DNA of 64,000 nt from Gossypium raimondii (lineage: Eukaryota > Streptophyta > Magnoliopsida > Malvales > Malvaceae), in assembly GCF_025698545.1 (NCBI RefSeq), contig NC_068577.1, positions 4,001,501 through 4,065,500 of the forward strand, given 5' to 3'. Numbering within the stretch: position 1 is the first letter of the stretch; each line of letters begins with the position of its first letter. Shown here in pieces: positions 1 through 64,000 of this stretch. The position numbers and the translations under genes were made by a program. The notes below the pieces were generated by a model. That model was not told the origin of the DNA and made no database searches. It saw only the letters and a list, made by a program, of their open reading frames with translations.

Positions 1-781
1 CGTGTTTTCGGATACGGGCTCGTCGGATTTGAGCGTGGAGGCGCTTGCGGTTTTAGTGATGTTTCAACTCAATGAATCCGAGTGCGAGTCGATCGGTTCG
101 GATCCCAACAGAGTGGTCTACCTGTCGCGTATGTTGTTCCATTCCTCGATCGAAGTACGAATTAACTCGGCTTCACTCATCGAAAACGTTCTCTCCGGCA
201 CGAGATCGCCGGATCTTCGAGCTCAGATAAGCAATGCGGATGAGATATTCGAAGGCGTCGTGGACATATTAAGGAACCTCAACTCTTATCCTCGCGCGCT
301 GAGAATCGGCGTTCGGGCTCTCTTCGCCTTGTGCTTAGTGAAGCAAACGAGGCACAAAGCCGTCCAAGCCGGAGCTCCGGCGACGTTGATCGACCGGTTG
401 GCTGATTTGGACAAGTGCGATGCCGAACGAGCTCTGGCGACGATAGAGTTGTTGTGCCGGATCCCCTCGGGGTGTTCGGCGTTCGCGGCGCACGCGCTGA
501 CGGTCCCGTTGCTGGTAAAAACGATACTGAAGATCTCGGACAGGGCTACGGAGTACGCGGCGGGTGCACTGATGGCGCTGTGCTCGGAGTCGGAAGGGAG
601 CCAGAGGGAGGCGGTGAGCGCGGGGGTTCTGACACAGCTGCTATTGCTGGTTCAAAGTGATTGTACGGAGAGGGCGAAGAGGAAGGCCCAAATGCTTCTT
701 AAGTTGCTTCGGGATTCGTGGCCCGAAGATTCCATCGGCAATTCGGATGATTTTGCTTGCAGTGAAATCGTACCCTTTTGA
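1..781 (+). CDS. U-box/ARM E3 ubiquitin ligase, PUB25/26-like (3' part only)
   Basis: This is the C-terminal part of a plant U-box (PUB) E3 ubiquitin ligase. It is open to the left edge, so no start codon can be assigned, and it ends at a TGA at 779-781. About 259 residues are visible. They form helical ARM-type repeats rich in Leu and Ala, for example RALRIGVRALFALCL, ATEYAAGALMALCSES and KRKAQMLLKLLRDSW. The last motif is the typical end of the PUB22-26 group. The short tail after it (ending in SEIVPF) fits PUB25/26 better than PUB22-24. The U-box itself would lie left of the window. In the family the U-box binds the E2 and the ARM repeats bind substrate, and members act in immunity and abiotic-stress signalling. 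No intron is seen here, as is usual for the family. Assignment to PUB25/26 rather than a sister is from memory of the tail. Confidence 0.85.
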   Translation, partial: VFSDTGSSDLSVEALAVLVMFQLNESECESIGSDPNRVVYLSRMLFHSSIEVRINSASLIENVLSGTRSPDLRAQISNADEIFEGVVDILRNLNSYPRALRIGVRALFALCLVKQTRHKAVQAGAPATLIDRLADLDKCDAERALATIELLCRIPSGCSAFAAHALTVPLLVKTILKISDRATEYAAGALMALCSESEGSQREAVSAGVLTQLLLLVQSDCTERAKRKAQMLLKLLRDSWPEDSIGNSDDFACSEIVPF

Positions 782-2279
782 CCATCCCTCTCGCCTCACA
801 CCGAAAAGTTTGTAACAGAAAAATATAAGCCTTTTAAATTCCGATAATACCTACAACATTTTTTAAGAGATGGGTGTATATAAACAAGGATTGTAATTTT
901 TGTTAAGCAAAGCAAATGAATCATACGTCTGTTTTCCTGGAAACATTTTGCTCTTTTTCCTGAAATCATATTGAAAATCAATAGCCATTTTCGCCTCCAG
1001 TTTGCAACCAATTACTCTTTGGGTTTAACAGATTATACTGCTTGAGAGGCCACATAAAAAATGAAAACACGAAACTGGGTATTGATTGTGGAGTGCCAGA
1101 GATAGACACGTAGGTTGGTGGCGTGCATGCTTAGAGGTCCGCAAGAGGAATCATGGCATAGAAACAGGGGAAGGGAGGGAGGAAGGGTGGGTGGGGTCCC
1201 CACCTCTCTGTTTGAAATGGGAAAAAAACTAACGATTGTGGGTTGTAAAAAAGAAGATGAGGGGTCACATGGGAATGGAATCACATGATGGTGGTGGTGG
1301 TGGTGGTGACGGCTGCTCATATTCTTTGCTCCCTGGTGGTGATGGCTAACTACTACAAGTGCTCACATGTTTTCCAACACACCTCCTCTGTTTCCTACTC
1401 TTTTGGGGGTCCAACCATTAATGTCCTTTTTTAACTTTACTCCCATGTGTTGCCAAATCATAAGGGCTGCATTTTTACCTGGAATTACTTCTCAGGAGAA
1501 GATTTCCTTTTTTCTTTTTTAATGATAGTATGCCTTTGGTTGATGACTACCTTTGAAATGGGTTGATAAAGTTTAGGGATAAATTATCAAGAGAAGCATC
1601 TTTTCCATTCTCTTCTTACCATCCAAAATAAGGAAGAGAAGAAAGAAACCCTTTCCTTCTCATTTTCACCGTTGTGGTACCTTGCTAAGGGTTAGGTGAG
1701 CTCCTTTCTTAAAATTTTAGTTGAATTTTTGGTTAAATGATGAAGGATATTAGTGAGTTTAGATATAGATTTTCATTGTTGGAAAATTTGAGAAATGTGA
1801 TGTTAGAATGAATGAGGTTAGATTACATTAGGGGTGAACATGATAAAAAAGTGGTTAGTGATAGTGAATCAAGTTGAAATTAAGATTAAATTATTAACAA
1901 ATTACGCTCTACCAAGGACTTATTTGTAAAAAGTGAAAATTTTAAGGTTTATTAATAATTAATAGAATTAGAAAGTCTCTCGTACTATATTTATTAAGTT
2001 GGATCTAAATTCGATCAGATAAATTATGCAATGTAAATGTTTCGAATATTAGAGAAGTGAAGGACTAAATTGAATTAAGCACATTCATGTTTGATTTCAT
2101 TGAATTGTGTTGAGTTATGTGATTAACGAGGTTTTTGTAATTGTATTATCAAACATAGCTAAAGACAACACTGGAACATCAAAGGCGAAGGAAACAAAAA
2201 GTTAGACATCATTTAGCTTTTACAGTTTGTGCTTCTATTATTCAATTTCAATTTGCTTTCATAGACTAACTAATTGTTA
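782..2279. other. Intergenic DNA after the U-box gene
   Basis: No convincing gene is seen. The His-rich reading frame on the minus strand near 1033-1320 is produced by a GGT trinucleotide run at about 1287-1309 and is not credible as a protein. The rest is AT-rich sequence without recognisable coding, apart from the 3' flank of the U-box gene. Confidence 0.6.
1287..1309. repeat. (GGT)n microsatellite
   Basis: About seven tandem GGT/TGG trinucleotides. Read on the minus strand they give a run of histidine codons. Confidence 0.9.
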
Positions 2280-3300
2280 TAATCAATATGACTACGCATC
2301 GAGGTAATGGGTTAAAGTAGTATTTATTTGTATGTTGAGTATTGAGTATTGAATATCATTTCTTAATGAGATGTATTTGAATTATACTAGCACCACTGAG
2401 TATTCAATACTCAACATACGGTTTTATTTATTTCCGTGTGTAGGTTTCGGATGAGAATTTTTGTAGGTTGAAAGTCTAAAAGCATCCATTCTCAACAATT
2501 TAACTTGGGAATCATTTTGCTACTCTTTTATATGTATATATGTGTTTGAGTTGGAATGTTATGTCCTTAGGTTGTTTTGGACATGTTGCTTAAGCGGTCA
2601 TTTTGGTATATTTAGTATATTGGCATATAAGGTTTTATAAGTTGAATTTTAATCTTTAGTTAGTAGATAATTATGCTAGTTTATATAAGTCTGTTTATGT
2701 TAATTAGTTGATTAAATGATGTTGCATTGATGGTTATAATTTGATGTCATTTGGTTGTGTTTAGGTGTTTGATTGATAGTTTTATTTTGATGTAAAGTTT
2801 AGGTATGTTTAAGGTACCATTTGGTATGGTTTATACACTTGAAAATGTATTTCTAGAGCTATTTTACCATTGAGTCTTGAGATTATAAGAACAAAATTTA
2901 CCTTATATTTCGATCTATATGCTTAGTGTCTCGAGACAAGTGACAAATAAAATTCGAAGCTAAATTAATTTTGTCCTGCTCCAAGTCTTGCGACATTTTA
3001 ATATCGAAGCAAAATTAAGGAAACAAGGGAGGTTGGTTTGGAGACCTAGTCTCTAGACATAAAGAACCATGCCTCGAGACACCATCTCTAGTGTCTTGAG
3101 ACATGTTGACATCGAAACAAAAGTACATTGAAATTTGATAGCTAAGTTTGGATTTGGATCCTAACTTTAAAATTAGCATTACATAACCTTGTAACATGAT
3201 GAGTTGATTTTTCTTATAAGTATTAATGTTAGATCTTTATAGTTTGAAAATTCTCATATTACTACATCAGAATCATATTATATCCGTATAGGCGCTTACA
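2280..3300 (+). mobile_element. Degraded Ty3/gypsy LTR fragment (Tekay/Del-like)
   Basis: The block contains stretches typical of long gypsy LTRs of dicots. One is a CACTGAGTATTCAATACTCA segment near 2394-2413. It corresponds, in reverse, to a segment near 54650 inside the solo LTR at 54086-56619. It is followed by a GTTTCGGAT-like region and several TGTCTCGAGACA-like motifs near 2930-3110. No ends or target-site duplication were found. It is an old, broken fragment, and family assignment rests on resemblance to the better-preserved LTR in this window. Confidence 0.45.
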
Positions 3301-4159
3301 AGCTAAGTTCATGAGATTGGTTTTTGAATATAGGCTGAAACAGGCCTGATATTGATACTGATATTATTTCTTAGCCCAATATTATGATCCATAAGAAAAC
3401 TTGATCTGAAAGAACCCAAATCATCAAATTAATAGATTATTATTGTTTTTATTAATTATATTCTTTATGTTCGAAAGGTTATGTTTGAGGTTCATGACTA
3501 CTCTGCTAGCAATATCGCCTTCAAAGTTTGAACTTGGGTCCTCCCCTTGAGAATGTAATATACATTACCATTACACCTAACCACTTATTGATGTGTTAAC
3601 TGAAATTCTTACAATATTAAGTTCTAAGTTAATAGCGTTTGTACATTTAAAATTAACATGGCTAAATAGGTAATCTTTTAGCATTACTGGAAGATATAGA
3701 AGAAAATATGAATTTGAACATTAGAGATGATATTGTTAAGCGGGATAACTACATACCAAAAAAACTCATGAAATGTAAAATAGATATAGAAAGTACCTTA
3801 ATTTATATACTTTTTTTTATAATTTTATGTGTCTATTTTAAAAAATTAAATACTAAAATTAAAAAATTATAATTCAAGAAACCAATCATGCATTAAAGGC
3901 ACCCATGCATCAAAGTATATTTTGATTTTCTATAACAACAACTCAGCATGTTGTGAAGTAAAACTGGGTATATTTTCTGGATAATATGCCTTCCACACTA
4001 TGGACTATATATATGGAGGGAATCAACAAAGCTACCTTCAATCATATGCAGAAAAAAAGAGCTTTTTACTCATATATATACATACATACATATATGGGAG
4101 CTTTTACAGAAAAACTGTGAGACGTTTATCTATAAATGCATGTAAAAGAGGGCATATAA
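3301..4159. other. Intergenic AT-rich DNA and 3' flank of the bHLH gene
   Basis: No gene recognised. The part nearest 4160 should include the 3' UTR of the minus-strand bHLH gene. An imperfect TATA/CATA dinucleotide run lies at about 4070-4095. Confidence 0.5.
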
Positions 4160-6835
4160 TCAAGAGGTGAGGCAGAACATGATCTCAGCTGCAGCTTGTT
4201 TGAATATTTCGTCCACTTCTGACACCTGATGATTATAAGCTCCACTACTTCCCACCTGCTTCATTTTTGTAGATTGATAATTTGGTGTAAGTCACACATA
4301 CACAAATGTATATATAGATGGTGTCGTCTATTTCATATTCTTAGAAACCATACACTAAAATTACTACTGAGATTCCGACTCTAATACTTGTCAAGAGACT
4401 ACTTTATCAAGATTATCAAGATTCGATAAGATACTCTCCCTTTGTGAATTCTACTATTTCTTCATACATTCAGTCTCTTGGCAAAGTTAAGAGACAATTC
4501 CATTGGAGACAATACTAATTTATTGAGAGATCATCAACTTTCAACTCACCAATGTCATAATAATGTGTAAAAGACAATCACTTCATGTCTCTCTAGAATA
4601 TTACCCTAACTATGCATGCAACTAGAGAAAGAAGAAATAACTAAATCAAAGACACGAAGCAGCAAATAGCTTGATGTAGAGATTAAAAACAAAAAAAAAC
4701 CATATATAACTTACATGAGCTTGAATCATGAAGATGGAACGATTAGATTGGGAGGAAACATGGGCAGATATGACCTCCAAGTAGTGCTTCTCCAAGATGC
4801 AGCAAACACTGGTGAACAGCCCTGGTTTCTTGGGCGAACACACGCTTATCTGTGCTTCCTTGCCGCAGATGTTCAACACCACGTTGGAGGAGGTCCATGT
4901 TTGAAACTGCAAACGGGGTTGAGCGACCGTAACAGAATTGGATTTTATTATTAAATCCTTGGCTGCAGCATCGTTTCCAGATAATACTTGATCCGCCATG
5001 AATGCTTCCCTGCTTGTATCCTGGTGACCCAAGTCAATGGGATTGGGTCCTTCTTGGAGTCTGTCTAGCTTCTGTTTTTGCAGCTTTTGGAGGGTTTTCT
5101 CTAGGGTTTGTATGTGCTTCACTGCTTCGTCGACTATGGTCGATTTGTCAGCCTGTCAAAACATTAAAACTCTTCATCAGATGCTTGTCTAATTTAGAGG
5201 TTATTAACGAGGATCATGGCATCACATGATTTTTTATTAATGTTAGGTCACTAATCCAAAATTAAAAATTCCCGAAAATTAAGTAAATAGGGAAAAGTAA
5301 AAACAAAATTATAAACACAACTTAATAACAGCAATGACATAAATATCATTTATTAAGTTAGTTTTTTAATTTCCTCCTTTTTATCTTACTTTAAATTTTT
5401 TTTTTTTTTGGTATTTCAATTTACCCAATTTTCTTTAAAAACAAGTATAACACTTTTTGTTTAGATTCGTGTATCAATTAGTTCTTAATCCGGCTAACCG
5501 ATTCGGTTCGACCAACTAATTGATTTGGTTAAATTGTGTTGTGCTCAAATGAAACAAACCATGAATAGTACTATCTAAATCTTAAAAGATATAATTAGTC
5601 GGTGGCAAAATTAGGGGTGCTAGTAAGGGCCCCGACCCCCTAAAATGAAAATTTTTTCATATGACCCTTTTAAAATTTTAAATTAATAAAGGTAAAATTA
5701 CACATTAGCTTCCTAAAATATAAAATTTTGATTTAATCCTTTAAAGATTATAAAAATATAGTCTATTAAAATAGTGAAATTACAATTTTTTCTATTGTAA
5801 AAATTACAATTTAATTTCGACCCCTTAAATCTTTTTTTGATTTCGCCCCGTAATTAGTTACCAATCACATCACTAATTCATAAGTAAATTTGTGTAAATT
5901 TCAAATTAATTAACATAAAATTCAAGACTTAATCCCGTACTTACAAAACTTTTCCTTTTCTTTCTGATGTAATTGTTCATTTCAAAACAAAACTGGGATT
6001 TGGAAAATTAAACAGATTATGACAACTCAGCTACAATAAATACATTACCATATTAAACTATAAACAAATGAAAGAACCTATCTGGGTACACACAAGCACT
6101 TTCCATAACTGAAACTTACGTTTTCTTTTAGGTTAAATGATTATTTAGGTCTCTATATTATGTTTTAATTTAAGATTTGGTCTTTAAACTTCAATTTGAA
6201 GTAATTTAGTCCTTTATGCTTATAATGTAATTAGTCAATTCAAATATATAACATGATCAAATGGTGATACGATTTTTTCTTCAGAAGAACCCTCAAACTC
6301 ATCACGTCAACATAAGAAAAAATTAAAATCTATGTTACAAAATTGGAATAATTAACCGTGTTACCTATTTCCACTACCAAATTACACTAAAGGACTAAAT
6401 TTTAAATTCAAACATAATGGAAAGACCAAAACCATTATTTTTCCTTTCTTTTAACTTATTAATCCATGTAATTAAAAGGGAAAAAAAGTTCTGGTGATGA
6501 ATGAATAGCAGCAGGAGGTTAATTTATGGCGATTAAAGAGATAAAGAGATGGTATGGATATTTTTTTTTACCTTAGGAGATAGATGAGGAAGCAAGGCAT
6601 GGAGGTTGGAGAACATGTTCCTCATCTTCTTCCTCCTCTCTCTTTCGGTCCATATATGCATTTCATGATCCGATTCGCCCCCTCTCTTGTTGTTGGTGGA
6701 GTCTTGCAGAGGTTGCTTTTCATGTTGGTTGTTGTCTTCGCTTCCATTGGCACCACCACCGCCTGAATTGTTGTTAGAAGGTGGTGGAAATGGGTGGTTT
6801 TCGCATAAGAAGAAACTTCCAGGGGTGGCAGACAT
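4160..6835 (-). CDS. ZOU: bHLH transcription factor, ZHOUPI/bHLH95-like
   Basis: Three exons on the minus strand were assembled by reading splice sites: 6835-6572 (88 codons, donor GTAAAA), 5152-4715 (146 codons, acceptor GACAG, donor GTAAGT) and 4255-4160 (31 codons plus stop). All junctions are phase 0, giving 265 residues. Exon 1 has a low-complexity N-terminus (Asn/Gly-rich) and the basic region [13 protein letters not shown], which keeps the His-Glu-Arg residues used to contact E-boxes. Helix 1 reads [16 protein letters not shown]. Exon 2 opens with [18 protein letters not shown] (helix 2) and ends in an ACT-like fold ([20 protein letters not shown]). The [21 protein letters not shown] signature is characteristic of Arabidopsis ZHOUPI (bHLH95/RGE1). 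ZHOUPI partners ICE1 in endosperm to drive endosperm breakdown and embryonic cuticle formation. Orthology is inferred; the bHLH assignment is firm. Confidence 0.85.
5600..5850. mobile_element. hAT-type MITE with perfect 8-bp TSD
   Basis: A 251-bp element flanked by TAATTAGT on both sides (5592-5599 and 5851-5858). The terminal inverted repeats are CGGTGGCAAAATTA-like on the left and CGGGGCGAAATCA on the right (reverse complement). It lies inside intron 1 of the ZHOUPI-like gene. The element at 7375-8074 is an inverted-orientation relative. It has no coding capacity. The 8-bp duplication points to hAT transposition. Confidence 0.8.
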
Positions 6836-7374
6836 GGCTGAATTGAGAAGATAAAAGAGAGAGAGGAGAGAAGACGTTTAAAAGGTGGCAAACAAGAAAA
6901 AAGAGATTGTCTTTCAACAAGGAAGTGCCCAAAATACAATCATAAGCCTATGCCGTTACTCAGAATCTAAACAAAAACGTATGTCCATCTATTTTATATA
7001 TTATATATATTTTTGTATCTTCCAAACCGCGTTGTACCAAACCGTAAATTACATTAAATCTCGATTAAATTTAAAATATTTAAATTAATTTAATTTTTCT
7101 GATGTTATTTAGTTTGTCTATAAACTTACACGTAATTAAAACTCGAAACTTTATTTCGATAAATTTTAAAATAGATGTTTTTTTTCTCCTTTTAAAGGTC
7201 TCACAACTTAAAACTCATGATAACCGTCACTTTATTTTTATTTTTATTTTTATTTTTTGAATAATTTCATTATAACTTCTATGACATTTGCTCCCGTAAT
7301 AGAATGAGAAAATTTTATTACATTAGTATTAGAATATTTATGTTGTGTCATGAGAGCATAAATTTAATTACTGA

Positions 7375-8074
7375 CAGGGCAAAATTAGATTTTTTTAAAG
7401 AGGCAGAAATTAAATTATAATTTTTATGGTAGTAAAAATGTAATTTCACTATTTTAATAGTTTATATCTTTATAATTTTTAAAGAATTAAATTAAATTTT
7501 ATTATATTTAGGAGGCCAAAGTACAATTTTACCTTTACAAATTTAAAATTTTAAAAATTTTAAAATGCCTAAAGGAAATCTTTTTTCATTTTAAGGGGGA
7601 CTAAGACACTACCAGCTAGACCTGTCCATGGGCCGGGCGGTCTGGCCCGGCCCGACGGCCCGCTCGAAATATGGGAGGGTTCAGGTAAAAATATAAGCCC
7701 GAAATATGGGCTTGGGCAAAAAAAATAAGGCCCGTTTAAAAAATGGGCCTGGCCTCGGGCACTACTTTTTTAGCTCGGGCCTGGCCCGGCCCGGCCCGAA
7801 TATAATAAATATATTTTTTATTTTTATTTTTTAATTTTAAAATACTTTTAAAATATTTTTATTTTTTTATTTTTAAAATAATTTTTTAATGTGTTTTAAA
7901 AAATGGGCCGGGCTCAGGCTTATGATATTTTTCCCGGGCCGAGCCTGGACAAAATTTCAGGCCCATATTTTGGGGCCGGGTTGGGCCCGGGCCTAGGAGG
8001 CGGGCCAAAAAAATTTTCGGGCTCGGCCCAACCCATAGACAGGTCTACTACCAGCCCACCTAATTACGCCCCTG
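7375..8074. mobile_element. hAT-type MITE, second copy, interrupted by another element
   Basis: Reverse-oriented relative of the 5600-5850 MITE. The termini are CAGGGCAAAATTAG on the left and CAGGGGCGTAATTAGG on the right (reverse complement). It is flanked by ATTACTGA and ATCACTAA, a decayed 8-bp duplication matching 6 of 8. Its right part is split by the hAT element at 7617-8047; the two halves join again at the CTACCAGC duplication. Confidence 0.75.
7617..8047. mobile_element. GGCCCGG-rich hAT-type element with perfect 8-bp TSD
   Basis: A 431-bp element with terminal inverted repeats TAGACCTGTCCATGGG and TAGACCTGTCTATGGG (right end read in reverse). It is flanked by identical 8-bp duplications CTACCAGC at 7609-7616 and 8048-8055. 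Both ends are unusually rich in GGCCCGG/GGGCC motifs around an AT-rich core, so the element can fold on itself. It is non-coding and nested in the MITE at 7375-8074, hence younger than it. Confidence 0.9.
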
Positions 8075-8303
8075 ATCACTAACAACCTCATCCCTACCTT
8101 CAATTATCAAAATAATAATAATAATTTAGTTCTATATGTTTATATACAATTTTGTGTGATTAATATCTTAGCAATTCAATTTATCAATATAATTGTATTT
8201 CTCCTACATTAAATTTTTAATCTAATATCCCTACTAAATCGATTCATAATGTTGTTCTTATTAATACTATTTTATGGCACTCAAGTTGTGAGTAAAAATA
8301 ATG

Positions 8304-8306
<3 letters not shown>

Positions 8307-8351
<45 letters not shown>
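8307..8351. repeat. (AT)n microsatellite
   Basis: About 20 uninterrupted AT dinucleotides. Confidence 0.95.
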
Positions 8352-8357
<6 letters not shown>

Positions 8358-8824
8358 AAAAAGTATAAAAAATGTGACTTTAGTTAAAATGGTAAAATTG
8401 AGTCTTTAAAGATTATGGTGTTTCAAGTCTCAACATTGTGTTATTTTTCTAGATTTATTTTGGGTTTAAATTGATTTTAAATACAGAAAGATAAAAAAGT
8501 ACCCTCTTATTAATATTTATTATTTTTAATAATTAAATTTTTATATATTGACTCGTAACACTAACTTAATTAAACACTTAAATATAAAATAAATATATCT
8601 ATTTAACCATTAAAAGGTTCTTACATAATTTTTTTCTGAAGAAAAAGTAAAAGGTTAAACCTTTTAAAATTATTCAGACATATATTTACGGCAATAAAGC
8701 AACAAACATAACAGTCGAATTTTTAAAAACCATAAAAAGAATTATGAATTACATCTCTCCTTTTTATATATAAATAGAAATGTTAGCGAAGGACCTTTCT
8801 AAACTCTAATGAGTTATCGAAAGC

Positions 8825-9430
8825 TAGAGGTGTTCATGGGTCGAGTCAAATCAGACTCAATTAAAAATTTAGGCCCTTTTGTTAGGTTTAGGTCCGGCTT
8901 GATCCGGAAAATGGACCTAAAATTTTGTCTAAGCCCGACTTATAAAAAAATGTTAAAATTCGGGTCCAGCCCACTCGTATTAATTTTTATATTATTTTAA
9001 AAAATAAATATTTCCCAACAAATTGAAAATAAATTTTAAAAAATATGTATACTTGAATAATATTAAGATAGATGCAACTTAACAAACAAATACCTAAAAT
9101 AATAACAAATTAACAAATACCTCTAAAATAATAACAAAATTAACAATAAAGCAAAGTTTTATACAATATCCAAACAATAACAACAAAATAGTAACAAAAT
9201 AGAGAGAAAATAACAAGAAAATAGCATTAAAAAACAAAAAAAAATAACAAATTTTTTTGTCCTTAAGTGAATTCGGACCAGGCCCGGGCAAAAAATGCCT
9301 TACCCAAGGTCCGGCTCGTTTAAAAACGAACCTTATTTTTTTTGTCTAAGTCCATTTTTCAAGCCTATATTTTTATTTAAACTCTCTTACATTTTAGACG
9401 GACCTACTAGTCCAGCCATGAAAAGGTCTA
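8825..9430. mobile_element. hAT-type element with perfect 8-bp TSD
   Basis: A 606-bp element. The ends read TAGAGGTGTTCATGGG and, in reverse, TAGACCTTTTCATGGC. It is flanked by identical TCGAAAGC duplications (8817-8824 and 9431-9438). Internally it has a run of ACAAAATAATAACAAATT-like repeats at about 9070-9250, which recurs in the element at 20958-21509. The ends also resemble the element at 7617-8047. Non-coding. Confidence 0.88.
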
Positions 9431-9438
9431 TCGAAAGC

Positions 9439-10318
9439 AATTACTCATTTTTGTTTCTATTTGTTAATTAATGCTATCCCATGCATGCATGCATGCAACT
9501 TAGCTTATCATCTTCAGGTAGGTTCACTTTATCTGAAAAAAAAATTGAAAATATGCTCTAACTCATATATTTGAAAGTTGACATCTAAAAAATATGTAAA
9601 ATATATAATATATTATGTATTTTTTTAAAAATCCCAATTTTTATATGTATGTGGTTTTAATTATGCATAGGCATACTAATATTACAAATAAAAACAATTG
9701 GGACATGTATATTGTGTTATTTAGCTACAAAAAAAATACCTTATTTGAAGGTATAAAATATTGGAAGTAAATAGTAAATTATAGAAAGAGAGTTTGGGCA
9801 TAGAATGATAAAGTGTTAGAAATGTGTTGTCCACGCTACAACAAATAAAACGGCTGCTAAAATCTGTACATGCAGAAGGAAAAAGATAGTGGAGTTGATG
9901 ATGATGATGATGAACTGATGATATATATACATGTCTCATCATTCATCATATATCAAACTGCCAGACCATTATTCTTCCCACCACCACCATCATCATCAAG
10001 AATCTATCCTACATCCCAGTTGATGCCTTGACATTCTTCAAATGATCAACATGTTTAAAAACTACTACCATTGACATTCTTCAAAGCTTTGATAATGTCA
10101 TAAAATAGATATTATTTCAAATTAGTTTATCATCGTCATGATGCTTTATGCAAGTTATTCAACAAACTCATCCTGCAATTCGTAACCTTAACAGCGGCTC
10201 CGTCGCCTTGAATGTTACAGATCAAGGGCAAGAAAAGCCAGTTTGAATCAGATATATATATTTTATATATAATCCCAAGTCCCAACCCTATTATTGGATC
10301 TCACAACAGCCTTTGCTC
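9439..10318. other. Intergenic DNA between hAT element and RING gene
   Basis: No gene recognised. There is an ATGC tetranucleotide run near 9480-9497 and small GAT and CAC/CAT runs near 9895-10000. The stretch next to 10319 should be the 3' UTR of the RING gene. Confidence 0.5.
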
Positions 10319-13300
10319 TCACTTGAGCAAGCCTGTTGTTTTACAAATGGGACACAGGTTTTTTAGCATTAACCACTGTTTGATGCAGTTTGTGTGGAAG
10401 TCATGTCCACAATCTAGTGTCCCAGTCTCATCCCCATCTGCATATTCCTCCTGCCATCGTTAAAGTTCGGACAAGGTAACAGGTGAGATGAATGAAGTTA
10501 TTTAAAGCAGCTTATCTGTCATTGAGCATCATACCTGACAGATACAGCAGGGTTCCAATTCTTGTGTGGATTCCGTTGTGGTGGATGAGTACTTCTGCTG
10601 TTTCAGCAGCTTCAGAATGGTTTCCTCGTTCAGTCCAGTGCTCACATCTCCGATGCGTTCTTCTAATGCCAACAATTCCTAGCGTTCCATTTGCAATGTG
10701 AGAAGAATAACGTCCAATGTGAAGTGATTGAACAAAAAACAGCAATCCCTTTTTACCTCATAAGACATGTTATCAACATCAAGGCGCATATCTCTATGTC
10801 TGTCATGGGTTTCAGCCATACCATGATATATGAATGGATCAAACACCATATAATCCTGTAAGGGTATCACATAAAGATCTAATGTCATACAACATCATAT
10901 CATGTGGGAAGGACTATGAATTATTCTCAGACAACAGAGCCCTTTCCAGGGTCTACCGGGGTGCTCTACTAATAGAGTTCTTTATCCCTCATTTTGTGGA
11001 AATCTGTTTAGCAAGTACTTAGATATGTTTTCAGTATTTCCAAAGTCGGAAACCTGTTTCTTTTCCTTTTTAAAGACCATAGGGTGTAGTATATTTTGAT
11101 CCATGAATGCTAAGCTTCAAAGGCTGCAAGAAGAAGTGTTGCTTTGAGGATATGAAGCCATGCATGTGACCTCAACCATAAAAACAAGACTAGACTATAT
11201 GCAATATGAGCCGAAATGTTGCTTAAAACAAGGGAACATCACCGTGTCCCCACATCAAAAATATATTCAATTGCTGAAGCAATCTAGTTAGCGACCTATA
11301 GATGTCAAACAAACTTTCTACGCACCAAAATATCCAATAATATGCTTTTTGCATAAAAACAATCGGTGACAGATCATTCAAGACTAAGCTAGTAAAACAA
11401 AGTCATACAGAATCTGTTCTCAATGGTGAGAACAGTCTCTAACCACATTAGCACCAAAGAAGAGAAACATTTACACCAAAGCTATCTAACCACATGAAGC
11501 TGCTAAGTTTTTAATCTCATCCTAAGAAATATATACGTTTTCACAAAAATCAACGCTAATAGAAATGTTCTTATAGCAGTTCAGTTGTATTTTGGATAAT
11601 ATGGTATGAGAAAATTTTAATAAATGGGACGGGAAATGAGTTGCACAGCCATATCACCTATAAATAAAACAGGTATGTAAGATAAAATGCAAAAAGAAAA
11701 GGAAATGAATCTTTTCAACATTAGCCAGCAAAATCATTATAGCCAGTGTTGCCAAAAATTAATAATAAATAAAAATAAATTCAGCTGCTAGCTCACGACC
11801 TATTTATGAAAATGTCGTGGCAACATAATGGCATGAAACAGAAACCAAACCTCAATTCGTAAATTCTCCCCCCTACGCATGGCATTCAAGACTTGGCGTA
11901 TCTGATACAAGGAGAACAACATAAGCAGCAAGTTATTAGAATTTTTTTTTTCCTTATGTTCAACTGCAATTATAGAAAACTATAATTTTAGTGATGCATA
12001 TCGTTTATCTCAAACTTAATTCATCAGATTCTGTAAAAGACATTATTTTCTGAAAGGGAATAAATTAACAAGCTAAAAAGCAAATAGTATAAACAGATTA
12101 TGTAAACTAACAGATGTGAATTGCATAACCAGGAATTGAGAAAAAAACAGAGATGGTTTCAGAACTATTTTTTCCTAGAAAGTATTGAAGGAGAGGTAAA
12201 TAGAGATATCAACATCCAACAAAATTGAGCAGAAAAAAATAAAACCAAAACATAAAAAAACCTGAGAGAAGAGTGAACAACAGCATTTTAGTAGAGAGAC
12301 TAATACGCAGCACCTGACTTTCATAAATTTCTACTTAATATATTTGTAAAAATTGAATATGCATTTCAATCATTTATAAAAATAGATTGAAAGTAGATAC
12401 AAACTGCCCATTTTCATTTCTAGGTTGAGATTGCTCAAGACTTCGTATCTTAATTAAAAATTTAGGTGGGAAAAGGTCACAAACTGGTACAAAAATGTGG
12501 TGAAAAGATGACTTGTATGCGCGGGACAGAAAGCACTAATGGCAACAGATAATTCAATCCAAACTAAAATATGAACTAGATATGAAAGATGAACATCGGC
12601 AGGGATATAGAGTATACAGCTTGCAGAAGCTTTAAAAGGAAAAATGATAGCTATAGATGACACAAATAGCTTGCAGAAAGACTCAAATAAATGATGTGAT
12701 AAGGAGCCTGGTTTACTACAGGTTTTCATATTTCTTTCATGTTTTAACATTCTTATATTAATGCTAGAATATCCTATATAAACTTTTAATAATGTTCAGA
12801 AAGGGAAATTTTAAATCAGAATTTGATTAAGCACTAATATAACATGTTAACTGTATTGATTCTTTCTGAAAGTGCAAACTATAAATAGTTGCCACAATAC
12901 CCTGTATGAAACTACAAAGGGGAATTTTTTTTAAAACTGGACAAGTTATTTTTTTCTTTCATAAAATAAGCATAAGAGTGTGATATGATTTTAAAGGATG
13001 AAATTTTTTGATGAGGATGAGGTGGGTGCAAGTGTTACATAAAACAACACCTACAAACCGATAATCCAATGGGAATATCAAAATGAAAATAGAAAGAAAA
13101 GAATTTAAAAATCTGCTTTTGTCCTTGACAGTTCAATCTAACATAAATGGATAAATAAAGGTACTTACTAAATATCCAACCCAAAATGAATTTGTGAAGA
13201 ACATCAAACATAAAATGTGGAAAACAAAAGAACAACAATTTTGAAACCAAACCGTCTTCTTAGAACATATTTATGGTTTATTTGTTTGTATGAGTGCATA

Positions 13301-15336
13301 AACCAGATGTGTGCATGCATGCAGGGGTGTAAATTTTTATGTGTATAAACACAATATTCGTTACTAAATTTCGCTGCATATCATAGAAATGGATAACTAG
13401 GTGATTCTAGAATGCTGCTAATCATCATTATCTGGAAAGCCAAATTTGTTACTATTAAGTATTAGAATTTATTGAGAGCAAATCCTATTCAGGAAGCCTT
13501 AGACATATAAATGTACAGAGGCAATGAAGTTAAAATTTAGCAAAATGACCTTCAGAAACAAACCTCAGATATTAGCCGGTGTCTCCCTTCGATGTCAGCA
13601 GCCAAAGCTCGCAACGAATGGGGCATCCCAAGAACATCATCATCTTGTCTCTCCAATATGAATGCAGACCTAGGGTATGGTTGATTGTTACCCTGGATGT
13701 TCGATCCAGATGGCACCATTGTCTCTTGTGAGGAAGCAGAAGGGCCTGAAGACAATGGTGGAAAATGGCCACTACGACCACCAGGTTCAGAATCAATTGG
13801 AGGAAATAAAGACCAGGGAGCAAATTCTGATAGTCTTTGTTGATTATGAATTGGTGGGTTTTGGGGAGGAATCCAGGCAGGAGTTGGCAAAGGATGGATG
13901 CTTGAACTAGGCCCAGGTCGACTTGTAGATGAAAAGTCTCCAGAAGTACTAATATTTCCAGAAGCCAAATTCCAACCTGTTGGATCTTGTGCTAAATTTC
14001 TCATCTCAGTTGCTGGTACAAACATGGTATTTTCTGCATTGATTCTAGGGATATTTCTTATATTTGGTTCCTCCCGTAATGCAGCAGCTCTCTCTCCAAA
14101 ATTAGTAGAACTTGATGGGTTCGCAGCTCTTAAACCAGAAGTACCATTCCAAGGGAAAGGATTTACATTTCTCGGTACAACAGAAGTGGTCCTCATATGA
14201 GGTTGAGTCGACGCAGAACTAGAATTTCCAGCTATTGCAGCTGTGGATCTCAAGTCTAGAGAGTCACCAAACAGGGCAGCTCTAGAACGACCAGGAGAGC
14301 CGAAACTAGAATGCCCAGCAACCCCAGTTGATGATAAACTATGGGGTAAAGGTCCTTGTTGGTTTCCTGGATTTGCTCTTCTTAAGGTAGAAGGAAATGC
14401 ATCACTAATTACTCCTCTCATACCAAGCCCAACTCTTGGATTCGGCTGATCAGGAGGACTAACATTAAGGAGATTCCAAGAGGGTGTCGATAAACTCAAG
14501 CTGCTAGAAGCATCGTTACGAGCAGGATCAGCATGCCAAGCAGCATTTTCAATTTGTTGAAAACAGCTTGAAGTACCAGCAGAATAAGACTGTCCAGAAG
14601 TACCTTCAAGAACCTTCCTTTTGCAGGATAAACCCCAACTGCCCAAAGAAGTGCCAGAACCATCATTATTTTCCTCCCCCATATAATTAGAGCTTCCAGA
14701 AGAACTACCAACATTATCAGAAGAAACACTGGCATTAGAAATCTGTTCTCTTTCTAGTCCAACTGAGTTGTGGAGATTAAGACCTATACCAGTTCCCACA
14801 CTCGACCTTGAATTACCACTGCTGCTAATAAACCCTTCATTTAGATTCACATTGTGTGGGCTATGATTAGAGCTTGAACCTTGTAAAAATATGGGCCCAC
14901 TTCGGACCTGATTGCCACTTCGACCATTATTCAGTCTCCCAGGAAAAATGACATTTGCTGGCTCAATCCGCCTTTCTTCTGACCTTGGAGCAGCCCCAAC
15001 ATGAGCACCATAAGAAGGCCAACCACGCTCTATTTTTGTTCCATCATCATTAAGATGGTGATTTAGAACATCGTGCATCACCTGGTTTTGAATTCTCAAT
15101 CTAGAGCTCGGTTCCCCAGAACTCCAGCCACTAACACTCTGAACATCGGGAGTAACAGTGCTTCCATGCATCATCCCACTAGAAGACATTGCATAATTGG
15201 ATAACCGAGTTTCCACAGGATTCAGCATGTTGTGCAAAGAATTTGGTTGACCAATGCTCGTGTCATTGGGACCAGAGCCCTCATCAATGTTAACAGTTTC
15301 AGGGAAAGAGTCAATGGTGCCCCCCTGACCTTGCAT
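10319..15336 (-). CDS. RING-H2 E3 ubiquitin ligase, RHG1A/HIP1-like
   Basis: Five coding exons were read from splice sites: 15336-13564 (591 codons), 11901-11851 (17), 10855-10757 (33), 10678-10535 (48) and 10450-10319 (43 plus stop). All junctions are phase 0, giving about 732 residues. The N-terminal two thirds is low-complexity, rich in Ser, Asn, Gly and Pro and probably disordered. It begins MQGQGGTIDSFPETVN, a start shared by plant RHG1A-type ligases. The C-terminus carries a helical stretch (LISE then IRQVLNAMRRGENLRIE), a conserved linker (DYMVFDPFIYHGMAETHDRHRDMR cut across an exon) and a RING-H2 domain: CCIC at the end of exon 4, then CGHDFH, C and CPIC in exon 5. All zinc ligands are visible. 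It should transfer ubiquitin from an E2, but no substrate can be inferred. The gene is long because intron 1 of the coding part and the 5' UTR intron are each about 1.6-1.7 kb. Confidence 0.88.
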
Positions 15337-17465
15337 CAGGGAAGATATATTCCACCTAGAAATATGTCTGAGACACTAAATACTATTCCAACTTTCAGAA
15401 CAAGTCTCCATTCAAGCTCCGCATTTCTCAGGTCAAAATACGAAAGGGATCACAAGATCAGACTGGTAGTTAAAACCTGAAAAGATAAGCATAATATCCA
15501 AATTCGCATTTCAGTTATTAAAAGGGGAGAAATAAGGAGAGGGGTCATCCAAGGGAATTATGTAAAGTAATAAAAAGAAACAATATTGCAACCACATCTT
15601 ACAGAATAAGTTCTGAAGCTCCTGAGTTATCCAGCTTTCCCAGGTTACGTATGTCTGCAAATGAAAGGCCCAACCAGTTAACATCTTGAACCCAAAAGAA
15701 ATAACTACCTCAGTTGCAAATGGATATTGATTTTTGTGAGAATGTGCAAGCAAGAACAACTTTATGTTACATAGCATGCAACTTGATATCCTAACAGGCC
15801 AAGTAAAACAAAAACAGAACACCAACAGTTCTAGTTTCTAGCATGCCAGGTCAATTAGAGATCAAGATATGACCTGATAGTAGTTGAAAGGTTGACAGTT
15901 TAAGGAAAGCAGTTGGTTCACTATGTCTTTACCCCAGGAAATTCGGTATGGCATTCATAAGGCGATAATTCTCTGGTTCAGGACATAAGATACTTGTGGC
16001 TGCTACTCTCTCTTATTGGCATAGTCTCTCATGCAACATATGAAAATGCACCTGAGCATGTGCGAAACAAAGTTACCAGAACTGAGGAGCTCATATTTTG
16101 TGTAATTTATGTTTAACACCAATTAACCCACCCTTTTCATCATCTCACATGCTGAACATTCATATTCAATATCACTTCAAGGAACTCACAATTGTAAATA
16201 CAATATGAATCTAGATAATTGGAATCTCCAATACCAGCTTAGCAAATCACTCTTTCTTCCAATATATTTCTGCCTTCCATTTTGACATACAAAAATACTT
16301 CACAACCACTCAATTCAGTGCAAAATGACAAAGCTTGATAACCAGCCATTCACATTAAGTGCAGATCAAGCAGTCAAATTCACAGCACCAAGACCAAGTA
16401 GAAACAAATCAAAGCTAATTACTACTAGCCTACAACTCAACTACAACTTTATCAATATTTCCATGCATTGACAACCATAACCAACTACAAGCTAGATAGA
16501 ACAACATTGATATTAAATTATTACCACATATAATGTGCTTGTTAGGCAATATAAGTAGATCAAAAAGGAATAAAATGCTGAAATACGGGAACTTGTAGAT
16601 CAGAGTGTCGCTTGTTTCAAGCCTCAAATTACAAAATCAACAAAATGTAGTTTGCAGAATCAGCAATCCAAGAATGCAAAATTAAGCATCTGCATCAAAA
16701 AAAGGAAAAACAAAGAAAAAGAACACAAATTTTATCACATTGACAACCCCATCAAACTAAAGGGAAACAAACCCAAATAAAGAAAGCTTCAGTGCTAGTA
16801 AAGCTTTGGTCTTTTGACAAAAATGTGAGAAAACCAGAAAAATCCAACCCCATTTCTTCCTCCATTTAGTTTTTTCTTTTAGAAAAAAAAAAGCATCAGA
16901 TGATTAAAATAAATATCCGATTAAAATTGACAAGGAAAATTAGCAAACAACCCAACATGGGTCGACCTCGATCCCTCGTAATATTTCAAAATAAAGAAAA
17001 TAACCATAAAATTACCAAAAAACTAAGAAATCCCAAAAAGGGTAAAGTGAAATGATCTTGAAAAAACAACTATTCTCGATCATCAAAACTACTATCATCT
17101 GGATTAAGAGAAAAATACCTGAAAAAGAAAGCTGAGACGATGAAACGAAAACCATTAAAATTAAAAAAGGAAAAAAGAAATCAGGTGTTTGATTATTTTA
17201 AGGAGAGGAGTCACAGGGATTGCTTCTTTTATTTCCCTTCTTTCTAGTTTTATTTTGGGAATTTTGTACTTTTTTTCTCTTGCTCTCTCCTTCTCCTTGT
17301 TATTTTGGTCTGAGTTTCAGATAGGGTTTTTTTTAATGATAATTTAAATAAGAAAAGGAAAAAGAAGAGATCAACAAAATAGGACAAAACAAAACCACTG
17401 AAAAAATGGATGAGATGATCTGAGAGAGACAGAGGAAGATAACAGGTGTATTCTGTCTGCAACAT
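15337..17465 (-). other. 5' UTR and leader intron of the RING gene
   Basis: Upstream of the ATG at 15336 a TTTTCAG acceptor ends near 15479. Upstream again, a CAG/GTATTT donor lies near 17119 in a purine- and pyrimidine-rich leader of about 17120-17460. This suggests one non-coding first exon and a leader intron of about 1.6 kb. The intron contains no recognisable gene. Boundaries are inferred from splice-like motifs only. Confidence 0.5.
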
Positions 17466-18440
17466 TGGTTTTTTCTTTTATTTTTTCATTTTTAAAAATT
17501 GATATGGTAAAACAATAATAATAAATAAGTAAAATAAATTAACAATATACTTATAAATTTTCTTTAAGTAGGTTTAAAAATAATAAACAATAAATTATTA
17601 AAAGAGATAATAAAATATCTATAATAAAATTAAAATAAATAAAACTTTAAAAATAATAAGTTAAAAGAATGGTCACAAGACTATCCATGGTTTTTTACCC
17701 GTGCAATAGAAAACACGCTAATTTGGACTAATTCGCAGGAAAAGACATCACCTATAGAAGTAGAAGATAATCTTGACAGGTCACGTGATGGTCTTGAACA
17801 GATGGAGATAAAGTGCTACAAAGCTAAAGAAGAAAAAACAAAGATGATAGAATAACTGAATCTCACTTCTGATGTTAGAACATACTATGAAAGTGATTAG
17901 ATGTGATTAGATGTGATTAGATGTTTCACTATCTTATATGAGTCATAAAAGTAAGTTTGTTTGTTATGTAAAAGTATGAGTCATAAAAATTAATTTGTTT
18001 GCTATGAAGATGTATGAGTCAAAAAAGTAAGTTTGTTTGTTATACGAGTCATAAAAGTAATGAGATTTAATGTCAGAATATCTGAAATTAATGGGTTTAA
18101 CAACAAGTATGCTATGCTAGAAATAGGGCCTTCCTCCTTGGCCACAAAAACAGGTACTGCCTTTTAGCTGTCAAACCATTAATTCCAAATATTTCGACCT
18201 TAAATCCCATTTACAATACTATTTATTATATTATTAATACAATTGGTACGAGTTTCAAATACTTTAATTTTAATTATTTTTTTAATTTTTTTAATAAAAA
18301 TATTAAACTATCTTCGAATAATATAACAAGACAGCACAAAAAAATAAATATGACCACAAGAAAAAATGAAAAGCAAGACATATAGCCCAACATTTTTAAA
18401 TCTAAAGAAAACCAGCCAAGCAACATTTGCTTAACCAAAG
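17466..18440. other. AT-rich intergenic DNA with short tandem repeats
   Basis: No gene seen. At about 17893-17925 a 10-bp unit GTGATTAGAT is repeated three times. From about 17938 to 18060 a unit of about 45 bp (ATGAGTCATAAAAGTAAG plus TTTGTTTGTTATG) is repeated imperfectly. Confidence 0.6.
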
Positions 18441-18449
18441 ATCACTTGA

Positions 18450-18900
18450 AGAAGCACACAAACATGACAAAATGAGCGGAGCACTTCAATCCCATCGCCA
18501 TTAACGGCCAAAGAGACACCACTCATGAGCTACCACGGTCATCATGTCTGTTGGTCCGTCCTCAATCCAAAAGTAACTCGACGCAACCGTCAAACTAAAT
18601 TTAGTGAGCCACAATATTATTCTCCTGTTAAACATGATTCAACTCACACACCCAACTCAAAGAATCGTTCAATAAATTTTTTGTTGTCTGAAATATAACT
18701 ACTCAGGTGAGACCGATTCACACTGAACATTCGTAATTTTTTTATAGTCATCAAAGAGTCAACCTCGAGAACTATTTGATGGAAACCCATGTCCCAAGCA
18801 AATTCAAGCGTCCATTTACATGCCAAAGCCACTTAACAAATAGAGAAAGTAGCCCTAACACCACCAACTCCACCTCATAGCTCAAAATAAAGGTAACAAT
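18450..18900 (-). pseudogene. RNase H-like fragment from a LINE-type element
   Basis: The minus-strand reading LACKWTLEFAWDMGFHQIVL followed by EVDSL matches the RNase H (RVT_3) domain at the C-terminus of plant L1-type LINEs. There the usual text is A..A..A...G, then ..E.D. Only about 60 residues remain open, and no other LINE domain is adjacent. It is a dead fragment. Confidence 0.6.
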
Positions 18901-20957
18901 TTCATCGGTCATTTATCTTACCTTGATTTAAAATATAAATTTTAAAATTATTAATTATATTCAATAGTTTAATGTAATAACTATCTAATTTTTTAAGTAA
19001 TTATTAAAAAATAGAATGGCTAAGACAAAAATTTAATAATTTGCTTAAAACATTAAAATTTTATATCAGTAGACACGAATCGATATAACTAAATCAATAC
19101 ATATCGATTGATATGATACCGATTATCATAACAAAAATTTAAAATAGTCTTCATCCAAAATAGCCAAACAAATAATATGAAATAATGGGACTCGAAATGA
19201 TAAAAACTGAAATGATTTTCAACTCATAATAATTTGACTCGAAAAATCTAACCCTTCACAATAATTTAAAATTAAATAAAAGTAAATTGAAATGGGAAGT
19301 AACTCAAATAGATTGACTACATCTAAAAGTAACCGATATATGTAGTTGAGAGCGATGACTTAAGCCGTAGAGAAAAGGCGTTTTTGTACTACACGTAGCC
19401 TTCATGCATTACCAATTTATCATATTTCCCTTTTGTTTTATTTCTCTCTCTTTTTTTTTATGTTGGATAATCTTTTGAAAAATTTTATTATCGGTTTTAG
19501 TGATATTTGTTTTTTTATATAATATTTAAAATTACCTATAGTTTTTCCTAATCTATAAATAGGATGATAATGCGTTTCAGTGCACTCAAACTCACGTCTT
19601 CTTATATTGACAATAATGTCTATGCCAATCGAGCTAAGCCTCAATCGACAATATTTTATAAAATGTTAATATAACTTTGTTTGTGTAAAAAATAGTAAGA
19701 GGGATCTAACACTGATTGGTATTTGGAATGGGAAACCAAGTATGATATAGCAAGCAAAGGCAGTTTAATTGATTTCTAATTGGTTAAATTGTAGTTTTGA
19801 TGTTTTTATCATTTATATTTTAATGTAACATAATGTAGCATTCTATTCATGGGTTAATTTAAATAGTTAATATCGTTAATTATTTTTATTAAAATATTAA
19901 AATGGATTTTTTAAATTACTCTCTTCCCATATAAAAAATTCTATGACAACATGATGAATAGAAAATGATGATTTTAAGAAAAAAAAACAATATCAATCAT
20001 CATGAAAATGATGTTTTAAGAAAAAGAAAACATTAATATTTTGACTGAAATGATTAACCTCATTAACTAATTTGATTAACTAATAATATTATAAATATAT
20101 AGAAATTAAATTATACCAAATTAAAGTATAAGGATTTATGCATAATAAATGGACGAAAACTAAAATTTGACAATTAGAAATTAGTGAAGGATGAAATTGG
20201 GCCAACCAAATCTTTGGTTTTTGAATGAGGAGTTTTAGAAAAGTGTAAGTATGTTTCATTTGATTTAAAAGTTAAAAAGATTATGAATATAAATAATAAT
20301 TGTTGTTGCACCTAATTTTATTCAAAATTTATTATTTTTTCAAAATAATAATATTATATATTATATGTTTTAGGTATATTTAAATATGGGTATAAATCTT
20401 TAAATATATTAATTAATTTTATTTCTATTTCTATTTTAATATTATAATTATTTTATATTTTAGTAATGGAATACAAAAAACCCTCACTTGTGATTTTTTA
20501 AAATTTCAATATTAATGCTTATAATAATAATAATATTTTTTAATAGAGTGCTTTAAATAAATTTTTTTAAATCATACAAATATAAATAAACCCTAAAACA
20601 TCTTAATTTGGTTAGTAAGATATTGTCTATTCCTAATAAATTGGGAAATAATTCTATTGGGTAAGAATAAAAGCCCATTAGATTAAGTCCAACCCAATTA
20701 AAATCCCAATAGACAACCCACAAAATATTGGTAACTGAGTTTCACGAAAACAAACACACTTGCCCCAAAAGAAGGGTTCGAAAAAGATAATGTTATCCGT
20801 CGGAAGAACTCCGACACAAACCTCAATTCTCGGTCGGTCGGATTTTAAGATATTCGAGATTGACCTCAAACCCTCTTTTCCTCGTCATGCAATAACCTCA
20901 CTTTAAGGGATAACTAAAAGGAGCTTATCCAAAAATCAATAAAAACAAAGTTCCAAA
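18901..20957. other. AT-rich intergenic DNA with a dispersed repeat
   Basis: No gene seen. The stretch at about 18930-19110 (AAATTTTAAAATTATTAATT, then ATCGATA-type motifs) resembles 26815-26990, so both are copies of an unidentified dispersed repeat. The rest is AT-rich and featureless. Confidence 0.45.
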
Positions 20958-21509
20958 TAGACCTGATTATCGATTTGATTGGACTGATATAAAATTTAAA
21001 GTTTGTTTTATGAGTTCGGGTCAGCTTAACCTGAAAAATAGGTCTAAATTTTACTCAAGAATGACCCAGATTAAAAGAGCTAAACCAAACTCGATTTGAT
21101 ATGTCCGTAGTAAAAGAAAATTAGATTATTTTTATATAAAAATAAATTTTAAAAATATAATACATAAAATACACTAAAAATATTAAAATAAATATTTTCC
21201 AATAAATTGGAAATACATTAAAAAAAGTTTTTATACTTAAATAGCACTAAGATAGTTGCAACTTAGAAAACAAATGGCTCTAAAATAATAGCAAATATAC
21301 AACATTCAAATAATAACAACAGATAAGTAACAAAACATCAGGGAAACAATAGATTCGGGTCGGGCCGGACCAAAGCAAAAAAACCGACTTGAGGCTCGGC
21401 CCATTTAGAAATGAGCCTTATTTTTGTTTAAAATTATTTTTCGAATCTATATTTTTGCATAAACGACAGACTTTCGAACCTAAAGAAGTAACCCGACGAA
21501 TGAGGTTTA
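20958..21509. mobile_element. hAT-type element, older relative
   Basis: A 552-bp element starting TAGACCTGATTATCG and ending, in reverse, TAAACCTCATTCGTCGG. It is flanked by GTTCCAAA (20950-20957) and GTCCTAAA (21510-21517), a decayed 8-bp duplication. The interior shares the ACTAAGATAGTTGCAACTTA and AAATAATAGCAAAT-like stretches with 8825-9430, so it is the same family. Non-coding. Confidence 0.78.
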
Positions 21510-22186
21510 GTCCTAAAATATATATATTTATACCCGCATTACACATGATTAAATGTAAAATCATATGAAAATCCCATTTGAGAATTTCTGGTCACATCCA
21601 AAATGCAAGGGGACTAGCTTGTGAAATAATCATGCTCTCTCAAGACACTTCTGATATTCCCTCAACAAAATAATGAATAATAATGTCAAAATACGAAAAA
21701 GGGGTTGTTAGTACCATTTTATTATTAATATTTTGTGAATTGAGTACCAAGCTTTGACCCAAAGCAGTGGACTGTCATTATCTTCACCGAACGCGGTGTT
21801 CAATTTCATGGGATAATAATTTAGTAACATTTGACCCTCAAAACGTCTAATTTTCCCCAATTTCACCAACCCTCTTACCAACTCTCCATATAAACCAACA
21901 CCATAATTGGTGGATCCCACCATTATCATCCCCAATCAACACACCGCTGAATAAACCAACTTGGGTATCATTTTTCATATGAACCAACAATTTTGTCCAA
22001 GGCTCCTATGCCTTTGTTACCTTTGGTTATCAATATAATATTGCAAAAGCTTAATAAGGAAAGTGATATCACAACTCATGCATACAGTCACCTCATCCAT
22101 TTGAGTCATCACATTGCACATGCGGTCATAGAGTGAGTGCAGAACTGGTCCCAAAGGAGTTTTGGGAGTTCACCAACTCCCGACCC

Positions 22187-22241
22187 GGTTGGTAAACCCG
22201 AAATGGTTGGTTCCAACCGGGAGTTTCAACTTCCATATAAG
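22187..22241 (+). promoter_or_regulatory. CCoAOMT promoter: AC elements and TATA box
   Basis: Two exact AC-II type boxes (ACCAACC on the minus strand) lie at 22187-22193 and 22205-22211. The second is part of the near-palindrome GGTTGGTTCCAACC at 22205-22218. A TATA-like CATATAAG follows at 22234-22241, about 100 bp before the start codon. AC elements are the known binding sites of the R2R3-MYB regulators that co-activate lignin and phenylpropanoid genes. This fits the gene identity, but binding itself is inferred. Confidence 0.7.
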
Positions 22242-22343
22242 CTCCTCTCATGTCCCTCTTTCAGCTCAAATTTAGTGGTTACCATTCAAAGGCATAATAC
22301 ACAGTTCCCACAAAAGAAAGAAGGTTTAGAAGAGTAGTGGCAA

Positions 22344-23448
<1,105 letters not shown>

Positions 23449-23589
23449 ACCACCGTTACCGCCGCCGTCCAAGTTTGAGCGTCTTCAAATTTGCAACTCC
23501 ACTCTATTTCATTCCTTTCTTTTTAATTTCAAATCTTACAATTGTGTATTTTTCTTTTATCATAATGGTGAATGATTATCGAAGAATAT

Positions 23590-26140
23590 GGGTGACGAAA
23601 CCGTTTTTTTTAAAAACAAAAATTTGGTTGTCGACTTTCAAAATTAAACTGGAGTCGCCACTGATCCTTTATTAAGGTGTGATCGGCTCACCTTAAAAAT
23701 TATTTTGGTCTACGAATTTTGAGAAAATGAGTTCGGGAGTCAGTTACGTACGAGGAAGGGTTAGCACCCTCGTAACGCCCAAAATCGATACCAAATTGAT
23801 CATTTAATGTTTTAGTGTCGAAGGTTAAAAAGATTTTAAAATCAGCTCAAATGATGGAATTTGAAAAAGGATAATCAATTGTTCAAGTCATGTAAAGAAA
23901 TCGAGTCCCAATACGTTAGGGTACAATCCCTCATAATCCCCAAACTTTGAATATCACTTTATTTTATGCGAAAATCTTCATTTCGAGAAAGTAACATGCC
24001 ACACCCAATGCGTTAGGGCACGACAAGTTAAGTTCCCAAAAATGATTTTTATGCTCATGCATTTTGAATAAAGAATATTCTCGGTCATTTAAGATTAACA
24101 AAGAAAATCTGAACCCAATACGTTAGGGCTCAATTTCCTTTGAAAATCCCCAAACTTCGAATAATGTCTTTATTCAAAAAAAACCTTCGAATCAAGAAAA
24201 TAACTTTGATGAATGGGTAAAACCAAAATATATTTTCGAAAGGGTATGTTAAAAAGTTAATATACAATATGATACATATACTTTATTTTACAGCATATAC
24301 GAATAAATATTTACAAATATATATATACAAATACAATATACCAAGAAATTGACAAACATGTATACGCATATACTTAATGCACATATACAATGATACATAT
24401 AAAAGATGGAAGGAAAAAAATGCATGTATGTATGAGTATGAAAATCGTAAAAATAAAACAAAAGTATAAAGATATGCATATGTGTATATATTTACAAAAA
24501 AACAAAAATGTATAAGTATATATAAATTGGTAAAACATGCAAATATGTATACGTATATTAAAATACTTATATCTATGTACAGTACGTATATACATAAAAA
24601 ATGGAATAGAATAGTAAAAAAATATTTTAAAAAAATGTATATGCTATAGGAAGTGAATGTACATTTTAGAATATGTATGTACGGAAAAAATTATGAAGAA
24701 TAATATATATGTATATATATATATAAAAAAATATGTATTCATATTTACAAAAGGAAAAAAACTAAAAATGAAAATATTTATATATGTATATAAAAGTTAG
24801 GAAATATAATAAAACCTATGTATGATATATGTATAAGTAATATAAGACAATATATACATATTATATAAAGACGTCGCATGCATATAAATATAAAAATAAT
24901 ACAAATAATACAAATAGTAATAAACAATAATGAGAATAATGACAGTAAGCATCGATTTTCTTTTTCTAAAACAAAAAAAACAATTGAATTGCAAAAACAA
25001 AATAATCAAAAAAAAATGAAATTAAAATAAAACGAAGGACTAATCTGCCACACGCACATTACATGGGGGGCCAAAATGGAAATAATCCCTCTCCCCAAAC
25101 GGTGCATTTAAATAAGGATCAAAATGAAACAAAAGCAAAGTGTGCGACCACATTTAAAAGAAACAAAAACTGATTTAAAAACGATTTTAAAACTTGAAGG
25201 ACCAAATGCGTAAATGGACCATTTAAAGGAATACACGCGGATCCTGGAACCGGGTCGGGTCGGCGCGCGGATCTCCCTAACCAAACGGCGTAATTTTTGG
25301 GCCACTAAAACAGGCCCTAAACGACGTCGTTTTATGCCTGTATAAAACCAACATCTTTTCCTAAAACCATTCATTTTTTGCCATTTTCTTCAAAACAAAA
25401 ACTGATGAACCCTAGCTTTCTCTGCTAGGGTTCCAACTTTTAGCCGCCGCCGCCGCTCCAAACCCCGATCTCGGCCTGGCCTCCGATTGCGACGGAGACG
25501 GCGACGATCCAACAACTCCGACGAAAAAAGGTAAGTTTTCTCCTCTTTTTCTTTATAGCTTAAGCAAAAGTTAAAAAAAACAAAACAAATAATCTAAAAA
25601 AACACCGACAGAATAGGAAGAGAAAAAAAACCTTTTATTCAAAAAATTTTCTCTTTCAATTTCTTTTCTCTCTATTTTCGTATCCTTTTTACCCTGAAAA
25701 ATCCCCCTCTTACTTGACAATCTTTTCGGCTTTATAGCCGAAACGAAAATAAAAAATATAAATATTGTTCCCCCAATTTTTGTTATTCTGTTTTGTTCCC
25801 CTTTTCTTCTTTGTTTTCTTTGTGTTTGTTGCTGCAGGTATTGCTTGGAGAAGAATGCGCGCGACGTGCGTGGAACGGCAGATGCGACGTGCGGGAGCGA
25901 GGGGCGCAATATGCGGGGGCGGTTGCAGCTTGCGGCAACTGTTAGTGGCTAGGAAGCTAGGGTTTTTTTTTTTGTTTTAGGCTGATGGGGCTTGGGTCAA
26001 ATGGGATATTTGGGCCTTGATGGGTTTAGGCCTACTAGAAAAAAAACTGGATGCATGCTTTGTTTTGTGCGGGCCCGGGCATTATTGGGCTTGTACAATG
26101 GGTTTATCCTTTTTATACAATATTAAGGTGGTATCAGATA
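23590..26140 (+). repeat. Unclassified repetitive block with promoter/leader-like part
   Basis: The first part (about 23630-23800) contains GAGTCGCCACTGAT and GGGTTAGCACCCTCG motifs, which I recall from high-copy repeats in several dicots. It is followed by a degenerate tandem repeat around ACGTTAGGG (cores near 23913, 24011 and 24121). Next come about 800 bp of AT-rich sequence with TATATGTATA runs (24240-25020). At 25321-25332 lies a CGACGTCG palindrome, followed by TATAAAACC at 25341. A GC-rich leader with AACCCTAG follows, then a GTAAGT donor at 25531 and a TGCTGCAG acceptor ending at 25837. This order resembles a long terminal repeat or a captured gene 5' end. No protein domain is recognised, and no ends or duplication were found. 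Confidence 0.5.
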
Positions 26141-27200
26141 ATATAGCTTGAATCCGTACCTATTTATCGCTCTATTTATATTAACACTTTAATTTTTCTA
26201 AGTTACAATTATATCCATTATTATCATCAAATTATATTTTAGTTATTTATATTTGAAATATTACATTTTAGTCATTCACGTTATCTGCGGTTACCATAGT
26301 GATAGTTTAACTTTTAATTTGATATATTTTTAAACATGATTATCTACTATGTTAATTTTATCAAGCTATGAATTGAGGAATAGATGGTATAAAATGCTTT
26401 GCCCTAATAATATGGTGTCTTGCATACTCCATAAATATTTAATTTCATCATAATAGCAGAGAGTTCACAAAAGAACTACAAAACATAAAATCAAATATTA
26501 ATTTATTTATATAAAAAAAACAAAACATCAATTAAATAAGGATAAATTTCACCTTTGATCCCTTATTTATTTGTGTGCTTTATTTCGTCACCTAAATATG
26601 AAAACATTCGATTTAATCTCCAACATTAATGAAATCAATCTTGATGAACTTGTATCGTTTTGGATTTATCGATGTTTTAAATATTTTCACCCACATATAT
26701 ATAGTCTAATTTTTTGTTTTTTAATAAATCATATATTACTTTGATAAAAATATATTATATATTATATATAAAGACAAATATATTTCAATTACATACAAAT
26801 AAATATATTTATACGTAAATATAAGTTTTAAAATTATTAATTAAGTTCGATAATTTAATTTAATAGCTTTTAATTTTAAGTATAGTTATAGAAAATTCAA
26901 AATAGTTGTGATAAAAAAATTAAAAATTAATTTAAAATATTAAAATTTTGTATCAACCGATATGGGCCGATACGTACCGATATAAGCTAGTATTGGCCAA
27001 AATGGGCTGGAACACATCGAAATGACTGAAATACACTAACATTTTAACCAAAACAAAATATAAACTTTTTGATACCAATTTAAGACCAGAACAGTACATA
27101 CAGGCTGGTACTACCGATACAGATACAGCACATACTACCATGCATCTTATTCCACATGGACGTTTTGGTGAATTAATTGTTCACCTAATTTCTTTTCTTT
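26141..27200. other. AT-rich intergenic DNA with repeat fragments
   Basis: No gene. About 26220-26330 resembles one arm of the MULE-type MITE at 36370-36795 (TTAGTTATTTATATTTGAAATATTAC-like text). About 26815-27125 contains CCGATA-rich sequence related to 18930-19150. Confidence 0.5.
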
Positions 27201-27206
27201 TATTTT

Positions 27207-27640
27207 TTATTTATCATAAGAGTTAAAGATATGACGTTCCCTTGCGGCCTCAGCACATAAATAGGGATTAAAGAGTCCGGTGGGTATTGACAAGAACACC
27301 AATAATAACTCGATCCTACAGCATCCGTAATTGAGGGATTTGAAAATTTGCTCCCAAGTCTTGCAACGATTACCCTCCCTAAAAGTGTGCATCAATTTGG
27401 AGTGTTCAAACTGATTAAGGAGAGTCCTATATTCATATACTAATGTGTACAACAGTAGGTTGGTCATGACATGCTTCGTAAATACATAAAAACCAATTAC
27501 ATTGGTAGCATCAACCTCAGCGCATAGGGAAATATGTCTGTAAGCTTCAAAAATCCACTCGCCCCTACCATCACTTATGAGCATGCCAGCTCCTGCTTTA
27601 ATTTGTAACATCCTTGATGGGGCGGCTGCCACTTGATGCT
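27207..27640 (-). pseudogene. RNase H-like fragment from a LINE-type element
   Basis: A minus-strand frame of about 141 codons has features of the plant LINE/RVT_3 RNase H domain. These are GAGMLISDGRGEWIFEAYRH near its start and HTFREGNRCKTWEQIFKSLN further on (the family usually has REGNRCADWLA). The central acidic residues and the upstream reverse transcriptase are not found. It is a decayed fragment and not a host gene. Confidence 0.55.
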
Positions 27641-28640
27641 ACGCCCATGCTTGTTGAGTTACTGGGATTTGGGCAACTCGGTTGTTGAAACTACAAAAGC
27701 AAAAAGAATTTTCCATCTGCCCCTTGGCCACATAAAAGGTTCCACCAGCGTCGGGTAAATTTCCCATTCTGACTTTGCACCATCACTACAATGTCTCTTT
27801 CTGCTAAAACCCAGGATTCAAAAATAGTAAAAGCAAAAGACCGTCGGTTGCTAGGGACTTGATTACATTTGATTAGTAGGTTTTGATCTTTTCGGGATTA
27901 TAGATTTAACTTTAATGCCTTTAAGAGCTGATTTCAGTTTTGGGTGTGTAATCAATAGAGCTGATTTAGATTATTTTTCTTCCACTGGAAGTGGATTTGA
28001 GGGAAAGTTTCGATTTATGAATAAACCCACAATGCACCTGCCATTAAAGCCATCTGGAAAAAATGCAATGATTAAGGAACCAAACACGTTGGGAATCATT
28101 TTTGAGGTTTGCAAACTTCTAAGGGCATTGAAAATTAAGTGGCAAGCACGACAAGGTTTCAAAGAGCTTTGATTAGGTATTTTATCAAACACCTAGCGTA
28201 ACATCTAAAAACCCCACAAAACAGCATCCAGTATAGCTACGTCCCATGTAAAAAGTACAAACAAAATCATATCAGTAATTGAATCTTCCCTTTCTAAACT
28301 CTTCCCTGCCACTTCACCATCATATCTATCAAATGAAAACGTTTCTTATAATCGAAATTCAAATCTGATTGTCACATACGGATCAGTCTAAAGGAAAACT
28401 AAATAGTGGTTGAGCAACCAAACAAAAACATGAAAAGCAGAATACATATATCAAATAAAAAACCGATGTAATCTAAGGAATGAGTCTAAATTAAGATAAA
28501 AGCAAAACAAACATTTGAAGTCTGAACCTCAGTCATGAGCTAATTTTAATCCACGAACATAGCAAAACTTAATTCAAAATGAACATAAACATAGTATCTC
28601 TTGTAAAACAAAACGAAGTTTCGCGAACAAACCATAAAAC
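27641..28640. other. Intergenic DNA before RPS16
   Basis: A plus-strand frame of 85 codons at 27915-28172 has no recognisable domain and is probably fortuitous or part of a repeat. The stretch nearest 28640 should be the 3' UTR of the minus-strand RPS16 gene. Confidence 0.4.
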
Positions 28641-28644
28641 TTCT

Positions 28645-29085
28645 TCAACGGTAACTCTTCTGGAACCTTGCCCTAGCACCTCTTCCACCGAATTTCTTGG
28701 GCTCGCACCTCCTCGGATCAGCCACCAGCAAAGTCCTATCGTACCCGACTAAGATATCCTTAATCTCCTTCTTGCTTTGCTCATCGACGTACTTCTGGTA
28801 GAAAGCGACGAGGGCCTTAGCAATGCTTTGACGGATGGCGTAGATCTGAGAAGTGTGGCCTCCGCCTTTAACACGGATCCTCATGTCGACGCCGGCAAAA
28901 CGCTGGCGGCCGAGGAGAAGAATTGGCTCGACGGCCTTGAAACGGAGGATTTCGGGCTCAACAAGCTCGATAGGACAACCGTTAATCTTGATAAGCCCAC
29001 GGCCTCGCTTGCAGTGGGTAACCGCCACCGCCGTCTTCTTGCGGCCGAAGCATTGCACGGATTCGATCGGTGCTCTTTCCGCCAT
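28645..29085 (-). CDS. RPS16: 40S ribosomal protein S16 (uS9)
   Basis: An uninterrupted 146-residue reading frame, the normal length for plant S16. It encodes ribosomal protein uS9, a component of the head of the small subunit whose C-terminal tail reaches the P-site tRNA. Recognisable segments are [20 protein letters not shown] at the N-terminus, [38 protein letters not shown] and [17 protein letters not shown]. The invariant basic C-terminus is [14 protein letters not shown]. The final Tyr-Arg is conserved in uS9. The gene is intronless in the coding part, as plant S16 genes often are. It is preceded by a TATA box and telo-box motifs. It looks intact and expressed. Confidence 0.97.
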
Positions 29086-29093
29086 TTTTTTGT

Positions 29094-29215
29094 TGAAAAC
29101 CCTAGCGAATGGAAAATGAGAGTGGCTTAAAAGTAGTTATATATGGAGTGGGTTAGGGTTTCTGATTTCTGAAAGGCTAAACGGTGCGTTTTAAAAGCTC
29201 AAGACCTATTGTGGG
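29094..29215 (-). promoter_or_regulatory. RPS16 promoter: telo-boxes, TATA, site II-like motif
   Basis: Reading the minus strand, a CTAGGGTTTT telo-box lies in the 5' UTR (about 29094-29105). A CCATATATAACT TATA region is at 29136-29146, and an AACCCTAACCC telo-box is near 29151-29161. A TGGGCT-like site II motif sits at about 29206-29215. This set is the established signature of plant ribosomal protein genes. Confidence 0.65.
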
Positions 29216-29600
29216 CTATAACTCGGCAGGTTTAGTATAGGAATAGGGTCCAATTTAAGACATTAAAACCCAAGCCAGGCTTGAAAGTCCAAATACTTAT
29301 ATGAATATCTATATACGTAATCTAAAATATTTATTTAGAAAAAAATTTAATTTAACAAATTAACTTTTTACTATTTATTATATTATTAAATTGACATTAA
29401 AATAATTCATTAATATATAATTAATTATTATTTGATAATAACAAAAGTGATATTAAGAAACTTTTAATTCATTGAATATAATTGAGTAAATTAAAATAAT
29501 AATAATACACAAATTTTACGTAGATTATTATTATATGATAATACCAAAAGTAATTTAATCTATGTTGTTTTTTAAGTTATTATCACTTAAATAGTGTTAT
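29170..29600. other. AT-rich intergenic DNA between RPS16 and the copia relic
   Basis: Nothing recognised apart from the RPS16 promoter at its left end. The rest is AT-rich. Confidence 0.5.
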
Positions 29601-30424
29601 ACTTATACCAAACGTTTTGCAATGGCCGATGCGAAGTCAGACGCCCAGCCGACTGCATTAGGTTTTCATATTTCTTTAGATGACTGTCCTAAGACAGAGG
29701 AAGAAAGAGAGAATATGAGTAATGTTCCATATACTTTGACAGTTGGAAGCCTTATGTATGTGATGCTTTGCGCACGTCCAGATATTTGTTTCGCAGTAGG
29801 AATGGTTAGTTAATATTAGGCGCATCCAGGTCTCAGGCATTGACAAGTTGTAAAACATATATAAAGGTATCTTAAAAGAACTAGAGATTATATGCTTGTG
29901 TATTCTGGGGAGAACCTTACTCCTATTAGATACACAGACTCAGACTTCCAAACCTGTAAAGATTCGATGAAATCGACGCTAGGAAATGTATTCGTTCTAG
30001 ACTGTGGAGCCATAGCATGAAGAAGTATAAAACAAACTTGAATTGCTGACTCTATTATGGAGGTTAAGTATGTGGCTTCTTCTGAGGCGACGAAAGAAGC
30101 AATATGGCTTCGAAATTTCTTACTCGATCTTGAAGTTATTCTTGGTATGGAAAAAACTATAACACTGTATTATGATAACAATGTTGCAATAGCTAATACC
30201 AATGAAATGAGAAGTCACAAGAGGAAAAAACACATTGATCGGAAGAATCACTTGATACGAGAGACAATAGCCGAAGGAATTGTAGATGTGATGAAAGTAG
30301 CTTCTGAAGATAACCTTGCGGATCCGTTTACTAAGACTCTTGTAACTAGGAGTTTTAACAAACACGTCGAAGATATGAGCATGCGAAACATGACACATTT
30401 ACTTCACTAGGACAAGTGGGAGAT
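29600..30424 (+). mobile_element. Ty1/copia 3' pol relic
   Basis: The end of a copia polyprotein is visible: the reverse transcriptase tail (YTLTVGSLMYVMLCARPDIC) and RNase H segments (YTDSDFQTCKDSMKS and EVKYVASSEATKEAIWLRNF). The typical terminal text DNLADPFTKTL follows. A purine tract AGGACAAGTGGGAGAT precedes the LTR-like sequence that starts TGTTGGG at 30425. The 5' half is absent and the relic is broken in several places. It is a fossil. Confidence 0.85.
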
Positions 30425-31155
30425 TGTTGGGAAATGTGACCATATTGTAATAAACATGTAACTATTTTCTATTTATTTGACCGATGAATAAATAAATAAA
30501 GTTAATTTCACATTTCACTATTATGCTTTTTGTATTTATGTCTTTTATATTTTGCATGCATAGTGAAATTGTGACAAACAAATATTAGCTCATTGATTAT
30601 CTCAGTTCAAACTGAAGATAAATGGCATTGTAAGAACGATTACATTACGAGAAATACAATTTACTTCTGTAGATAATCTAAATGAGTCCATAATCCCGTA
30701 AAAGAATCAAAGTGAGCATTTGATTCAAATACTGAGAAAGACTATTATGTCGTCTACAATTCCAATTGGAGAGATAACTAGTCTTGGTTATCGGAGCAGT
30801 TGACTCCACGAGTAGAGAAATAGATGTATTCATTGATAGAATGATACATTGGACTAGATTCAAGATGAATTAATTCTAAATCCATTTGTGAATTAATTCA
30901 CTTGTGATGTTTATGGTGTGATTTACCTATATCTTGAGTTAGTCACTGACCATGCATATGCAACTAATGTGTTTTGATATAAGTGAAATCAGACCCGGGT
31001 TAATTTTGATTTGGCAGTGTACAAGTCGAAGGTTAGGAGTCTTCTTGTTTCTAAGCATAAATTCGACTCAGTTAATTCCCTACATAATTCAAGATAGGTC
31101 CATGGCGGGCTTTGGCAAAGATGGCGTTGTGGAAATATGAGTCAATGTGGAGATT
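30425..31155 (+). mobile_element. LTR-derived sequence of the copia relic
   Basis: It begins TGTTGGGAAATGTGACC directly after the polypurine tract, as a 3' LTR would. A partial related copy lies at 41029-41151 continuing at 41579-41880. At its right end a second polypurine-like ATGTGGAGATT precedes another LTR at 31156, so material of two elements is joined here. The exact end of the first LTR could not be placed. Confidence 0.55.
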
Positions 31156-31585
31156 TGTTGAGTATGACTCCTATTTTAGTCAAATTTAAGAAATAATCTT
31201 CCAGTTAAACTCTGTTTATTTGTTTCAATCAAACTCTGATTAGTTTAGATTATTTTATTATTATTTGACCTATGAATTTAACCTATAAATAGGTTCTTTT
31301 ACAACCTTAGAAAATCACACCCATTAGAGATTATAACTCATAACACTTTTAGAAAATTTCGCGTTTACGTTTTGAGGGTTCTTTGTTTTCGAGTTTTCGA
31401 GGTTCAGTTTTTATCTCCATCTTTTGTACTCTTCATTCTTTTGCCATTATAGTAAAATTATCTTTGCCCGTGGTTTTTTTTATCCTCTTTGGAGGGGCAT
31501 TTTCACGTTAAATTTGTGTGTTCAACTTATCAATTTCTTCCGCTATTTTTACTTGTTCGTTGTTTAATCGGGTCGATCCCCAACA
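31156..31585 (+). mobile_element. Copia-type LTR (about 430 bp)
   Basis: It starts TGTTGAGTATGACTCC and ends GATCCCCAACA. It has a TATA-like CCTATAAATAGG near 31277 and a TTTTACAACCTTAG motif after it. It is preceded by a purine tract, so it reads as a 3' LTR. A second copy with its own 5-bp duplication lies at 41152-41578, which confirms these termini. Confidence 0.75.
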
Positions 31586-34242
31586 AATGTCTCTAAGATA
31601 CAACAAAACACTCAACACTTCCAACAAATTAGTAATAACGATTAATAGAAAAGTCCTTTAAATAAAAATCCAACATGTTTATCTTTCCATGATATAACAT
31701 TTCATAGAGATATTTTTAAGAGATACTCTTTTATAGGATTGTTTTGTTTTATAAGATAACTTTACATAAAGTTATGTCTTTATAAGATAACTTCATGTGC
31801 AAAAGTTACGTCTTTACGGTACAACTATTTGATCAATAATTATAATTTGTTAGACATTTCTAAATAACAAAATATTATTACCTCTATCAACATTATAAAC
31901 TACTAACAATCCTCCGCAAGTTTAAAATGTTGGTAACTTATTTTATAGTCTTTCACTCAAACAAATATTATATATACAAGATGATATCTTTCGATTTGAG
32001 CCATCAATTAAAAATAATTTAGAATTCTAATAAGTTGTGGGTGTCCAAAAATTGAACTACAACTCTTAGTATTTGAAGTGAAAGTACACCACACATAATA
32101 TTCATTCATATTTTAGTTAGAGGTCATTCACTTTTAGCACTATTATAGTGCTTATCTTATTCATAATAACCATTTACAAGAGAGATCCCACCTCTATTTG
32201 TTGAAGCATGATGCAATTTCCTAGGACTTAGAAAGTTTGGAAAACAGCTTAGATGGGATGGATCGTCTTGAAATGTTTAATGGTGGAAAACCTCGACCCG
32301 TAACAGTCTTAGCTAAAGAACCTTAGCTATATTAAAGCTAAGACATGTTTAACACTCAAACCACTAAAATCTCGGTATAAGGAAAGTCGCCACACTCGGG
32401 ATGGGGAACAGAGTGATAAGACAATTGGTGAACGCCACAAACCTTTCGGCTTGATAAGTTCGATTAAGAACCAAGAAAGAAAAATCTAACAAAGTATAAA
32501 TTTGATTAATAAAGTTCTAACCTCAAAATCTCATTGTTACAAGATATTTATAAACACAAAGATAACTACTCAAATTCGGCATCTAATGGTGTTCACACAC
32601 ACCATAAACATGTTCAATCTTAACATAAAGATATTCACACATAGGTCATTAAAAATGGTTCTTGAACTTGGTAGACGCATGCATAAACCGAATGGTCACT
32701 TCTTCCCCTTTGGTGCGTGCATGCATGCTTAGCCATGAAGAAACTCCATGTTCCATGAATTGGTCACCTTTAATTCCTCACCATCCCCTTTGACCGAATG
32801 TATAATGCGTAGGACATACATTTCCATTAATGATGTCATAATGAGATTGTTGGTTCATGAATTTGATGCATGGATCTTTGAAGTTTATTCCCCACTTTGG
32901 TGCATGTATATTCTCATTCAATGGCCAAATTTATGAGGCACATTCCCCTTTATTTGTTCATGAATTCTTCCTCATTAAGAAATGCATAAAGACATGTAGT
33001 TGAGCAACATTTGAATGGCCATAATGCATCTTCATTGAAGGCTGGTTCTTGAATGTTCTAGAAGCTTTTTGGTGCATGCATTCAACTAGATGAAAGGTCA
33101 CTCTTGGGCACCAATCGGTCACCTACAACCAATATAAATAGCCATCATACTTCGCAACAAATCATTCAAAAATTCAGCTAAGACTCATGCATAAGTAATA
33201 TAAACACAAGACACTACTTAGTTATTAACACACATGCACTAGACACACGCATATATGTAACATTTACGAGCAATGACCCAAACATGCTATCATATGCATA
33301 TATATATATATATATATTAACATGCAATGTGCGATAAAACACAACAACATAAAATGAACAACACACCACACACATATAATATGGACATATGACTCAAACT
33401 CACGCATAAACATAAATAACTCATGCAACACATTAAATACAATGTAAGATAATATCTATGATTAAATTAAAATGCAACTTATTAAAATAAGAAAAAATCC
33501 TTGAAATAGTTGGCCCAATAATCAATCAAGCCCATGAGATGTTTCATTTTGCACTTGGGTCCCTCGTGTTTGGGTCAATTACGACATCGTCGAATTACTC
33601 TGTACCAGGATGTGACCGGAATCACATCAAAGCAGCATCACTTCTTACATTTCTACAGATAAGAGTTCCTTTAATAGTTTCCATTAAACCTGTTTTAGAA
33701 TGAGTTTTACTAATGCATCACAAACATAAACAATAACTTGTTTTTACCCATTGAATTTTAAAATTAAAAGTTAATATTAATAGTTTGGTTCTCATTATCA
33801 ATGTCTAATAATATGGTTGAAACTCATTCTAGTTGTGGTACTACTAGTCAAACAAAATTATTTCCTTTGCCATTCATTATCTTAAATTAGAGACTGGATC
33901 TCTAATATAACCAATTCGTAGACTAACATGTCCAAAATATATTTTACAACATATTTTTGGACATCGTTCCTTTTTTAGGAAATAGTCGGCATTGGTTATG
34001 ACCGAACTCTAATTTTCATTCATATAAATTTTAACCATTCTATTTCCATAAATTCAACTTTAAGTTGGATAAACTTAATAAAGAAGTCATTCACTTTAAT
34101 CCTATAAGATTAAGAATCATTTCAATGACTTTTTCTTAATAAGATAGTTAAAATTATTAGATTGTATAATTTCATATTGTAAAATTTTACCAAATTTTAC
34201 TACATTATGGTTGTAAAATTATACCATGTGCAAAATGTAATG
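31586..34242. other. Repeat-rich intergenic DNA, no gene seen
   Basis: About 31725-31915 is similar to 35240-35375 in the same orientation (TTTATAGGATTG, then TTTTATAAGATAACTTTAC). This is a direct repeat about 3.5 kb apart that could be the remnant LTRs of an unrecognised element. No protein domain was found between the copies. An AT run lies at 33296-33319. Confidence 0.45.
33296..33319. repeat. (AT)n microsatellite
   Basis: About a dozen AT dinucleotides in repeat-rich intergenic DNA. Confidence 0.9.
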
Positions 34243-34953
34243 GCAATTAAAGTGAGAACTTTTAAAATGAGAACAATGAGAATTAAAATAATCGTAGCCA
34301 TTGAATCAAAATAAATGGTTCTATCTTATTAAAATAAAACCAACAACACTCAATTTTTCTCTTCTTTTCTTTTCAGTGTGTTATTAAAGTATCAAGGTGA
34401 TTTTTTTTTGGTAATCTTTACTTTCATATTTAATTTATTTTTTTAAGAAAATGGGAATTGGAAGCAATATATTAAGGTTATTAAGATTAATCAATTTGTA
34501 TATTAGATATGTGTTTTTTATTGAAAAATTGGTTGACCATTCCATTTTTAAAAATTGGGACTTTTACATTGGTCGAGTAAAAAGTGAGTACTTAAAATCA
34601 ACCAATAAAAAATTTTAAATTTTTACAATGAAACGGTCTACCAATTTATTCAATCAAGTAAAACTATTACCTAATGCCCAATTTGACTAATCTTAAAACC
34701 CTAAACTCTTTCCATTGCATTTTTAAAAAATTAAATCTTAAAGTAAAGATTATCCAAACTTTTTCACCCTAAAACTTCAATTAGACGGTGAAAAGAAAAA
34801 TGAATGAAAAAATTAGGTGTTGCTGATTTTATTTTAATAAAGTAAGATAAATACAAAATTTAAATCTTAGAACTATTTATTTTTGATCTAATAACTAAAA
34901 TAATTTTGTTCTCATGATTCTTATTTTAAAAATTTCATTATAGTTGTTAATGC
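34243..34953. mobile_element. Foldback element with about 350-bp inverted arms
   Basis: The sequence from about 34243 is the approximate inverse of the sequence up to about 34953. Shared segments include TTAAAATGAGAACAATGAGA versus AAAATAAGAATCATGAGAAC, ACCAACAACACTCAATTTTT versus ATCAGCAACACCTAATTTTT, and GGTAATCTTTACTTTCATAT versus GATAATCTTTACTTTAAGAT. The arms nearly meet at about 34600. It has no coding capacity, and a target duplication was not identified. Probably a MULE- or foldback-type MITE. Confidence 0.65.
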
Positions 34954-35387
34954 AAGATGTACATCTTTTACTAAAAAAATGTTTAAATCAACAATCAAGA
35001 TATCATATGTATCAATACAGTAGTCTTTCATTCCTCCTTTCGATGAATCCTTAAAGGCATAGTAGCCACAAAATAATTCCTGCTTCATAATAAATGATAT
35101 TACAGCGTTAAGATTGCTAGAAAAATAGATTAAAAATTGAAACATGAAAATTAAAAAATAAGTTAGTAAAATATAAAGACTTTGAGACTCGGAATAATTT
35201 TCTTTAAGCATTCAGTAAATATGTCTTTACATGATATATAATTTCGTATGACTTTTATAGGATTGTGTTGTTTTATAAGATAACTTTACGTACAAAAGTT
35301 ATAATCCGATGGATTTTCTAAATAACAGAATATTATTACATACAAACATTATAAACTATTATTACAAAATGCAACTATACGATTCAA

Positions 35388-35611
35388 GAGAAGTGATTGT
35401 ATGAAACTGTGATTCCACGTCATCTTTATTTCTTTTTAATAGGAGAATGAAAAATCAGATTTTTCCTCCTCACTTTTAGCATTTTTAGTTGGATTTGAAT
35501 TTTTTTAAGAGGAAAAAGCTAAAAATCAGAAGGAGAAATATAATTTATCATTCTTCAAATAAAAAGGAATAAAAATAACGTGGAATCACAATTTCATACC
35601 ACCCATTCTCC
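35388..35611. mobile_element. MULE-type MITE
   Basis: A palindromic element of about 223 bp with long terminal repeats: GAGAAGTGATTGTATGAAAC on the left, GAGAATGGGTGGTATGAAAT on the right in reverse, both followed by TGTGATTCCACGT. The flanks are ACGATTCAA (35379-35387) and ATGATTCAA (35612-35620), a 9-bp duplication with one mismatch. That length is typical of Mutator-like elements. Confidence 0.75.
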
Positions 35612-36369
35612 ATGATTCAAAAGGTTGTTATACCTTTCCAGTTTTCACATTAATGTCGACAATGGAATTCGCCAAACTTTGGTGAATTTAATTTAATACT
35701 CTGATCCATCACTTAAATAAGTAAGCTGGCCCATATTTCTTTTACAATATACCAAAGATAAGGTATTAAATTAAGCATTTAATTCATAGCGGTTTCAAGT
35801 TTCAATCATTAATATATTTAAGTTGCTGTTTTCAAATAATTTTGGTCTTCGATGACTACATTAAGTACAAGTGAGTTCGAAACCTAACTTTCAGGAATTT
35901 TAGTGATGTTTAAAAGGGTCACGATTCAAATAGATAATCTGGAGGTAACTAGGATTTTATAAAAAAAATGTGATAACAAATTTCGATATCACTATGTTCA
36001 GAAGATTAAAATTTAAAGGTGACTAAATTAAAATCTTTTTAAATATATACGAGAAATCCTTTTAAGCAATTTTATTATAATTTTTATTATATTTATTCTT
36101 TTTAACACAATATTTAAATTCATTCATAATTCTTCCTCAATCTATAAATAAAAATAATACACTTTTAACATTTTAAAACTATTAATCGACGGTACTCAAA
36201 GGAAATTAAAGAAGAAGAAAAGGACCACTAATGTCGCATCTTAAACTTTTGCTTTTTAAGAAAAAAAGCATAAAAAGGATGGATAATGTACATTTAATTA
36301 AGCATTTAATTCATACTTGTTTCAACTTTCAAGTTTCAATAATACACGGTACTAAGTTAAATCGAATTT

Positions 36370-36795
36370 GGGTAAACTATAAAAATAGTCACTTTTATTT
36401 ACCTGAAACTATATTTTAGTTATTTATGTTTGAAATATTACGTTTTAGTCACTTACATTATAGTTTTGTTACGAAGTTGTCACTCTACTATTAAGTTTCA
36501 TTACATCCCTAATGGCGGTCTTACGTCGCAAACCAAATAAATTTTAAATGCCAATTTGGATATTCTATGTGACTATCCAAATTAAATGTATCTAATTAAA
36601 AACTTATTTTCATCCCAGTAACTAGATATCCAAGTTGGCATTTAAAACCCATTTGGACTGCCATGTAGGACTATCATTAGGGAGGTAACGAAATTTAACA
36701 TTAGAGTGATAACCTCGTAACAAAACGATAACGTAAATAACTAAAACGTAACATTTCAAACATAAGTGACTAAAATCTATTTTTGTAATTTACCC
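36370..36795. mobile_element. MULE-type palindromic MITE with perfect 9-bp TSD
   Basis: A 426-bp element whose halves are inverted copies, with ends GGGTAAACTATAAAAATAGT and, in reverse, GGGTAAATTACAAAAATAG. It is flanked by identical ATCGAATTT duplications (36361-36369 and 36796-36804). Half copies occur at about 56935-57150 and probably 26220-26330. Non-coding. Confidence 0.88.
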
Positions 36796-37171
36796 ATCGA
36801 ATTTTTAAATAAAGTATACAACTTTTTCAATCTTATTTTTTAGGTCAAATGATCTTTTCGATTTCTAAATTAGTCCTTAAAAAAATGAAGTGAATTAATC
36901 TCTTTCAATTTTGAATGTGGGCAATTAAAAATAATTAATCACGGTATTAATATTTTTATTAATTGTGCATAATTTTAATTGGTATAATATCAAATTTAAT
37001 TTTTAATTCTGAAAAATTTAATAAATTTAACCTCAACATTTATACATTTATAAAAAGAATTTTTTAGTGATGTTTATTTGGTATGGCTTCAACCAATAGT
37101 TGATGTGATGATGTAGGTAATGCGTATAGCTTAGCAGTGTTAAAAGTCGGCACGCGATCGGCAGGTGCGGG

Positions 37172-39048
37172 CCATTTTACCAATATAGTCTAAAAAATAT
37201 TATATTTATAAAAATAACCTAGGTTTAAAAACAATCACCAAAATAAACTAAAATGAACAGTAACCACTCGTTTTTTGCACCCATGATTGCCTAATAATTG
37301 TGTCAGACTTAAAAAAATTAATTTTTTGGGTTTTGATCTGTCAATGGCCGGAACCCATGTATTTTTTTTTAAATTGTATAATACTGATATACGAAAAAGG
37401 AAAAAAATGAAAAATGAAAAAAAAAATTTGGGTGCTGACCTGTCAATGGCCGGCACCCAGTACAAATTTTAAATACAAATTCTTTTTTTTCGTGTCAGAA
37501 TCAGATATCAATATACGAAAAAAATAAAAAAAATTTTGGGTGCTGGCCTGTCAATGGCCGGCACCCAGTACAATTAAAAAGAAAATTCTTTTGTTTTTCG
37601 TGTCAAAATCAAATATCAATATACGAAAAAAATTTAAAATTTTTTTTGGGTGCTGGCCTGTCAATGGCAGGCACCCAGTACAATTAAATTTTTTTTCTTT
37701 TTTTTCGTGTCAAAATTAGATATCAGTATACGAATAAAATTAAAAAATTTGGGTCTTGGCTTTGTCAATGGTCGGCACCCAGAGAAATTTTTTAAAAAAT
37801 TTACTTTTTTCTCTTTTCGAATTAGATATCAAGATACAAAAAGTAAAAAAATTTGGGTCTTTGGCACATCAATGGCGGCACCAATATAATTTTAAAAAAA
37901 AATTATTTTTTTCGTGTCAAAATCAGATACCAATATACGAAAAAAATTAAAAAAAAATTTTGAGTGCTGGCCTGTCAATGGCCGGCACCCATTAAAATAA
38001 AAAAATTCTTTTTTTTCGTGTCAAAATCAGATATCAATATACGAAAAAAATTTAAAAAAATTTTTTTTGGGTGCTAGCCTATCAATTTTAATTTTTTTTC
38101 GGATCGTTACACGCTAGCGCCGGGGACGTCCCCAGGATCGCGACAATTTAAATTTTTATGTTAATTTTTACTTTCTTAAATTTTATTATGTAAATATTTC
38201 TTTTATTTTTACATTTTTTTAATATTTATTTAATGAATCTAACATAATTATTTGTTTGAATATATGACTTCGTAATATTATTTTTTCATATACTGATATC
38301 TAATTCTGACACGAAAATAAAAAGAATTTTTTTTTTATAAATTGTACTGGGTGCTGGCTATTGACAAGCCAGCACCCAAAAAAATTTTTTTTTGAATTTT
38401 TCAGATATCGATATCTCGATTCGACGTTAAAAAAGATTTTTTAAATTGTCTTGAGTGCCGCCATTGATGAGCCAACACCAAAATTTTTTTTACTTTTTTC
38501 GTATACCGATATCTGATTCTGACACGAAAAAAAAAGAAAATTTTTTAAATTGTACTGGGTGCCGGCCATTGATAGGTCAGCACCAAAAAAAAAATTTTAA
38601 ATTTTTTTTCGTATACTGATATCTGATTTTGAAACAAAAAAAAGATTTTTTTTTAATTTGTACCGGCCATTGACAGGCCATCACTCAAAATTTTTTTTAA
38701 AATTTTTTTCGTATACTGATATCTGATTCTGACACGAAAAAAAAATTTTTTTTTAAAATTTGTACTGGGTGCCAGCCATTGACAGGCCAGCACCCAAAAA
38801 ATTTATTTTTTTCATTTTTCATTTTTTTCCTTTTTCGTATATCTGTATTAATAAATTTTAAAAAAAAATACATGGGTTTCGGCCATTGACAGGCCAAAAC
38901 CCAAAAAATTAATTTTTTTAAGTCTGACACAATTATTAGGCAATCATGGGTAGAAAAAACGAGTGGATACTGTTCATTTTAGGTTATTTTAGTGATTATT
39001 TTTAAACCTGAGTTATTTTTATAAATATAATATTTTTTGGTAAAATAG
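37172..39048. mobile_element. 1.9-kb palindrome built of hairpin-bearing tandem units
   Basis: The two arms (37172 to about 38095 and about 38270 to 39048) are inverted copies that begin ATTTTACCAA. Each arm is a tandem array of roughly 105-bp units. Each unit holds a GC-rich hairpin GGGTGCTGGCC-TGTCAAT-GGCCGGCACCC. Left-arm hairpins start near 37328, 37430, 37538, 37648, 37750, 37854, 37961 and (truncated) 38068. Right-arm ones are near 38349, 38452, 38556, 38655, 38767 and 38875. Between hairpins is a second inverted motif TTTTTTCGT...ACGAAAAAA. The 170-bp centre contains a GC-rich island with the perfect palindrome GGGGACGTCCCC at 38122-38133. No protein is encoded. No target duplication was identified. 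Short plus- and minus-strand reading frames here are by-products of the repeat. Confidence 0.85.
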
Positions 39049-39800
39049 CAGCATGTGCGTAATCGTCTAAAGCTATGTCGTGTCTTGATGTGGTTGAAAA
39101 ACTTTTGTCCACTCCTTTCCTTTCATTTTTGTTTCAACCAAACTCATTATTAGGTGGGCCGCAGTGCTTTTGTTTTAACCACTCTTCGTTGAATTGTCAT
39201 TCATCAACATTTAATTTTTTTTTAAAATACTAAAAATAAATTTGGATGGACAATATATTTATCTGTAATTAATATAAAAATAACTGTGACAATAAGATTA
39301 AATATTATAATGATACTATAATATGAAATAAAAATAAGTTAAACGTATTACATCGTATCCCATTATCCATTCAAAATTATCTTAAAACTCAATGGTCCTT
39401 AAATCCTCCTCAATACTATAAATGCTAAATAAATAAAAAACCATTTTAAATAAGAAGTGAAATTAAAAATGTGTTGGGAATGACATATTTAACCACTGGC
39501 TTAAAAGGATTTAATTAAATTATTAATATTTTAAGAGGATTCAAAAGGAAATTGTAGAATTTTAACCAAGGGTTTTGCCACATGCATGCCTTCTGACTTT
39601 GGGTTTTGTTCTTTTATTATGCTAAAATTGTAATATTTTAATTTTATAATTTGATATCTTTTCTTTTGCAATGTTATTGTTGATTAGTTTATTTAAATGT
39701 TAATTATTTTGATTAAAATAAACTCTGATTTTTCTTAATAACAATCATTTAACTCGGTATTTTCGACATAAATTTTCTTTTTATGTTAGAAGAGATCGGA

Positions 39801-40820
39801 AGGGTTAACAAGTAAATTGTTTCTTGAATTTGTTCAAAAGTATCTAGTTAGTATTTGAATATTTTTTTACTTAGTTGGTACCTAAATTTATATTCTACCA
39901 CCTAAGTTCATAACTCCCAACAAACACTATTTGTTTGTGTTGACGTGGCATTAAGGACCAATACGATGGTGATATGTAGCAACCTCTTAGTATGACACAT
40001 GGCATAAATAAAGTTAAAAAAATTAAAAATTCTTTAAAAATATACAAATTAAATTCACATAAAAATAAACCTAGACAAACAGTTGTCCAGATATATATGA
40101 ATCTAGACACCTATTTGTCCAGATTTATTCTAGATGTATTTTTAGTAAGTTTATATATTTTAATTTCTTTTATAAAGTATCGTTATTGTTTTAAAATATA
40201 TATAAAACATAAATTTATAAAAATATATAAAAAGTGTATAATATTTTTAAAATATATAAAAAGTTACAACATATAATATATATAATTAATTAATTAAAAT
40301 TTTATAAATTTATTAAAACATATAAATATAGAAAAGAACTAAAATCACATCTACAATAAATCGGATATATAGTTGTCTAGATGCATTTGAATTTGGACAA
40401 CTAATCCATCTAGGTTCATTCTTAATGTAAAAACATTTTATACATTTTATTAATTTAAGTATTTTAAAATTTATACATTTTAATTTCAAAATAATATTAA
40501 CATGATATTTTATAAAATAAAAACATAAACTTATTTAAAAATGCATCTACAGTGAATCTAGATAAATGAATGTCCGGATTTAGATGTATCCGAAAAAATT
40601 TATACTTTTGAATTAATTTATATATTTTTAAATTCATGTCTACCACGTGTCATCACCGAATTGACCATTAGTGCCTTGTTAGCACAAACTAATGATATTA
40701 GTACGGAGGTACCAACTTGGGTGATGAAAGACAAATTCAGGTACTAACTAGGTAAAAAATAATTCAAGTTCTACCTAGATACTTTTGGACAAATTCAAAG
40801 GCAAACTACATATTAACCTT
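39801..40820. mobile_element. TIR element with about 200-bp inverted ends
   Basis: The left end (AGGGTTAACAAGTAAATTG, then AATTTGTTCAAAAGTATCTA) is the inverse of the right end (AAGGTTAATATGTAGTTTG, then AATTTGTCCAAAAGTATCTA when reversed). The interior contains repeated TCTAGACAxxxATTTGTCCAGAT-like segments near 40075, 40370 and 40560. Non-coding. A target duplication was not found. Confidence 0.65.
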
Positions 40821-41028
40821 TTTATGAAAAATCATGTCAACATTTTCTTTTGGTACAAAATCAAGCACGATTATGTTCAAGAAAAGCTTATGAAGGCTTC
40901 GGAAGCATTTGTATCCCATTAAGTTACATCTTTTCACATCTGATGATTACTTGTAGGTTGGTGTTCAATTTTGACAAATTGGAGAAGGAATTTGACGTCA
41001 TCAAAGATTGGCTGAAGTTTTTATTGAG

Positions 41029-41880
41029 AAATGTGCTCATATTGTAGCAAACATGTAACTGTTTTCTATTTATTTGAACGATGAATAAATAAAGTTAATT
41101 TCCCATTTCACTATTATGTATTTTGTATTTCTGTCCTTTATATTTTGCATGTGTTGAGTATGACTCCTATTTTAGTCAAATTTGAGAAATAATATTTCAG
41201 TTAAACTCTGTTTATTTGTTTCAATCAAACTTTGATTAGTTTAGATTATTTTATTATTATTTGACCTATGAATTTATCCTATAAATAGGCTCTTTTACAA
41301 CCTTGGAAAATACACCCATTAGAGATTAGAACTCATAACATTTTTGGAAAATTTTGTATTAATGTTTTAAGGGTTTTTTATTTTTTGGGGTTTCGAGGTT
41401 TAGTTTTTATCTCCATCTTTGTACTTTTTGTTCTTTTGTCATTATAGTAAAATTATCTTAGACTGTGGTTTTTTATCCTCTTTGGAAAAGTTTTTCCACG
41501 TTAAATTTGTGTGTTCAATTTCTCAATTTCTTCCGCTATTTTTACTTATTTATTGCTTAATCAGGTTGATCCCCAGTAGCATGCATAACAAAATTGTGAC
41601 AAAAAATATTAGCTCATTGATAGTCTAAGTTCAAACCAAAGATAAGTGGCATTGTAAGAACGTTTACATTACAAGAAAGACAACTTACTTTAGTAGATAA
41701 TCTTAATGAGTCCATAATCCCGTAAAAGAATCAAAGTGAACATTTGATTCAAATACTGAGAAGGGTTATTATGGCGTGTACAATTCCAATTGGGGAGATG
41801 ACTAGTCTTGGCTATCGGAGCAGTTGACTCCACGAGTAGAGACATAGATGTATTCATTGGTAGAATGATACAATGGACTG
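41029..41880 (+). mobile_element. Copia LTR relic, split by a nested solo LTR
   Basis: 41029-41151 and 41579-41880 together match 30430-30856 of the copia relic. They are separated by the solo LTR at 41152-41578. The right side abuts the LINE remnant. Old and incomplete. Confidence 0.7.
41152..41578 (+). mobile_element. Solo copia-type LTR with 5-bp TSD
   Basis: A 427-bp sequence starting TGTTGAGTATGACTCC and ending GATCCCCAGTA. It is flanked by identical GCATG pentamers (41147-41151 and 41579-41583). It is a second copy of the LTR at 31156-31585 and is inserted in the older LTR relic. Confidence 0.8.
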
Positions 41881-41884
41881 ATTT

Positions 41885-43740
41885 TTCTAAAAGAGGATGA
41901 AATTGGAGAGATGTTCTTCAGCCTATGAGAGTGTTTAGGGTTAGAAAGATATTTTGCAGTAAGGCTTTTAGCCCAAACTGCATCCTTTTTCTAAATCAAA
42001 CGCCAACCAAGTTTAACCAAGAGAGCTTGATTTTTAGGTTTAGCACAATGGATTCCTAAGCTACCTATAGCTTTAGGATGGGTAACCCTTTCCCATTTAA
42101 TAAGGTGGCCATGATCGAACTGTTCAGTGCCATCCCATAATAAATTATGGTTGATGTGATCCAATTGAGAGTGGATACTGGATGGGAGCAAACAAAATTG
42201 CATATAATAACTGGGAATGGTGGCCATAGTGGACTGAATGAGAATGAGTCACCCAGTGGGAGAAAGGAAATTCACTTTCCAGGAACTCAACTCATGCTTC
42301 ACTGTATCAACAATAAAGTCATAATCACTAGTTGAAACTCAATTGAGTGCATAGGAAAACCAAGATACTTTTCAAGGTCAAAGACCTCATTAACCTCTAA
42401 AGAGTTCGCAATTACAACCTTGGTGGAAGTTGGGCATTTGGGAGAGAAAACCATACGCGATTTGTTGAAATTGATCGTTTGTCCTGATTCTGACATAAAT
42501 ATTTGTAGGACACATTTCATGGATACTACCATTTTCTCATTTATCTTGGTGGAAAGAATGACATCATCTACAAACAATAGATGAGAGAAGAGGAGACCGC
42601 TCCTTAAGGCGCAGATGAGGAGGCACTCACATTGATAAATTTTTTCATGATCATTAATCTAAGAAATTTCATGCAAAGGATAAAAATATAAAGGGAGAGG
42701 GGGTCACCTTGCCTGATACCTCTTGACAGTTTAAAGGTAGGTAATTTGGATCTTCAGAAATACCATAGTAGAGGTAGTCGAGATACAACTCTTGATCAGT
42801 TTAATCCAATTAGGAGGGAACTCGAAAAAAGAAAGGACTTTCCGAATGAGGCTCCATTCAAGCTTGTCAAGTTTTTTCAATACCTAATTTAATAATAATC
42901 TCACCTTTCTTCCCTTGCATATGCTTAAGAGAATGTAGGATTTCTTATATGATTACAACATTATCCAATGTCTAATGCCTTGGGAGGAAGCTTCTTTGGA
43001 ACAAGGAGATTAACTTACTAAGAATAGGGTAAAGTCTTATAACCGGAATCTTCATGATAATCTTATACAAAGTATTACAAAGACTGATAGGTTTGTACCG
43101 AGTGATAGCAACTATTTCTCGAGTCTTGGGGATAAGAGAGATAAAGGTGTTATTCAGTGACTCGGGAATAGTAGATTGTTGAAAACCTCTAAGCCAAGAT
43201 TAACAACCTTTGTTTTCACTTCTTGCTAACTACGTTGAAAGAAAAACAGGTGTAACCTATTCGGTTTGAGGGCTTTAGTAGGTTTAAAAGCCCATACTGC
43301 TTTGGCTATCTCCACACAAGTAACTCCCACACACAAACTTTGTAGATCAAGGTCAGAGAGTTTTGGCCAATTAAGATCCCAATAAGTGGAGTGAAAGGTA
43401 GAAGCAATCTCCAAAGTTGTAAATAGTACGAAAAAGTAGTTGAGAACAAGATATTCTAGTTCCTTTCTTTCCATTACCCATTTACCCAAGGAATTGTTCA
43501 AGCTAACAATTCTGTTAAAATTTCTACGAACCATCGTTGAGAGATGGAAGAACTGGATATTACGTTCTCCATCAATGATCCAATGAACCCGTGATTTCAG
43601 AGTCTAGAGCAATTCCTCTTCTCTAAGAACCATAATGAGTTCCTTCAATAGGCCTTTATAAAGATTAAGAAGAAATTTAGAGAGAGAATTTGCTAAAGTT
43701 TTTTCGGTTGTAATAATTCTAAAGGATAGAAGTCCACTTC
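41885..43740 (-). pseudogene. L1-type LINE reverse-transcriptase remnant
   Basis: Minus-strand pieces in the order expected for a plant L1 element are seen in three frames. The first (43534-43226) has AVWAFKPTKALKPNRLHLFF, corresponding to the A-x-KAPGPDG-x-F region. The second (42577-42299) has FVDDVIL, the counterpart of the FADD active-site box, followed by INFNKS and DLEKYLGFPM. The third (42227-41991) has LLWDGTEQFDHGHLIKWERV and GSLGIHCAKPKNQALLVKLG, the zinc-ribbon-side end of the protein. Frame changes and missing stretches between the pieces show it is dead. No poly-A tail or duplication was located. Confidence 0.8.
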
Positions 43741-44475
43741 TACTACCGTAACATTTTAAACAATTTAACATTTTAATAATCTTACTATCATATTCTATTT
43801 CGATATAACATAAAAGTTGAATTTGAAAAAATTAAAATCTCTAATAATTTATATAATATAAAAACTTTTAACTATTAAATATATATGAATAAATATTATA
43901 TTCTAGATCAATATTAGAAAAATATTATAACATTTTGAAATTTTATATGTATCACATGTAAAACAATATTGATAAATTGAGTAATCAAACTTTAAAAAAA
44001 TCTACAAAATTTTATAAAAATTTAAAAGTTAGTTCAATTTTACATTTATATAAATAATAGTTTATTACACTAGACATTCTCAAACTACGATTCATATTTT
44101 AAATTAATTTGTAAACTTCAAAATGTTTCAATTGAATGCTTACTTATTCTCTCGATCTAGGCATTAGCTTAAACATTAAATATTAACTACATTTCTATAT
44201 ACTATCGTATTAATAACTTTGATCTAAGTTGTTTATGTTATTAGTTAAAATGTAATTAAAATTTGATTACATAGTTTAAATATTCACAGTTTTGAAATGT
44301 GTAATACAATTAACTCTATAAATAAATTTCACCTTGACTTAAAATTATTCCTATAATTTAATAATTTGTTGCAACCAAAAAAAATTATATACATTTTTGG
44401 TAAATTACAATAACAAAATAAAACTCGAACAGCAAACACGACTTAAACTCAGGCCACACCTGAAATGATGAACAC
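43741..44475. other. AT-rich intergenic DNA
   Basis: No gene, repeat boundary or other structure recognised. Confidence 0.5.
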
Positions 44476-45032
44476 CATTAATCGGGTTTTTTACCCAAAT
44501 AGGATAGAAAAAAAAATACTGAAATGGGATGTCAGAAAATTTTTTTACCAAAATAGGTTACTTTTTCATTGGAGCCTATTTGGTAGGCGCCAATGAATAA
44601 AATAATAATATTTTTTTTAATAAAATATAATTTTATACTTTTCCGGGTTAGTATATAACCCGTATAATACATAGTATTGGCGCCTATCTGGGAGGCGCCA
44701 ATGGTGGTGCCTACCTGGGAGGCGCCAATGATGGTGCCTCTCTAAGAGGCGCCAATGCTGTTATTTTTCCCTATAAATACCCCCAACACAAACATAAATT
44801 TTACTCCAGAAAGAAATAAGAAGGAAGGAAGCAGAAGAAAAGAATGAAGGAAAAGAAGAAAAAAATTAGGTATGTTGGTTTTTCTTTTTAAATAGAATGT
44901 AGAGTATTGTTAGTAATTTTATTATTTGAAAGTTATTTTGTCATGTTATTAATTTTGTTAGCTTCTGAGGTTGTTTATTATTAGATAAGAACTATCATTG
45001 CATAAATATGAGGTTGTTTATTACAAAAACCC

Positions 45033-46370
45033 CTAAAATTGATGGTTTGATGGTGTAGTTCTAGGGGTATATTTTTGTGGAGCTCGACGCTCACGTTGTG
45101 GGCGATTACGGTTATCAACATTCTCTTCGACAGTATGTCGGGGTGTGTGAAACATAGATGAATAATCATATGTCTCAAATGCCATCGATGAACTTGATCC
45201 GGGAGGAGAGGAGTACGACGGTGGATATTGGCCGGAAGGAGCGGAGTACTGAGGTGGATACGAGGCCACGAAATAGTCATCGCCCTCTAATTCTGGATGA
45301 TAAGAACTATCCCTAGAATGTAGTTCTGGGTCTGGCTCTGGCTCTGGCTCCGGTGCATGATGCAGATCTCGAAGGGGTTGCGTAATTCGTGTCGTATATG
45401 GAGGGACTACAATCGACCGCCCACCAAACAGAAATGGTTTCCCTGTCTCACAGTACCACTGCATATACTCTAAAGAGGGCTGCAAATCCGGAGCACGATC
45501 CATCTGAGGTACCCTCCCGAACCGGTTGTTCCATATCGTAATGTATTCTTCGTGCACTTCTTCCCAATTATCTCCATACCTCCCCTTCTTGCTCATCCCA
45601 TGGATCTCCTCCAATTGTACTGGCAGTGTCGGGATATACTGTATGCAACCGAACTGCCGGAGTACTCGATTGCCATGATACCACTCCACTACGTTAAAAT
45701 TGATAATGGGTGCGCTAATGCACCATAGGTTTGAGTGGACGTGGGCAGATGATGGGATAACTGCCATAATTTCCGGAGTAGAATACGGCATCCAAATGAA
45801 CTGCACAGTTAATAACGTTGTTATATTAACGCGGGTTGAGTGAGATAAAATAATAAAATTAAGTTTATATTCGAAAAATTCACCCCCTCTCCAGCATGAT
45901 TCTCAATCATTAGACGATATATCGGAACCGTCTGTGACTTTTCGATACCCGGATTACTACTCCACCTACGAAAACAAAAATGTAGCCATGAAAATCTCAA
46001 ACTGGTAAATTTCCCCTGACTTGGCGAGCGTCCAAGTAATTCATTGCAAAGGGTAGCCGGCCTAGAGATTGAACTTACGCCTGTGACCGTATTCCGTCTA
46101 TGGAAGCCCGAGTAGATCTGCAACATCCTCTAGAGTGACAAGACACTCTCCGCACGCAGATGAAATGTGGGTCTCCTAAGCCATCGCCGACTAAAGCGGA
46201 AATCAAGTCGTATCGCAGATCAAAAGTCCGAATCAATGCCGCGGATCCGAACCCGCTAACTCTAAGTATGGTATTAGGCGTTCATCCGGTGAAACCCTAC
46301 ACTATTAACACGGCCCCTCAATGCACTGCATTTAACCACGACATTATTAAATTAGCAAAATAGTTAATAC
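45033..46370 (-). pseudogene. Plant mobile domain (PMD/MAIN-like) gene, decayed
   Basis: Minus-strand coding of the aminotransferase-like plant mobile domain, the family of MAIN, MAIL1 and 'PP7 long form homolog' proteins. In order: SGFGSAALIRTFDLRYDLIS and a GECLVTLEDVADLLGLP-like segment (about 46330-46080), then LCNELLGRSPSQGKFTSLRF. An intron is likely from about 45890 (GTGAAT) to about 45802 (CTGTGCAG). The large exon down to 45033 contains FIWMPYSTPEIMAVIP, NFNVVEWYHGNRVLRQFGC and WEEVHEEYITIWNNRFGRVP. It ends in a Pro/Ser/Glu-rich tail and RERRAPQKYTPRTTP. The 5' leader is probably the purine-rich stretch at about 47525-47620, which ends in a GTAATG donor. PMD proteins occur both as host silencing factors and inside transposons. 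The N-terminal part is broken by several frame changes, but the C-terminal 250 codons are open. Confidence 0.75.
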
Positions 46371-46859
46371 AATATAATTTAATTCAACAAATAACATGAA
46401 TATCAAAATAAATTTTATTACCATCTCATTAATAGTACTTGATATGTGATTATTATTATTAATTAGAGAACCCATTTCCGCAAATCGCAATAAAAAAATG
46501 AATTCAGATTAATTTGCTTCAAAAATCAATAATTACTTGTTAAATAAATACAAAATCAAATAAAATTTAATTATATAAAAGTTACATTATATAAAAATTA
46601 AATGAGTTAACAACAACTATATGATTAAAAAAGTCAGTTATAATTAAACTTTTAATAAAATGATTTTTAATTTTTTATAATTAAACTTTTAATGAAATGA
46701 TTTTAATTTTTTATAAACTTTATATGTTAAACTCACCAAATACTAAACTAAACACAACAACTTATAGCTTAATCCTAAATTACTAATAAATTAAATTTTA
46801 AATAATTACAAACACAAAATATTGTGAATTTTTCCCAAATTACTAACAAATTAATTATA

Positions 46860-47390
46860 AAATAATTACAATATTCATACAAAAATTACAATATTACAAT
46901 ATATCCCCACATTACAATATTCATACAAAATTACAATATTACAATATTCATACAAAAAATTGCAATATTCATACAAAATTATAATATTACAATATTCATA
47001 CAACATTACAATATTCATAAAAAATATAATATTCATACAAAATTACAATATTACAATATTCATACAAAAAATTGCAATATTCATACAAATTTATAATATT
47101 ACAATATTCATACAAAAAATATAATATTCATACAAAATTACAAAATTACAATATTCATACAAAAAATGCAATATTCATACAAAACTATAATATTACAATA
47201 TTCATACAAAAATTTATAATATTCATACAAAATTACAATATTCATACAAAAATTACTAATCCAAAACTATAAATACAAATTTAATTATAAAATAATTACA
47301 ATATTCATACAACATTACAATATTCATAAAAAATTATAATATTCATACAAAAATTTAAAATATTCATACAAAATTCTAATCTAAACTATA
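46860..47390. repeat. Tandem ACAATATTCATACAAAATT array
   Basis: More than 20 degenerate copies of a short unit, consensus about TACAATATTCATACAAAAAT with a variable 10-25-bp period. The array lies in the presumed first intron of the PMD gene inside the TIR element. Confidence 0.9.
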
Positions 47391-47956
47391 AACATAAATA
47401 TAGATAATTTATAATTAATAATTAATAACAAAAATTCACAATATTTTCTAAAATATATCCTAAAAATTTCACAAACTATAAACCTTTTAAATTATAAACA
47501 AAATTATTTATTTAAAAATACATTACCTTTTTTTTTTCTTTCTTCTTCTTCTTCTCCTTTCTCTCTCTCTTTTTTTTTCTCTACCGTGTGGACTGATTTT
47601 GGGACAATTTGCTATTACTTATAGCAAAAATAAAAGGTTATGAAGGGACAATTCACTAGCAGCAGCAGCATGCAGGGGGGCAGACACACCATTGGCGCCT
47701 CTCCATCAGGCTCCTTCATTGGCGCCTACTTGAGAGGCGCCACCAGACACGACTCGTATTTTGACCCGTATTTTTTTTAAAAAATATTTAAAAAATATAA
47801 AATTATATTTTATTAAATTTTTTTATTATTATTTTATTCATTGGCGCCTACCAAATAGGTTCCAATGAAAAAGTAACCTATTTTGGTAAAATTTTTTTCT
47901 GACATCCCATTTCAGTATTTTTTTCTATCCTATTTGGGTAAAAAACCCCATTAACC

Positions 47957-48872
47957 ATTAGGCCATTACATGAATTAAAAAAATTTAAAATTGAACCCTT
48001 TAAAATAAACAAACAAAAAAAAATCTAAAAGAGATAATACTCCTAAAGCTTCTTTTTTTTTGCCAGAGATAGGTAAAAGTCTCAAAGTCAGGTTACAGTT
48101 TCCTAAATTAAACAAATGGTCAACTATGAGAAGACTTTTTTATCAGTTGTTTTATTTTATTTTTAATTTAATTATTTTTAAAAATTAAAATTTACATCTC
48201 AACTCAAATAATTTTTATTAAATTTATTAATTAAAATATCATGTGAAAATAATAAGTTGATATAATATTATATTTAGATGTGAATAGGATTTTTCTTTTT
48301 GGACAAATTCATAGCTAGATTGCCTTTAATGTGTTTTTCTTGTAGAATTTCTTGAATTTTATAGGAATCATTAAACATGTGCAATACTTCATTGAGAAAG
48401 TCATTTTGTTAATTTCTCCTCAATATTGTTAGCCATTTTTGGAACATATTTCAACCACCACTTCTTTTCTTTAATTAGAATATGTTAAATCCTCTTAATT
48501 AGAATTGATGTTGATCCTTCAAGTTTACTACCACTAATAGCTAAATTAGAACACATGGACCAACCACACAATTTATGCATAATATAAGGACTAATAATAA
48601 AATTATAGGACTTAGATTATATAGTTTAAGCGAAAGAACTAATTTAAAACATAGGCATTAATTAAAGGACTTTTAGTGGAAGTAATCCTTACAGGATACA
48701 GGATACAGGATACAGGATACAGGAGCCTGGAGCCATATGTTATATACAGTACACAGGACGTTGTTGCAGTTTCATTGCTTTTTCCTTCACCGAATTACGG
48801 CTTTGTTTAGCTTAGTCTTCCATTAACAGTTGATTCTTTTGAAGAATCTAATTACCCTTTTTATCCTCCGTC
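47957..48872. other. Intergenic DNA before the wax synthase gene
   Basis: No gene. A heptanucleotide ACAGGAT is repeated about five times at 48690-48724, about 150-180 bp upstream of the WSD start codon. The promoter lies in the right part but no clear TATA box was chosen. Confidence 0.6.
48690..48724. repeat. (ACAGGAT)n minisatellite
   Basis: Five near-perfect heptamers. It lies in the 5' region of the wax synthase gene. Confidence 0.92.
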
Positions 48873-51800
48873 ATGGTTTGTCCGGAAACTTCCTCCGACG
48901 AACCACTGACTCCCGCCGGCCGCCTTTTTCTTCAGCCGGAAACAGACCTCGTCATCCATTGTATCATCCGCGGCAAAAACCCCGCCGACATGGATGCTAT
49001 AAAATCGGCGATTAAGTCTTCGTTGATGGTCCAACACCCCAGATTTTGCAGCTTGTTGGTTCGTGACAAGAACGGATTCGAGCACTGGAGGAAAACCCCA
49101 ATAGACATTGGCCAACATGTAATTGTCGTCAACAACCGGCTCGATAAATCGGGCAATTTCATCGACCAAACACAAGGTTCCACCACCACCGAAGAAGACG
49201 ATGAAGCGGCAGTGAATCAGTACGTGGCGGATTTGTCAGTGAGCAGTCCTTTGAGTACGGACAAACCGTTGTGGGAATTACACGTCTTGACGGCGCACAA
49301 ATGCGCCGTTTTCAGGATCCATCACTCTTTGGGTGATGGGATCTCTTTGATGTCCATGTTGATGGCTAATTGCAGGAGGGCGGATGACGCCGAGGCGCTT
49401 CCCAGGATGGTTCCTGATAAGAAGACGGTAATTAAGGGCGAGAAAGGAAGGGATTGGTTCTGGTTGTTTGGTGTCTTGTGGTGGCTCTTGAAGATGGTTG
49501 TTTTCACCTTGTTCTTTTCGATGGAGTTTGTACTAAGGAGCTTGTTAGTTTCCGACGAGAAAACGGCGATCACTGGCGGTGACGGGGTTGAACTCTGGCC
49601 GAGGAAATTGGCTACTGCTAAGTTTTTGCTTGACGACATGAAGCTGATCAAAAGGGCCGTTCCCGACACTGTAAGTAACAAAAAAAATTATTGCTATGAT
49701 GACGCCAAAAAAAGAAACATTACTGTAATTTAACCTAAATTCTGGGAATTGGATTGTTTTAAAAGCAGATTTATAAATTAATGGCTTCCATCATTAGTTA
49801 TTGTCATTTTTAGGATGGTTTGGCATCTTCTTCACATTTAGCAGTAAAATTGGAAATTTGCCCCACTCTTCTGTCTTCCTGGAAAATTGGGAACGTCTCT
49901 GTTGTTAACGGAGAAACATCTTGGTTTAATTCTGATCTTAGTCCCTGTACTCTTTGAATTTTGAAACTTGGTTTTTCTACTTTTATTTTTGTCAAATTCT
50001 AATTAAATCATCTTACTTTTTCTTTTTTAGAATTTATCGGAAAAATTGCAGAATTAGCATGATTGCATGGAATATGAATAATTGGAGTAAATTTTTTAAA
50101 GTAAAAACATATAAGCATGAACTAAAATTTAAATTCCATTCAAGAGACTGTATGACAAATATTATGGGTTGGATGATGTTGTGAGATAATAGCATTTAAG
50201 AAGGGTGTTTTAGATTCAAATGTGGAGGCTGTTTTTGATTAATTTTCAGTAATCCACTCAATTCCTCATCTTCTATAAATATGGTGCAGACCATTAATGA
50301 CGTCCTCCTTGGAATGGTCTCATCTGGGCTGTCTAGGTACTTGGATCATCGAACCCCAAATGGTAAAAAGTTTTTTTCATCCAAGACTTTGACTTGGATA
50401 TAAATATCCAATATTTAAAATTGATTGGGGTTTAATGTTTGTTGTTAGTTTTGCATGAGGGTCTACGTATGACAGGGGTAGCCATGGTTAATATAAGACC
50501 ACAACCAGGGTTGCAGGTTAGTTTCAGGTTTCGGGTTTCAAATTCTAATGCTCCTTTCCTATCGTAGAAATTTATTGAAGTTTTGCTTTGTCAAGGACCT
50601 GTCCAAGTTAATGAAGAGCAACACAAAAGCACGATGGGGCAACAAATTTGGTGTAATTCTAATTCCAGTTTACTATCACAAAGGTGGCAATGATCCTTTA
50701 GAGTATTTGAAGAGAGCAAAGGCCATGGTTGACAAGAAGAAACACTCTCTAGAGGCTTATTTCTCATACAAAATTGGAGATCTCGTATTGTCATTGTTAG
50801 GACCAAAGGTATATATTATTGTTTGTACATTTATTACTTGTATATTTTATGAACTAAGGTTTTTTTTTTTTGGTGTGTAGTATGCTTGTATGCTTAATTA
50901 CAAACTCCTCTGTAATACTACCTTCACGCTCTCAAACGTAGCTGGCCCTCTAGAGGAAATTTCACTTGCAGGCAACCCTCTCTCTAGCATTAAGGTCAAT
51001 ACATCAAGCCTACCGCAGGTACTATGCAACAACCTATCTTTAATTGTTATATAAATATATATTTGGATATAATCAACATCTAAACAACACCAATCAAATC
51101 CTATCAAATAAACACGAAACAACAGCAAACCAAGGATCAAGGTTTGCACTTCCACATCTTCCACACCCACATCCCTTATGAGTTACTTCCACATCTTCCA
51201 CACCCACATGCCTTATGAGTTACTTCATCACAAACACCAAGTAACAAAGGGCTACTTATCTATCAAATTTGCTCAGCCAAAATCATAATTCATATAAATC
51301 ACCAAAACCCAAGGTCTCTCTGATTCACCTATTTCTTGTACCCACCAATACCAAAAAGCAACATGAAAACTTAAAAAGCTCACCCTGGAAATATCTCACA
51401 CCAAAGAGCAAGATATAGTACCATAACACAAACAAAAGAAACCAATCCAAAACACCTGCAACTTTCATCAATAAACGCATGACGGACCCTCAACAATAAA
51501 ACACACCACCATGCTATAAATTCAACACTATTCAACTTTAGTCCTGCCTCTTTTCCTTTTACCTTGCACCCTCTTTAGAATTGTAGACAAAAAATTCATC
51601 ATCAAAAGCTTCTACACTAATCAATTTCAAGCAGTTTTGAGCTGCTAAGATTGGATATTTTCTTCACAGCCCACTCCTTTTTGAATAGGCTCAATCACTA
51701 ACTCTTGGGCCTGACCACCAATTGCTAGCTCCTCTTGATCTCTAGGCTTAGAATTAGAATTCATTATCAAAGAACCTCTACTCAAAACATGACTATCTAC

Positions 51801-53327
51801 ATCATTCATAGAAATATCACTAAATGCAGTCAAAATAGAAAAGTTATCTTGGGACTCCACATTCTCGCCACCAACAACACAGTCCCCAATTTGCATGTGA
51901 TTACCCTTCCCCAAGTTGTAATAATTGCATGTAACGGCATTGGCAACATCCTTTCCCTTTGACTGCTCCCGATCATCAATGGAGACAACAAGCTCTAACA
52001 AATCCTTTTCCGACGACGGAACTCCAACTTCATCATCTAGTTCCTCAGACTCAAAACCCAAAGATGAAAAATTACCATAATCTCTCACCATCACAAAATT
52101 ATCCTGAATACGATTCTCATTCTCCTGCACCGGCCTCTCCTTACTGTTTTTAGACTACCATCGATTTCGCAGCTATACTTGTCATAATTCGACGTCACTT
52201 TCCTCCAATAAGCTGACCTTCCTCTATATTTCGCCATATTCACATGAATACGATAGTTTCGAATACACCTTCCGTCAAGTCGTTGAATTGCCTTTCTAGC
52301 TTCTCCAGCTCTACTAAAACGAACGAAGCCAAAACGTTGCCTTCTACTATCCTTTTGAAGGATAAAAATGTCACACACTCTACCATAATAATGAAAGACT
52401 TTCCACTACCATCTCTTTTCAATCGACATTGGAATATTTTGGACAGAAATAGTCTCCACCTTCTTGAACGCCATCCAACCTCTTCTTTAGGGAGATATTT
52501 CACTCTTAAAGCTGCTGTTGCGAAAGGCTGTTAACGGAGACGATGTTTATTTGTTATATAACTATATATTATGTTATTGCAATTTTTTTATTTTTCTTGA
52601 CATATTCATTTTCAGCTAATATTAGAATATGGTTATTGGGATATGGTCTTCTTACAATCCTCCAAAGAAATCAACATAAACATACTCATATAAACCTATC
52701 AACCCTATTAACCCTTGGGTGAAGCCTAAAAGTTTCTCTCCAACAAAGAATTATAAATTTTAGGGACCAAAGTTAAATTTTATCATTATATTAATTTATA
52801 GTTTCACATCTGAAGGACTACATAAGAGATTTACTGGCTTTTTTGGGGTGTCAAGTCCCTTACTTGCACCTTTGTTTACACAAGTAATCAACTCAGAACC
52901 CAAACCTATCTTAACCATTTTATTATAAAAAGTAAACAACCTAAATAAATTATCAGAATTCAAAATAATTCAATTCGAATATTTTGAATGACAAACTTGA
53001 ATCAAAAAACTAAAAATTTTCCTAAACCCAATTTTTATCCAAACTGAAATTACTTAAAATTTTAAAATTCATAACCCATGCACACGTAATTGTATGAATA
53101 TGGCACTCAATAAAAATTCAAAGATGATATATATGGATTTCTTCAGTGATGTTTTTTGTTTCTGAATACAGGCATTAACAATGCACATGTTGAGCTATGC
53201 TGGTAAGGCTGAAATGCAAATTCTAGTAGCTAAAGATATCATCCCTGATCCAGAGTTTCTTGCTAAATGCTTTGAATATGCGTTACTTGAAATGAAGGAG
53301 GCTGTATTAAGGACCAATAAAGCATAG
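48873..53327 (+). CDS. Wax ester synthase/diacylglycerol acyltransferase, WSD1-like
   Basis: Six exons were read from splice sites: 48873-49670, 50290-50362, 50449-50516, 50596-50808, 50881-51018 and 53172-53327. They total 1446 nt and 481 residues, the same length as I recall for Arabidopsis WSD1. The enzyme esterifies fatty alcohols with acyl-CoA to make wax esters (with minor DGAT activity) at the ER. The acyltransferase motif HHSLGDG (HHxxxDG) is intact at residues 150-156, with PLWELHVL before it. A hydrophobic segment at about residues 195-221 (FWLFGVLWWLLKMVVFTLFF) is the usual membrane anchor. Later exons give TINDVLLGMVSSGLSRYL, MTGVAMVNIRPQPGLQ, RWGNKFGVILIPVYYHKGG, TLSNVAGPLEEISLAGNPLS and the conserved C-terminal DUF1298 end. 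Intron 5 is over 2.1 kb because it holds LINE-derived DNA. All frames connect without a break. Confidence 0.92.
51540..52540 (-). pseudogene. LINE ORF1-type (RRM) remnant in WSD intron 5
   Basis: Minus-strand pieces of the ORF1/DUF4283-like region of plant L1 elements. One is an RRM with RRQRFGFVRFSRAGEARKAI, then RLDGRCIRNYRIHVNMAKYR (52378-52091 frame). It is followed by an acidic low-complexity stretch of 161 codons at 52130-51645. In plants the RRM at the start of LINE ORF1 has this RFGFVR text. Frames shift between pieces. It is inserted antisense to the wax synthase gene. Confidence 0.7.
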
Positions 53328-54080
53328 GCAAAACAATAATTTTTTTTTTTAACTTTAAATGGTAAGTGTAGAAGAGAAATTCATTATGAATTTTCTATAT
53401 ATAATTACGCTCAGAGTGTATTTAGCATTGCTTCTAAAAAATGTTTGACAAAAAGCACTTTTTGAACAAAAGCATTCTTAAAAAAGTTGCTTTTTGAGAG
53501 AAAAAGTGTTTTTCTCAAGCCAAACATTAGTCTAAAAACACTTTTTTTAGAAGCCGAAAATTTTAGTTCTCCCCCGAAGTACTTTTTTCCAGAAAACACT
53601 TTTAAATTAGGTGTGATTTAGTTTTAGCTGATATTAGAAGACAATATACATGTACTATGATATAAATTAGGTAAAATGTCAAATTTAGCTCTTAATATTG
53701 ATATTATTTTTGTTAATTCGACTTTTATTTCTTTTAAAAAGAGAGCACTTTTTTTAATGGAAATATTGATTAAAACATTAATTCTTTTTAATAATCGTGG
53801 CAACCTGCACGACAGTTCACGTATACTCAATATAGTACTATTTTTCTTATATACCACATCAATAAATAATTTAAAATAATATGATATTGTTTATTTATAT
53901 ACTTGAATAGTTTAAAATTATAATGAAAGTGTAATTCATGATAGCTATAAAATGTTATTCAATATTTATCAAATTTTGAACCCCATATGAGGGCATGATG
54001 GCCAAGGGCGTTCACTGCCCCAGTTGTGGTCTGGGTTTGAGTTGCGCTAGTCATATTTGTTATTCGAGTTTTGCCCTGTT
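53328..54080. other. 3' flank of the wax synthase gene, MITE-like text
   Basis: About 53410-53640 contains AGAGTGTATTTAGCATTGCTTCTA and repeated AAAAGCACTTTTT motifs on both strands. That text looks like a common dicot hAT-type MITE, but I could not fix ends or a duplication. The rest is AT-rich. Confidence 0.4.
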
Positions 54081-54085
54081 ATTAT

Positions 54086-56619
54086 TGTAACACCCCTTAA
54101 CCCCAAACCGTCGCCGGAACAGGTTACGAGATATTACATGACATATCAAACAATTTACAAATAATTCATATAAATTTTACTAATTGACTTCATTCATTTT
54201 TTTTATAAAAATTTCGGTAGCATTTCTACTTATTTTTACATACAACCCCCTGCAAAATTTCAAACATAACCAACCTAATTCCAGTATTTCAACCAAGGCA
54301 TTTATATACTTAAATCTTACTTGACATATTGACATAACAACTTATTTAATAAAAATCCTATTATCATTTCTAATTAACACATAAAAACTAATCAAGTCAT
54401 TTCAATTCAATACCAATGCCATAAAGGACTTCTACCAATTTGCTAATATAATCATCAAAATACATAATATCTTACTTTACAACAAAACTATATAACATAC
54501 CAAAATAACTATTATAATTCTTATGTACATGCCACTCTCTCTTAAAGGAAGAAAACATCACCAAAATCTTTATGTCGGAGTCGGGATTGTCCTGAATGCT
54601 GAACCGAGACTCTGATCCCTTTTCAACTTGCGCACGGAAACAATCGTACGCTGAGTATTGTATACTCAGTGGTATTGCCATAATTCAAATTATAATAACA
54701 ACAAAGAATTATAATTACCAAGTATGTAACTATCCGATTTCTTAAATATCAATTAATTTATAAACTTTCATTAACTAACAATAACAATACAATTTTTAGC
54801 TATTCTTCAATTTCAATCATATATCACATGTAATAATTTCAATCACTACATAAACATTAAATTCATGCCTTTCATTTTCAATCTCAAATTTCAATCCACA
54901 ATTTTAACTTTTCTTATTTCAATTATTCACCCTATTAACAATCTGGATTTTGACGGATACACGGATTCCAACCCAAACACACCAATACGGCACATTGTGC
55001 CTAAAACGGTATATAATACCTGATCAATATACGACACATAAGTGCCTGAAACGACACACGAGGTGCCTGATACGACACATAAAGTGCCTGAGATACGACA
55101 CATAAAGTGCCTGATCGGCAAAGCCGATAAATCCCGTACTCTTCTAAATCCTATGGCATGCCAATTATATCCGACTCAGCCCGACTAGTTAATAGGGTAT
55201 ATAAATTTCTCAATCTAATTTTCACTTTTATTTCAAAAATTCATTTTCAATATCAATTATACTTTTTCCATTCACTAATTAAACACAGTTCAATACCAAC
55301 ACATACTTTTCTCATTAAATTTAAATTTTTTTCCAAATTCAATTCAATAAAGTCACTTACCTTACCATACACATAATTTAAATTTAACATCAAATAATAA
55401 ATAATTTGAATTATAGTAATACAAACCCGAATTTTGCTCGATTATTCCTCAATAACCTTCTCCTTTCCTTTGTGTGCCGATACCTCGAGTTCCTTGTTAG
55501 CTACGAAAATAATAATAATTTACACCATCAATTACAACATTAATTTATAACAATAATAAAATTTCTATCTAATTTATACTTTAATTCCAATTTAATCCTA
55601 ACTAAATTTATTTACTTTTCTAATTTAATTCACACTCTATTTCTATTCAAATTTCTTCTAAACTCAAATTTAACTACCAAATTTTCAGCATATTTCATTA
55701 ATTTCGAATTTTCCTCAATTTAATCCCTACAAACATAAAACTTATAGCTTACTTCACAATTTAATCCTTTTATCAACTCTAACTAGAAATTCTATCAAAT
55801 AAAACCTCAATTCCATCATTTATTCAACATAAACCCTACTAAAAAATCTATTAACTTTCAAATTTTCAACTTAAATCCAAGAGTATTTCACTCTAGGGTT
55901 CCAAAAAACATCAAATTTATGAGAAAAGGACTTGATTTAGCTTACCTATTAAACTTCAAGCTTCAAAATCTTAATTTTCCCTCTTTCTTTTCTTTCCCTT
56001 TTTCTTCCCCTGTTTTCGTCTCTTTCTCCGTTTCTTTTCTGTTCTTCTTTTGTTTCTTTTTCTTTTTGTTTTACTTACTTACTTTATTTTAATAATAATA
56101 ATATATTATAATAATCATATAATAATATTTTATTCACAAATATCTTTTACTTAAATTATAAGAAAATATTTTATTTTATTACAAGTGTATTTTATATATT
56201 TTACACGTGTATTATTTTATCACCACACAATTATCTTTATCTTATTTGTTTCCTATAATATATTATCTTAATTTTAATTAATATAATTTATAATATTTTA
56301 ATTTAATAATAATTTTATAATATAAATCAAGAAAAATCTAAGATTTTTCCATCTATTGCCGCCTAAACTTAAGCCATTGGCTTATTTACCTATTTAGTCC
56401 CTCTTATTTTATTTTAATCTATAATTAAACTTTCACTTCTATTGTAATTTAATCCTTTTACTAATTACTCTTAATTAAGCTAAATTCATCTATCTAAAAC
56501 CTAATTAAACACACAACTAGTCTAGTAAATATTTCTAATAATTATTTTCGAACTCAATTTACTAAGACGGAGGCTCGATAATATACTTTTCCGATGCCCG
56601 TGAATTTTGGGTCATTACA
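54086..56619 (-). mobile_element. Ty3/gypsy solo LTR (Tekay/Del-like), 5-bp TSD
   Basis: A 2534-bp sequence running TGTAACACCCC...GGGTCATTACA on the plus strand. Read in reverse it begins TGTAATGACCCAAAATTC, the hallmark start of Tekay/Del chromovirus LTRs. It is flanked by identical ATTAT pentamers (54081-54085 and 56620-56624). A short array of AAGTGCCTGA(T)ACGACACA units lies at about 55020-55115. No internal domains are adjacent, so it is a solo LTR left by recombination. Confidence 0.88.
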
Positions 56620-56624
56620 ATTAT

Positions 56625-58688
56625 AGTTCACCAAAATAAAAATAGAAATTAGATTTTTATTACCCTAAATTTATCGAATTATATTTTCATGTTAAAATGT
56701 TCAATGATTTTATCTATTTAGAGTTTTAATTAATAATACAATAACAAGATATTTTAAAAAGTGTAAAATTTATATGATGAGAAATTAAAACAAAATAGTA
56801 ACAAGTAATATATTAAAAAATCAAATTGATAAAAGAAAAGCTCAAATAGGAATTTGTAATAGTATAAGTATTTTCATTGTGTTCTTTAAACTTGGTCACA
56901 ACATCACTAAAAATCAGAATTTTAAAAGGTAAACTACAAAAATAGTCACTTTTGCCTCATATTACATTTTATTCACTTTTATTTGAAATGTTACGTTTTA
57001 ATAATTTACATTATCGTTTTGTTACGAAGTGGTCACTCTACCATTAAACTCCGTTACCCCTAAAGGCAGTCCTACATGACAGCCCAAATAGATTTTAAAT
57101 GCCAACTTAAATGTTCAGTTGCTGGGATGAAAATATGTTTTTAAGTAAATAAATTTAATTTTACTTCTCTACTTTCAAGTGTAAAGGTTTACATTGTGAC
57201 ATTTAAATATCAAAACCCTTTGTTTTAAAAACCTTTGTTTACACTTTCACATTTAAACAATTAAAGTGTAAAGGATTTTGATATTTACTTCTCTACTTTC
57301 AAGTGTTAAAATGTAAAAGTGAGAAAAACAATAATAGCGTTATGAAAAGAAGACCCAAATTGATTGAAAGACATCAAAGAAAAAAAGTGCAACACCAGAG
57401 ATCTACATAAACATAAATTACATCAATAACATGACCGGAAATGGCCAATAATCCAAAGTAACTAACCTTACGCTACAAATTGAATTCATACAAAGGCTTC
57501 AACAAGAATTTCATTATGCACTTAAGACACAATAAAGGTGCAATTTGCAACATCTTTGCGATCTGGGTATAAGCCAAAACTTAAAAAAACAAAACAAACA
57601 AGAAGCTAGTCACTCCCCATTGTATATATAGTGACGGAAATTTGAAAAGGGTTACTCCTCACATTTTTACTTCAATTTTGTTTTTTTTTCTTGTTTCTAA
57701 TAAATAAAAAAATAAAAAAATTGTTATGAACTAAATTTAATAATTATTTCATAGTTGAATGAAAAGATTAAAAACCATTGATTTTAATCACTAAGAATAA
57801 GAACGAACTTGATTCTGTAATCCCTCTATTTTTTTGCTCAGCTTGTGAACCTTCCATTGTTGATTTTGAATTGTCCAAAACCCTAATTTTTTTTCTAATA
57901 GCAAAGGGACGATGAAAAAAAAGAGGGAAAAAATCAAAAAAATTATCAAAACCCTAGATCTTTTTCTTCTAACAGTGAAAGAAGGTGAGAGGAAGGAAAA
58001 AATCACATCAAAAAAGAAGAAATTGAATAAAATTAAATTTAGCGTGGAAATTGTTTTAATCCCTTTAATTTGAATTGCATAAAATAATTGGATAGAACCA
58101 TATACTGAATACGAAGTGCTATACTTATTAACTACTCATAAATATGTAATAATGCACAAAAAAGTAATGGAAGAGAGTTAAATCCGAGAATAACAGTTGT
58201 AATATTGTTGTGTGTAATTATGATAATAATCTCTCTATTATGCTAAAATTTATATTAATCCCTTAATTTTGATTTGATTAATTTGATTTTTATAATAATA
58301 TTATTAAATTCAAACTAATAAAGCCGTTACATTAATTTTCTTTTAAAATAATTTCAAACATTTGATTTACATGAAAGTTTATTATTAGTTGAATATGATT
58401 AATTAAACTTTCTAGTCATCCTAATTGTGTGATCCAATGATAACTAAAAAAATTATATAATTAGTAAAATTATGGCAATTAATAATATTATCGATTTAGG
58501 ACTGGTAATAATTTTTGGAAAAGTAAGGGGAGTTAATAGATGAAACTGACCTATTTGTGTATGTATGGTCGTGGTTATGTCACGTTTGATTTGGTTTGGT
58601 TGGGCGTCTTATCTTATTCTCTCTACAAACAACAATAAGCCCTGTAATTGGTGTCTACACTCTCACAGTCCACAAATACAGCAGCAAC
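56625..58688. other. Intergenic DNA with MITE fragments and promoter of the plastid-type gene
   Basis: 56935-57150 is a single arm of the MULE-type MITE at 36370-36795. At about 57160-57310 a TTTACTTCTCTACTTTCAAGTG segment occurs twice in direct orientation around a smaller inverted repeat. The remainder is AT-rich. The last 100 bp before 58689 are likely the leader of the downstream gene. Confidence 0.5.
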
Positions 58689-61600
58689 ATGAAGGCTGGG
58701 CTGCTGGGAATGCTGCACTCACCTCCTTGTGCTACCTCAGTTCCTCTCCGTCATGTTAGAGCCAGGGTTACTTGTTCTTCTTCCTCTGGTAAAATCATAG
58801 CTTCCACCATTGTTTCTCAGCTTTTCTTTCGTAGTTGCATTCCATTTCAACTTTGAGTTTCGCCACTCTAATATGATAATGCTAAAGCTATTTGATGTTG
58901 TTATGTCAGCTACTTTTTTAGAAAATGGGTTCATTTTACTTTATTTCTTTAACTAACTTCTGGGCTTATTTATGCAAATTGATTAGGAGTAGCTGTTTAT
59001 TTTTAGTACCTCTTTGTTTGAGTTTAGTTTAAGCTTGCCTTTTTATGTGAAGCAAGTGTTGAATGTTTATGTACCACAGCCAATCACAATCAGTTGATTC
59101 TTGGGTATTTGGATTGCTGTTCTAATTTTAAAATGAAATTGGGGCTTGGGGTCAAATGGATGTCAAATGGTGGCAAAGGGTCAGAACCCAATTTGTAGTT
59201 GGCTAGCTAGTCGGTTAAACTAAATGCCAGTCAGTTGTGAATATAGATTGAGCATATGATTCTGTTTTGTTTTGCTTTCAAAATGTTCTTGGTCATGTTG
59301 AACTTGACAACTTAAAAGGGTTTAGTTCACCAAATGCAGGCCATGTATCATTCATTAAAGATGTAGCTGCTACTCAACCACCTGAGAATCTTCAGCACTT
59401 GCTTAAAATGCTTCAAACTAGAGGTGTGTAGCAGCTAAAATGATTCAAGAATTTACATGATTCACGCAATTCCATGTTCTTGCTAAAGTTTAGACCATTA
59501 GTTTATTGATTACATGGTATATTTTAGGATAATAGTGGTGTTGATCATAATGATTGACTAGGAGTAAAAGTTTATGGCTCTTTGACCCTTTTTTTTTCTT
59601 TTTGTCATTATCACTGGGAACATTAACTCATACTGATTGAATTCATGAATCTGTAATTAATCTTGACATCTTTTCTTGGCTGATAAATTTTCATTGATAC
59701 ATCTGAAGGCAATGGGTAGCGTTATAATTATATCTTGACTAATGCTTCCTGTATTAAGATAGGCAGACTCTATTGAAGATATGCATTTTCTGCAGATTGG
59801 TCATCTGATTATGTTCATCCTAATGAACTGATTGCTTATTGCATTCTTTTCCATTTTGATCCTCATTACTTGGGGGGTATTAGAACTCTCACATTTCTGG
59901 AAAATATTTATTTCATAGTAACCTTTAAAGAAATGCTTGGTTTTTATGTCTTTGGTTTCTTCTTTCAAAAGATTTCTTAATGAGCTTGATCTTGTTTTTG
60001 CTTATCATTGCATCTCCAAATTCACTTACAAGGAGATGGATAAGAACTGATGTTTGAGTCAGGAACATACATTTCCTGAAAATAGAAAGCTTCTTTTTAC
60101 TTCCACATGTATGCCACTTGAACCCTTATCTTTCATTTACTTCATAAACAGGTGAAACCATAGTTTCTCCAGGATCAAGGCACGGGTTAATCCCCCTTGC
60201 CATTCCTCTTTCAGAAAATATGTCAGGTTAGATAAGGTTTTGCTCACTTTATGTGAAATACTTGTCAATTCTCTCAGTAGTTTTATTGTGGAAATGGATT
60301 GAGGTATATATATAACTGCTATTCCTTGAGAATAGGTTCTATGACTGCTTTGCTGCGGTGGCCAACTGCTCCACCTGGGTAAGAGACTCGAATCTTCATG
60401 ATTTTTTATTTCAACTTTTATCTTAAATATATTTGTTTATATTGGCTAAGCTTTGATTGCCTTCATTTATCTTCATGCAACTGTTGCTATTCACACAGAA
60501 TGGAGATGCCAGTTGTGGAAGTTCGCAAGCATGGGGTGTGGCTTCTAGCCAACAATGTAATACATTAAGCTGAAACCAAGCATCAAAATCATATAGGGTA
60601 TTATAAATGATGCTGAATGACCCAGCGTCTTGGAATTGAACAAGTAGCGCATAGCTTGAAGCAGTTTATTTGTCAGAACTTATTTGTGGAAAAAGTAACT
60701 CACTATTTCCAGCTTTTGCGACCCAGGTAGATCAATATATCCATAGAATCCTAGTTGAAGAAGATGCTGATGAATCACATGGAAGTAATGGTGAATTATT
60801 TCATGCTTCATCTGAGGCTGGCAAGAAACTCTATACTAGGGGTGATTTTGCTGAATCAAAAATCTCCAATCTTGATGGTTATCTCTTGAAAAAGGTACAT
60901 GAGAATGTTTATGAAATAGTTGAAAGTGAAAACAACTCAGTTATTAAGTTCAGTGTTCAAAGTAAGATTGTTGATGGTGGCAAATCATTATTCTGCCATC
61001 AGGTTGGACTGTTTCCAGATTTGTTGGAGCGAAAAGTTATGCGACATTTTGAGGAAGGGGATCAAGTAAGTATTTGTCTGGTTTGAGTCGCTAATATTTC
61101 ATATATTATTTTTTGTGGTTGTCTTAAACATTTTATTCTCTTTTTGACAACTATGGGGTTGGAAGGTTTCTGCTTTGGTGACAGGGGAATTCTATACAAA
61201 GAAGGATCTCTTTCCTGGATTTGGAAGGCCTTTTGTATTTAATGCAGAGATTTTGCTTAAGTTAGTATAAAGATTTTATAATTCCATGCTTAATATCAAT
61301 TCACCGTGCTTCACTGGTTCTAATTCTAAAGAGGGTTTTGTAAATCCTTTTATGTAGAGTAGGGCGCGCATCAGAGGCAAAAGATTCTGCAAGGGTGGCT
61401 TTGAAATCACCATGGTGGACTTTAGGCTGCACATATCAGGCAAGGAACTTTGTTTTATCATTGACATATTCCTTTAAGATTTAAACTGTCTCCCTTCTTT
61501 TGACATTCTCTTCCATGGATGTACTATGATTCAGGATGTTGCCAGTATTGCACAGTGGGAGGATGAGCAAATCGAGTACATCAAAGAGAAGGTGTCGGAA

Positions 61601-61926
61601 GAAGGTAGACAAGAAGACTTGAAGAAAGGGAAGGCTTTGGCTCAGGTAACATCATGGAAACAATAATGTCATGCAAAAATTTAGCCATTGATACAAGGAA
61701 AAAACACTTCTATGGTATTTTTAAAAAAATGGGCCAAATTCTTTCGTTGATTGTTAACTTAGTCAATGCTGAAACTCCTCTACAGGTAGCATTAGATGAG
61801 GCTGCTTTTCTGCTGGATTTAGCTTCCATTGATGGAACTTGGGGGGACTATCTGGACCGCATCGCAGAATGTTACAAAGAGGCTGGTCTCGGTGAAATTG
61901 CAAATTTTATTTTGTATAGAGATTAA
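58689..61926 (+). CDS. Plastid-type conserved protein, possibly PAB-like ATP synthase assembly factor
   Basis: Ten exons were read from splice sites: 58689-58788, 59340-59423, 60152-60226, 60336-60378, 60499-60556, 60727-61065, 61166-61260, 61358-61439, 61535-61645 and 61786-61926. They total 1128 nt, 375 residues, and the frame is unbroken across all junctions. The N-terminus (MKAGLLGMLHSPPCATSVPL, then RHVRARVTCSSSS) is basic and Ser-rich with few acidic residues, like a chloroplast transit peptide. Conserved-looking segments follow: GSRHGLIPLAIPLS, SMTALLRWPTAPPG, MPVVEVRKHGVWLLANN, VSALVTGEFYTKKDLFPGFG and LDEAAFLLDLASIDGTW. The text resembles the green-lineage protein IN CHLOROPLAST ATPASE BIOGENESIS (PAB), which helps assemble the CF1 part of ATP synthase, but I recall this only loosely. 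The intron after exon 8 starts GC instead of GT. A 108-nt in-frame GT...AG stretch lies inside exon 6. Confidence 0.82.
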
Positions 61927-62344
61927 GATTTGAGCATGAGTAAAAAGAAACCAATAGTTGAGAAGTTGCCAATTTTTGAATGACTTTATTCATATAGAGA
62001 GGAATAATTTTATTTATTTATTTATTTTCGAGAAACTATTGTTGTATAGAGTGAGGTTGAAAAATCATCGATGCAGACTCTGATAGGTTCACTTGGAGAA
62101 TGTTATTGCTTTCTTACTTATGATTTGTTCAGTTGGGATGCTTCTTCTATATATTTTCGTCTTCTTTCTGCTTGGTGAAGGTTGGAGAATGTTTTTAAGC
62201 TTTGCCCAACTGGTGCAGGGAATAAATCCGAGCTTAGCCTAGCTGGTTTATGCAATCACCTTTTACCTAACTCTGTATCTGCAAGCCCTTTTCCTATTCC
62301 CAAACTGCAGCTTCCTTTGTAAAAACAGATGAACAGGATAATTT
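61927..62344. other. 3' flank of the plastid-type gene
   Basis: Likely 3' UTR followed by unrelated DNA up to the copia element. Nothing else recognised. Confidence 0.5.
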
Positions 62345-64000
62345 TGTTGAAGATTTGCTTCAGTTATTATAATTTAGATAATTTTAGTGATTATAGTAGC
62401 CTATTTTTAGTTAGTAGCTGTTAACTTATTTACTATATAAACACTAGTTTCAGTTTAATAAAAAGTACATTTTCCATTTCAATTACTTGACTTCTCAGTT
62501 CAGTTTTCTTTTCTGATAAAATACCAACAATTGGTAATCAGATCAAAACACAAAAAGAAAAGAAACAAGGAAATCAAAGGCAAAAGTCTGTTTATTTGCT
62601 GCAATTTCACCAACTATTTTCACACGAATTATGTCTCTAAAGTCAGCAAAGGAGATATGAGATTATCTCAAGACTAAGTACGAGAGAGATGAGAGAATTC
62701 GCGGGATGCAAGTGTCGGATCTTGTACGTGATTTCGAGCTGCAGAAAATGAAGGAGACTGAGACATTCAAGGAGTATTCTGAAAGGCTCCTTAACATAGC
62801 CAATAAGGTCAATTTGCTAGGTTCATCTCTAGCAGATTTAAGGATTGTGGAGGAAATTCTTGTACCAGTACCTGAAAGGTTTGAGGTTACCATCACCACC
62901 TTAGAGAACACGAAGGATATGTCAAAGATTACTTTGGCGGAACTCTTAAGTGCTTTACAAGTACAAGAGCAAAGGCGTGTAATAAGGCAAGAAAGGGCTG
63001 TCGAAAATGCTCTACCAGTTAAGCATCAAGATGATGGAAACAATAGGAGGTCAAAGAACAAAAAGTTTCACACTGCGAGTGGAGAAAGCTCTACATTTGA
63101 GAAAAAAAAAGTAAAACTGAAAATAGAAGATCAGGAGTAAAAAAGGATTATCCTCCATGTCAACATTGCGGCAAGAAAAGTCACCCTAAGTGCTGGAGAG
63201 GACCAGATGCAAAGTGCAGTAATTGTAATCAAATGGGACATGAAGCTGTTATTTGTAAGTACAAAAATTAGCAACAAGGAGATGAAACGCAAGTGGCAAA
63301 TCAAGAAGAAGATCAACTTTTTGTTGCAACTTGTTTCACTAGTCACGAAGCAAGTGAAAGCTGGCCCATTGACAGTGGTTGCACTAATCATATGACACAT
63401 GACAAAGAGTTGTTCAAAGAATTGAAGATTGTCGAGTCCAAAAAGGTCAGAATTGGGAACGGTGACTACATTGTAGTCAAAGGAAAGGGCACTATAACCA
63501 TTACAAGTTGTTCAGGTACCAAGTTCATTACTGATGTTTTATATGTACATGATATTGATCAAAATTTGCTTAGTGTTGGTCAATTAATAGAGAAGGGCTT
63601 CAAAGTGAAGTTCATGGAAAATACATGTGTGATAGAGGATGCTATAGGACAGAAGATGTTCGAAATTAAGATGGTAGAAAGGAGTTTTTCCTTCAATCCA
63701 ATGCAGGAGGAACAATCAACTTTTCTAATCAAAGAAAGCCTCACAATGCTGTGGCATAAAAGGCTCGGACACTATCACCATCAAGGGATACTGCAGATGA
63801 AGTCCAAAAAATGACAATTGATCTTCTAGAACTTGATGATCAAATACCAATATGTAAGACTTGTCAATTTGGAAAGCAAAATAGAAAGCCATTTCCCAAG
63901 ACAACATGGAGAGCCACTTGTAAGTTGCAGTTGATTACACAGACATTTCTGGACTTCAAAGAACCCTTTCATTAGCAGGTAGTCGATATTATGCTGCTTT
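62345..64000 (+). mobile_element. Ty1/copia element, 5' part, runs off the window
   Basis: A short 5' LTR of about 185 bp (62345-62529, TGTTGAAG...ACCAACA) contains a TATATAAA-like box near 62434. It is followed by TTGGTAATCAGAT, a primer-binding site of initiator-Met tRNA type. The gag region (about 62640-63270) has the DUF4219/UBN2-like text ETFKEYSERLLNIANKV and a CCHC zinc knuckle CSNCNQMGHEAVIC. The protease region has WPIDSGCTNHMT. The GAG-pre-integrase domain has LLSVGQLIEKGFKV and LWHKRLGH, and the start of integrase has CKTCQFGKQNRKPF. The rest, with the 3' LTR, lies to the right. A few breaks are apparent, so it is a fairly young but probably inactive fossil. Confidence 0.88.

Follow-up and report, generated by a model that had tools for sequence, protein, structure and literature searches.

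The window, a 64,000-nucleotide stretch of Gossypium raimondii contig NC_068577.1, contains an element with terminal inverted repeats (TIRs) whose only recognisable cargo is a gene for a plant-mobile-domain (PMD) protein. The locus raises the question of whether this is an element dedicated to a PMD protein, as the initial annotation proposed, or a part of a larger transposon. The element is a deletion derivative of an already known transposon kind, and the proposed new kind of element gives way to a large, abundant family of plant Mutator-like elements (MULEs) of documented type.

Ends and insertion site of the element

The element occupies positions 44484–47947 (Table 1). The arms at 44484–44610 and 47824–47948 match as an inverted repeat at 95%, bearing out the near-identical TIRs noted initially, and their ungapped inner 101 nt match at 96%. 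The homology runs further inward, up to the limits given in the table, to give TIRs of ~127–157 bp with 95–96% identity. The 8-bp near-duplication described initially should be corrected to a 9-bp target-site duplication (TSD) with one mismatch, which places the right end of the element at 47947. This end fits the other members of the family, since 19 of the 22 elements tested have an exact TSD of 8–10 bp; the window copy has 8/9 and L016 7/8 matching positions, and L012 has none. Among 462 mismatched flank pairs used as a control, no pair scored as high as an exact duplication, and two scored as high as the window copy.

When the flanks of the window element were joined without the element and searched, 40 places of 128 candidates were scored, two of which were the window's own flanks. 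At 35 of the 38 other places, the match crosses the insertion point by ~15–36 bp with 71–81% identity, and at three it ends at or before this point. The continuity at the 35 places indicates that the element lies within a dispersed repeat and is absent from the repeat's other copies, and it provides the empty sites that had been called for at the outset. The repeat around the element comprises the flanks ~44394–44483 and 47957–47991, and its 38 further scored places are 71–81% identical to them.

Table 1. Features of the element in the window (positions in the window)
Feature	Position	Strand	Remark
Left TSD, CCATTAATC, 9 bp	44475..44483	.	8/9 match with 47948–47956
Left TIR, starts GGGTTTTTTACCCAA	44484..44642	+
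Subterminal array, 27-bp period, 3.0 copies, GGCGCCAAT cores	44678..44757	+	Cores E2F-like/CCAAT-like by resemblance only
TATAAA	44772..44777	+	22 bp past start of last array core; putative promoter of the lost transposase gene
Transposase-deletion junction (approximate) with short filler	44968..44974	.	Among 40 scored hits, common only to L009
Last PMD exon (C-terminal portion of the domain plus Pro/Glu-rich tail)	45033..45800	-	Open
Middle PMD exon (proposed)	45884..45965	-	Splice-like boundaries, also in L009 and L025
PMD exon 1 remnant (start approximate)	45981..46345	-	Several small gaps; ~400 bp missing at 45980/45981
AT-rich minisatellite between PMD leader and exon 1	46860..47375	.	Probably 5' intron
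Purine-rich PMD leader (putative, from sequence)	47500..47600	-
Subterminal array, PMD end	47686..47745	-
Right TIR	47791..47947	-
Right TSD, CCATTAACC	47948..47956	.	8/9 match with 44475–44483

PMD gene of the window copy

The PMD profile PF10536 matches the minus-strand open frame 45033–45902 with an E-value of 7e-16 at profile positions 226–346 of 347 (one of the three window frames scanned). The match, the splice-like boundaries and the purine-rich leader agree with the initial description of a PMD gene with a leader, introns and a Pro-rich tail, but the gene is broken. Compared with two other copies of the family, L009 and L025, exon 1 contains several small gaps, and ~400 bp is gone, which takes in the remainder of exon 1 and the greater part of the intron that follows. 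Because of these losses, the window copy encodes no whole PMD protein. Its domain is confined to profile positions 226–346 with a broken exon 1; exon 1 of L025 gives positions 1–190. The PMD gene of the window copy is a pseudogene. The minisatellite upstream of exon 1 consists of ATTACAATATTCATACAAAA-like units, and its structure varies from copy to copy. A phmmer search with exon 1 of L025 found no solved structure for PMD (the one chain listed had E 0.4), and none of four PMD proteins matched an NCBIfam model.

Relatives of the element in the genome

The left 217 bases of the element were used as an end query against the 751-Mb assembly. The 40 end matches scored of 393 candidates, the window's own included, are 89–100% identical, far more than would be expected by chance. 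The TIR search suggested initially thus reveals a multicopy family. The 20 next-best matches (L009–L028) were taken out for study, and both ends are present in 19 of them; the second end was not found in L026. Seven of the copies are 6.6–7.9 kb long (L010, L011, L013, L019, L022, L025 and L027), L009 is 3.9 kb, and eleven are 1.2–2.9 kb. Two PMD and three transposase queries all match in each of the seven long copies, the lowest coverage being 183 of 222, while only the PMD queries match in L009. Nine of the eleven short copies match none of the queries; a transposase remnant is left in L015 and in L018, the latter also retaining 36 residues from PMD exon 1. L034, which was added because two end matches stood 7.1 kb apart, has both genes, and L035 has PMD with a partial transposase.

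In the long copies, the transposase and PMD genes are convergent on opposite strands. The gene order and the kind of TIR are the same in the eight long copies with mapped ends (the seven and L034), with the PMD gene lying between the TIRs. Pfam searches of the transposase frames of L013 and L019 detected DBD_Tnp_Mut, MULE and SWIM, all three above their cut-offs, and the DBD_Tnp_Mut match in L029 is below the cut-off (22.9 of 25). The family has the features of MULEs, namely a family-encoded MULE/MuDR transposase (in the full-length relatives only), shared TIRs, TSDs of 8–10 bp and unoccupied target sites. Many of its transposase and PMD frames contain stops or frameshifts.

The additional protein that the initial annotation suggested looking for in other copies is this MuDR-type transposase, which accompanies PMD in all eight long copies. 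An element dedicated to PMD is ruled out for the copies examined, since the long copies contain transposase and the window copy arose from such an element by deletion. The converse possibility, TIRs of a different element surrounding an unrelated host PMD gene, was not seen either: in the eight copies, PMD lies between TIRs of the same type.

Three individual loci should also be mentioned. L027 (7.9 kb) has extra inner TIRs, which look like those of a short family member nested inside it. Both ends of L034 match the query of the PMD-end type, as if one end had been exchanged. L047 (C2:45201300) was suspected of being a recombinant of the two lineages A and B described below, judging from uneven protein identities, but all 15 of its 250-bp windows are nearer lineage A.

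Loss of the transposase at a shared junction

Inside the window element, the three transposase queries found no match (0/348, 0/222 and 0/288 residues), as the initial annotation had seen. Relative to the full-length copies, ~2.8 kb is absent from both the window copy and L009. The junction, which includes a short filler, is identical in the two. When a sequence spanning it was used as query, only these two copies matched over its whole length, and the other 38 of the 40 hits scored (300 candidates) matched on one side only. The TSDs of the window copy and L009 differ. The same junction at two sites with different TSDs indicates at least one movement of a copy that already lacked the transposase. 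In their last PMD exon, the two copies are 98% identical. The ~400 bp of exon and intron lost from the window copy is retained in L009, whose exon 1 has one in-frame TGA. A whole PMD protein would thus come from neither copy as it stands, given the gaps and the ~400-bp loss in the one and the TGA in the other.

Selection on the PMD gene

Selection was assessed between the lineage of the window element (lineage A, 10 loci) and lineage B (5 loci, L029–L033). The lineage B loci, whose element ends are outside the mapping, were chosen for open frames, a choice that leans towards constraint. Identity between B and A is 64–67% for PMD exon 1 (four loci; L031 is broken) and 84–87% for the transposase core. 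Stop codons were skipped, and the comparison was made without the window copy (all parts), L019 and L031 (PMD exon 1), and several frameshifted or partial transposase parts, namely those of L027 and L034 (N-terminal), L022 and L035 (core) and L019, L032 and L035 (C-terminal); L009 has no transposase.

The median dN/dS between A and B is 0.16 for PMD exon 1 (36 pairs) and 0.26 for the last PMD exon (50 pairs), the whole range being 0.13–0.38 over 86 non-independent pairs. For the transposase, the corresponding medians are 0.40 (N-terminal part, 35 pairs), 0.09 (core, 35 pairs) and 0.19 (C-terminal part, 28 pairs). The 95% bootstrap intervals for five A–B pairs of PMD span 0.07–0.34 with upper limits of 0.20–0.34, where the PMD dS of 1.2–1.7 is near saturation and 1 to 72 of 1000 bootstrap samples were dropped. 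Two PMD pairs within B give 0.38 (bootstrap 0.23–0.62). Within lineage A, the median PMD ratio is 0.5–0.6, as expected of copies decaying after insertion. These values indicate that the PMD gene is under purifying selection between two MULE lineages at a level comparable to the transposase parts, in a test that amounts to a comparison across a single deep divergence. The low A–B ratio further suggests that PMD in this family is probably a working accessory gene. The initial idea of a PMD protein serving its element remains reasonable in this form and gains support from the selection seen between the two lineages. As a separate observation, dS between A and B at the same loci is ~1.5 for PMD and 0.6–0.9 for transposase; a difference in rate and an exchange of transposase parts are both options.

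Position of the PMD proteins in a tree

A PMD tree of 23 rows was built, in which L009 stands for the window copy because exon 1 of the latter is too broken. The tree keeps the MULE PMDs of lineages A and B together (branch 89/91, not starred), and L009 groups with them, apart from four host-like PMD rows (L036, L037, L038 and L043, the last with two stops). L036, L037 and L038 (C1, C3 and C13) contain the whole PMD domain in a single open frame of 651–887 aa with no stops and are far from the transposon PMDs; they are probably host genes. L042 is presumably MAIL2-like. L039, L040, L041 and L044 represent a further recurrent PMD group (profile from 11) that is distinct in the tree from both MULE lineages.

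Origin of the window element and role of PMD

We consider it about 93% probable that the window element is a non-autonomous, internal-deletion derivative of a MULE. Its full-length relatives are MULEs of ~6.6 kb with these TIRs and TSDs of 8–10 bp, in which MuDR-type transposase and PMD genes converge from opposite ends. A 2.8-kb deletion with a short filler took the transposase out in the window lineage. The transposase-less copy was presumably moved in trans by the transposase of full-length relatives acting on its TIRs, and the window copy later lost part of PMD exon 1. The PMD of the family is probably a selected accessory protein. The PMD protein may help the element, and, if a level of action is to be named, chromatin or silencing rather than catalysis is our tentative choice.

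The common transposase-less structure of the window copy and L009 at two sites, together with their 98% identical last PMD exon, could be taken to mean a transposon family dedicated to PMD alone. In such a family, PMD itself would drive mobility or protect the element, and the transposase would come from elsewhere by design. Against this reading, the junction is found in only 2 of 40 scored hits, PMD is broken in the window copy (gaps and the 400-bp loss) and interrupted by one in-frame TGA in L009, and transposase sequence is present in all eight long copies whose ends were mapped; we regard it as very improbable. Still harder to credit is a Pack-MULE, that is, MULE TIRs around a captured fragment of an unrelated host PMD gene. 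Pack-MULEs are numerous in plants according to the accessible part of PMC6446971, and the window copy has no transposase, but the same PMD gene occupies the same place in full-length elements, and L009, in place of the window copy, falls among the MULE PMDs in the tree rather than beside the four host-like PMD genes, three of which are in one open frame. Transposase is thus absent from the window copy, but the PMD gene is the family's own.

The selected role of PMD in the preferred reading should be weighed against a functionless passenger that looks conserved only because its amplifications were few and recent. The ratios of 0.5–0.6 within lineage A and the stops in many copies agree with a passenger, whereas the A–B range of 0.13–0.38, comparable to that of the transposase of the same elements, does not, so that a passenger is unlikely.

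Relation to known elements

In the sections of PMC6446971 available, the MULE groups with an antisense PMD are MUDR group 50, MUDRAVI2, MDR and MULE-Solanaceae_1, group 50 includes one or more elements of Gossypium raimondii, and the TSD range of MULEs is quoted as 8–11 bp. The family described here has in common with these groups, as far as that part of the paper describes them, a SWIM-finger MULE transposase, TIRs, TSDs of 9–10 bp and an antisense PMD; unlike them, the window copy is without a transposase and its PMD is broken. The antisense PMD, SWIM finger and 9–10 bp TSD of group 50 are all present in the family but are shared by other groups and are not diagnostic. PMC5418596, in its accessible portion, describes a MULE-captured PMD-C alongside the silencing factors MAIN and MAIL1, and its authors speculate that the captured protein serves anti-silencing of the transposon. 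PMD is encoded within a MULE there as here, but the excerpt concerns PMD–transposase fusions (grasses, Amborella), in contrast to the separate convergent PMD gene in the present family. A counter-silencing role of PMD is proposed in the available text of both PMC5418596 and PMC8616336.

In titles and abstract openings on PMD with transposons, MULEs or Gossypium and on E2F with Mutator ends (few subscription journals), the family, the selection test and the array described below were not described. What is new here is the evidence of purifying selection on a MULE PMD gene and the retention, in two lineages, of a 27-bp array ahead of the transposase TATA box. Both offer tangible starting points for examining the proposal that PMD proteins are employed by transposons to counter silencing that itself relies on PMD.

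Subterminal arrays

The motif TTGGCGS occurs in the outer 450 bp of 20 lineage A elements at 8.0 per kb, in their middle at 0.27, in shuffled ends at 0.18 and in the rest of the window at 0.017; the array units are tandem repeats, so that these counts are not independent. The looser motif WTTSSCSS, an E2F consensus, gives 8.1, 0.62, 1.44 and 0.27 per kb, respectively. All five lineage B loci have core repeats at 27-bp spacing at the transposase end, with different spacers and the core turned round. In five of the nine arrays compared (the window, L025, L029, L030 and L031), the last core begins 19 or 22 bp before TATAAA, and in three (L010, L032 and L033), it is exactly 27 bp further away. No TATAAA was seen in L034, the end of which resembles the PMD end of other copies. 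An array of TTGGCG cores thus precedes a TATA box in 8/9 arrays and is kept in two diverged lineages. We read the array as a control region of the transposase promoter.

The window core, ATTGGCGCC, is one base off the E2F consensus TTTSSCGSS as it appears in the printed text available, and CCAAT is also present inside the lineage A array units. A binding factor is therefore only suggested, and the likeness of the core to an E2F site is suggestive only. E2F sites in plant MITEs, MULE-type among them (Henaff et al. 2014), are cited in the available part of PMC12595863; by comparison, the core here is only E2F-like and is arranged in an array of 27-bp period before a TATA box.

VANDAL21, as far as PMC5735166 is available, resembles the present family as a MULE with a further protein, VANC, that has highly variable regions, and with short tandem noncoding motifs. 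VANC is not described as a PMD protein in that part of the paper. A VANC-type anti-silencing system has a further protein that binds such tandem motifs and strips DNA methylation; the resemblance of the present family lies in the arrays. A long shot, in our view, is that the transposon PMD would counter silencing in a sequence-specific way, as VANC does but with a PMD protein. PMD, or a host cell-cycle factor working with it, would then act at the 27-bp arrays before the transposase TATA box. If so, the element would be expressed in dividing cells despite silencing of the MAIN/MAIL type. The short non-coding copies still carry such cores, indicating that the family has dispersed them through the genome.
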